Positions 1 through 26,764 of a stretch of DNA of 26,764 nucleotides are shown here, piece by piece; the stretch's first letter is position 1; each line of letters starts with the position of its first letter. Position numbers and translations under genes: made by a program. Location: IMG/VR virus record IMGVR_UViG_3300049001_000005, positions 1 through 26,764 of that record, one strand, 5' to 3'. The notes below the pieces were generated by a model. It was not told the DNA's origin. It did no database searches and worked only from the letters and a program-made list of their open reading frames with translations. Source of the stretch: a virus.

Positions 1-1190
1 TGGAGGCGTTTTACAGACTCTTGGGGCTTATCGAGGGCTCCGAAGACTTGAGTCGTAGGGTCAAGCGCGTTTCGCGCTCGCACGGTGAGGAGGGGATCGA
101 GATGCGTGGCGGTCAGCGCATCCGTTTCAGGACTCGCACGAAGGGTGGCGGGCGCGGGTTCTCCTGCGACTGCTTGATTCTCAATGAGGCGATGATCATT
201 CCAGAAGCGATGCACGCCGCGCTGTTTCCGACGCTCTCGGCACGTCCAAATCCGCAAGTGTGGTACACGGGCTCTGCGGTCGATCAGGAAAGCATGGAGC
301 ATGGCGTGGTCTTCGCTCGCCTGAGGGAACGAGCGATCAAAGGTGGTGACCCGGCGCTAGCCTACTTCGGTTGGAGTCCGAACTTCGACCATCCGGATGC
401 GGTCACGAGTCAGGCGGCGGTCGATCCGAGTGTGTGGGCGCAAAGCAATCCCGCGCTTGGTATCCGAATCTCGCACGAGCACATCGCTCGTGAGCAGCGG
501 TCGATGGATGCTCGGACCTTTGCGGTTGAGCGGCTAGGCGTTGGAGATTGGCCGGCGACGGATGGCTCCGCTGGCCGCAAGATCACGGATGAGCAGTGGG
601 AAGCCTGCCTCGACCCGGAGTCAGAGGCGCTTGACCCGCTCGTGTTCGCGTTTGACGTGACCCCAGACCGTCGCTACGGCTGCATCGCGGCTGCCGGCTG
701 GCGCAAAGATGGCTTGAAGCACGTTGAGATCGTGGATCTTCGCTCGGGGACGGGCTGGCTCGCAGAGCGGGTATTGGAACTCGCGGGGCGGCATGGCACC
801 GCAGCGGTCGTCTACGCGAAGCAGAGTCCTGCCGCGTCGATCGCGGTTCCCGCTTCCACGGAGGGACGCCAGTACGACGGGGACCTTGAGCGTGATCTGA
901 AGCGCTTAGGTGTCGCGTTGAAGGATCCGGACGGTGGGGACGAGGCAAGGGCCTGTAGCGGTCTATACGACGCTGTGGATCAACACACGCTCAGGCACCT
1001 CGGCACAACGGAGCTTCACCAGGCCCTGAAGGGTGCGGGCACGCGACCGTTGGGGGATTCGTGGGCGTGGGCTCGGAAGACGAGCCGGGCGAACATTGCG
1101 CCGCTTGTGGCTTGCACACTGGCGTTATGGGGTCTTGAGACGACGCCGAGACGAGCGCGAGTGCAGGTAGTTAGTCTCGCGGACGCCTAG
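1..1190 (+). CDS. terL: Phage terminase large subunit, 5' end outside window
   Basis: The large terminase is the ATP-driven motor and nuclease that cuts concatemeric phage DNA and pumps it through the portal into the prohead. The reading frame is open to the first base (codons begin at position 3), so the TTG at 21 is not a convincing start and the Walker A half of the ATPase lies upstream. What remains begins near the Walker B strand (CLILNEA, about 171-191), followed by the coupling stretch TGSAVDQ. The C-terminal half looks like the RuvC-fold nuclease, with a first acidic strand LVFAFDVTPDR (about 639-671) and a second IVDLRSG. In Walker B the usual Asp before Glu is Asn here. The gene sits upstream of portal, protease and capsid, as expected. 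The family call rests on motifs and context; the packaging type (cos or pac) cannot be told. Confidence 0.88.
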   Translation, partial: EAFYRLLGLIEGSEDLSRRVKRVSRSHGEEGIEMRGGQRIRFRTRTKGGGRGFSCDCLILNEAMIIPEAMHAALFPTLSARPNPQVWYTGSAVDQESMEHGVVFARLRERAIKGGDPALAYFGWSPNFDHPDAVTSQAAVDPSVWAQSNPALGIRISHEHIAREQRSMDARTFAVERLGVGDWPATDGSAGRKITDEQWEACLDPESEALDPLVFAFDVTPDRRYGCIAAAGWRKDGLKHVEIVDLRSGTGWLAERVLELAGRHGTAAVVYAKQSPAASIAVPASTEGRQYDGDLERDLKRLGVALKDPDGGDEARACSGLYDAVDQHTLRHLGTTELHQALKGAGTRPLGDSWAWARKTSRANIAPLVACTLALWGLETTPRRARVQVVSLADA

Positions 1191-1200
1191 GAGGCACGCC

Positions 1201-1386
1201 ATGATTTCGACGGGCCTTGAGGTACTTGGCTTCGCTTCCGCCGTCGCCGGGGCTGCCGTGACATGGGGACTGGGAGCCGCGTTGTTCGTCGCTGCGCCGT
1301 GCCTGCTGTTCATGGGGTTCGCCGCGGAGGGCGCGAGGGTTCCGCGACTCAAGATGAGGCTCAAGCTCTGGAAGCGCAGGGCGTAG
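1201..1386 (+). CDS. Small hydrophobic membrane protein between terminase and portal
   Basis: A 61-residue protein with a good ribosome site (AGGAGG, 1189-1194) before ATG. Residues 5-43 are almost entirely hydrophobic with a Gly-rich middle, fitting two closely spaced transmembrane helices or one long hairpin. The tail is strongly basic (RLKMRLKLWKRRA), which by the positive-inside rule would lie in the cytoplasm. The stop is separated from the portal start by one base, so the two are probably translated together. I do not recognise the family. A role at the membrane during packaging is only a guess. Confidence 0.6.
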   Translation: MISTGLEVLGFASAVAGAAVTWGLGAALFVAAPCLLFMGFAAEGARVPRLKMRLKLWKRRA

Positions 1387-1387
1387 C

Positions 1388-2659
1388 GTGCTGTTTAGGG
1401 CCGCAGCGGGCACCCTAGAGCGCCGTAGCGAGTGGGGGACGACTGATCCGCCGTCTCCGGGCAGCATGGGCGGCTACGTCGAAGCTGGGCAGCTTGTCTC
1501 GGAGTACACGGCGCTTCAGGTTGCTGCGGTCTACGGGTCCGTTTCGATCATCGCGGACGCGGTTTCGACGCTGCCGATCCAAACCTTTAGCTCGGAGCTC
1601 GCCGCGACCCGCAGAGAACTTCCACCGGGGCCACTCATCACGAAGCCGTACGCGGAGATCAGCCGCATCGACTGGGTTGTGCAATACGTCACAAGCATGG
1701 CGTTGCGCGGCAACTTCTTCGGGCACATCATCGAACGCGACAACGAGCTGTACCCGACGCAGATCCGTCCTGTCCATCCGTCCTACGTGACAGTTCGTAG
1801 AGTCACGACGGGACCGAAGCGAGGACAACCGGAGTATCGCTTCCAAGGCGACCTGATCCCATACGACGACATCCTGCACATTCGCAACCTGTCGGTTCCC
1901 GGTGCGCTTGTCGGGCTGAACCCGATCGAGCAACTACGTGTGACGATGGGGCTCGCCCGCGCGCAGGATCTATACGGCGGTAGCTACTTCGCGAACAGTG
2001 CGAACCCGTCCGGTGTTATTGAGATGGAAGGCGAGATGAACGCCGACGAGGCGAAGCTACTCGCGGCACGCTGGCGCGATATGCACCAGGGCGCGTCGAA
2101 AGCGAACATGCCGGCAGTCTTGACGGGTGGCGCGACGTTCAAGCCGATCAGCATCACTCCCGATGACTCACAGTTTCTAGAAAGCCGCGCATTTTCACAG
2201 GGCGAGATCAGTGGCATGATCTTCCGGGTGCCGCCGCATATGATTGGGATCGTAGACAGGTCTACATCGTGGGGTCAGGGCATCGCTCAGCAGGAGCAGG
2301 GGTTTGTAACGAACACGCTCATGCCGTATCTCGCGAGGCTTGAGGAGGCCCTCACGGCACTTGGCCCGCAGGACGGGCGCACTAACAAGTTCAACGTGAA
2401 TAAGCGCATGCGCGGCGACAAGCTCCAGCGCTACCAGGCGTATGGGCTCGGCATGGCGGCGGGGTTCCTGTGTCCGGACGACGCAAGAGCTGAAGAAGAC
2501 ATGAAACCGCTGCCGGACAAACTCGGTCAGACGTATATGGTGCCCATAAATAGCCAAACCATAAAGCAAGCTGTTACCGAAAGTCTACATCCAGAGCAAT
2601 CTCAACCAGCGGCGGGCGTGTCCCAGAACGGGAACGGAGGAGGTAAGGCGAATGACTGA
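1388..2659 (+). CDS. Phage portal protein (HK97 type)
   Basis: The portal is the dodecameric ring at one vertex of the head through which DNA enters and leaves, and to which the terminase and then the connector bind. The 423 residues match the usual length of HK97-like portals. Visible family signatures are the N-terminal helix region TALQVAAVYGSVSIIADAVSTLP (about residues 41-63), the block GNFFGHIIERDN, the HIRNLSVPG strand, LYGGSYFANSANPSGVIE, and the late segment FSQGEISGMIFRVPPHMIG. The last is the typical wall and stem transition of these proteins. The start is GTG, one base after the preceding stop, with AGGG seven bases upstream. The end overlaps the protease gene by 8 bases. The Gln/Asn/Gly-rich C-terminus is probably disordered. 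Confidence 0.93.
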   Translation: MLFRAAAGTLERRSEWGTTDPPSPGSMGGYVEAGQLVSEYTALQVAAVYGSVSIIADAVSTLPIQTFSSELAATRRELPPGPLITKPYAEISRIDWVVQYVTSMALRGNFFGHIIERDNELYPTQIRPVHPSYVTVRRVTTGPKRGQPEYRFQGDLIPYDDILHIRNLSVPGALVGLNPIEQLRVTMGLARAQDLYGGSYFANSANPSGVIEMEGEMNADEAKLLAARWRDMHQGASKANMPAVLTGGATFKPISITPDDSQFLESRAFSQGEISGMIFRVPPHMIGIVDRSTSWGQGIAQQEQGFVTNTLMPYLARLEEALTALGPQDGRTNKFNVNKRMRGDKLQRYQAYGLGMAAGFLCPDDARAEEDMKPLPDKLGQTYMVPINSQTIKQAVTESLHPEQSQPAAGVSQNGNGGGKAND

Positions 2660-3539
2660 CATAGCCATAGAAGCTCCCCCGATCGAGACCGACACTCTCG
2701 TTGAAACACGAGTGGTTGATACTGACTTAGAATTTCGCAAGCGCAAGGCCGAGCAGGCGAAGGGTACGATTGAGCATCGACAGTTCGTTGCGCATGACCT
2801 TGAGGTGCGCACGCTGGACGACGGCACGATTCGGATGCGTGGGTATGGCTCCGTGACCGAACACGACTATGAAGTCGGTCCCTTTGTCGAGAACATGCGT
2901 AGGGGGTCATTCAAGCGGACCCTAGGGGAAGACCCTGACGTAATTCTCTTGTTCGGTCACGAGGGAATGCCCCTAGCGCGATCTAAGTTTGCGGGCACGT
3001 TGGCTATGGAGGAGAACTCCAATGGACTTCACTGGACGGCGGACCTTGACGGAGAGGACCCTGACAGCCGCGTGCTTGCACGTAAGGTTGAGCGTGGACT
3101 TATCACAGAGTGTAGCATCGCCTTTCAGGTGACTGACCAGGAATGGTCGGAGGACTATAAGCACCGCTCCATAAAAAGTGTCTCGTTGCACAGGGGAGAC
3201 ATCTCGCTTGTCTCACGTGGAGCTAACGACGCAACGTCCGTGGCGGTACAACGTGGCGAGGTGATTGGCGCGCTTCAAGAGGTTCGTGCTGGCAAGTCTC
3301 TGTCCGCTGCCACGATGGAAACGTTGACGCAAGTACTCAACCTCGTGGCAACCGCCGATGAAGCGGTAGACGAGGCTCAGCCGATGCTCGCTGAGCTCAT
3401 GGGCGTTCCGAATCCCGACGAGCCCGAACCGGACGCACCGGAAGCCGAGGACGCGTCGCAGCAGAACGCCTACGTGATGCCGGACTACACGACACGAGCG
3501 CTTGAGCGTGTCGCCATCCTGCGCGCGGGAGGTCGATGA
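2652..3539 (+). CDS. HK97-family prohead maturation protease
   Basis: A serine protease that is packaged in the prohead and cuts capsid delta domains, triggering maturation. The core (about residues 50-200) carries the family pattern: GYGSVTEHDYEVGPFVENMRRGSF at the start, the catalytic histidine in LLFGHE (H103), the nucleophile in ECSIAF (S155), and the closing block DISLVSRGAND. The first ~45 residues and the acidic, Pro/Glu-rich C-terminal ~95 residues lie outside the catalytic core and may serve as scaffold or targeting segments. The gene overlaps the portal gene by 8 bases and ends in an ATGA overlap with the first capsid gene. Its natural substrate is probably the second capsid protein, the one with a delta-like region. 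Confidence 0.93.
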   Translation: MTDIAIEAPPIETDTLVETRVVDTDLEFRKRKAEQAKGTIEHRQFVAHDLEVRTLDDGTIRMRGYGSVTEHDYEVGPFVENMRRGSFKRTLGEDPDVILLFGHEGMPLARSKFAGTLAMEENSNGLHWTADLDGEDPDSRVLARKVERGLITECSIAFQVTDQEWSEDYKHRSIKSVSLHRGDISLVSRGANDATSVAVQRGEVIGALQEVRAGKSLSAATMETLTQVLNLVATADEAVDEAQPMLAELMGVPNPDEPEPDAPEAEDASQQNAYVMPDYTTRALERVAILRAGGR

Positions 3540-4660
3540 TGCCTATCGTCGAGACAAACGGGCGCGTGGAGATCACGCACGAGCCCCTGACGTACACACG
3601 CAACGGCTCGCACTCCTACTTTCAGGACATGGCCGTCTACGCGGACCGCCACGACTCCCAGGCTGGTGAGCGTCTGCAACGCCACGCGACTGAGATCCGC
3701 ACAGAAGTCGAGCGACGCGAGCAGCACGCTCAGTCGACCGTGCGGGCCGCGGGCCTTGAGCTTCGACTGAACGTCACGCGCTCGGATGGGACGGGCGGAT
3801 TCGCGTGCCCGCCACTGTGGCTCATGGATGACATCGCGCTCATGCCACGTCCCGCACGGGTTCTCGCGAACCTCATGCCTAGCTTCCCATTGCCGCGGGG
3901 TGTCGGTGAGGTCAGCGTTCCCAGGATCACAACAGGCGTCCTCACGGGCGTGCAGAACGACTCGACAGCGGTCAGTAGCCGAGACATCGTAGACACGTCC
4001 AGCACCTCGGCGGTCGCGACGATCGCCGGTGAGGCGGACATCACGCTTCAGCTACTTGAGCAGTCCCCACCCGGTGGCTACCTAGATCACGTCATCTTCA
4101 GGGATCTCGCGAACTCCTATGACTTCAGGCTTGAGCTCCAGCTACTCAACGGCACGGGAACCAATGGGCAGCTCCTGGGCGTTTTGAACGTTACGGCCGG
4201 CGCGGGTAACGCGAGCGAGATCACGTACACGGACGGCTCCCCAACGGCACTGGAGATGCTTCCGTTCGCTGGGCAGGCTGTCGCGCAGCTCGGCAACGCA
4301 CGACTTCTGCCGCCTGAGGTGTGGTTGATGCGCACGTCGCGTTGGGCGTGGATCAACTCTGCGGCATGGCCCGCGCTGGAGCCCCCGACGTTCCTGACGT
4401 ACCCGGTCATGGAGGACAACGCGATCCCCGCAACGCTCGGCGCCGCGAGTAATCAGGACGTGATCATCCTGTGCCGCCCGTCCGACATGCTGCTGCTGGA
4501 GTCCGCTCCTAAGACGGTCGTGGACTTCGAGTCGATGTCCGGCACGATGGGCGTCCGCCTAAGCCTCAGGGGCTATGTGGCAGCGTTGACGGCGCGGCAG
4601 CCGACAGCGATAGCGCGACTCATCGGCACCGGCATGATCCCAGTCTCCGGCTTCGCCTAG
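3536..4660 (+). CDS. HK97-fold major capsid protein paralogue 1, without delta domain
   Basis: A 374-residue capsid protein of the HK97 fold. It aligns by eye with the second capsid protein (4813-6435) over nearly its whole length. Shared blocks include LTY followed by SHS-YF-D, GGFACPPLW, TIAGEADITLQLLEQSP and the C-terminal SGTMGVRLSLRGYVAALTAR. The charged N-terminal region of about 100 residues in paralogue 2 is missing here; the shared part begins about 15 residues in. The start is ATG in an ATGA overlap with the protease stop, with a second ATG one codon later equally possible. Translational coupling suggests it is made together with the protease. It could be a minor capsid subunit (for example pentons) or a duplicate. 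Homology is clear, but which subunit builds the shell is inference. Confidence 0.88.
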   Translation: MMPIVETNGRVEITHEPLTYTRNGSHSYFQDMAVYADRHDSQAGERLQRHATEIRTEVERREQHAQSTVRAAGLELRLNVTRSDGTGGFACPPLWLMDDIALMPRPARVLANLMPSFPLPRGVGEVSVPRITTGVLTGVQNDSTAVSSRDIVDTSSTSAVATIAGEADITLQLLEQSPPGGYLDHVIFRDLANSYDFRLELQLLNGTGTNGQLLGVLNVTAGAGNASEITYTDGSPTALEMLPFAGQAVAQLGNARLLPPEVWLMRTSRWAWINSAAWPALEPPTFLTYPVMEDNAIPATLGAASNQDVIILCRPSDMLLLESAPKTVVDFESMSGTMGVRLSLRGYVAALTARQPTAIARLIGTGMIPVSGFA

Positions 4661-4673
4661 GCCGTTTCACGAC

Positions 4674-4689
4674 TTACACCCCCGTGTAA
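4674..4689 (+). other. RNA hairpin downstream of capsid gene 1
   Basis: A perfect 6-bp stem (TTACAC/GTGTAA) with a CCCC tetraloop lies 13 bases after the stop of capsid gene 1. No T-run follows, so it does not look like a classical terminator. Together with the next hairpin it occupies the only sizeable untranslated gap (4661-4812) in the head genes. Confidence 0.45.
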
Positions 4690-4704
4690 CAACCGCAGTA
4701 CCGA

Positions 4705-4717
4705 CCCCACGTTGGGG
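4705..4717 (+). other. Second RNA hairpin between the two capsid genes
   Basis: A 5-bp stem (CCCCA/TGGGG) with a three-base loop lies 15 bases after the preceding hairpin. It is not followed by a T-run. The rest of the gap to 4812 is C-rich and holds only the ribosome site GAAAGGA (4800-4806) of the next gene. I saw no promoter-like pair of boxes. Confidence 0.35.
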
Positions 4718-4812
4718 CTCCACCGAAGCGCGCCACAGGCCCAACACGCCCACGGCCCGCCGCACGGTCGGGCATCGCCTGGGAGACACAGGACACTCCC
4801 GAAAGGAACCCA

Positions 4813-6435
4813 ATGCCCGAAACCGTCGAGCAGCTCACACTGCTTGAGAAGCTCCAACGAGCCCGCGTGGAGAGCATCAACGCTCTCGCCGCGCTCGTGG
4901 ACAAACGCACCGAGGACCGCGACGCTTTCGAGAAGCGCACAGGAGACGACAAGCCAACCGACGAGCAGCGCGCAACATTCGCCGCCGCCGAGGAGGCGTT
5001 CGGTGAGGACTTCGCCCGTAAGGACGCGGAGATTAAGAGCCTCGACCGTCGCATCGCTGAGCAGGAGATCGTGGAGAAGCGCCGGCAGGCCGCAGCGCAA
5101 GCCTCCGGCACGAGCGTCAGCATCACAAGCGAGGCACTTACGTATCGTAAGGACAACTCGCACACGGTCAGCTACTTCCGAGACCTCGCGACGAACACCG
5201 TCCGCGGCCTAGAGATCGGAGACCCCAAGGGCGCCGACGAACGCCTCAGGCGCCACGCGTCCGAGATGGCCGTCGAGCTCCCGAAGCGCGAGACGGACCG
5301 CGAGCGGCGCGCAATGGCGGCCGTCGACCGCGCCGAACGAGAGTTCACGCGCACGATGCCCGGAACCGACACGCGCGGGCTCGACTCGTCGGTGTTCGAG
5401 AAGCGCGTCAACCCCAACACCACGGACGGGCAGGGCGGCTACGCCGTTCCGCCACTCTGGATCATCGACGACTACATCATGCTCCAGCGGGCAGGACGGG
5501 TCGCCTCGAATCTGGTTCGTTCGATGCCGCTTCCGGAGGGTACGAACCAGATCAACATTCCGAAGCTCTCCACCGGGACCGCTGTTGGACCCCAGGTTGA
5601 GAATGCCGCGGTGCTCTCGCAGGATCTGACGGACACGAGCGTGTCCTGCTCGGTCAAGACGATCGCCGGCCAGGAGGATGTCTCAATCCAGCTTCTGGAG
5701 CAGTCTCCCGGAAGCATCATGGACCGCGTCATCATGGAAGACCTCCTCGCGGACTACAACCGCATCGTGGACCGCGACGTGATGTACGGCGGTGGCGACT
5801 CCGCGAACAAGATCAAGGGCATCTGGCCCACGGGCAACTGGTCAGGCGCGGTCATCACGTCCGCCACGGCCGGTAACACGGGACCGGGGTTCTTCCAGAC
5901 ACAGGGCGCGATGCTCAGCAAGATCGCTACCACACGGTTCAGCCTGGAGAACGTGCATTTCATCATGGCTCCCCGCCGCTGGTTCTGGTGGGCGACACAG
6001 CTTGACGGCGCGTCAGGCACGGTCGGCAAGCCACTCATCGGTGCCGTCAACTACGGTCCCTTCGACCCTGAGGCTCTGCATGCCGGTACGCCTCACGAGG
6101 GGCTCGTTGGACATTCCAAGATGGGTCCGTTCAACTACTACGCGAGCGCGAACGTCCCGACGACGGACGCTGCGGCTTCCACGACGGTGACCGCGAACGT
6201 GGTTGACGGTGCCTTCGATCAGGTGCTGGCGTGCAAGTGGGATGACATCTGGTTGTTTGAGGGTGCGCTACGCACACGAGTTCTGCCTGAGGTGCTGAGC
6301 GGCACCCTCCAGGTTCGTTTTCAGCTTTACAACTACGTTGCGCAGCTCGTCAGGTACGCCGCGTCTATCTGTATCGCCCAGGGCGCTGGTCTACCACAGC
6401 CGAAGGGTTTGATTGACACGGCCATGGCGTACTAG
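4813..6435 (+). CDS. HK97-fold major capsid protein paralogue 2, with N-terminal delta-like domain
   Basis: A 540-residue capsid protein, the likely main shell subunit. Residues 1 to about 100 are highly charged, helical and coiled-coil-like (EQLTLLEKLQRARVESINAL onward, ending KRRQAAAQASG). This is the character of the delta (scaffolding) domains removed by HK97-type proteases. The HK97 fold follows: GGYAVPPLW near residues 211-219, TIAGQEDVSIQLLEQSPGSIMDRVI in the spine and P-domain area, the variable A-domain, and the closing strand SGTLQVRFQLYNYVAQLVRYA. ATG with GAAAGGA six bases upstream fixes the start. It differs from paralogue 1 mainly by the delta region, an extra segment around residues 110-200 and longer loops. 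The gene lies between RNA hairpins on both sides, which may help to set its expression. Confidence 0.93.
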   Translation: MPETVEQLTLLEKLQRARVESINALAALVDKRTEDRDAFEKRTGDDKPTDEQRATFAAAEEAFGEDFARKDAEIKSLDRRIAEQEIVEKRRQAAAQASGTSVSITSEALTYRKDNSHTVSYFRDLATNTVRGLEIGDPKGADERLRRHASEMAVELPKRETDRERRAMAAVDRAEREFTRTMPGTDTRGLDSSVFEKRVNPNTTDGQGGYAVPPLWIIDDYIMLQRAGRVASNLVRSMPLPEGTNQINIPKLSTGTAVGPQVENAAVLSQDLTDTSVSCSVKTIAGQEDVSIQLLEQSPGSIMDRVIMEDLLADYNRIVDRDVMYGGGDSANKIKGIWPTGNWSGAVITSATAGNTGPGFFQTQGAMLSKIATTRFSLENVHFIMAPRRWFWWATQLDGASGTVGKPLIGAVNYGPFDPEALHAGTPHEGLVGHSKMGPFNYYASANVPTTDAAASTTVTANVVDGAFDQVLACKWDDIWLFEGALRTRVLPEVLSGTLQVRFQLYNYVAQLVRYAASICIAQGAGLPQPKGLIDTAMAY

Positions 6436-6460
6436 CTGGTAAGCTGGAAGGCATGAAAAG

Positions 6461-6489
6461 GCCCGGGCGCTGTTGCCACAGCCCCGGGC
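6461..6489 (+). terminator. Strong hairpin after capsid gene 2, terminator-like for the minus strand
   Basis: Stem GCCCGGG/CCCGGGC continues, past one bulged C, into GCTGT/ACAGC with a TGCC loop: twelve pairs in all. On the plus strand no T-run follows. On the minus strand the stem is followed by CCTTTTC, so it could end leftward transcripts. On the plus strand it may protect the 3' end of the capsid message. The structure is plain from the bases; its function is inferred. Confidence 0.55.
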
Positions 6490-6504
6490 ACGGTCAACAC
6501 GAGT

Positions 6505-6508
6505 GGAG
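6505..6508 (+). promoter_or_regulatory. Ribosome site deciding the HNH gene start
   Basis: GGAG nine bases before ATG 6518. It favours this start over an in-frame TTG at 6473 that would lie inside the hairpin just upstream and has no ribosome site. Confidence 0.6.
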
Positions 6509-6517
6509 CGTGCCGAC

Positions 6518-7063
6518 ATGGCAGACGGTAGCAGGATGCGGCGATTGATCTGTGTCGTTTGCGGCGCAGGCTTTGAGAAGCCGCTTGGGAGTGGACGCCC
6601 AGCGCACGTGTGTTCACGGGCGTGTCACGAGGAGCGAGCAAGACGACGCTCTTCGGATTGGTACTACGCCAATCTTGATCGAGTCGCACTACAGCGTTCG
6701 CAGCAGTCCGCACAGAAGTCTGCCTACAACGCAGCCTATTACCAAGCGAACCGCGAGAGCGAAATTCAACGCGCTCTGGAGTATGCTCGTGGCCCTGGTA
6801 GGGCCGCAAAGGCTGCGCGTGATGCTGCACGTTTCGCTTTGACACGTGGAGCGTCTCATGCCGAACGGTTCACGCTTGACGAAATCTACGAGCGTGACGG
6901 TCGAACTTGCTCGCTGTGTCGCAAGCCGGTAGATCGTCAACAAGCCACTATGGATCACATAATCCCAGTGACCAAGGGTGGTCCCCATACGCGAGCGAAT
7001 GTGAAGCTCGCCCATCGTGGTTGCAACACCCGGAAGGGCAATCGGTTGCTTCCCATGACCTAA
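6518..7063 (+). CDS. Free-standing HNH endonuclease with N-terminal zinc-finger motif
   Basis: A 181-residue nuclease of the HNH type, as found in phage homing genes that cut DNA and promote their own spread. The N-terminus has a CxxC finger (CVVCGAGF) and a second Cys pair (CSRAC). An Arg-rich helical linker with many Ala follows. The C-terminal HNH module reads FTLDEIYERDGRTCSLC, then MDHIIPVTKGG, then NVKLAHRGCNTRKGNR, with both zinc CxxC-type knuckles and the DH catalytic pair present. The gene sits between capsid gene 2 and a beta-rich virion gene, on the same strand, and interrupts no recognisable ORF. It looks intact. Whether it still homes, or takes part in packaging as some phage HNH proteins do, cannot be told; distance from the terminase favours homing. 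Confidence 0.88.
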   Translation: MADGSRMRRLICVVCGAGFEKPLGSGRPAHVCSRACHEERARRRSSDWYYANLDRVALQRSQQSAQKSAYNAAYYQANRESEIQRALEYARGPGRAAKAARDAARFALTRGASHAERFTLDEIYERDGRTCSLCRKPVDRQQATMDHIIPVTKGGPHTRANVKLAHRGCNTRKGNRLLPMT

Positions 7064-7070
7064 GCGTCCG

Positions 7071-7088
7071 GGGTTCGCTCCGGAACCC
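7071..7088 (+). other. Hairpin between HNH gene and next virion gene
   Basis: Stem GGGTTC/GAACCC with a six-base GCTCCG loop, seven bases after the HNH stop. No T-run follows. With the hairpin at 6461-6489 it brackets the HNH gene, which may mark the edges of the inserted block. Confidence 0.35.
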
Positions 7089-7095
7089 GAACCAG

Positions 7096-7101
7096 AAGGA
7101 G
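7096..7101 (+). promoter_or_regulatory. Ribosome site fixing the start of the 7111 gene
   Basis: AAGGAG, nine bases before ATG 7111. The reading frame is open back to 6907, inside the HNH gene, but only this ATG has a proper ribosome site and begins outside the HNH coding region. Confidence 0.7.
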
Positions 7102-7110
7102 CGAATCAAA

Positions 7111-7728
7111 ATGGCCGGCGACCTAGTTTCAGGAGGTTACCCCACGGGGTATTCCTTCGCGAAGATCACGGGCCTCGCGCGTAACACCGCGCAGGGCAAC
7201 ATCAACATCCGTTCCAACATGGAATGGTTCGGACTGGCGAACCCAACGGACGGTGCCCTCGCGGGAACGGGCGTGGGTTGCGCGGTGGCGATTCCCGTTG
7301 AGTGGGGCGACACAATCACGAAAATCTCGATCCTCGCGGGTGCAACAGCGGAAGGGACAGGCACACACACGTTCGCTGCGCTGTACTCCGGGATCGCGAC
7401 CCCCGCGCTCATGGCGCAAAGCACGGATGTCACAACTGCTGCGGCTGTTGCAGCTAGCGCGAAGTACGATTACACGCTGGCGACCGCTCAGACGATCACG
7501 AGCACGAACGCACCGGGCGGGTTCATCTACGCCAGCATCGTCGTGACGGCCACGACGGTGCCGACCGCGGCCTCCGTGTCGATCCCGACAGCGATCGGCT
7601 ACCAGTGGTTCTCCGCTGGCCCGCTGTTTCTGTCGGCTACGCATGGGTCGGGTCTCACGGCGACGGCTCCCGCAACAATTGCGTCGCCTTCCGCGAAAGC
7701 GGTAGCACCGCTCGTTTTCTTGTCCTAG
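7111..7728 (+). CDS. Beta-rich virion protein, probable capsid decoration or fibre
   Basis: A 205-residue protein rich in Ala, Thr, Ser and Gly, with no signal peptide or membrane segment. The patterns IPVEWGDTITKISILAG, HTFAALYSGIATPALMAQS and GGFIYASIVVTATTVPTA give a steady alternation of beta strands and small turns. This resembles the jelly-roll or sandwich domains common in phage structural proteins of actinobacterial viruses. I recognise the style, not a named family. It is the first gene of the beta-rich island between capsid and connector genes, so a head-bound protein is the simplest reading. The stop overlaps the GTG start of the next gene by one base (TAGTG). Confidence 0.7.
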   Translation: MAGDLVSGGYPTGYSFAKITGLARNTAQGNINIRSNMEWFGLANPTDGALAGTGVGCAVAIPVEWGDTITKISILAGATAEGTGTHTFAALYSGIATPALMAQSTDVTTAAAVAASAKYDYTLATAQTITSTNAPGGFIYASIVVTATTVPTAASVSIPTAIGYQWFSAGPLFLSATHGSGLTATAPATIASPSAKAVAPLVFLS

Positions 7729-7982
7729 TGCAAGACAAAGTAAAGATGCTCCGGGGCGCGCGCGATCAAGCGCGCGTCCTCGGGGACCGCTCACTGGAAG
7801 CGGCAATGACAGCGGACCTTGAACGCATGGGCGTCAGGGACGAACCGGAGCCCGTCACGGGCCTGGAGACGGTTGTACCAGAACTGTTGGAGTTTGCGGT
7901 ACCACGCAAGAGTGGCCGACCGAAGTTGCCACGGTGCGAGCACAACATGATCGTTGGACGGTGCCCGGAATGCGGGGACTAA
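7728..7982 (+). CDS. Small protein with C-terminal Cys/His cluster
   Basis: An 84-residue protein starting at GTG in a TAGTG overlap with the preceding stop, which suggests translational coupling. The first half is a charged helix (DKVKMLRGARDQARVLGDRSLEAAMTADLERMG). The middle is acidic and Pro/Val-rich. The end, SGRPKLPRCEHNMIVGRCPECGD, carries Cys, His and CxxC, enough ligands for one zinc. The layout (helix, linker, zinc knuckle) suggests a small nucleic-acid- or protein-binding factor. I do not recognise a family and the function is unknown. Confidence 0.65.
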   Translation: MQDKVKMLRGARDQARVLGDRSLEAAMTADLERMGVRDEPEPVTGLETVVPELLEFAVPRKSGRPKLPRCEHNMIVGRCPECGD

Positions 7983-8058
7983 CGCTGCGGAGTCGTCACG
8001 AGGAATGGCGGACGCGGCTCATCTTGTGCAACGGTGTAAAGCAGAATGGCAGTTGGCA

Positions 8059-8511
8059 CTATGCCGCCCAAATTTCGTAGATGAACGCGCCAAAGGCATC
8101 ATTCGCAATGGCGTTATTCGGCCCACCGTATTTGAGCCCGGTCGCGGCGACGAGTGTTTCGACTCCGTAGGCTGCGTCCCATGTCTTCGCTTGCGAGGGC
8201 GTCAGGTTCTCAATGACGCATGATGCTTCGTGACGAACGAGGGCAGTCGCGACAGCAGTGTTCTTGAGCGCCCCTAGCGGATCCAGGCGGCAGATCACCG
8301 TTGAACCCTCCAGAACTCCCAGCAGAATTGATGGGAACGTTGTGGCGCCGTGCACGCTGCCGGCCAACCTCACGAGGACTCGGCCGCTGGATGGGACCGT
8401 GAACACGATTCGCAGATTCGTCGTGTCGAGCGCAGTCATCGCAAGCGTAGCGGCGGTGCTCTTCGTGACGGCTACCGCGGGGTCGTAAACCTTGGATCCG
8501 AGACAAGCCAT
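8059..8511 (-). CDS. Minus-strand beta-rich virion-like protein
   Basis: A 150-residue protein encoded against the direction of every other gene here. Its sequence is coherent: MACLGSKVYDPAVAVTKSTA, then NLRIVFTVPSSGRVLVRLAG, FPSILLGVLEGSTVICRLDP and a C-terminus FIYEIWAA. The alternation of strands and turns and the Ala/Thr/Val content match the neighbouring plus-strand structural proteins, so I take it as a decoration or fibre-like protein. No plus-strand ORF over this stretch is believable. The ATG follows a TAG directly (TAGATG), with only a weak GGA as ribosome site. It needs its own leftward promoter, or inversion of the segment, to be expressed. Imperfect inverted repeats lie at its two ends. 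Confidence 0.75.
   Translation of the reverse strand: MACLGSKVYDPAVAVTKSTAATLAMTALDTTNLRIVFTVPSSGRVLVRLAGSVHGATTFPSILLGVLEGSTVICRLDPLGALKNTAVATALVRHEASCVIENLTPSQAKTWDAAYGVETLVAATGLKYGGPNNAIANDAFGAFIYEIWAA
8072..8083 (+). repeat. Left copy of an imperfect inverted repeat around the minus-strand gene
   Basis: ATTTCGTAGATG matches the reverse complement of 8509-8520 at 11 of 12 bases. A TATGC at 8060-8064 also has a partner (8526-8530 on the other strand), with unequal spacing between the blocks. This copy lies inside the last codons of the minus-strand gene. Confidence 0.4.
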
Positions 8512-8520
8512 CTACGCAAT
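8509..8520 (-). repeat. Right copy of the imperfect inverted repeat
   Basis: Read on the minus strand this is ATTGCGTAGATG, where the final ATG is the start codon of the minus-strand gene. It pairs with 8072-8083 (11 of 12 bases) across 425 bases of intervening sequence. Confidence 0.4.
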
Positions 8521-8585
8521 CCGTTGCATAGCCATGTTTCTAGACTATCAGATAGGTGTAGGTGCGCCAATCGGGAGGGGTCGGT
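8512..8585. promoter_or_regulatory. Divergent intergenic region, possible weak promoter
   Basis: A 74-base gap between two divergent starts, the only such arrangement in the window. On the plus strand TTGCAT (8524-8529) and TATCAG (8546-8551), 16 bases apart, are a poor -35/-10 pair. Nothing better is visible on the minus strand. A strong ribosome site GGGAGGGG (8573-8580) serves the plus-strand gene at 8586. Promoter activity is a guess from the geometry. Confidence 0.25.
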
Positions 8586-8807
8586 ATGCACACCGCGATA
8601 TACGCCGATCTCATGGAGGCCGTGAATGCTGGAAAGATCGTGGCTATTGCGCCGGGTGTAGATGAAGCTGGTAACCCCGCCATCGCAATTGTCACGGGCG
8701 CCCTAGAACCTGTGCATAAGATGTACTTGAGCTCCGCTAGTTCCGTGCAGATCGCGTGCATAGCGATTCGTGCCGTCGCGCAAGTACGTGAGCAGTACGG
8801 GATCTGA
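8586..8807 (+). CDS. Small protein of unknown function
   Basis: A 73-residue protein starting at ATG with GGGAGGGG five bases upstream; an in-frame GTG at 8562 lacks such a site. It is soluble, with one predicted helix (YADLMEAVNAGK), short hydrophobic strands (IVAIAPGV, PAIAIVTGA) and a C-terminal helix (SSVQIACIAIRAVAQVREQYG). The mixed alpha-beta composition differs from its beta-rich neighbours. It lies one base before the GTG of the next gene. I do not recognise it. Confidence 0.6.
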   Translation: MHTAIYADLMEAVNAGKIVAIAPGVDEAGNPAIAIVTGALEPVHKMYLSSASSVQIACIAIRAVAQVREQYGI

Positions 8808-8808
8808 G

Positions 8809-9486
8809 GTGCCACGCCTAACTCCGCCTTCGCTGATCTCTTATACGGAGGTCGCGTACAGCCTGACGACGAATCCGATGGTATCCACATCCATTACATG
8901 GCTGACTGGCGATGTGATTGTCGTACTGGCCGTGTCGGAAAACGCGGGGACGATTGCCCTTCCAACGGCCACGGGCTTGACGTTCGTGTCCCAGCAGTTG
9001 AATACGGCGGCGGGTACATGTGCTTCGCAGGGTGCTGCTGCTATCGCAGGGTCCGGTAGTTCCGCGACCGTCTCCTGTAGCGATGGGGCAGGCGCGGTGC
9101 GCCACGGGATGGGCGTGTGGGTGTGGCGTGGCTCTGACGGGATTGGGACGGCTGCGATCGAGCAGCACACCGCGACGAAGGTCAAGAGCGTAACCCCAGC
9201 GGACACGCACTCCGCGTTCTGCTGGACGGTTGCAGACTTTAGCGCGGCAGCCGTGGGCGCAGCGGTGTTGACGCCGACTCCGACGACGGTGCAGGAATCC
9301 GCGCAGCAGGCCAGTCATTTCACGATCTTCTCGGGCAACCTCAACGATCAGGCATCGGCCGCGGCGTTCAACGTCGGTATTTCGGGTGGTACGTCTGTCG
9401 GGCCGTTCTCGATTGTGGGGATAGAAGTGTTGGGGGTAACGGCGCCACTCGTGACAACGCAATTGGGAGGGATCGGATATGGCTAA
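8809..9486 (+). CDS. Beta-rich virion protein, probable fibre or decoration
   Basis: A 225-residue protein from GTG 8809, one base after the preceding stop; the frame is open further upstream but only inside the previous gene. It is Ala/Thr/Ser/Gly-rich with repeated strand patterns: TWLTGDVIVVLAVSENAGTI, GLTFVSQQ, GMGVWVWRGSDGIG, HSAFCWTVADFSAAAVGAA and FSIVGIEVLGV. The order fits a single beta-sandwich domain like those of phage surface proteins. The C-terminus ends in Gly-rich GGIGYG. It overlaps the next gene by 8 bases. The structural role is inferred from composition and position; no enzyme motif is visible. Confidence 0.65.
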   Translation: MPRLTPPSLISYTEVAYSLTTNPMVSTSITWLTGDVIVVLAVSENAGTIALPTATGLTFVSQQLNTAAGTCASQGAAAIAGSGSSATVSCSDGAGAVRHGMGVWVWRGSDGIGTAAIEQHTATKVKSVTPADTHSAFCWTVADFSAAAVGAAVLTPTPTTVQESAQQASHFTIFSGNLNDQASAAAFNVGISGGTSVGPFSIVGIEVLGVTAPLVTTQLGGIGYG

Positions 9487-9919
9487 ATATTCAGCCGGTG
9501 CCATAGCGACTGGCGCAGGTTCAACGACGCTTCCCACGATGACGTTGTATTCAACTGCGTCAGTGGGGCCGAAGATCCGCGAGATAGCGATGTTCAACTC
9601 AACGGCCACGGCGTGTGTATATGAACTCGTGACGTTCTCGACAGCGGGAACGCAGGGTGCCTCTATTGGTACCCCGGGAACCTGGGACCCTGGGCAGGGT
9701 GCCGCGGCGTGTGCGTTGAAGCACGCCAGCTCATCGACGGCGCCCACGGTTGCGGCGCGGCTGGGAATCCTGTTTCCACTGGCGGCGGCAGTAGGGTCGG
9801 GTGTTATTCGTCAGTTCAACGATCTTGCGATAGCGATTGGCACCGGCAATGGCCTTGGACTCCTAGTCCATACGGGCACGGGCCAGTTATGCGACATTGA
9901 TATCACATGGCTCGAATGA
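9479..9919 (+). CDS. Small beta-rich virion protein
   Basis: A 146-residue protein with ribosome site GGAGGGA (9467-9473) before ATG. The motif KIREIAMFNSTATACVYELVTFSTAGTQG and the ending GLLVHTGTGQLCDIDITWLE are typical of compact beta structural proteins in phage. I believe I have seen this style of small protein beside capsid genes in phages of high-GC hosts, but I cannot name a family. It has no membrane segment or signal peptide. The small HTH gene overlaps its last 13 bases. Confidence 0.65.
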   Translation: MAKYSAGAIATGAGSTTLPTMTLYSTASVGPKIREIAMFNSTATACVYELVTFSTAGTQGASIGTPGTWDPGQGAAACALKHASSSTAPTVAARLGILFPLAAAVGSGVIRQFNDLAIAIGTGNGLGLLVHTGTGQLCDIDITWLE

Positions 9920-10107
9920 GTAGCCTATATGGAGAGACGGGACCCAATGCCAAACTCACAGAGGCGCAGGTGTTGGCCATTATCGAAGACCTTGGGCATG
10001 TGCCACGCGAAAGCCAGAGAGTCATTGGAGAGCGCTATGGCATCAAGCAAGCACAAGTCAGTAGGATCATGCTTAGGCAGGCATGGGGGCATCTCTGGAT
10101 TGAGTAA
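9907..10107 (+). CDS. Stand-alone helix-turn-helix DNA-binding protein
   Basis: A 66-residue protein that is almost one DNA-binding module. GPNAKLTEAQVLAIIEDLG is followed by a resolvase-like helix-turn-helix, RVIGERYGIKQAQVSRIMLRQAWGHL. The 'NAKLT-QV' opening and the 'W-HL' ending are like the HTH module attached to many phage HNH homing endonucleases, but no nuclease domain is present. It may be the leftover of a homing gene or a small regulator. It overlaps the previous gene by 13 bases and precedes the repeat protein by three bases, an unusual place for a regulator. Confidence 0.7.
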   Translation: MARMSSLYGETGPNAKLTEAQVLAIIEDLGHVPRESQRVIGERYGIKQAQVSRIMLRQAWGHLWIE

Positions 10108-10110
10108 TCA

Positions 10111-11526
10111 GTGAGCAACTTCGTCCGCTATCCGGTCCCAACGACGAAAGCCGGAGTAGGCGGCAGCGGACGAGTAATTGCCGTTGCGGTATCGGGCGGT
10201 GTCACACCGGCCAGTATCACAGCGCAACTCGACGGCGCGGGGACGCTCGCCGGAGGACTCACTGCACCAACTCTTATCACTGCAACACTTGCGGGCACTG
10301 GGACTGCGACAGGGGGCCTTACAGCACCGTCACTTGTGATGGGGACTCTTGCCGGGACCAGCACGCAGGCCGGTGCTCTGACCGCAGCCTCCCTGATATC
10401 GGGGACGTTGGCGGGCACCGGAGCCTTGACGGGTGGCGTAACTGCCACGGCATTGATCTCCGCGACATTGGCGGGGATTGGTTCGCTGACAGCAGGCGTG
10501 GCAGCGCAAACGTATTTCACCGCGACGCTCGCCGGCACTTCGACGCTGGCGGGTGGCGTCACGGCGCCAAGCTTGCTAACGGCAACCCTTGCGGGCATTG
10601 GAAGCCAATCGGCTGCCCTGACTGCTCCGGCTCTCGTGACCTCAACGCTTGCCGGGGTCGGAACGCTCACGGGCGTCGTGCAAGCTCAGGCGCTCATCAC
10701 GGGCACGCTCGCCGGAACGGGAAACCTGACCGCTGGCGTGACGGCGACGAGCCTCATGTCTGCGACGTTGGCCGGCGTCGCAACGCTCAGCGCTGGCCTG
10801 ACCGCCACTGCCCTGCTCTCCGCCACGCTGGCGGGTGTCAGCACCTTGAGCACAAACGTCACAGTGCCCGGCGTGGCGGTCCTGACCGCCACATTGGACG
10901 GCACGAGCACCCTGACGGCCGGCGTGACCGCGAAGGCACTGCTTAGCGCCACGCTGGACGGTGCTGGAAGCCTCTCAGGAGCCCTGACAGCTAGGGCTCT
11001 GCTGTCCAGCACCCTTGCGGGCCTGGGGAGCCTCAGCGGGGCCTCGACGGCTCCGGGGCTGGTCACGGCGACGCTGGTAGGGACCGGGAGCCTGACGAGC
11101 GGGCTCATCGCCTCTTCGTTGATCGTCGGGACGCTGGTCGGTACATCCACGCTGAGCGGCGCCACCACAGCGCCAGCGCTGATTTCGAGCACGCTCACGG
11201 GGCTTGGAACGCTCACGGGCAACGTCACGGTCCCCGGTAACTCTCCGATCTCCGCAACGCTGAATGGCACGAGCACGCTCAGCGGTGGACTGACCGCTAG
11301 GACGTTGCTAAGCGCAGCGCTAGCGGGCACATCGACGCTGGCGGGCACGATCTCCACGTCGCAGCAGCTCACCGCGACGCTGGCCGGAACCGGGACATTG
11401 GCGGGGACCGTCACCTTCATCTTGCCCGTTGGGCGACTGGAGGACGGGTCGGGCGTAACGCTGATCGAGGGTAGTGCGGGTTCAAGTCCCGTTGAAGGCG
11501 CCCTGACTCCACTAATGATCGAATAG
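10111..11526 (+). CDS. Repeat protein of twenty 20-22-residue units, probable beta-solenoid virion fibre
   Basis: A 471-residue protein dominated by twenty tandem units (residues 36-438). Most have 20 residues, two have 22 and the last has 19. The consensus is roughly [I/L/V][S/T]ATLAGTGTLTGGLTAPAL. The constant spacing of hydrophobic, small and Gly positions suggests one turn or strand pair per unit, as in a beta-solenoid or a trimeric beta-prism shaft. Residues 1-35 form a short leader, and the C-terminus (RLEDGSGVTLIEGS onward) a small cap with an E-D-G-S-G motif seen at the ends of some phage proteins. The start is GTG, and a GGAGGG for the next gene follows the stop. Position suggests a head fibre or neck whisker; a tail fibre is possible. 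Confidence 0.75.
   Translation: MSNFVRYPVPTTKAGVGGSGRVIAVAVSGGVTPASITAQLDGAGTLAGGLTAPTLITATLAGTGTATGGLTAPSLVMGTLAGTSTQAGALTAASLISGTLAGTGALTGGVTATALISATLAGIGSLTAGVAAQTYFTATLAGTSTLAGGVTAPSLLTATLAGIGSQSAALTAPALVTSTLAGVGTLTGVVQAQALITGTLAGTGNLTAGVTATSLMSATLAGVATLSAGLTATALLSATLAGVSTLSTNVTVPGVAVLTATLDGTSTLTAGVTAKALLSATLDGAGSLSGALTARALLSSTLAGLGSLSGASTAPGLVTATLVGTGSLTSGLIASSLIVGTLVGTSTLSGATTAPALISSTLTGLGTLTGNVTVPGNSPISATLNGTSTLSGGLTARTLLSAALAGTSTLAGTISTSQQLTATLAGTGTLAGTVTFILPVGRLEDGSGVTLIEGSAGSSPVEGALTPLMIE
10216..11424 (+). repeat. Twenty tandem ~60-bp coding repeats
   Basis: The DNA under the repeat protein has a 60-bp period (66 bp in the two 22-residue units, 57 bp in the last). Units are much more alike as protein than as DNA: synonymous positions vary freely, e.g. 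TTGGCGGG, CTCGCCGG and CTTGCGGG for the same Leu-Ala-Gly. The array is therefore old and held by selection on the protein, not a recent slippage expansion. Confidence 0.85.
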
Positions 11527-11537
11527 GAGGGAACCCA

Positions 11538-12533
11538 ATGCCGCAAACCGTATTGAGCAACCTTGAGCGGCGAACACTGGGCAACCTGTCTATTCCGCGC
11601 AACGTTGACGACCTCGTGAATCACCTACGTAGCCATGCACCCGCGTCAGCCGAGCAGGTTGACGAACTGCTACGCGGCGACCTCACTGAACTGGGATGGG
11701 TCCACAAGATCGGTACGGCCGACGATCCCGCGAAGCTCGCGAGCGCCATGCAAAAGCACAAGGCAACGATGGACCTTCCCGACGAGAAAGCCGACATCTA
11801 CGCACGTCGGATGCTGCGTCCTAATCTGAAGTGGCGGATGGATGGCGACTTGTGGATGCTGACGAAGGAGGGGCTTGCGGAGTTGCACAAGCCCCCGCCT
11901 GACGAGAAGCCGCCCGCGACGCCGAGCGAGGTGCAGACCGCAGTCGATACCGAATGGGCGCGTGTGCATCGCGGGGAGTTCATCCCCGGTGAAACATCGC
12001 TAACGAATGCGCTACTAGAAGGGGAGTTCATTCACTGGTTCAACCTCGTCGCTGACGATTGCGAACAACGATGGAACGTGCGTCCCGTTCCACCCATCGC
12101 TGGGGGTGCCTCCGGTTGGTCAGATGCGACCGAGGTAACCATCATCGATTGGGAGAATCAAAAGACCGCAACGCCTGCGTTGGTTGATCCGTTCTACGTG
12201 GCACTATCGATTCTTGCGTTGACAGATGCTGACACGGGAACCACGACGGGCGACGGATCACACGTTCCGACGTACACCGGCTACGCACGTAAGAGTGTCG
12301 CTGCGTCGGATATGAACGCTGCTTCATCCGGTGCGGGCTCAGCGGCGAATGCGAACGCCATTACGTTTGCGGCTTGCACGGCCGGTTCGAGTACGTGTAT
12401 CGCGCTGGGACAGTGCTCCGCGAGCACTGTGGGGATTCTCCGCAAGTGGTGTGATATTACGTCAACGGTGGTCAGCACCACTCAGACTCCCGCCACACTC
12501 GCTGTTGGCGCCTATGTGACAACCGCGGCCTAG
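11538..12533 (+). CDS. Two-part virion-associated protein: winged-helix-like N-terminus, beta-rich C-terminus
   Basis: A 331-residue protein with GGAGGG ten bases before ATG. Residues 1 to about 115 are alpha-helical and look like two winged-helix units (DDLVNHLRSHAPASAEQVDELLRGDLTELGWVHKIG, then GDLWMLTKEGLAELHKPP). A Pro-rich linker near residues 115-128 follows, then a stretch with EWARVHRGEFIPGE and FIHWFNLVADDCEQRW. The last ~120 residues (DPFYVALSILALTDADTG, HVPTYTGYARKSV, ANANAITFAACTAG, TPATLAVGAYVTTAA) match the style of a common phage structural domain in the tail-fibre or decoration class. The fusion is odd: such N-termini bind DNA or proteins, while the C-terminus is virion-like. 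Function is not known. Confidence 0.65.
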   Translation: MPQTVLSNLERRTLGNLSIPRNVDDLVNHLRSHAPASAEQVDELLRGDLTELGWVHKIGTADDPAKLASAMQKHKATMDLPDEKADIYARRMLRPNLKWRMDGDLWMLTKEGLAELHKPPPDEKPPATPSEVQTAVDTEWARVHRGEFIPGETSLTNALLEGEFIHWFNLVADDCEQRWNVRPVPPIAGGASGWSDATEVTIIDWENQKTATPALVDPFYVALSILALTDADTGTTTGDGSHVPTYTGYARKSVAASDMNAASSGAGSAANANAITFAACTAGSSTCIALGQCSASTVGILRKWCDITSTVVSTTQTPATLAVGAYVTTAA

Positions 12534-12536
12534 CTC

Positions 12537-13406
12537 ATGGCTTTCACGCGCATCGTCCAAAGTCGAGGCGCGACCCTAACTCATACGTTCTATTCGGATG
12601 GAACGGCCACGAACCCGTCACCGGACTCCGCGACCATCGGCATTACGCACGATGACGGGACGGTGCTTGTCGCGGCAGGTACCTCCACGACTGACACGGG
12701 TACCGGAACCGTTACGTATACGCTGACGCCAACACAGACCGCGGCGCTCGACATCCTGAAGGTAACGTGGACCGCGACGTTTGGCGGACAGTCCCAGGGA
12801 TTCGTCGACTACGTGGAGATCCGCGGCGACGTGCTGTTCACGGTTGCGGACGCTAGGACGATCAAGCCACTCGACAGCGTAACGAGCTACCCCACAGCGA
12901 TGATCGTCGCGGCGCGCATACTCGCGGAAACCGCGCTGGAAGAGGCATGCGTAGTCCCGTTCGTCCCGACGTACTTCAAGTGCACCCTGGACGGCAACGG
13001 CAAAACGGACATTCTGCTTCCCATCACGCGACCGTTGACAATCACGTCAGCAACGATCAACGGAACCGCGATCACCGTTTCAGATATAGACCTGTACGAT
13101 ACTGGCGCTCTCTACTTTGGTACGGGCTGGACGCTCGGACTAAGAGCGAGCCGTCAGAATATCGTCATCACCGGCACGCACGGCTACGCTGCTCCCCCGC
13201 CTCGCGTCAGTCGTGCGTGCCTGCTACTCGCGAAAAGGTTCCTGGTTGACTCCCCGGTGAGCGATAGGGCCACTTCGTTGACGACGCAGGACGGCACCAC
13301 ACAGTTCCTTGTGACAGCAGGGGTTAGACAGGCTATGACCGACCTTCCTGAATGTAACGCTTGCGTTGATATCTACGGGGTTCGGCGTGCGTACGCCATC
13401 GCCTAA
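12537..13406 (+). CDS. Head-tail connector (adaptor, gp6-like) with N-terminal beta domain
   Basis: The adaptor forms a ring under the portal and starts the connector. The helical core at about residues 100-145 (FTVADARTIKPLDSVTSYPTAMIVAARILAETALEEACVVPFVP) and the strand block KTDILLPITRPLTITSATINGT fit gp6-like adaptors, as does the late helix PRVSRACLLLAKRFLVDSP. Residues 1 to about 95 are an extra beta-rich domain (TLTHTFYSDGTATNPSPDSATIGITHDDGT...) that resembles Ig-like or BppU-type domains found fused to such proteins. The start follows the previous stop by three bases, and the end overlaps the next start (TAATG). This is the first gene after the fibre-like island and restores the canonical order. 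Confidence 0.82.
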   Translation: MAFTRIVQSRGATLTHTFYSDGTATNPSPDSATIGITHDDGTVLVAAGTSTTDTGTGTVTYTLTPTQTAALDILKVTWTATFGGQSQGFVDYVEIRGDVLFTVADARTIKPLDSVTSYPTAMIVAARILAETALEEACVVPFVPTYFKCTLDGNGKTDILLPITRPLTITSATINGTAITVSDIDLYDTGALYFGTGWTLGLRASRQNIVITGTHGYAAPPPRVSRACLLLAKRFLVDSPVSDRATSLTTQDGTTQFLVTAGVRQAMTDLPECNACVDIYGVRRAYAIA

Positions 13407-13855
13407 TGGCGTACAGCACGATCCCCGCCGCGAAAGCGCAGCTCGTTGACACGACGCTACCGGCACGTGCCGGTCTTACGGGTGTCCTCATCGCATGGGG
13501 CGTCCCAATGGACGAATCGTCAGCGAATCGCGAACGTGTCTACGTTGGAGACGCTACGGGCATCCAACGCGAGTGGGCGCAGCTCGGCCGTTACCGCGTG
13601 GATGAGGACTACCTACTCCCGATCTACGTTGAGGTGTACCAGGAGGGGGACGCCCAGCGCACTTGCGAGGAACGCATGTGGGCCATCGTCGCGGAGATCG
13701 AACAGGCCGCGGTCGTGGACATCACTCTTGCCGGAACCTTGAAGTGGGGCGTCAAGCCGGGACCAATGGACCCGAAGACGTTTCCATACGGGGACGGCTG
13801 GATCGCGCAGGTAACCGTCAGCTTGGAATGCTCGTCGCGTCTACAGGCGACCTAA
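13406..13855 (+). CDS. Probable tail terminator or head-tail joining protein
   Basis: A 149-residue protein translated from a TAATG overlap with the adaptor. The order of elements (N-terminal helix, a basic strand WAQLGRYRVDEDYLLPIYVEVYQEGD, a helix RTCEERMWAIVAEIEQAAV, then strands ending WIAQVTVSLECSSR) is the alpha-beta fold of tail-terminator proteins that cap the tail tube and dock it to the head. Length and place fit. The alternative is another neck protein (stopper). Assignment rests on pattern and context, not on a motif. Confidence 0.7.
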   Translation: MAYSTIPAAKAQLVDTTLPARAGLTGVLIAWGVPMDESSANRERVYVGDATGIQREWAQLGRYRVDEDYLLPIYVEVYQEGDAQRTCEERMWAIVAEIEQAAVVDITLAGTLKWGVKPGPMDPKTFPYGDGWIAQVTVSLECSSRLQAT

Positions 13856-13864
13856 GGAGAACAC

Positions 13865-14035
13865 ATGGCGCACCCACCCTGGTCATTCACGTACAACGGA
13901 GTGGATCAGATCCAGATACCAGCACTGGGTACGGGTGGGGGCCTGATCGTGAACCCGACTGACGTATTCGTCGTCACTGACGCAAGCATTGCCGCGGGAC
14001 TAATCGGGCAAGGGCAATACACCCTAGCCCCATAA
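13865..14035 (+). CDS. Small neck-region protein, 56 residues
   Basis: ATG 13865 has AAGGAGA eight or so bases upstream, and the frame gives MAHPPWSFTYNGVDQIQIPALGTGGG... ending in GQGQYTLAP. It is compact and beta-like, with aromatic and Gly residues and no charge clusters. Small proteins of this kind are frequent between connector and tail-tube genes of phages from high-GC hosts. The function is unknown. Spacing to the next ribosome site is 8-10 bases, so it belongs to the same operon. Confidence 0.6.
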   Translation: MAHPPWSFTYNGVDQIQIPALGTGGGLIVNPTDVFVVTDASIAAGLIGQGQYTLAP

Positions 14036-14055
14036 ACGAAGACGAGGGAGGCCCT

Positions 14056-14250
14056 ATGTCAGATTCATGGAAGTACGTAGGTGATGACGCGCGGGAAATC
14101 CCCGCGCTTCGTATCACCATCAAGCCGGGGGACACGTTCACGGTAGAGGACAAGCAGGTATCCAAGGGGCTTGAGGGCCAAGATGTCTTCGAGAAGGTCA
14201 AGGCGACCTCAACTAGCAAGACAACCACAAAAGACGATACAATTACGTAG
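14056..14250 (+). CDS. Small neck-region protein, 64 residues
   Basis: ATG 14056 follows a good GGGAGG. The N-terminal two thirds (SWKYVGDDAREIPALRITIKPGDTFTVEDKQVSKGLEGQDVFEKV) form a small beta domain with W-Y-G and PGD turns, a layout I associate with short virion proteins near the connector genes. The C-terminus is Thr/Ser/Lys-rich and probably disordered. There is no enzymatic motif. It precedes the second HNH-type gene; without that insertion it would sit directly before the major tail protein. Confidence 0.6.
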   Translation: MSDSWKYVGDDAREIPALRITIKPGDTFTVEDKQVSKGLEGQDVFEKVKATSTSKTTTKDDTIT

Positions 14251-14276
14251 GTACCGGACGAACGAGGCGGGGGCCT

Positions 14277-14897
14277 ATGACCAAATGCAGGAAATGCTCA
14301 CGGTCGCTGACGGAAGATCAATTCTATCCGTCTCGACCGGGGGAGTGTAAGGATTGTCGTAAGGCATACACAGCCGCTAGGCGCAAGGCTGACCCAGAGA
14401 CAACACGTCGCTATGCGCGGGAAGCGTATCGTCGCAAGCGAGCAGAACTGATTGCTCAACTGCCGCGCATCTGCGAGCACTGCAAGGGAGCAATTCCACA
14501 TGAGCGAGGAATCGACGCATGCTTTTGCTCGCGGGGATGTGTCATAGCAGCACAAGAGGCACGCTATCGAGAGGCGGCCTTGAAGCTTCGCGAAGGACGA
14601 ACGTGTGATCGCTGTGGCGTGCCTATCCCGATAAGCCGGAGTCCAAGGGCTACGACCTGTTCTATCAAATGTAGGGACACTCTCAACGAGCGTCAACTAA
14701 TGCATCGCAAGTGCCGAATGCTCAGTCATTACGCAGTCAAGATGGGGCGACTCGTCAAACAACCCTGCGAGGTCTGTGGCTCTCTCGACGTTGAGATGCA
14801 TCACGAGGATTACTTCGAGCCATTGAATGTGCGGTGGTTCTGCTTCCTGCACCATCGCACGGTGATGCACGGCCAACAAGTGGTAGATAGGAGTTGA
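14277..14897 (+). CDS. HNH-type endonuclease with several zinc knuckles
   Basis: A 206-residue, Arg- and Cys-rich protein. It has three N-terminal Cys modules: CRKCSRSLTEDQFYPSRPGECKDC, then CEHCKGAIPHERGIDACFCSRGC, then CDRCGVPIPISRSPRATTCSIKC. The C-terminal module PCEVCGSLDVEMHHEDYFEPLNVRWFCFLHH has the CxxC, HH and late C..HH pattern of a degenerate HNH domain common in phage genomes. Its catalytic His-His pair (MHHED) is kept. Charged helices join the modules. The gene is inserted between neck genes and the major tail protein on the coding strand, like a mobile homing gene. It does not resemble the HNH protein at 6518 beyond general architecture, so the two probably arrived separately. 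Confidence 0.78.
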   Translation: MTKCRKCSRSLTEDQFYPSRPGECKDCRKAYTAARRKADPETTRRYAREAYRRKRAELIAQLPRICEHCKGAIPHERGIDACFCSRGCVIAAQEARYREAALKLREGRTCDRCGVPIPISRSPRATTCSIKCRDTLNERQLMHRKCRMLSHYAVKMGRLVKQPCEVCGSLDVEMHHEDYFEPLNVRWFCFLHHRTVMHGQQVVDRS

Positions 14898-14903
14898 TTC
14901 AGT

Positions 14904-15920
14904 GTGGCACTGGGTTCAGGTCTAGCAACACAATGGGCGATAAAGAAGGAGAGCACCTATGGCACTAGGGTGGTGCCCGATCTCTTCTTCGAGTACATGA
15001 CGGAATCGGGGCAACGTCAGCAGAAGTACCTTGAGTCTCGTCAGCTTCGCTCCGGCCGCTCCTTCCAGAGCTCCCCGCGCAGCATCCTGACGACACGCGA
15101 CGCACAGGTAGGCGTCAGCTTCGAGGTGCCGATCAAAGGCTTCGGAACGATCATTGACCTCCTGCACGGCAACACGGTCACGCCCGTGCAGCAGGGCGCC
15201 ACCACGGCGTACCTCCAGACGCACAACCTGACCGGCGACCCGAATAAGTCCGCAACGATTCAGGTTGGCAAACCGGACTCCGGTGGCGCGGCGGCATCGG
15301 GCACGGTACGCCCGTTCGATTACACCGGGTCGATGATGACCACGTTCAACATAAGTTGCGCGGTGGACGACTGGCTGAAGTGCACTCTCGCATGCGATGC
15401 ACAGGACGAGGACACGGCGCAGACACTTGCTACCGCATCGTACGCGACGCTACTGGAAGGCTTCCATTTCCAGCAGGCGACCGTGACCGTCAACTCGGTA
15501 GTGCAGAACCTGACGACGGGCTCGCTCGTGAAGGGTCTGAGCTTGGACCTGAGCCTTCCGCGTCAGACGGAACGCTACGGACTGCGGTCCACAGCGCTGA
15601 AGGCGAAGCCGATCCTGAATGACTACACGCCGGGGTCCGGCACAATTGATTTTGAATTCACGGATCTCACGCAGTATGCGCTTTTCACCGCTGGGACAAA
15701 GGTTCCACTTATTCTGGACTTTACGTCGACATCTCTCGCGGGCACCGCATTTCCGTACAGGATCACGTTTACGATGGCGGCCGTGCAATTTAGGGGTACG
15801 ACTCCGGCAGTGGACGGCCCTGACGTGCTGAATTTCTCCGCCCCATTCTCCATATTGGACGATGGCACCAATGCCCCGGTCGTCTGTACCATTTACGAGG
15901 TTCGCACCACGGCGCTGTAG
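14904..15920 (+). CDS. Major tail (tube) protein
   Basis: The tail tube subunit, 338 residues, stacks in hexameric rings around the tape measure. The start WAIKKESTYGTRVVPDLFFEYMTES is a typical opening for this class, where an early 'E-TYGT' motif is common. Beta-rich segments follow (VGVSFEVPIKGFGTIIDLLHG, FNISCAVDDWLKCTLACDAQDED, LSLDLSLPRQTERYGLRS) and the final strand PFSILDDGTNAPVVCTIYEVRTT. Size is at the upper end for tube proteins, suggesting an added loop or surface domain. The start is GTG 14904, 12 bases after a GGAG, with GTG 14902 out of frame. The gp10-like gene follows two bases later. Confidence 0.85.
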   Translation: MALGSGLATQWAIKKESTYGTRVVPDLFFEYMTESGQRQQKYLESRQLRSGRSFQSSPRSILTTRDAQVGVSFEVPIKGFGTIIDLLHGNTVTPVQQGATTAYLQTHNLTGDPNKSATIQVGKPDSGGAAASGTVRPFDYTGSMMTTFNISCAVDDWLKCTLACDAQDEDTAQTLATASYATLLEGFHFQQATVTVNSVVQNLTTGSLVKGLSLDLSLPRQTERYGLRSTALKAKPILNDYTPGSGTIDFEFTDLTQYALFTAGTKVPLILDFTSTSLAGTAFPYRITFTMAAVQFRGTTPAVDGPDVLNFSAPFSILDDGTNAPVVCTIYEVRTTAL

Positions 15921-15922
15921 TC

Positions 15923-16312
15923 ATGGCCACTCCCGTCCAAGTTGAGGGCATGGCGAAGTTCCGGCGCTCCGTCAAAGCGATCGACAGAGGCGCCCTAGCG
16001 GAAGTCCAGGCCGTAACCCGCTACGCCGCAGAAATCGTCGCGTCCAAAGCACGTACGAACGCACCCGTCAAAACCGGGAAGCTGCGGGACAGCATCGTAG
16101 GCACCACAAGCGGAGCGAGCGGCATCGTCCGTTCGCCCCTTCCCTACGCCGCGGTTCACGAATACGGGGGCACAATCCGGCCACGCGGAGTGCCCATCGT
16201 GATCGCACGCAGTGCGTACGTGGATCGTGCCGCGGACGACAGTCAGGAACGCGTGATGCAAGCACTCGCTACAGGCTTCGACAAGCTCTGCCGACTACAC
16301 GGGTGGCGCTAG
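15923..16312 (+). CDS. HK97 gp10-like neck or tail protein
   Basis: A 129-residue protein with the hallmark of the HK97 gp10-like family: a basic amphipathic helix (EVQAVTRYAAEIVASKARTNAPVKTGKLRDSIV) followed by PYAAVHEYGGTIRPRG and a C-terminal helix with SQERVMQALATGFDKL. The P-TG-LR-SI and YA--HE-GG motifs are unmistakable. Family members sit at the head-tail joint. The order is odd: it usually comes before the tail terminator and tube genes, but here it comes after the tube gene and before the chaperones. Confidence 0.87.
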   Translation: MATPVQVEGMAKFRRSVKAIDRGALAEVQAVTRYAAEIVASKARTNAPVKTGKLRDSIVGTTSGASGIVRSPLPYAAVHEYGGTIRPRGVPIVIARSAYVDRAADDSQERVMQALATGFDKLCRLHGWR

Positions 16313-16347
16313 TCCTTTCGGTGATGCAGTTCTAACAAGGCGGGGTT

Positions 16348-16674
16348 ATGGCGGACGAAGACAACATCAAGCTCACGATCAACGGCAAGCTGTACGAAGT
16401 TGACGTTGACGATCTGGAACTGGGCGAAATCGAAGTGATCGAGGACGCGGCCGGTGCAGCGCTCGCGAACATCGACTTTGGGCGTGCTCACGCAATCCGT
16501 GGGCTCGTGTACGTCCTGAAGCACCGGGAGGACGATGGTTTCACGATGGATGACGCGAGGCACCTCAAGATCGGGGCGCTTGCAGATCCTGACGTGGAGG
16601 AGCCCGACGAGCCGGCGCCAATCAAGGCGACTCGGCGCCCTACGGGAGCCGTCAAGGCGGCGAGCAGCGACTAG
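16348..16674 (+). CDS. Tail assembly chaperone, short form (G-like)
   Basis: A 108-residue acidic protein that would bind and coat the tape measure before the tube polymerises round it. The N-terminal part (DNIKLTINGKLYEVDVDDLELGEIEVIEDAAG) followed by helices (RAHAIRGLVYVLKHRED) fits the chaperone class of siphoviruses from high-GC hosts, and it lies directly upstream of the tape measure. The C-terminal Pro/Ala/Lys tail is where the frame change to the long form must take place. A weak GGCGGGG precedes the ATG. Confidence 0.78.
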   Translation: MADEDNIKLTINGKLYEVDVDDLELGEIEVIEDAAGAALANIDFGRAHAIRGLVYVLKHREDDGFTMDDARHLKIGALADPDVEEPDEPAPIKATRRPTGAVKAASSD

Positions 16675-16829
16675 ACGCACGATCGTGGTGGGCGCCGTGG
16701 ATGCGCGCCCACCCGTTCCATCTACATCCGTGGGAGTTGAAGCGGTATACGCCACGGGAGTTGAACGCGCTAGGCAGGTATAGGGACGAGTTGCGGAAGG
16801 CCGAGGAGGCGAGGCATGTCGACACGTAG
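16348..16829 (+). CDS. Tail assembly chaperone, long form (GT-like) by -1 frameshift
   Basis: The frame one base behind that of the short form is open from 16593 to the TAG at 16827-16829. Past the short stop it encodes SWWAPWMRAHPFHLHPWELKRYTPRELNALGRYRDELRKAEEARHVDT. This W-rich, charged extension is of the kind seen in the T part of GT chaperones, and it overlaps the tape measure start by 14 bases, as is usual. The shift must lie between 16593 and 16674. I see no textbook slippery heptamer; GGAGGAG (16596-16602) and stretches around CCCT and CGGGA are weak candidates. The product would have about 160 residues. Separate translation of the T frame cannot be excluded, but a programmed shift is the rule in this gene pair. 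Confidence 0.7.
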
Positions 16830-19800
16830 TCAGAGTCTGCGTGTCGTCATCTCGGGCGACACGTCGTCACTCAAGCGCGCGTTTGCCAGTGCGGAGATGC
16901 AGGGCTCGAAGTTTGAGCGGCACATGGGTGGCGTCACGTCCCGTGTGGGGTCCGCGATCCGGCACCTGAGTGTTGGGGCGTTCGCTGGCGCGGGGTTCGG
17001 CCTCATGTCGCTTGTGAAGGCCGGCGCGGAGTATGAGAAGGAGATGGCTCGCGTCAAGGCTGTGACGGGCGCGACGGGTACGCAGTTCAAGGGGCTTGGG
17101 GATCTCGCGAAGCAGCTCGGTAAGGACACGAAGTTTTCTGCGGGCGAAGCTGCACAGGCGATGTATGAGCTCGGTTCCGCCGGGTTCAAGGCGAACGAAA
17201 TGTCGGCCGTGCTCCCCGGCACGCTTGCGTTGGCAGCAGCGTCCAGTGTGACCCTTGCGGATGCTGCGGAGATTTCGTCCAACGCGCTGCGCGGGTTCGG
17301 TCTTGAAGGATCAAAGTCTCGGCATGTTGCCGATGTCCTTGCGACGGCGGTTGCAGCGTCTTCGGTTGAGATGCAGGACTTGCAGCTTTCGTTGAAGTAC
17401 ATCGGTCCGGTCGCGAAGCTGACGGGTCAGTCGTTTGAGGACATGATCGCCGCTGTCGAGTTGATGGGTAACGCGGGGATCAAGGGCGAGCAGGCAGGCA
17501 CAAGCCTTCGTGGTGGCCTGATTCGTTTGACAAAGCCGACGAAGATGGTCACGTCAGCTTTGACCAGTATTGGGCTGTCGGCTAAAGAGCTACAGGGGCC
17601 GAAGGGTCTCAAGCCGCTGCCGGAGATCATTCGTATGCTGGCGCAGCACACAGATAAGCTCACGAAGGCTCAGCGTAACCATGCTGTAGCGGCGATCTTC
17701 GGAACCAACGCCCTGTCCGGTATGGCGGTCGTCATGGATCAGGGTGCAAACAAGCTGGAGAAGTTGTCCAAGGCGAACACAAACGCCGATGGTGCCGCCA
17801 AGAAGATGGCGACTACCATGAATAACACCGTGGCAGGCGCGTTTGAGAACTTCACGGGCAGTGTCGAGACCGCGGGTATCGCAATCTTCGAGAAGTTCCA
17901 GGTCCCGTTGCGTAAGGGCCTCTTCGGCGCGGCGAAGCTCATCAATGACTTATCGAGTAAATTTGACGAGATACATACGGGTCACGGCAAGATCAAGCCT
18001 CTCACAATCGGCGTGAACGGTGATCCTGCAAGGAAAGAAGCGAAGAGCACTCTTAGCACCATTGGGCAGATGATGAAGGATGGCGTTGAGTCCGTTGACT
18101 GGGGGAAAGTTGGAGGAACTATTAGTTCGGGTATCGCCAAGGGCGTCAAGCTATCGGGCGATTTTGCGGACGCGGTAGAAAAGGGAATCAGCCAAGCACT
18201 CTCAAACGTCGATGGCGGCAAGCTATTGGGCGGGCTCGTGAAGGTCGTTGGTCAGGCAATCAGCGCTGTCTTTAGTCCAAAGTGGTGGGAAGATCATTTC
18301 AGCGATATTCTAGCAACTGTTGAGATCGCAATTCCGATCGGCAAAATCTTGAAGATTCCAGGGGCCAAGTTTCTTTTTGACCACATTACAAAGCCATTCA
18401 ACTCGGCGCTCAAGAAGATCGGTTCATGGCTTTTGGACAAGTTCAAGAAGGTCGGTAGTGATGCCGTTACGGGATTTCTTACTGGTTTGGAGAAGTTCGC
18501 GCCTAAGACCGCTCAAGCGATTCTTGGCGTAGTCACCGGCGCGGGGACATGGCTCGCTAAACTACCCGGCAAGTTCAAGGGTGCCGGTAGTAAGGCGGTG
18601 GACGCGATCACAGGCGCCATCGGTAAGGGCGTCGGTTCAATCGCGGAGGCCGTTGGCAAGATGATCGGCGCTGGCCTCAAAAAGCTCGGTTCGCTCGTGC
18701 CTGATTTCGTGAAGGCTGGCGCCAAGTTCGCTCACGAGTTGATCTCCGGTCTCGTGCGCGGCCTGACGAGCCTCCCGAAGACACTGGGCGGGCTCGTCAA
18801 AAAGGGCCTGAAGGCCATAGGAGGCGCCGTAGGCATCGGTGAGGGCATCGGCAAGGCGATGGGACCCGTAGGTGGTGGCAAGGGCTCCAGTGCGCTCATG
18901 GGTGCTCAGGGGGCCCTAGGACCGTACGCCGCGATTGGCGCGAGGTTTGGGTTGCACGTCTCATCGGGGCGCCGGCCTGGAGCGATCACGAGCAGCGGCA
19001 ATCGCTCCTACCATGACACGGGTGAAGCGATAGACGAAGCTGGCTCGTCGTCGGGCATGATGCGCTTTTTCAAGTACATGCGCGACCGCTTCGGATCACG
19101 CTTGGCCGAGCTCATCTACACACCGGGCGGCACGGGTATCAAGGATGGTCACCCGTACACGTACACGGGCCAGGTTGCGGCCGATCATTTCGACCACGTG
19201 CACGTCGCACTGGACACCGGGAAGCCCGGCGTGGGCGACGGACTTGGCAAGGGCAGCATCATGAACCTTTGGACTCGCGCTGGCGGGTCACCCGGCGCTG
19301 CGAATCTCGCTGCTGCGGTAGCGATGGCTGAGTCCGGTGGCAAGACGGATGCTGTGAACCGCAACACGGACGGTAGTACCGACCGTGGCTTGTGGCAGAT
19401 CAACAGCATTCATGGTGCACTCTCAACCTTTAGTCCGTCCGGTAACGCTCGCGCAGCCGTCAAGATCAGTAGTAAGGGCACGAACTGGCATCCGTGGGTG
19501 ACATACAACACGGGCGCCTATCGGAAGTTTCTTGACGGGGGCAGCACGGGAGCATCGCGGGATGCGCTCGACAAACGACTGCAACACAACCTCGATCAGC
19601 TCGACACGCTGCGCAACTCGCTTGCAAAAGTCCCAGCCGACAGGCACCACGTCAAGCAGCGCAAAGCCATCCAGGCGCAGATTCGATCGCTCGTGTCATC
19701 GAACCGTGCGCTCCGCGGCGATATCCGCGATGCGCCCACCGCAACGGATATCAAGGCGCAGCAGGAGAAGGCCGGAAGCCGGATCGTCAACGCGATAGCC

Positions 19801-20694
19801 AACCCGTTCTTTCGCGGCAAAGGCGGTATCAACGCGCTCAACAAGTTCACGGCTGGACGCGAGCGCGTCATCGGGGAGAAGGACACGGAGTACGGACAAG
19901 CATCTCGCCTGTTCGATCAGACCACCGAAGACCTCGGCACCGCAGGCGGCAGGGCGCATCGCACGAGTGAACTCAAGGAACTAGCCGTGCTCAAGAAAGC
20001 GCAGCTACAACGCCAGCAGGCACGGTTGAAAGCACTCAACTCGGAGATCGCGAAGTACACGGGACTTATCAAGGCACTCAAGGCGAAGCTGAAAGGCAAG
20101 AACCGTCCCAAGGGCGCGACTGCCGCACGGGTCCACAAGCGCTTGATCGACTACGAGAACCGCAAGATCGAACTGCTAGCTGAAGCACGCGCGCTCGGGT
20201 CTGCAATGACGGACACAAAACTGGACATCGGGGACCTCGCGAAAGAAGCCGCGGATGTAGCCGCCACTCCTGACACCGAACCGGAGCCCGGACCAACGGT
20301 CACGGACCGCGTGTCGGACCTCACCGGGCTCGTGGACCTCAAGGAACGCGCTGGCCTCATCACTGCGGACGAGGCGAGCACGCAACGCCAAGCAATCATC
20401 GCCGCGGGCATCCAAGGTAAGTTCGGTGCGACGACGGAACGCGAGCAGTTGCAACTCATGGGCGACTTGAGAGACGCACAGCAGGCGGCGGTGCAGGCCG
20501 TTGAGGACAACACCGCAGCGCTACGGGATGTCAAAAGCAGCCTTGACGCGCAGCTCGCGTTTGCCAACGGCGTGTCAGCGATCACGAGCATGGAAGCCGT
20601 CAGGGCGATGGCAGACGCCATGTCGGGTCAATTGGGCGCACAGGTAGGGCGCAGGGCGCTCATGCCCGGCAGCGGCGTTCTATCGCGGCTCTAG
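16816..20694 (+). CDS. Tape measure protein with M15-type peptidase and lysozyme-like domains
   Basis: A 1292-residue protein that sets tail length and leaves the tail first at infection. Residues about 70-290 are the conserved tape measure core of TP901-like phages (KEMARVKAVTGATGTQFKGLGDLAKQLG, FSAGEAAQAMYELGSAGF, GIKGEQAGTSLRGGLIRL). Residues 330-690 are Gly/Lys-rich amphipathic helices, including hydrophobic runs that may insert in membrane. Residues about 695-800 carry an M15 peptidase signature: S731-Y-H733-D-T-G736-E-A738-I-D740 (SxHxxGxAxD) with H794-V-H796 later. Residues about 815-910 are lysozyme/SLT-like: AESGG with catalytic Glu839, DRGLWQIN (856-863) and a late Y-TGAY. The rest is coiled-coil. 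Start ATG 16816 has GAGGAGGCGAGG upstream. Confidence 0.93.
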   Translation: MSTRSQSLRVVISGDTSSLKRAFASAEMQGSKFERHMGGVTSRVGSAIRHLSVGAFAGAGFGLMSLVKAGAEYEKEMARVKAVTGATGTQFKGLGDLAKQLGKDTKFSAGEAAQAMYELGSAGFKANEMSAVLPGTLALAAASSVTLADAAEISSNALRGFGLEGSKSRHVADVLATAVAASSVEMQDLQLSLKYIGPVAKLTGQSFEDMIAAVELMGNAGIKGEQAGTSLRGGLIRLTKPTKMVTSALTSIGLSAKELQGPKGLKPLPEIIRMLAQHTDKLTKAQRNHAVAAIFGTNALSGMAVVMDQGANKLEKLSKANTNADGAAKKMATTMNNTVAGAFENFTGSVETAGIAIFEKFQVPLRKGLFGAAKLINDLSSKFDEIHTGHGKIKPLTIGVNGDPARKEAKSTLSTIGQMMKDGVESVDWGKVGGTISSGIAKGVKLSGDFADAVEKGISQALSNVDGGKLLGGLVKVVGQAISAVFSPKWWEDHFSDILATVEIAIPIGKILKIPGAKFLFDHITKPFNSALKKIGSWLLDKFKKVGSDAVTGFLTGLEKFAPKTAQAILGVVTGAGTWLAKLPGKFKGAGSKAVDAITGAIGKGVGSIAEAVGKMIGAGLKKLGSLVPDFVKAGAKFAHELISGLVRGLTSLPKTLGGLVKKGLKAIGGAVGIGEGIGKAMGPVGGGKGSSALMGAQGALGPYAAIGARFGLHVSSGRRPGAITSSGNRSYHDTGEAIDEAGSSSGMMRFFKYMRDRFGSRLAELIYTPGGTGIKDGHPYTYTGQVAADHFDHVHVALDTGKPGVGDGLGKGSIMNLWTRAGGSPGAANLAAAVAMAESGGKTDAVNRNTDGSTDRGLWQINSIHGALSTFSPSGNARAAVKISSKGTNWHPWVTYNTGAYRKFLDGGSTGASRDALDKRLQHNLDQLDTLRNSLAKVPADRHHVKQRKAIQAQIRSLVSSNRALRGDIRDAPTATDIKAQQEKAGSRIVNAIANPFFRGKGGINALNKFTAGRERVIGEKDTEYGQASRLFDQTTEDLGTAGGRAHRTSELKELAVLKKAQLQRQQARLKALNSEIAKYTGLIKALKAKLKGKNRPKGATAARVHKRLIDYENRKIELLAEARALGSAMTDTKLDIGDLAKEAADVAATPDTEPEPGPTVTDRVSDLTGLVDLKERAGLITADEASTQRQAIIAAGIQGKFGATTEREQLQLMGDLRDAQQAAVQAVEDNTAALRDVKSSLDAQLAFANGVSAITSMEAVRAMADAMSGQLGAQVGRRALMPGSGVLSRL

Positions 20695-20703
20695 GGGGTT
20701 CAT

Positions 20704-22743
20704 ATGGCCGTCAACGAAGCTTTGGTTCTGGATTCGCTCGCGATCAACGACGGGACGACATGGGATATCGACGGTTCGATCTCCATGCCACCGCCGAACA
20801 AGCGCCCGGAATGGATCAGTGGCGCAGACTCCAACGGTGCGCTGCTTATGCGCGACCCGCTGTATGACAACCGCATAATTGAAGTCAAGCTGCGGGTTGT
20901 CCAACAGTCCACGAAGGATCTTGCGCTCGCGAAGATCGCGCTTCTGGAGGATAAGCTACAGGAGTGCGCACGACAGGCTAATGGACTGGCGTTGACGTGG
21001 GTGCCAGCGGACGCCACCACGAGCGCCGTCACGTTTCGCTGCCTCATGGGCGAGATCGTGGACATGCCGATTGACGTGCAGGACTCTGGATGGATGGTCA
21101 AGGCGCCGACGATCACGGTCAAGCTGACGTGTCTTCCGTTCGGTGAAGGCACTGAAGCGCAGATAGCTACGGTGACGAGCAGCGCACCGATCATCACGCT
21201 TGAACTCACGTCGATCCCCGGTGCCGTGGAAGCAACGGGACGACTGGTTGTGCTGGACGCTGCGACCCAATCTCGGCGTTATGTGGCATGGGGCTTGGAG
21301 AGTCGCTACTACCCGACGAGCAGTCCGCCATCGCTTATTGTGGATTCGAGCACAATGCTCACATCGGGGTACGCGGGTACGACTGTCACGCTGACGGGTG
21401 CATATTCCAGCGCGACGAATAATGCCATCTCCGTTTCGACTCTCCCAACGCAAGTAACCGCTGTCTGCGGCCTTCCCGCGGTTCTATCTCACGTTGGTAC
21501 TTTCCGGGTACATATGCGCTGTTACACGAACGCGACCGGCAACGCCACAAGCCCATACGTACGTTTGACGTACCAAACGCTTGACGGGCCATTCAGGAGC
21601 CTTCCGTACGTGCAGCTTCCAGTTACTGGCTTCAATGATGTGGATCTGGGACTCATCACGATCCCTGAAACGTCACTCGGTACGCAGAAGTGGACGGGTC
21701 GTATAGAGGCGTATGATCCCGCGGCGACATACAGCATGAACGTAGATGCACTATGGCTCGTGCCCGCCGAGCAGTACGGCAAGGCTCGCGCTGTTGCGGG
21801 ATATCAGACAGGTGCTATCGCCGGGTATGACAACTTCACGAGCGTCACTGCTACTACAGTCCTGAATGCTCGCGCAGCGCCGCTCGGAGGATCATGGGTG
21901 ACGAGCGGCGGTGCTACGGATATCGCTGCGGTGGATGCCCCGGTGTCGACGGATGAGACGATGGCACGCGCAACCGTCTCCGATGGAGCGTTTCCCGCCA
22001 ACGCACGCCATGCGCGTCTTGGTGCAAGCATCACGGGTGCTGTTGAGGCGGGCTGTGACGTGCGGTTCACGTTACCGTCATATGCAATTGGCTACGGTGT
22101 TCTAGCTCGTTGGGTTGACGCGAGCAATTTCGTAGTCTTCGGTAGCTTGACTGGCTCGGACTCGCCGGGGATTTACATCTACGTAGCGGGTGTCTCGACC
22201 GCACGTTGGGATTTCACTACGATGATGGCGGACAATGCGTGGTCGCGGCTACGTTTCGTTGTGTACCCATCCGGCGTGGCAACAGGCTATCTACTAGATA
22301 CGAACAATGGTGTGATCGAAACCGGCTCGCTAACGAACACGGCATTGGCGACGGGTGGAACGCTAGCGAACGGTCGACCAGGCATTTTGGACTGGAGTAA
22401 CGAACCCACGGTCGTGACTCGCTACTACGACAACTTCTACTTTGGCGTGCCTGCCGCTGAACCGATCGTGTGCTTCTCTGGTCAATCAATTGAGGTACGC
22501 AGTTCGGAGACGTTGCGGAAGGATTCGACCGGGACGTATGCCGGTCCACCGCCGGAGTACACGGGCTCACGCTTCACGGTTCCCTGCGCGGGCGGGCCTG
22601 CGCGCAAGAGTCGAATCGCTGTGATCGCAAGACGACTTGACGTTGAAGCGTCCAACGACGATACGCTCACATCGAACGTCACGACTGATTCGACAACTGT
22701 GACGGCTTTCGCGACTGGTAGGTATCTGGCGGTACCGCGTTGA
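20704..22743 (+). CDS. Distal tail (Dit-like) protein with extra beta modules
   Basis: A 679-residue tail-tip protein directly after the tape measure, where Dit homologues sit. Residues 1 to about 160 have the Dit-like order: LVLDSLAINDGTTWDIDGSI, then RIIEVKLRVVQQSTKDLALAKIALLEDKLQ, and closing strands VKAPTITVKLTCLPFG. Residues about 160-330 and 360-590 hold beta-sandwich modules; the second reads like a laminin-G or jelly-roll fold (YGVLARWVDASNFVVFGSLTG, ARWDFTTMMADNAWSRLRFVVYPSG, YYDNFYFG). These could bind cell-surface sugars. A final strand-rich part ends in FATGRYLAVPR. The stop overlaps the next TTG start (TTGA). The sugar-binding role is an inference. Confidence 0.75.
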   Translation: MAVNEALVLDSLAINDGTTWDIDGSISMPPPNKRPEWISGADSNGALLMRDPLYDNRIIEVKLRVVQQSTKDLALAKIALLEDKLQECARQANGLALTWVPADATTSAVTFRCLMGEIVDMPIDVQDSGWMVKAPTITVKLTCLPFGEGTEAQIATVTSSAPIITLELTSIPGAVEATGRLVVLDAATQSRRYVAWGLESRYYPTSSPPSLIVDSSTMLTSGYAGTTVTLTGAYSSATNNAISVSTLPTQVTAVCGLPAVLSHVGTFRVHMRCYTNATGNATSPYVRLTYQTLDGPFRSLPYVQLPVTGFNDVDLGLITIPETSLGTQKWTGRIEAYDPAATYSMNVDALWLVPAEQYGKARAVAGYQTGAIAGYDNFTSVTATTVLNARAAPLGGSWVTSGGATDIAAVDAPVSTDETMARATVSDGAFPANARHARLGASITGAVEAGCDVRFTLPSYAIGYGVLARWVDASNFVVFGSLTGSDSPGIYIYVAGVSTARWDFTTMMADNAWSRLRFVVYPSGVATGYLLDTNNGVIETGSLTNTALATGGTLANGRPGILDWSNEPTVVTRYYDNFYFGVPAAEPIVCFSGQSIEVRSSETLRKDSTGTYAGPPPEYTGSRFTVPCAGGPARKSRIAVIARRLDVEASNDDTLTSNVTTDSTTVTAFATGRYLAVPR

Positions 22744-24404
22744 CATCGTTTCGCCCTGATACGGAGCTCATGGTCGTCGTCACAGACGCCAACGGTGCGA
22801 CGAAGACGCTTGACTCCAACGCGCGAGACCCAGCGGACAGGCCGCGGGGAATCAACTTCTCCACGAAGCTCGGCGCAGGATTCGACATCGGTGGATTTAC
22901 CCTCTCGCGCTTGATCGACCGCGACAACGTGGACATCCACCTCGCGGATGATGTGAAGCTCGTCGCAGCGAATGGCGATACCGCATACGAAGGGTTCATC
23001 GGAGAACTTCCGCGATCGATGGACACTGATGGGCACACGTTGTCCGTCAACACCGCGGGATGGATGGCACACGCTGCTGACGAGCCGTTTACGATGATCT
23101 TTGTAGATCGAGACCTATCGCGATGGGGGCCGGCGAGTCGCCAGCGAAATATCGCATGCGCTGCCGGAACCCTAGCGTTTCCCGCTACGCCGGAAGTGAT
23201 GCAGGACGAAGCCGGCTCCATCAATGGTCTGCGACTCCAGCACCAGTCGGTATGGGCGTCACCGATTCGACCTCTCGCTGAGGGATGGTATGACGCGGGG
23301 GATCGGAACTTGATCGGTCGCGTCTATTACGACTTTACGACTGTTGGTAGTGCATCTACGGCAGACGCGAACTGGGGTTTGCAATACCGCCTAACGAACA
23401 CCGATGATGCGTCGATTATTAGACAGGATTCCGGGGACGTGTGGGCTTCCGTCCCTACAGCTTCTGCGATGAGTGATATAGCGCCCGGCTCACGGTATGC
23501 GTTCATCTCGTTCTTTTATATCGCAACGCCCGGTGGCGCCGACTCCTTCAACTATGCGGTTCATGCACGCAAGCTCGCGGTGTGGGGCAACCACGGACTC
23601 AACCTGTATGGCACCGCTGAGCCCTATGGGGTGCTGGCGTCCGATGTCATCCGGTACCTCGCACGGCTGTACTGCCCGAAGCTAAACACAAATGGCGTAG
23701 AAAACACGCAGTACCCGATATCGCATCTCGTGTTTCTGGAGGACACGGCAGCTTACGACGCGTGGCTGAAAGTCAATAGCTACCACTTATGGAATCTCGC
23801 GGTATGGGAAGATCGAACGTTGTACTACTCACCCACAGACCTGACGGACTGGGACTGGGAGATCCGTCACGACGAGGTTGGTAACCAGATCGGGTTGCAG
23901 GGCGACAGCGTAGAAAACCTACGCAACGGCGTGATCGTGCAGTTTACGAACGCAGCAACGGGAACCGTCGAAAAGCTACACCCAGACGACCACACTGAAC
24001 TGCGTGACACGAGCATCGACAACCCATACAACCAGCACGGGCGAAAGAAGTACGACCCGCCGTTTGTGATCCCGTTCCCGACGTTGCAATCCGATGCATT
24101 GGAGCTCGGGCGTCTACGGCTACTTGAGGACAATCAGGCGAAAGCACCGGGTTCGTTCACGGTGCAAGGGCACATCAAGGACCGCGCAGGCAACTACCAG
24201 CCGGCGTGGAAAGTGAGAGCGGGGGACAGAATTCGTCTTACGTCGAGTGTTTCTCTCTCCGCTCGGCCTCGGCCGATCTTGGAAACGAACTACATCCACG
24301 ACTCAGCCACTGTGACCATTGGCGTGGACTCAACGCTTCGCCTACTCGAAGGCTACATCGATCGCGTGACCACGGCATTGCAAGCGGCGGGACTGGGAGG
24401 CTAG
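22740..24404 (+). CDS. Minor tail protein, probable baseplate hub component
   Basis: A 554-residue protein in the place of a hub (gp27/Tal-like) or second tail-tip protein. The start is TTG overlapping the Dit stop; no better start lies nearby. The N-terminus (PDTELMVVVTDANGATKTLDSN, FDIGGFTLSRLIDRDNVDIHLADDVKLVAANGDTAYEGFIGELPRS) is the early hub pattern of a strand pair followed by a 'D-V-L---G---Y-G-I' ring. The C-terminus (GRLRLLEDNQAKAPGSFTVQGHIKDR, WKVRAGDRIRLTSS, ILETNYIHDSATVTIGV) resembles the last hub domain. The middle (about 150-300) has jelly-roll-like strands. No hydrolase motif is visible. Confidence 0.75.
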   Translation: MTSFRPDTELMVVVTDANGATKTLDSNARDPADRPRGINFSTKLGAGFDIGGFTLSRLIDRDNVDIHLADDVKLVAANGDTAYEGFIGELPRSMDTDGHTLSVNTAGWMAHAADEPFTMIFVDRDLSRWGPASRQRNIACAAGTLAFPATPEVMQDEAGSINGLRLQHQSVWASPIRPLAEGWYDAGDRNLIGRVYYDFTTVGSASTADANWGLQYRLTNTDDASIIRQDSGDVWASVPTASAMSDIAPGSRYAFISFFYIATPGGADSFNYAVHARKLAVWGNHGLNLYGTAEPYGVLASDVIRYLARLYCPKLNTNGVENTQYPISHLVFLEDTAAYDAWLKVNSYHLWNLAVWEDRTLYYSPTDLTDWDWEIRHDEVGNQIGLQGDSVENLRNGVIVQFTNAATGTVEKLHPDDHTELRDTSIDNPYNQHGRKKYDPPFVIPFPTLQSDALELGRLRLLEDNQAKAPGSFTVQGHIKDRAGNYQPAWKVRAGDRIRLTSSVSLSARPRPILETNYIHDSATVTIGVDSTLRLLEGYIDRVTTALQAAGLGG

Positions 24405-24599
24405 ATGGCGGATACGGACATTGACGCAGCACAAGCCTCCGTTGACGAGCAGGCCCGTTGGGGCGAGACGCACGACAGTAGGGCTATCGGCCGACTCGTG
24501 ACGTGGGCGAAGCGCGCACATAATCGCGCGGACACGCTCTTGACCCGTCAGACCGCCCTAGAGGCGCGCGTGAAGGCGCTGGAGGACAGGGCGCCCTAG
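24405..24599 (+). CDS. Small coiled-coil protein closing the tail operon
   Basis: A 64-residue protein whose ATG follows the previous stop directly (TAGATG). It is mostly helical: DAAQASVDEQARWGETHDSRAIGRLVTWAKRAHNRADTLLTRQTALEARVKALEDRAP. The last third has a heptad pattern (L-T-Q-A-L-A-V-A-L). Small trimeric coiled coils of this sort may act as fibre shafts or assembly chaperones in tail tips. The terminator begins 30 bases after its stop, so it is the last gene of the structural operon. Confidence 0.65.
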   Translation: MADTDIDAAQASVDEQARWGETHDSRAIGRLVTWAKRAHNRADTLLTRQTALEARVKALEDRAP

Positions 24600-24628
24600 A
24601 CGCTGCGGTGACAGCCGTGGCTACCCAG

Positions 24629-24663
24629 GAGCGTCGTACCCGTTTGGGGTTGACGCTCTTTTT
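24629..24663 (+). terminator. Rho-independent terminator of the structural operon
   Basis: Stem GAGCGTC (24629-24635) pairs perfectly with GACGCTC (24652-24658), with an inner ACCC/GGGT stem (24638-24641, 24647-24650) and five T's (24659-24663) straight after. This is the only canonical terminator found in the plus direction. A smaller stem AGCCC/GGGCT follows at 24675-24690. A TTGACG at 24650 has no matching -10 box, so I do not propose a promoter. Confidence 0.85.
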
Positions 24664-24708
24664 GTCGGATGACGAGCCCTAGGACGGGCTTACCAAGGAG
24701 CCGGGACC

Positions 24709-24870
24709 ATGAGGACGCCTCGTGTCGTGGAAACGCACGCGCTACTCGACGCCGCACAGCGGGACTGGGGGCTTGACTGGCCCGTGGACCTTGAGGGTGA
24801 CCGCAACGCCGTGCATGAACCAACGATGTACGAATCCGCGGTCAAATATGCACACAAGCTGGTTGCATGA
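24709..24870 (+). CDS. Small protein of 53 residues, start of the downstream cassette
   Basis: ATG 24709 has a strong AAGGAG (24695-24700) eight bases upstream. The protein is acidic and soluble: RVVETHALLDAAQRDWGLDWPVDLEGD, then EPTMYESAVKYAHKLVA. It is mostly helical with two Trp. The stop overlaps the next start (ATGA), so the two are probably coupled. I do not recognise it. Confidence 0.6.
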   Translation: MRTPRVVETHALLDAAQRDWGLDWPVDLEGDRNAVHEPTMYESAVKYAHKLVA

Positions 24871-25094
24871 TGAACCGCATTTATCGCTTTCATGGAGACC
24901 CGTGCATCCGCTGTATCGATGAGCCCGTTGTGTATCGGCTGATACAGCGCGCAACACATCACGGAATGTGCTCACGTCATTGGCTGGGCGCAACGGAAAG
25001 ACAACGTCGAGACGCGATATTCATGGAAGATATCGAGGAGCGCTCCGTACTGGACGAACTGGAAGCGCTGGATCATTTGACATGGCCAATGTAG
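24867..25094 (+). CDS. Small Cys/His zinc-binding-type protein
   Basis: A 75-residue protein starting at ATG 24867 in an ATGA overlap (a second ATG follows directly). The core RFHGDPCIRCIDEPVVYRLIQRATHHGMCSRHW gives CxxC and CxxH ligand pairs 18-20 residues apart, enough for a single zinc site. The C-terminal half is acidic and helical (FMEDIEERSVLDELEALDHLTW). It resembles small phage zinc-finger proteins with unknown partners. It could bind nucleic acid or a host protein; there is no direct evidence. Confidence 0.65.
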   Translation: MMNRIYRFHGDPCIRCIDEPVVYRLIQRATHHGMCSRHWLGATERQRRDAIFMEDIEERSVLDELEALDHLTWPM

Positions 25095-25102
25095 CTAAAC
25101 AC

Positions 25103-25110
25103 GGGGGGAG
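25103..25110 (+). promoter_or_regulatory. Ribosome site fixing the start of the 25118 gene
   Basis: GGGGGGAG, seven bases before ATG 25118. The reading frame is open back to 24968, but that part lies within the preceding gene. Confidence 0.7.
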
Positions 25111-25117
25111 ACTGACT

Positions 25118-25531
25118 ATGATCCGCTACTTCGTGATTGGCGTAGTGGGAATGGCGCTCGTCGGCACCGTAGGATTCATCTGGACGTACACGGGTAGATT
25201 ACAACTCGTGCGAGCGCAGCGTTTGAGTTGCCTTCAAAGCGTCAGCGATCGTCGCTCTGACATCCTCGTGCGTGCAACGCAGGCATGGGCGACACAGCGG
25301 GTGGCGGATGATCCTTTACAGCCGTTGCGTACGCGTGAGGTTCGGAGGATCGAGGCTGCGCAGGATCGCGCGTCGGTGAGGGATCGGCTCACGCGCATTG
25401 ACACCGCGTCGGTTGAGGCGATCGTACGAAATGCTGCGGACAGTCAGATATGGCGTCTCGTGATGAGGCTTGACACGGGTCGCCGGCTTGACTGTAGTGT
25501 TGAGTACCCGGACACGAAGATATGGCCATGA
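25118..25531 (+). CDS. Single-pass membrane protein with two cysteines, possibly lysis-related
   Basis: A 137-residue protein with an N-terminal membrane helix (YFVIGVVGMALVGTVGFIWTY, residues 4-24) and a soluble tail that would face outward. The tail has Cys38 (RLSCLQSVSDR) and Cys126 (RLDCSVEYP) at its two ends, a pattern that suggests a disulphide. Between them lie basic helices (EVRRIEAAQDRASVRDRLTRI). There is no cleavable signal. The gene at 26193 has the same layout. Its place before a holin-like gene suggests a part in lysis or envelope alteration, but the family is not recognised. The end overlaps the next gene. Confidence 0.65.
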   Translation: MIRYFVIGVVGMALVGTVGFIWTYTGRLQLVRAQRLSCLQSVSDRRSDILVRATQAWATQRVADDPLQPLRTREVRRIEAAQDRASVRDRLTRIDTASVEAIVRNAADSQIWRLVMRLDTGRRLDCSVEYPDTKIWP

Positions 25532-25944
25532 CGGATGAACTCGGATCTTCCGGTGATTGGACCGCCGAAACGCTGAGGCAGCATCTTGAACTGGCGTTGA
25601 TATCAGCAGAGAAGCTAGAGGTAACGCGCATTGATGAGGTACGTAGTCTTACCGTGGCGGTACAACGTGAGATCACGATTGCGTTTGCCGCATCGGAGAA
25701 GGCGATAGAGAAACAGGAACGGAACGCCGCGGAGTGGCGCGCCGGTGCTAATGAGTGGCGCCAGCAGTCCGCAGATCGTGAACGGTCGCAAGCCGAAGAG
25801 ATGGCGCGACTTACGGCATCGTTCATACGGGTAGACACGGCGGATGCTCAGTTCGTGGGGCTGCGGGAATACATCGACTCGCAGTTCAGCGAGATTCGTA
25901 GACAGATGGCTGAACTTACGGACAAGATCGGCAAACTCGTATGA
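25522..25944 (+). CDS. Coiled-coil phage protein of the pre-lysis cassette
   Basis: A 140-residue, highly charged helical protein. The pattern ETLRQHLELALISAEKLEVTRIDEVRSLTVAVQREITIAFAASEKAIEKQERNAAEWRAGANEWRQQSADR is common in phages of high-GC hosts, usually just before lysis genes and often followed by a C-terminal membrane helix. Here that helix is absent; the next gene has one. The C-terminal part (FVGLREYIDSQFSEIRRQMAELTDKIGKLV) is a second coiled coil. ATG 25522 or 25528 may be used; the latter is in an ATGA overlap. The end overlaps the next ATG. Confidence 0.72.
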   Translation: MAMTDELGSSGDWTAETLRQHLELALISAEKLEVTRIDEVRSLTVAVQREITIAFAASEKAIEKQERNAAEWRAGANEWRQQSADRERSQAEEMARLTASFIRVDTADAQFVGLREYIDSQFSEIRRQMAELTDKIGKLV

Positions 25945-26192
25945 GTCTACTGACGGACATCGACACGATACGACGAGAGTTGCAGCGTCACGCGACGGTC
26001 ATTGAAGAGCAGGCGAAAATCATTGCAAGACAGGATGAGCAGTTGAACGGGGAACGGGGAATGAGCGCAGCGCTCAATGCGAACACCGCTGAGGTACGTG
26101 GCTTGCGTAAAGCGATGTACTGGGTGGCGGGATTGATCGTCGCGGGTAGCATTTCGATGGTGTTCGCGGCGCTACCGCTAGTAGGGCATTGA
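25941..26192 (+). CDS. Tail-anchored coiled-coil membrane protein
   Basis: An 83-residue protein with an ATGA overlap at its start. Residues 1 to about 57 form a coiled coil (DTIRRELQRHATVIEEQAKIIARQDEQL, NTAEVRGLRKAM). Residues 58-79 are a membrane helix (YWVAGLIVAGSISMVFAALPLV). This is the shape of many small phage proteins in lysis cassettes and of some class of holins with one helix. It may pair with the coiled-coil protein encoded just upstream, whose relatives carry such a helix in one chain. Confidence 0.7.
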   Translation: MSLLTDIDTIRRELQRHATVIEEQAKIIARQDEQLNGERGMSAALNANTAEVRGLRKAMYWVAGLIVAGSISMVFAALPLVGH

Positions 26193-26573
26193 ATGTTGCG
26201 AAAGTGGGCGCCTACCCTCATGGCGATAGCAGTGGTGTTATCGATGGCTGTCGCAATTTTCACTCTCGCTGCGTACTCCCATAGCGAGAAGGAGCGTCGT
26301 GCTGCCACGATGCAACGGCGCATCGGTGCTGCGGTGTCGTTTCTCGACACATGCCAGAGCGTTGAGGCGCTCAAGTCGTCCCTGTACACCACAGTGGAGA
26401 ACGGTATCCGACAGCTACCAACGCTTGAGTATTACAAGCGACGGCCCGACGAGCTCGCGACGGCGCTGAAAAGCCAGCGCTTGACGTTGCAGCGTTTCAC
26501 GCCGAGCGATTGCTACGCGCTGCCTACCGTGAAGTCCGCGGGGTTACGTCCGCCGCATCGCCCCGCAAAGTAG
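26193..26573 (+). CDS. Second single-pass membrane protein with two cysteines
   Basis: A 126-residue protein whose ATG follows the preceding stop directly. Residues 7-28 are a membrane helix (PTLMAIAVVLSMAVAIFTLAAY). A basic helical stretch follows (HSEKERRAATMQRRIGAAVSF) and then an outer domain with Cys54 (LDTCQSVEALK) and Cys107 (PSDCYALP). The layout copies that of the 25118 gene: N-terminal anchor, basic helix, early and late Cys, aromatic residue after the late Cys. The family is not recognised. The C-terminus is Pro/Arg-rich. Confidence 0.65.
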   Translation: MLRKWAPTLMAIAVVLSMAVAIFTLAAYSHSEKERRAATMQRRIGAAVSFLDTCQSVEALKSSLYTTVENGIRQLPTLEYYKRRPDELATALKSQRLTLQRFTPSDCYALPTVKSAGLRPPHRPAK

Positions 26574-26620
26574 AGTACAATGAGGTGCGCGGGGGCGCCC
26601 AACACGACGAGGAGGGCACC

Positions 26621-26764
26621 TTGCCCACGGAAGCCGCCGCACCTGTCAAGCCACCGATTCACAAACGCGAGCCAGCAGTGTTCGCGACCGCGATCGTCAC
26701 GCTACTTGGAACCGTGATGTACATCGCGCCCAGTGTCGGCATCGCATTCCCTGACAGCGTTGCG
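26621..26764 (+). CDS. Probable holin or small membrane protein, 3' end outside window
   Basis: The TTG at 26621 has a strong GAGGAGGG (26609-26616) four bases upstream, and the frame is open to the last base (48 codons). A polar leader MPTEAAAPVKPPIHKREP is followed by a hydrophobic run AVFATAIVTLLGTVMYIAPSVGIAF, probably the first membrane helix. Leader, helix and place are those of small holins in phages of high-GC hosts, which form the membrane lesions that let the endolysin out. No endolysin gene is seen in the window; it may lie just downstream. The 47 bases before the start hold no obvious promoter. Confidence 0.55.
   Translation, partial: MPTEAAAPVKPPIHKREPAVFATAIVTLLGTVMYIAPSVGIAFPDSVA

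What the first reader, a model, noticed from the sequence alone, without database searches (positions are those of the whole stretch)
3536..6435. Two divergent HK97-fold capsid proteins side by side, only one with a delta domain
Both proteins share GG(F/Y)A-PPLW, TIAG-(E/Q)D(I/V)(T/S)-QLLEQSP and the closing SGT---R--L--YVA strand, so they are paralogues. Only the second has the charged N-terminal region of about 100 residues that looks like a cleavable scaffold. In HK97-like phages one protein normally builds the entire shell; T4 has separate hexon and penton paralogues. The pair here could be a hexon/penton division in which the short paralogue enters without being cut. Both frames are intact and encode conserved blocks, which argues against a decayed duplicate.
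Basis: partly seen in the sequence, partly recalled or inferred. Interest (0 to 1): 0.75.

Follow-up and report, generated by a model that had tools for sequence, protein, structure and literature searches.

The report
Second capsid protein, probable vertex subunit
These uncultured phages, probably of soil actinobacteria, carry two related shell proteins side by side, and family-wide evidence suggests that the short one is a real, protease-trimmed minor shell subunit, most likely the one that forms the corners of the head, a division of labour well documented in phage T4.

Summary
Window 3536-4660 (S, 374 aa) and 4813-6435 (M, 540 aa) are intact HK97-fold paralogues, 30% identical. The pair is not unique: 41 distinct contigs (the window and IMG/VR relatives) carry one S and one M, 24 long contigs carry exactly one of each, and none of 50,697 cultured-phage records does. 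S forms one clade, evolves in parallel with M (Mantel r 0.79) and is under purifying selection (dN/dS mostly 0.12-0.37), so it is no decayed copy. The interpretation needs one correction. S lacks only the N-terminal coiled coil of M's propeptide. It keeps the second half and the Arg at the maturation cut mapped experimentally in mycobacteriophage LittleE (Arg in 56 of 57 S), so S is probably cut too. M has the codon bias of an abundant protein and S that of the protease; T4 gp23 and gp24 show the same contrast. S also has a shorter loop in the capsomer-centre A-domain. Best reading: S is a low-copy, protease-matured shell subunit, most likely the penton, with M the hexon, as in T4 gp24/gp23 and SaPIbov5 Ccm. 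The vertex position is inferred, not shown. New variant of a known kind.

The parts
1388..2659 (+). portal protein
   Evidence: PF04860 E 4e-75
2652..3539 (+). head maturation protease (S78)
   Evidence: PF04586 E 3e-23; its stop codon overlaps the S start codon
3536..4660 (+). S: short HK97-fold capsid paralogue, 374 aa; predicted mature form residues 78-374
   Evidence: PF05065 E 9e-11; BLASTP to M 30%, E 7e-52; AF2 pLDDT 79.8, HK97 fold
3527..3541 (+). ATGATG start overlapping the protease TGA, with GGGAGG upstream: probable translational coupling
   Evidence: sequence; 25 of 36 family members tested have the same 4-base ATGA overlap with the protease stop
3764..3766 (+). codon of S Arg77, predicted P1 residue of the maturation cut
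   Evidence: aligned with the LittleE cut site EYR|DLD; Arg in 56/57 S, 40/44 M, 49/51 single MCPs
4346..4426 (+). shortened A-domain loop of S (between RW and IP motifs)
   Evidence: S shorter than M in 37 of 39 pairs, p 9e-8
4661..4812 (+). S-M intergenic region; M has its own Shine-Dalgarno (GAAAGGA, 4801-4807)
   Evidence: sequence; similar leader before most M genes
4813..6435 (+). M: long HK97-fold capsid protein, 540 aa; predicted mature form residues 199-540
   Evidence: PF05065 E 1.4e-8; AF2 pLDDT 72.9, HK97 fold
4840..5106 (+). coiled-coil half of M's propeptide (M residues 10-98), absent from S
   Evidence: two long helices H10-40 and H50-98 in the AF2 model; alignment
5404..5406 (+). 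codon of M Arg198, predicted P1 residue of the maturation cut
   Evidence: same alignment column as S R77 and the LittleE cut

Best explanation
S and M are two subunits of one shell. M is the abundant hexon protein: it carries a ~198-residue propeptide with a coiled-coil scaffold half. S is a low-copy second HK97-fold subunit made by coupled translation from the end of the protease gene. It carries a ~77-residue propeptide without the coiled coil, joins the prohead, is cut by the same S78 protease at Arg77, and most likely forms the pentamers at the eleven non-portal vertices, as gp24 does in T4 and Ccm in SaPIbov5 capsids. Shown by sequence: paralogy, fold (predicted), stable one-S-one-M pairing, parallel evolution, purifying selection, retained cut site, weaker codon bias of S across the family. 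Inferred: presence in the virion, actual cleavage, low copy number, vertex position.
For: Pair in 41 non-redundant contigs; a whole-contig search of 27 records found exactly one S and one M in the 24 with both, never a third copy. S is one clade with full support. S and M distances correlate, Mantel r 0.785, 0 of 5000 permutations. dN/dS of S is similar to that of M, and in the closest pair S 0.12, M 0.16. The cleavage Arg is kept in 56/57 S although S lost the coiled coil; the protease acts on prohead proteins, so keeping its site suggests S is assembled into proheads. Codon bias, C/(C+T) in two-fold codons, n=38: M 0.93, S 0.84, protease 0.84, M>S p 1e-5. Controls: single MCP > protease p 1e-6; T4 gp23 0.54, gp24 0.32, gp21 0.33. 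A-domain loop shorter in S in 37/39 pairs; the A-domain stretch up to RW is the only segment clearly more conserved in S than in M (0.58 vs 0.54), and most S-specific residues are absent from single MCPs. Precedents: T4 gp24, ~20% identical to gp23, 10- versus 65-residue propeptide (PMC9958956); Ccm pentamers with CP hexamers, 24% identical, shorter delta domain (PMC8569155).
Against: No virion, mass-spectrometry or structural data. In the window itself the codon-bias gap is small (S 0.842, M 0.863, protease 0.725). Related single-MCP phages such as BAKA build a T=13 head with one protein, so S is not needed for this fold to close a shell (PMC3706429). One bacterial chromosome, Paraconexibacter antarcticus, carries protease+S with no M anywhere in the genome, and a few short contigs show S without M, so S may sometimes act without M, although those loci look degraded or partial. 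SD strength differs little between S and M. A-domain shortening and codon bias fit any low-copy shell subunit, not only a penton.
Confidence: 0.62

Rival explanations
1. S is a minor subunit mixed into hexamers or sited at random, a scaffold-poor isoform that dilutes the coiled-coil scaffold and so tunes shell size or curvature.
For: S lacks exactly the coiled-coil half of the propeptide and keeps the rest; N-arm, E-loop and P-domain are all present.
Against: Fixed S/M differences in the spine helix and A-domain and a shorter A-domain loop suggest a distinct site rather than free exchange; both known capsid paralogues with solved positions that I found sit at pentamers.
Confidence: 0.15
2. S forms a special ring or cap elsewhere, for example around the portal or neck, or acts only as a nucleator of assembly.
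For: Gene lies between protease and M, next to portal genes; codon bias like a low-copy protein.
Against: Full HK97 fold and retained maturation site; separate connector genes are present downstream, PHROG 442 and PHROG 5.
Confidence: 0.12
3. S is a redundant or decaying duplicate of M.
For: Sister phages do without it; S evolves about 1.25 times faster than M in patristic distance.
Against: Intact in 57 family members, dN/dS mostly 0.12-0.37 and close to M (one divergent pair 0.54, its M 0.51), conserved through three gene orders, cleavage Arg in 56/57.
Confidence: 0.03
4. S makes an alternative, smaller shell or serves in competition with other phages or satellites, as Ccm does for SaPIbov5.
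For: Ccm precedent; an S with protease and helicase but no M, portal or terminase found in P. antarcticus.
Against: S travels with M in the phages themselves and evolves in parallel with it.
Confidence: 0.06

Closest known systems
T4 gp23 (hexon) / gp24 (vertex) pair
   Same: Two HK97-fold paralogues in one capsid gene cluster beside the head protease; the minor one has the shorter propeptide; gp24 has weak codon bias like the protease while gp23 is strongly biased.
   Different: T4 uses a separate scaffold (gp22, gp67, gp68) and gene 24 lies downstream of gene 23 with segD between; here the likely scaffold is a coiled coil inside M, S lies upstream of M in most contigs, and the sequences belong to another HK97 lineage (PF05065/PHROG 2263).
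SaPIbov5 Ccm with phage phi12 CP
   Same: Self-scaffolding HK97-type capsid; Ccm, 24% identical to CP and with a shorter delta domain, forms the pentamers; both are cut, with K/R at P1 (PMC8569155).
   Different: Ccm is brought by a satellite to redirect capsid size; S is encoded by the phage itself next to M.
Cluster J mycobacteriophage capsid (BAKA, LittleE, Omega)
   Same: With the Typha type, the closest cultured relatives of both S and M (34% and ~32% identity); same portal-protease-capsid order; mapped delta cut at EYR|; group I intron at the same capsid site.
   Different: One capsid gene only; T=13 head built from one protein.

Membership tests
HK97-type major capsid protein (PF05065 / PHROG 2263) | significant match to the family profile | tested here: met
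   S 9.2e-11 and M 1.4e-8 in Pfam, both ~1e-28 in PHROG 2263
HK97-type major capsid protein (PF05065 / PHROG 2263) | HK97 fold | tested here: met
   AF2 models, Foldseek to HK97 and D3 at E 1e-12 to 1e-14; predicted, not solved
Self-scaffolding MCP (HK97 gp5 type delta domain), asked of S | N-terminal delta domain with coiled coil | tested here: not met
   M meets it (residues 10-98 helical hairpin); S does not: median ~40 aa before the LTY motif versus ~112 in M
Self-scaffolding MCP (HK97 gp5 type delta domain), asked of S | maturation cleavage site of this family | tested here: met
   Arg at the LittleE cut column in 56/57 S and 40/44 M; cleavage itself not observed
HK97 gp5 proper | Lys-Asn crosslinking residues | tested here: inconclusive
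   alignment to HK97 shows no obvious equivalents in S or M, but it is weak there; Omega, a relative, is not crosslinked (PMC3706429)
dedicated penton protein (works like T4 gp24) | occupies pentameric vertices | not testable with these tools
   needs cryo-EM
dedicated penton protein (works like T4 gp24) | paralogue of the hexon protein in the same genome | tested here: met
dedicated penton protein (works like T4 gp24) | low copy relative to the hexon protein | tested here: inconclusive
   codon bias supports it family-wide but weakly in the window
T4 gp24 family (sequence membership) | homologous to gp24 by sequence | tested here: not met
   no gp23/gp24 family among Pfam and PHROG hits of S; nearest are PF05065 and PHROG 2263

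The most novel reading that the evidence does not exclude
S vertices without the scaffold coil set the size of the head, and mobile islands such as the protease+S+helicase island in Paraconexibacter antarcticus (L099) carry S alone to redirect the capsids of S/M phages, an actinobacterial counterpart of SaPIbov5 Ccm.
Probability: 0.08. Interest if true: 0.8.

Novelty: new variant of a known kind. Interest (0 to 1): 0.6.

Why it matters
A separate vertex protein built from the capsid fold is well documented in T4 and, brought in by a satellite, in SaPIbov5. A whole lineage of self-scaffolding HK97-type phages with its own second subunit would be an independent origin of that division of labour. 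It lies beside close relatives that manage with one protein, so what a second subunit buys (size, vertex stability, assembly control) could be compared directly. It also separates the scaffold coil from the rest of the propeptide, since S keeps one half and not the other. The lineage has no cultured member in the collection searched, which probably explains why it has not been described.

Tried and rejected
Decayed duplicate: rejected by dN/dS, intact frames and conservation in 57 members. 'No propeptide, not cut': rejected after reading the mapped LittleE cleavage. Before that I had taken the S N-terminus for a post-cleavage N-arm. Recent versus ancient duplication: unresolved. The tree puts S outside M plus single MCPs, but holding S+M together is not rejected (p 0.47), and the HK97/D3 outgroup is distant. 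SD strength as an expression proxy: little difference. C/(C+G) in four-fold codons: no signal. Cultured phages with the pair: none with three different S queries and one M query. Solved relatives by sequence for M: none. Promoters or terminators between the genes: none above chance. Literature searches for a phage-encoded second HK97-fold shell protein besides gp24 found none; the JBD30 hit is only wording.

Full report
What is there. The window is a 26.8 kb IMG/VR virus fragment. Its head genes run terminase (partial), portal 1388-2659, S78 protease 2652-3539, S 3536-4660, M 4813-6435. S and M match PF05065 and PHROG 2263 and each other at 30% identity, E 7e-52. AlphaFold2 with family alignments gives the HK97 fold for both (S pLDDT 79.8, M 72.9), with HK97, D3 and R4C capsids among the top Foldseek hits.

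How widespread. Profile scans of IMG/VR and one of GTDB genomes brought in 57 non-redundant S, 41 M of the long type and 54 MCPs of the single type. Forty-one contigs hold both an S and a partner MCP. A whole-record search of 27 contigs found exactly one S and one M in the 24 that have both; extra rows are pieces of one gene. Gene order is mostly protease-S-M, but S-protease-M (L092, L137) and M-S (L138) also occur. None of 50,697 cultured phage records has the pair; the only hits are single capsid genes of 57 mycobacteriophage records, cluster J and Typha types.

Is S maintained. S is one clade with full support. S and M patristic distances correlate at r 0.785, above all 5000 permutations. 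dN/dS of S ranges from 0.12 to 0.37 in all but one testable pair (0.54, where M is 0.51), close to M. Whether the duplication predates the single-MCP lineages is open: an S+M clade is not rejected, p 0.47.

Is S cut. In LittleE the mature capsid begins DLDRNNGTGGYAVP by Edman sequencing (PMC3706429), and its DNA reads ...GEEYR|DLDRNNGTGG. The aligned column is Arg in 56 of 57 S, 40 of 44 M and 49 of 51 single MCPs. In the window these are S R77 and M R198. S therefore keeps about 77 residues of propeptide homologous to the second half of M's, and lacks only the coiled-coil half (median ~40 versus ~112 residues before the LTY motif). Cleavage itself is inferred.

Copy number and site. Highly expressed genes prefer C-ending two-fold codons in these genomes: single MCPs exceed their protease, p 1e-6. 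In the pairs M is at 0.93, S and protease both at 0.84, M>S p 1e-5. T4 behaves the same way, gp23 0.54, gp24 0.32, gp21 protease 0.33. In the window itself the gap is small, 0.863 to 0.842. S has a shorter A-domain loop in 37 of 39 pairs. Residues fixed differently in S and M lie in the spine helix, the A-domain and other segments; for most, M shares the state of the single MCPs and S is the derived one, while at 315, 316 and 356 it is M that differs. In 25 of 36 members tested S starts inside the protease stop codon.

Mechanism. The reading that fits best is a low-copy shell subunit matured with M, most likely the vertex pentamer. Both cases I found of a second HK97-fold paralogue with a solved position are pentons with shorter propeptides: T4 gp24 (PMC9958956) and SaPIbov5 Ccm (PMC8569155). 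This is an argument by analogy; the position of S has not been observed, and hexamer mixing or a portal-side role remain possible.

Limits. Contigs count as distinct after removing identical copies, not as independent events; the permutation and paired tests do not correct for shared ancestry among the phages. Start codons of S and M were assigned by rule, not by experiment.

Verdict. Observation confirmed; interpretation partly supported, with the cleavage claim reversed. New variant of a known kind.

Noticed in passing
L034:7953-8181, L068:8778-9012, and the split M gene of L118:8967-9009: M genes interrupted at the GG(F/Y)|.PPLW codons by group I introns (Rfam RF00028, E 1.2e-7 and 5.5e-9, both just under Rfam's gathering score). 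L118 is split at the same place without an Rfam hit. The cluster J phage LittleE has a spliced intron at the same capsid site (PMC3706429).
   Followed up: partly
L099; L143:14407-20000 and L144:1-5262: Paraconexibacter antarcticus chromosome island with a helicase, head protease, an S with a longer N-terminus and an NlpC/P60 tail protein, but no M, portal or terminase found nearby: cryptic prophage or satellite.
   Followed up: partly
window 4797-4812 and the same place before most M and single MCP genes: The Shine-Dalgarno of M often lies in a tiny hairpin of the form (T/C)CC-GAAA-GG(A/G), e.g. TCC CGAAA GGA. Not tested statistically.
   Followed up: no
N-terminus of S in L027, L029, L034, L037; N-terminus of the protease in L006: An extra 80-100 residue domain of the type Y.WV.DF.D.YVVY, fused to S in some phages and to the protease in others; no Pfam match.
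   Followed up: partly
window 6473-7063 and 14277-14897: Free-standing HNH endonuclease genes between M and the next head gene, and within the tail-connector genes.
   Followed up: no
window 7108-7728; L005:2888-3622; L006:6660-7277: Conserved ~205-residue protein after M with no Pfam match (and no PHROG match for the L006 copy), a candidate decoration protein.
   Followed up: no
L042, L102, L108: Contigs with S (and protease in L102, L108) but no M; surroundings look degraded, host-like or cut by the contig end.
   Followed up: partly
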